This document shows, one piece after another, positions 1 through 5,057 of a stretch of DNA of 5,057 nucleotides; within the stretch, counting starts at the first letter, position 1; every line of letters begins with the position of its first letter. The stretch is taken from the NCBI GenBank assembly GCA_947472965.1, contig CANJEF010000125.1:1-5057 (forward strand), given 5' to 3'. The notes under the pieces were generated by a model. That model saw nothing but the letters and a program-made list of their open reading frames with translations. It searched no databases and had not been told where the DNA came from. The position numbers and the translations under genes are program-made. The stretch is from Sphingobacteriales bacterium. GTDB taxonomy: Bacteria > Bacteroidota > Bacteroidia > Chitinophagales > Chitinophagaceae.

Positions 1-50
1 GCAGGGGGTTCCTTTTTTGCATTTTGGAAAAAATCAGAGAGAGGAATCAT
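1..50 (-). CDS. Possible 5' end of a divergent gene, cut by the left edge
   Basis: On the minus strand an ATG at 50-48 opens a frame that stays open to the window edge and reads MIPLSDFFQNAKKEPP, a plausible protein start. An in-frame TAG lies three codons upstream (57-59), so the frame does not continue further back. An AGG (complement of 56-58) sits 5 nt before the ATG, a reasonable ribosome binding site. The gene would be divergent from the gasdermin-like gene, sharing the 51-163 intergenic stretch. The opening 'IPLxDFFxNxxK' recalls, from memory, the mature start of S9 (prolyl oligopeptidase/DPP-like) peptidases of Bacteroidota. With 16 residues and no catalytic motif visible this is only a guess. 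A competing reading is the plus-strand frame 1-69, also open from the edge. Confidence 0.38.
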   Translation of the reverse strand, partial: MIPLSDFFQNAKKEPP

Positions 51-163
51 GAAGACCTATTTTGGTTGATGATTTTAAAATTGATCTCAATATTTATCCA
101 ATTTTTAAGTTGAAATATGGGCAATCAATTTAAATTTATATTTCGAACCATATTTATATCACC
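51..163. promoter_or_regulatory. AT-rich intergenic region, probable divergent promoter zone
   Basis: This 113-bp stretch is very AT-rich and holds no convincing gene. Nearest the plus-strand gene it contains TATATTTC at 137-144, one base from the Bacteroidota -7 consensus TAnnTTTG. The closest upstream TTG (110-112) is 24 bp away, longer than the usual 19-21 bp. If used, it would give a leader of only about 12 nt before the ATG at 164. ATTTATAT occurs twice (134-141 and 152-159). No convincing -7 box was found on the minus strand. The assignment as a promoter region rests mainly on its position between two apparently divergent starts. Confidence 0.3.
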
Positions 164-871
164 ATGCCCAATACCAACCTCCAACAGCATCTGCGTGAAG
201 CAGGATACGACCTCATTGATGGACCCATTCGCAACCACAAACCCTTGCAACTTTGGTTGAAACAGGGATTCAATCAGCCGGAGCTTTATTACGCTGATAT
301 CCTGCACGCTTTCAACAGCGGCATAAAATTGCGACCTACAAAGGATCCGAGTTTATCCATTAACGACGTACATAAAAACGAATATGCTTTTCAGATCGGA
401 CTTACCTTATTACAATCATGGATGCAATCGATTGGACTACCAAATGTTGATTTCAGTGGCACAATCAGTACCGGGAAGAAGGTGAGTATCTCCTATAAGA
501 ACGCAATGACGGAAGTGGTTCCCTTAGGCAGTATAAATGATTTTTTAAGTCAGGCTGATTTTCTTCATCCCAATCCTGTGCTACTCCGCCATGCCAACAA
601 CAATCAGTTGCTGATTATTACAGGGGTGGTAACTGCAGAACAGCTGGTAGCTGAGATGGAAACGGATAGCAAGATCAGTAGCAAAATGCTTTCTGCTTTG
701 AAGAAGACGGCAAACAATAAAATTGAGTTCTCCACTTCACGAAACAATAGCATCAAGATGGTTGCCGGATCAAGTCGTTTTCCTATAGCCGTAAAAGCCA
801 GTAGGATTGATTTTGACAAAGGACGTTTCAAGGGATTGACCCTGGTAACCGATGGGAGGGATTTCTTCTGA
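164..871 (+). CDS. Gasdermin-like protein (candidate bacterial gasdermin)
   Basis: A 235-residue protein with no signal peptide and no classical membrane helix. Bacterial gasdermins (bGSDM) are soluble, held inactive by a short C-terminal peptide, and form large membrane pores once a neighbouring protease removes it, killing phage-infected cells. The resemblance is by pattern. There is an N-terminal 'hLREAGYDLIDGP...KPLQLW' segment (residues 10-31), like the 'AGY.vi..P....PL.ll' start of bGSDMs. An amphipathic helix 'LTLLQSWMQSIGLP' (80-93) is followed by alternating strands 'KKVSISYKNA' (105-114). Next come 'PLGSINDFLSQAD' (120-132), like the 'l..ld.FL..ad' segment, and 'NNQLLIITGVVTAEQL' (146-161), like the gasdermin 'vyVvt.vl.t' strand. 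Last is a long-hairpin-like region ending in 'FPIAVKASRIDFD' (206-218). The final 17 or so residues would be the inhibitory tail. It has no cysteine, so the N-terminal palmitoylated cysteine of characterised members is absent, and it is slightly short (from memory about 250-280 is usual). No clear Shine-Dalgarno precedes the ATG. It is monocistronic by spacing. It could instead be an unrelated hypothetical protein. Confidence 0.55.
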   Translation: MPNTNLQQHLREAGYDLIDGPIRNHKPLQLWLKQGFNQPELYYADILHAFNSGIKLRPTKDPSLSINDVHKNEYAFQIGLTLLQSWMQSIGLPNVDFSGTISTGKKVSISYKNAMTEVVPLGSINDFLSQADFLHPNPVLLRHANNNQLLIITGVVTAEQLVAEMETDSKISSKMLSALKKTANNKIEFSTSRNNSIKMVAGSSRFPIAVKASRIDFDKGRFKGLTLVTDGRDFF

Positions 872-880
872 TTTGCACAA

Positions 881-896
881 GAATATATCAATTCAA
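881..896. repeat. Upstream copy of the GAATATAT...ATTCAA motif
   Basis: GAATATATCAATTCAA lies 10 bp after the gasdermin-like stop codon. It matches the element at 935-951 over its whole length apart from two substitutions and a one-base gap. The arms GAAT and ATTC are inverted with a 6-bp spacer. Centre-to-centre distance to the second copy is about 54 bp, roughly five helical turns, as expected if a dimeric regulator bound both. AT-rich sequence makes chance matches more likely, so this is tentative. Confidence 0.3.
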
Positions 897-932
897 AAAA
901 TTGAAGTGTAGTAAACGTTTTCAATCAACACT

Positions 933-951
933 TTGAATATATTTGATTCAA
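933..951 (+). promoter_or_regulatory. Candidate promoter -7 box embedded in a palindrome (putative operator)
   Basis: TATATTTG at 938-945 matches the Bacteroidota -7 consensus TAnnTTTG exactly. It would place transcription start near 950-953, giving a leader of about 25 nt before the oxidoreductase ATG at 976. No good TTG -33 element lies 19-21 bp upstream; the region around 916-922 is only T-rich. The -7 box is enclosed by a perfect inverted repeat TTGAAT (933-938) / ATTCAA (946-951) with a 7-bp spacer. A repressor bound there would cover the promoter. The motif and palindrome are seen directly; regulation is inferred. Confidence 0.42.
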
Positions 952-975
952 TTAATCTGTTCTAAAAAAATCATT

Positions 976-2055
976 ATGTCTATAAACGGTTCAATCAGGG
1001 TTTTGGTCGTCGGGTGCGGTAACATGGGTGCTTCTCATGCAATGGCTTTTCAGTTGATGGAGGGTACAACAATTTGTGGCCTGGTATCAAAAGGAAAGAG
1101 CAAAGAAGTGTTGGATGAAAAGCTGGGCGGTGGTTTTCCGCTGTTTAATGATTATGCGGAAGCACTTGAGAAAACATCTCCTGATGCTGTTTGTATTTCA
1201 ACTTATCCAGATACGCATGAAGCTTTTGCCATCATGGCTTTTGAAAAAGGTTGTCACGTTTTTATGGAGAAGCCCATCGCAGATTCTGTTGCAGGTGCTG
1301 AACGTGTTGCAGCCGCAGCAAAAAAAGCTGGAAAGAAATTGGTTGTTGGTTATATACTTCGTCATCACCCTTCATGGATCAAATTCATTGAACTTTCACA
1401 TCAACTAGGAAAGCCATTGGTAATGCGCATGAACCTCAATCAACAAAGCCATGGATATATGTGGGATGTGCATCGCAATCTAATGAAAAGTTTAAGTCCA
1501 ATTGTTGATTGTGGCGTTCACTATATTGATGTCATGTGCCAAATGGTTCGATCAAAGCCCATCCAGGTATCTGCCATTGGAGCAAGGTTGACCAATGATA
1601 TACCGGAAGGAAATTACAATTATGGACAGCTGCAGATCCGCTTTGAAGATGGATCTGTAGGTTGGTATGAGGCAGGGTGGGGACCTATGATCAGTGAAAC
1701 GGCATTCTTTGTAAAGGATGTCATTGGTCCAAGAGGTTCTGTATCGATTGTTGCAAAAAATGCAGCAGCTGCAGGACAATCCGATTCAGTTGCTTCGCAT
1801 ACTAAAACAGAATCTTTGCGTTGGCATCATGCAGATATCGATCCTAAAAATGAATTTACCAAGCCCGATGAATGGATTGATCTTACCGATGAACCTGATC
1901 ACCAGGAATTGTGTAACAGGGAACAAGCATATTTTTTGAAGGCTATCAACGAAAATATTGATCTGACCGATCATGTGGATGATGCGGTGAACAGTCTCAA
2001 AATTGCATTTGCATGCGATGAGAGTGTAAGGACAGGGAAAATCATTTCGCTATAG
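976..2055 (+). CDS. Gfo/Idh/MocA family NAD(P)-dependent oxidoreductase
   Basis: A cytoplasmic dehydrogenase of 359 residues, the usual length for the family, which oxidises or reduces a hydroxyl or keto group of sugars, inositols or sugar acids using NAD(P). The Rossmann domain opens with 'RVLVVGCGNMG' (residues 8-18, GxGxxG type). It continues to 'DAVCISTYPDTHEAFA' (70-85) and the family signature 'MEKPIA' (97-102), with the catalytic Lys99. The C-terminal alpha/beta domain carries 'VDCGVHYID' (177-185), where Asp178 and His182 fit the DxxxH active-site motif, and ends with 'AVNSLKIAFACDESVRTGK', typical of the family. I chose ATG 976 rather than the in-frame ATG at 943: the latter adds 11 residues before the Rossmann strand and would start inside the candidate promoter palindrome. 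The gene is followed 29 bp later by a GntP permease, so they are probably one transcript. The exact substrate cannot be read from sequence. Confidence 0.93.
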   Translation: MSINGSIRVLVVGCGNMGASHAMAFQLMEGTTICGLVSKGKSKEVLDEKLGGGFPLFNDYAEALEKTSPDAVCISTYPDTHEAFAIMAFEKGCHVFMEKPIADSVAGAERVAAAAKKAGKKLVVGYILRHHPSWIKFIELSHQLGKPLVMRMNLNQQSHGYMWDVHRNLMKSLSPIVDCGVHYIDVMCQMVRSKPIQVSAIGARLTNDIPEGNYNYGQLQIRFEDGSVGWYEAGWGPMISETAFFVKDVIGPRGSVSIVAKNAAAAGQSDSVASHTKTESLRWHHADIDPKNEFTKPDEWIDLTDEPDHQELCNREQAYFLKAINENIDLTDHVDDAVNSLKIAFACDESVRTGKIISL

Positions 2056-2084
2056 CCCAATCATCAATCACTTAAAAAAATGAT

Positions 2085-3365
2085 ATGTGGTTACTTGTAT
2101 TGGTAAGTATCTTTTTGCTTATAACACTCATTTCATTTTTTAAGCTACAACCTTTCGTATCATTCTTGATTGTATCTCTCTTTTTGGGATTGGCCAGTGG
2201 TTTTAAAACTGGCATCATCATTGATTCTATTCAGAAAGGCATTGGGTCTACATTGGGAGCCATTGTTTCCATTATTGTTTTAGGGTCAATGATTGGCAAA
2301 ATGATTGCCAAGAGTAATGCTAGCATTGTGATTACCGATTCATTGGTAAACATTTTTGGTCCGAAAAGATTACCATTTGCATTTATGATCATTGGATTTA
2401 TTGTTTCCCTGCCTTTGTTTTTTTCTGTAGCATTTCTACTTATGACACCCTTGGTTTTGTCAACAGCAAAAAGACAAAACATCAATCCTGTTTATCTTGG
2501 AATACCGATGCTTGCATCATTATCTATCACACAAGGCTTTTTACCACCACATCCAGCACCTTATTACTTGGTGACCCATCTACCAGGCGCTGATTTGGCT
2601 ACTACTTTGGGGTTGGGTATCGTCATTGCTATACCGGCAATGTTGATTTCAGGTTGGCTTTTTGGTATGTCATTGAAAAATATAAATGCATCACCAATGA
2701 ATTTTACGCCAGATGAAAATTTGAAAATCAATCCAAGTTTATTTTCTAGTTTACTTGTGTTGTTACTACCTGTATTGTTGATAGCCCTTCATTCTTTTTT
2801 CAACAATGATTTTGCTGCATTCATTGGCGAACCGATTGTAGCACTTTTAATATCATTGTCAGCAGCCATTTATTTATTGGGTTTTAAAAGAGATGTAGCT
2901 TGGTCTGACATGCAAAATTGGTTAATTGATGCCATCAAGGAGGTTGCGCCATTGACCCTAACATTTGCTGGAGCCGGAGCATTTAAGGAAATGCTACAAA
3001 CCATGCATGTAGGCGAAGAAGTAATGAAATTAACCAACAACAGCCCATTCAATCCATTGATTATTGCTTGGTTGATTGCAGCCTTGTTGCGAATTGTAAC
3101 GGGATCTTCAACAGTGGCGGGTATTACTACTGCAGGGCTCATACTTCCCTTGTTAGCAAAATCAGCAGTAAATCCAAATTTATTGGCATTGAGTATCGGA
3201 GCCGGATCCATGGTTATGTCGCATGTAAACGATACAGGATTCTGGTTATACAAAGAGTACTTTGGCGTTTCGATAAAAGATACATTGCGTTCATGGACTA
3301 TTATGGAAACCATACTTGGCATTGTAGGATTGCTAGGTGTATTGGTGCTGCAATATTTTATTTAG
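2085..3365 (+). CDS. GntP family permease (gluconate / sugar-acid:H+ symporter)
   Basis: An inner-membrane transporter of 426 residues, close to the usual 430-450, hydrophobic throughout with roughly twelve membrane segments. GntP members import gluconate, idonate, glycerate, fructuronate and similar hydroxy acids with protons. Landmarks seen are 'GFLPPHPAP' (residues 151-159), the amphipathic 'AGAGAFKEML' (295-304), 'RIVTGSSTVAG' (336-346) and 'SHVNDTGFWL' (379-388), all hallmark GntP segments. A cytosolic loop containing 'NASPMNFTPDENLKINPS' (201-218) separates the two halves. The start ATG at 2085 gives a normal N-terminus beginning directly in the first membrane helix. An overlapping ATG at 2080 is out of frame and stops within a few codons. 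The 29-bp gap after the oxidoreductase indicates an operon in which the imported substrate or its product is probably that enzyme's substrate. The ligand is unknown; gluconate itself is not implied because no gluconate kinase is visible. Confidence 0.95.
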   Translation: MWLLVLVSIFLLITLISFFKLQPFVSFLIVSLFLGLASGFKTGIIIDSIQKGIGSTLGAIVSIIVLGSMIGKMIAKSNASIVITDSLVNIFGPKRLPFAFMIIGFIVSLPLFFSVAFLLMTPLVLSTAKRQNINPVYLGIPMLASLSITQGFLPPHPAPYYLVTHLPGADLATTLGLGIVIAIPAMLISGWLFGMSLKNINASPMNFTPDENLKINPSLFSSLLVLLLPVLLIALHSFFNNDFAAFIGEPIVALLISLSAAIYLLGFKRDVAWSDMQNWLIDAIKEVAPLTLTFAGAGAFKEMLQTMHVGEEVMKLTNNSPFNPLIIAWLIAALLRIVTGSSTVAGITTAGLILPLLAKSAVNPNLLALSIGAGSMVMSHVNDTGFWLYKEYFGVSIKDTLRSWTIMETILGIVGLLGVLVLQYFI

Positions 3366-3472
3366 CAACAAGCATTAAATAGCTTTTATTCTAATTTATC
3401 AGGTTTATAAACAATTTATTTTGCTTATAATTATTTTCAACTTAAATCATTAATTTCCATAAAATCGAGATC
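3366..3472 (+). other. AT-rich spacer between the permease and the isomerase-like gene
   Basis: This 107-bp stretch has no gene and no convincing hairpin terminator. TATTTTG at 3417-3423 is one base short of TAnnTTTG, and TTATAAT lies just after it at 3425-3431. Either could serve as a weak internal promoter for the isomerase-like gene, but neither is convincing. Immediately before the ATG at 3473 the sequence has only a poor purine-rich stretch (CGAGA, 3466-3470). Confidence 0.25.
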
Positions 3473-4426
3473 ATGAACAGAAGAAAATTCATCAAAAATG
3501 CTTCGCTGCTTTCCCTTGCTGCAGTTTCCAATACCAATCTATTTGCCCAACATAATAAACTTATTGGCAATATCGGTTTGGGATTATTTTCCATTCCTAA
3601 AAAGCTTGATGCCAATTTTGAAGAGGCAATAGCCATGGTCAAGTCAATGGGGTTTAATGAAATTGAAATGTATGGTCCCTATGATTTCAGCACAGATAAA
3701 GCTAAAAGACGTTGGGATGAAATCACCCCACAATTGGGTTTTAAGGGCAGTGGATTTTTTGGAAAAACAGCTACTGATGTTCTTGCTATAACAAAAGCCC
3801 ATGGGATCAGCATACCATCTTTGCATACGGACCTTGATACGTTACAAAATAATATCTCTCCATTGTTGGATGCAGCGAATTTAGTCGGGGCTAAATATGT
3901 CGTCCTCCCTTCCATTCCTGATGAAAACAGACAAACACTGGATGACTACAAAAAGACTGCCGCTCTTTTTAATCTAATTGGAGAGAACTCAAAAAAACAA
4001 GGTGTACGTTTTGCTTATCATAATCATGGATATGGTTTGCAGAAAAAAAATGGTAAAATGCCAGTGGATATCATATTTGATGAAACTGATCCATCACTCG
4101 TATATTTTGAAATGGATCTTTACTGGACGGTGGCAGGTGGCGTTGACCCAATCGAATTTCTCACCAAACACAAGGGAAGGTATAAGATGATGCATGTTAA
4201 AGACATGAAGGAAAAGAAAACATTTGCAGGTGATGGTGGGAATGCAACACAATGGATAGCCTTGTTTCCTTACATGTGCAGTGCAGGGGATGGTGTTATC
4301 GAACTGCCAAAAATTCTGAAAGTTGCAAAAGAAAATGGGGTAGATCATTTCTTTATTGAGCAGGATATGGTTGCAAACCCTGAGCAGGCATTGAAAAAAA
4401 GCATTGATTTTCTTCAATCATTATAG
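3473..4426 (+). CDS. Exported xylose-isomerase-like TIM-barrel protein (sugar phosphate isomerase/epimerase family)
   Basis: A 317-residue protein with an N-terminal export signal. 'NRRKFIKNA' (2-10) has a twin arginine, followed by a short hydrophobic stretch and a possible cleavage after 'NLFA' (about residue 25). It therefore probably works in the periplasm, via Tat or, since the motif is imperfect, Sec. The mature part is an AP-endonuclease-2/xylose-isomerase-like TIM barrel. It has 'MVKSMGFNEIEMYG' (55-68), 'HGISIPSLHTD' (110-120), 'GAKYVVLPSI' (139-148), 'RFAYHNHGY' (179-187), 'VYFEMDLYW' (210-218), 'MMHVKDM' (239-245) and 'DHFFIEQD' (291-298). His183/His185, Glu213/Asp215, His241/Asp244 and Glu296 are candidates for metal binding and catalysis. 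Family members isomerise or epimerise sugars or keto-sugars with a divalent metal. The 107-bp gap from the permease leaves open a separate promoter, though the shared direction suggests the same pathway. Substrate unknown; some relatives act on 3-keto-sugars. Confidence 0.88.
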   Translation: MNRRKFIKNASLLSLAAVSNTNLFAQHNKLIGNIGLGLFSIPKKLDANFEEAIAMVKSMGFNEIEMYGPYDFSTDKAKRRWDEITPQLGFKGSGFFGKTATDVLAITKAHGISIPSLHTDLDTLQNNISPLLDAANLVGAKYVVLPSIPDENRQTLDDYKKTAALFNLIGENSKKQGVRFAYHNHGYGLQKKNGKMPVDIIFDETDPSLVYFEMDLYWTVAGGVDPIEFLTKHKGRYKMMHVKDMKEKKTFAGDGGNATQWIALFPYMCSAGDGVIELPKILKVAKENGVDHFFIEQDMVANPEQALKKSIDFLQSL

Positions 4427-4449
4427 TGATTATTGCTTTGTGCTTTTTT
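4395..4449. terminator. Candidate bidirectional terminator between convergent genes
   Basis: AAAAAAGCA (4395-4403) and TGCTTTTTT (4441-4449) form a perfect 9-bp inverted repeat straddling the stop codon of the isomerase-like gene and ending just before the stop of the convergent TauE/SafE gene. Two smaller hairpins sit inside: ATTGA/TCAAT (4403-4407/4414-4418) and AATCA/TGATT (4416-4420/4427-4431). The T-run serves plus-strand transcription and the A-run the minus strand, as in bidirectional terminators. The stem is AT-rich and the loop long, so its strength is doubtful. Confidence 0.35.
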
Positions 4450-4456
4450 GGAATAA

Positions 4457-5057
4457 CTATTTAGCAACAAGCTCGACCTCAGAATCTTTTTGCCTGGTTG
4501 ATTTAATGACATTATATAACATGCCGAGGGATGTATAAATGATGACTGCCATCACCACCGAACGGAGTGAATCCAATGGCAAGGATTTAACAATGAGTGC
4601 AGCAACTAGTACTGCAATGATTCCTGGTATGGCCATGCCCAATGCTGCTTTCCGATGATAGGTCCCTTCTTTAATAAATTTAAATGATGCAGGTGGCATC
4701 AAAAATGCACATGAACCCATCATAATCGGAAAGGCCACTTGTGGCGATAGTCCTAGCAGATAGACCAACGCCATACAAGGGGCATAAAGTCCAACCCCTA
4801 CTGTCATCAGTGCACCTAAGATAAAGTTGGCAATTGCTGCTACCAACAATTTCCAACCGCTTAATCCGATATCCGTTCCTTCCCCTTGTATCCATTGCAT
4901 TTTATTGGCAAACATGAATCCTGCAGTAATTAGTAACGCTAGCCCCATCACAAACCGGATGGTGTTTTCGGGAAGCTTTGAAACAATGCCTGCTCCTATA
5001 ACAGCACCAATGGTAGCACTGGCAAACATAACCAGTAGGGTGATTGGTTCAACCTCA
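4457..5057 (-). CDS. TauE/SafE family permease (DUF81), 5' end beyond the right edge
   Basis: The C-terminal 199 residues of a polytopic inner-membrane protein. An ATG exists at 5029-5027, but the frame is open beyond it to the window edge (codons reading EVEPITLLV) and the sequence there is family-like, so this ATG is internal. The roughly 70-100 residues holding the first TauE/SafE repeat lie outside the window. Visible segments include 'ASATIGAVIGAGIVSKLP', 'IRFVMGLALLITAGFMFA', 'AAIANFILGALMTVGVGLYA', 'AFPIMMGSCAFLMPP' and 'MAIPGIIAVLVAALIV', about six membrane helices arranged as in the second half of the family, then a charged tail. TauE/SafE proteins are thought to export sulfite, sulfoacetate or other small organosulfur anions, but most are uncharacterised. 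The gene converges on the sugar cluster and need not be related to it. No sulfur-metabolism gene is visible. Confidence 0.88.
   Translation of the reverse strand, partial: EVEPITLLVMFASATIGAVIGAGIVSKLPENTIRFVMGLALLITAGFMFANKMQWIQGEGTDIGLSGWKLLVAAIANFILGALMTVGVGLYAPCMALVYLLGLSPQVAFPIMMGSCAFLMPPASFKFIKEGTYHRKAALGMAIPGIIAVLVAALIVKSLPLDSLRSVVMAVIIYTSLGMLYNVIKSTRQKDSEVELVAK

Follow-up and report, generated by a model that had tools for sequence, protein, structure and literature searches.

The gasdermin gene and its surroundings

The window is a stretch of 5,057 nt from a Sphingobacteriales bacterium (contig CANJEF010000125.1), in which an ORF on the forward strand (positions 164-871, ATG to TGA, stop included) encodes a protein of 235 aa, hereafter the window protein. 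The initial annotation had called this product a candidate gasdermin by eye, and the motifs that it quoted are found in the translation. A Gfo/Idh/MocA oxidoreductase gene (976-2055, forward strand; PF01408, E 1.1e-25) begins 104 bp after the gasdermin gene and is not judged to be part of the system; the other downstream genes encode a GntP permease, an AP_endonuc_2-type protein and a TauE protein. The oxidoreductase, the GntP-type permease and the AP_endonuc_2 protein (myo-inosose-dehydratase-like, with a signal-like N terminus) make up an ordinary sugar-acid or polyol cluster at 976-4426. An operon of the gasdermin gene with these sugar genes is unlikely because of the 104-bp gap and because close relatives have different neighbours. 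The earlier remark that no defence island is obvious holds for the visible window, where the downstream genes are those just named and the view upstream extends over 163 bp; within the same limits, no protease gene was found beside the gasdermin gene. A search of positions 1-1100 for sigma-70-type promoters gave two matches, neither of which precedes the gene on its strand and which did not exceed those in shuffled sequence, and a Bacteroidota-type promoter pattern had no match.

The ORF is not a chance frame, since 312 proteins match the window protein at E <= 1e-3 (the top match being 94% identical and of equal length), differences between homologues fall mainly at third codon positions, and dN/dS is low in close pairs. 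Compared with its relative L001, from a Chitinophagaceae metagenome-assembled genome (MAG), the window gene differs at 38, 24 and 122 first, second and third codon positions, and the third-position excess was seen against the nearest seven loci (L001-L007). Seven close pairs, six of them within L002-L005 and the other being L006-L007, had dN/dS ratios of 0.037-0.103; none includes the window, as dS was saturated in every pair that did. The clade of short gasdermins described below is thus under purifying selection.

Gasdermin identity

A profile search placed the window protein above the curated cut-off of the NCBIfam prok_gasdermin family NF051890 (114.2 bits, cut-off 100), and the PADLOC bGSDM profile matched aa 5-226 with an E value of 7.1e-24. 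Two chains of the solved Vitiosangium bGSDM were also matched, 7n51 at E 5.9e-7 and 8sl0, which we take to be the active-pore chain, at E 4.4e-7; aa 9-211 are collinear with 7n51, the similarity covering the N-terminal domain. A profile built from 32 relatives (A1) found the same two chains (8sl0, 3.7e-10; 7n51, 5.4e-10), the next chain having an E value of 0.2. Profile-profile comparison with two groups of longer gasdermins gave 98.1% (E 1.4e-13) and 96.3% (E 1.7e-9), and group A8, comprising nine longer gasdermins, bridges the short clade to 7n52, 7n50 and 9v2s. The Pfam scan of the window protein gave no gasdermin match, the Pfam copy scanned being one without PF26164; PF26164 is precomputed for the best 120 of the 312 homologues, as it is for Aquimarina proteins listed by one source under the name 'Gasdermin bGSDM'. 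Close relatives in Flavobacterium, Fluviicola and Epilithonimonas are already named 'gasdermin' by their sources. By sequence, therefore, the window ORF encodes a true bacterial member of the gasdermins, which in animals form pores in cell death, as the by-eye call had proposed, and this identity is by itself an ordinary finding.

A distinct clade of short gasdermins

One scan of species genomes yielded 41 loci, 40 of which are Bacteroidota by title or uncultured, the remaining one being from Glaciecola (Pseudomonadota). A tree built from 65 rows separates the 48 short proteins, the window protein among them, from the 17 longer gasdermins; the dividing branch measures 2.43 changes per column and has support of 100/98, with the caveat that some of the rows bring long branches together. 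The sister of the window protein in this tree is L001 (97/91), and identity across orders is about 50% in A1. Sequence comparison thus defines the short gasdermins as a distinct, mostly Bacteroidota clade.

The gammaproteobacterial protein, from Glaciecola amylolytica, groups with a Fluviicola protein (100/99), and this grouping suggests that the Glaciecola gene was likely acquired by horizontal transfer. Occurrence is patchy when genomes with a gasdermin of either type above the family cut-off are counted, centre genome included: 3 of 392 in the phylum of the genome holding L012 and 8 of 150 in its genus (Flavobacterium), 4 of 244 in the family of the L001 genome, and 4 of 295 in the class of the L031 genome. 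Of 19 genomes in which a match was found, 18 have only one short copy; the other, a Chitinophagaceae MAG (G004), holds two (L004 and L006) that are 66% identical. Aquimarina aggregata carries one short and one longer gasdermin. No relatives of the window protein were found in viral contigs, by either the protein search or the A1 search, or in plasmids and phages. At three further places (L054 1222-2142, L066 1117-1974 and L068 1075-1896), ORFs matched the gasdermin profile weakly, at 21.7-34.1 bits and thus below the cut-off; these ORFs start with lipoprotein- or secretion-like signals and may encode exported gasdermin-like proteins.

Conserved features along the protein

Among 15-residue bins, conservation in the clade is highest at aa 16-30 (0.89), inside a signature, GYDLIDGPIRNHKPLQLW, at aa 14-31 (positions 203-256, forward strand) that was unseen in the longer gasdermin groups. 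Within it, G14, Y15, D16, G20, R23, N24, Q29 and W31 are invariant in the 32 rows of A1. Two regions collinear with the solved bGSDMs follow. The putative first membrane hairpin region, of strand-helix-strand type (aa 73-116; positions 380-511, forward strand), shows peaks of strand periodicity at aa 73-82 and again at aa 93-104, with helix periodicity at aa 79-91, and the putative second (aa 147-200; positions 602-763, forward strand) has strand peaks at about aa 161-175 and 182-194; these peaks are suggestive only, coming from a scan of 226 windows with z at most 3.4. The last strand that can be aligned to longer gasdermins, FPIAVKASRIDF (aa 206-217; positions 779-814, forward strand), aligns with FGFKC of Vitiosangium and FALKA of group A8; P207, A209, K211 and A212 are invariant in A1. 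Conservation of aa 211-225 is 0.78, and F235 is present in at least 90% of A1.

The C terminus ends where a cleaved gasdermin ends

The length of the C-terminal part was counted as the number of residues after the last strand shared with longer gasdermins (anchor A212 of the window protein) in one alignment of 262 rows. These comprised 102 longer gasdermins and 160 short rows (the best 120 of the 312 homologues, 39 loci and the window protein), some loci and homologues being one and the same protein. Rows under 220 aa (one short, five longer) were left out, giving 159 short and 97 longer proteins. The length limits of the homologue search, 0.55 to 1.75 times the query, left room for tails of that size. 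In the short set, 157 of the 159 proteins have exactly 23 residues beyond the anchor (24 and 25 in the other two), versus 42-61 in all 97 longer gasdermins. In the window protein these are aa 213-235 (positions 800-868, forward strand).

The same count was read from printed alignments of the deposited structures, assuming no C-terminal tag. Runella 7n52 has its anchor at residue 224 of 268, leaving 44, and 9v2s, deposited as 'Gasdermin bGSDM, N-terminus', has it at 219 of 242, leaving 23; in Vitiosangium the anchor is at 217, with 49 residues after it in 7n51 (266) and 20 in 8sl0 (237). With 23 residues past the anchor in both its clade and 9v2s, the window protein is therefore as long as a cleaved gasdermin. 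According to the review PMC9612521, bGSDMs are cut about 20 residues before the C terminus, and a peptide of about 20 residues restrains the protein. By length, such an inhibitory peptide past a cleavage site is absent from the short clade, although one alignment would allow a compressed tail. The initial annotation was thus right about gasdermin homology in a Bacteroidota-type sequence, but its expectation of a C-terminal peptide packed on the sheet found no support in the length, unless the tail is compressed. A truncated canonical gasdermin was rejected because one C-terminal length is common to 157 of 159 clade members.

When profiles are aligned with longer gasdermins, the alignments end at aa 223, leaving the last 12 residues without a demonstrated counterpart. 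In one multiple alignment a gap precedes these 12 residues, which are paired with the C-terminal part of the longer proteins, as if a loop were missing rather than the terminal peptide. The 23 residues might still restrain the domain, because the C-terminal parts of bGSDMs span a dozen to about 100 residues according to the review PMC12547243.

The short clade mostly lacks cysteine

The window protein has no cysteine, and neither do 149 of the 159 short-clade proteins; the other ten have one each, at no position shared by more than 10%. Only 8 of the 97 longer gasdermins are cysteine-free, and one N-terminal position is cysteine in 85% of them. A cysteine within the first ten residues was found in 82/97 longer versus 1/159 short proteins. 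Typical bGSDMs carry a palmitoyl-cysteine and the Trichoplax gasdermin is disulphide-locked, as stated in PMC12547243. The N-terminal palmitoylation-type cysteine of most bGSDMs is absent from the window protein, and the lack of cysteine excludes both a palmitoyl-cysteine and a Trichoplax-type disulphide lock for most of the clade (149/159).

Neighbourhoods and proteases across the clade

The short gasdermin genes have a solitary setting. With a simple ORF caller, a same-strand gene lay within 60 bp upstream at 1 of 37 loci and downstream at 4 of 40. Ninety-one neighbours (within two genes, one per cluster) were scanned in batches of 30 or 31, in which 43, 39 and 33 families were found; among the 25 top families of each batch, from which weaker matches may be hidden, no family had more than two members. 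The neighbours were mostly metabolic or uncharacterised. Those relevant to defence or proteolysis were CHAT (two), Shedu SduA_C, a Fic protein, a PDDEXK_2 transposase and Peptidase M49, and no defence island was found in the sampled neighbourhoods.

Two protease families, caspase-domain (Peptidase_C14, PF00656) and CHAT (PF12770), were sought genome-wide in 30 host genomes, which cover 30 of the 41 loci; the omitted loci are mostly further Flavobacterium. PF00656 gave six matches in 5 of the 30 genomes, one of them belonging to the second, longer gasdermin of Aquimarina, and in these 30 genomes no such gene lies within 17 kb of a short-clade gasdermin, as judged from the contig, its length or the distance. 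CHAT was present in 12 genomes and lay within 3 kb of the short gasdermin in three, the next nearest placeable match being about 16 kb away. In two related Bacteroidales (L015 and L029) the CHAT-TPR genes are divergent from the gasdermin gene. In Pontibacter (L016, 2343-6349), a CHAT gene, a gene of 379 aa without a Pfam match and the short gasdermin gene are co-directional, with 163 bp before the gasdermin gene. A protease gene adjoining the gasdermin gene is thus not the rule in the clade for these two families in 30 genomes. The usual companions of anti-phage abortive infection, namely the N-terminal cysteine, a linked protease and a defence island, are absent in the visible window and rare in the clade.

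The neighbours of four longer gasdermins were scanned for comparison. A caspase-domain gene lies directly upstream in L071, a neighbour in L072 has a CHAT match of 23.9 bits (cut-off 24), and caspase and CHAT genes lie within about 4 kb in L075. The fourth, of Pinibacter type (L073, 333-5178), lacks the N-terminal cysteine and is adjoined by SIR2-like and STAND-TPR genes, with no protease seen.

Genes for DUF3754 and an Mpo1-like protein adjoin the gasdermin gene in 13 loci, and in 12 it lies between the two; near the Flavobacterium loci (L011-L040) this pair marks a variable slot. Among 81 Flavobacterium genomes, 16 have the two genes within 2.7 kb of each other, and the slot holds a gasdermin in two, is bare (66-159 bp) in six and has 0.58-2.7 kb of other content in eight. 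These contents fit with gain and loss of the short gasdermin as a single gene. DUF3754 and Mpo1-like proteins are weakened as candidate partners, because the gasdermin-free slots are bare in six genomes and otherwise filled in eight.

A gasdermin that may be controlled without cleavage

We judge that there is about an even chance that the window protein is an N-terminal-domain-only gasdermin controlled without cleavage of a tail, like fungal RCD-1 and the Trichoplax gasdermin. Most likely, it would be made as an inactive soluble form, held without a C-terminal peptide or palmitate. Candidates for the restraint are the domain's own resting state, self-contacts of a conserved segment, a ligand and an unlinked partner; the GYDLI(D/E)GPxRNxKPLQLW segment may replace the tail in control through self-contact, ligand or partner. 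A trigger would lift the restraint, whereupon two amphipathic hairpins of the predicted fold would insert in the membrane and a ring pore would form, so that the cell would be killed or depolarised, possibly as part of a defence. This reading is favoured by the gasdermin homology, the C-terminal length, the lack of cysteine, the solitary setting without a PF00656 gene within 17 kb in 30 genomes, the well-supported branch of the clade, the purifying selection and the precedents in Trichoplax and Neurospora. Counting against it are the end of the profile alignments at aa 223, the alignment that pairs the last 12 residues with the C-terminal part of longer proteins, bGSDM C-terminal parts as short as a dozen residues and the three genomes with CHAT within 3 kb.

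The main rival to control without cleavage is that the tail has been compressed: the last 12-23 residues, with their conserved aromatic end, would be a short inhibitory peptide, the cleavage loop would have shrunk, and an unlinked protease, perhaps of CHAT type, would remove the tail. This would account for the good conservation of the C terminus (aa 211-225 and F235) and for the one alignment in which the last 12 residues are paired with the end of the longer proteins, and it agrees with bGSDM tails starting at a dozen residues, as given in PMC12547243; the clade nevertheless ends at the length of the deposited cleaved Runella chain. As for the protease, the occurrence of CHAT in 12 of the 30 genomes, its position within 3 kb of the gasdermin in three and the co-directional genes in Pontibacter have to be set against the 18 genomes without a CHAT match, the 25 without a PF00656 match and the divergent orientation in both Bacteroidales cases. 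On balance, we regard a compressed tail as unlikely.

Still less probable, in our judgement, is a domesticated fold that has lost lethal pore formation and taken a resident membrane or lipid-binding role. Strong purifying selection, about 50% identity across orders and sampled neighbourhoods with neither a defence island nor, as a rule, a linked protease would suit such a role, but the patchy occurrence of gasdermins of either type (3/392 genomes in the phylum, 8/150 in Flavobacterium), the gain and loss at the variable slot and the Glaciecola copy that groups with Fluviicola are more like conflict or accessory genes than housekeeping ones. It is scarcely credible that the protein is not a gasdermin and resembles one by eye only: the empty Pfam scan, made with a copy without PF26164, stands against concurring NCBIfam, PADLOC, solved-chain, A1 and profile-profile results and against PF26164 being precomputed for the best 120 of 312 homologues and for the Aquimarina 'Gasdermin bGSDM' proteins.

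Building on cleavage-independent control, we tentatively propose, at somewhat short of an even chance, that the clade is a protease-free class of bacterial gasdermins whose members would come and go as a single gene, would be made directly in the cleaved form and would be kept safe without cysteine or tail by way of the GYDLI(D/E)GPxRNxKPLQLW segment. If so, proteolytic unlocking would not be a rule for bacterial gasdermins. With a clade that by sequence has no peptide, no cysteine and usually no protease, the need for cleavage in bacteria becomes directly testable, and structure work should be easier because the proteins are small and mostly cysteine-free. Among the titles and abstracts searched, no description of tail-less bacterial gasdermins was found, which is not a claim that none is in print.

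Comparison with known gasdermin systems

In bGSDMs, the off-state is kept by a short C-terminal peptide and proteases serve as the on-switch, according to the reviews PMC9612521 and PMC12547243. The short clade resembles the bGSDMs of Vitiosangium, Runella and Bradyrhizobium in its collinear N-terminal domain and in its matches to the bGSDM profile and the prok_gasdermin equivalog. Unlike them, it is about 20 residues shorter at the C terminus, lacks the N-terminal cysteine and has no linked protease as a rule. On the features tested (tail, cysteine and adjoining protease), the window protein falls outside the protease-activated bGSDM system.

The longer Bacteroidota gasdermins (Aquimarina, 276 aa; Pinibacter, 258 aa) have the phylum and the NCBIfam family in common with the short clade. 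The Aquimarina type differs in its N-terminal cysteine, longer tail and a caspase-domain gene directly upstream. The Pinibacter type differs in its longer tail and in the SIR2-like and STAND-TPR genes alongside, and has no N-terminal cysteine.

Outside bacteria, Neurospora RCD-1 (244 and 257 aa) and the Trichoplax gasdermin (250 aa) consist of the N-terminal domain only and act without cleavage, as reported in PMC12547243 and PMC11760362. The Trichoplax gasdermin is disulphide-locked, whereas 149/159 short-clade proteins have no cysteine. RCD-1 needs two allelic partners, whereas only one short copy is present in 18 of the 19 matching genomes, G004 having two; two-allele activation inside one genome is thus not general in the clade. 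By length, and unless the tail is compressed, the short clade is like RCD-1 and the Trichoplax gasdermin in having the N-terminal domain only, with no close sequence kinship demonstrated, and a bacterial counterpart to their cleavage-independent control can now also be tested.
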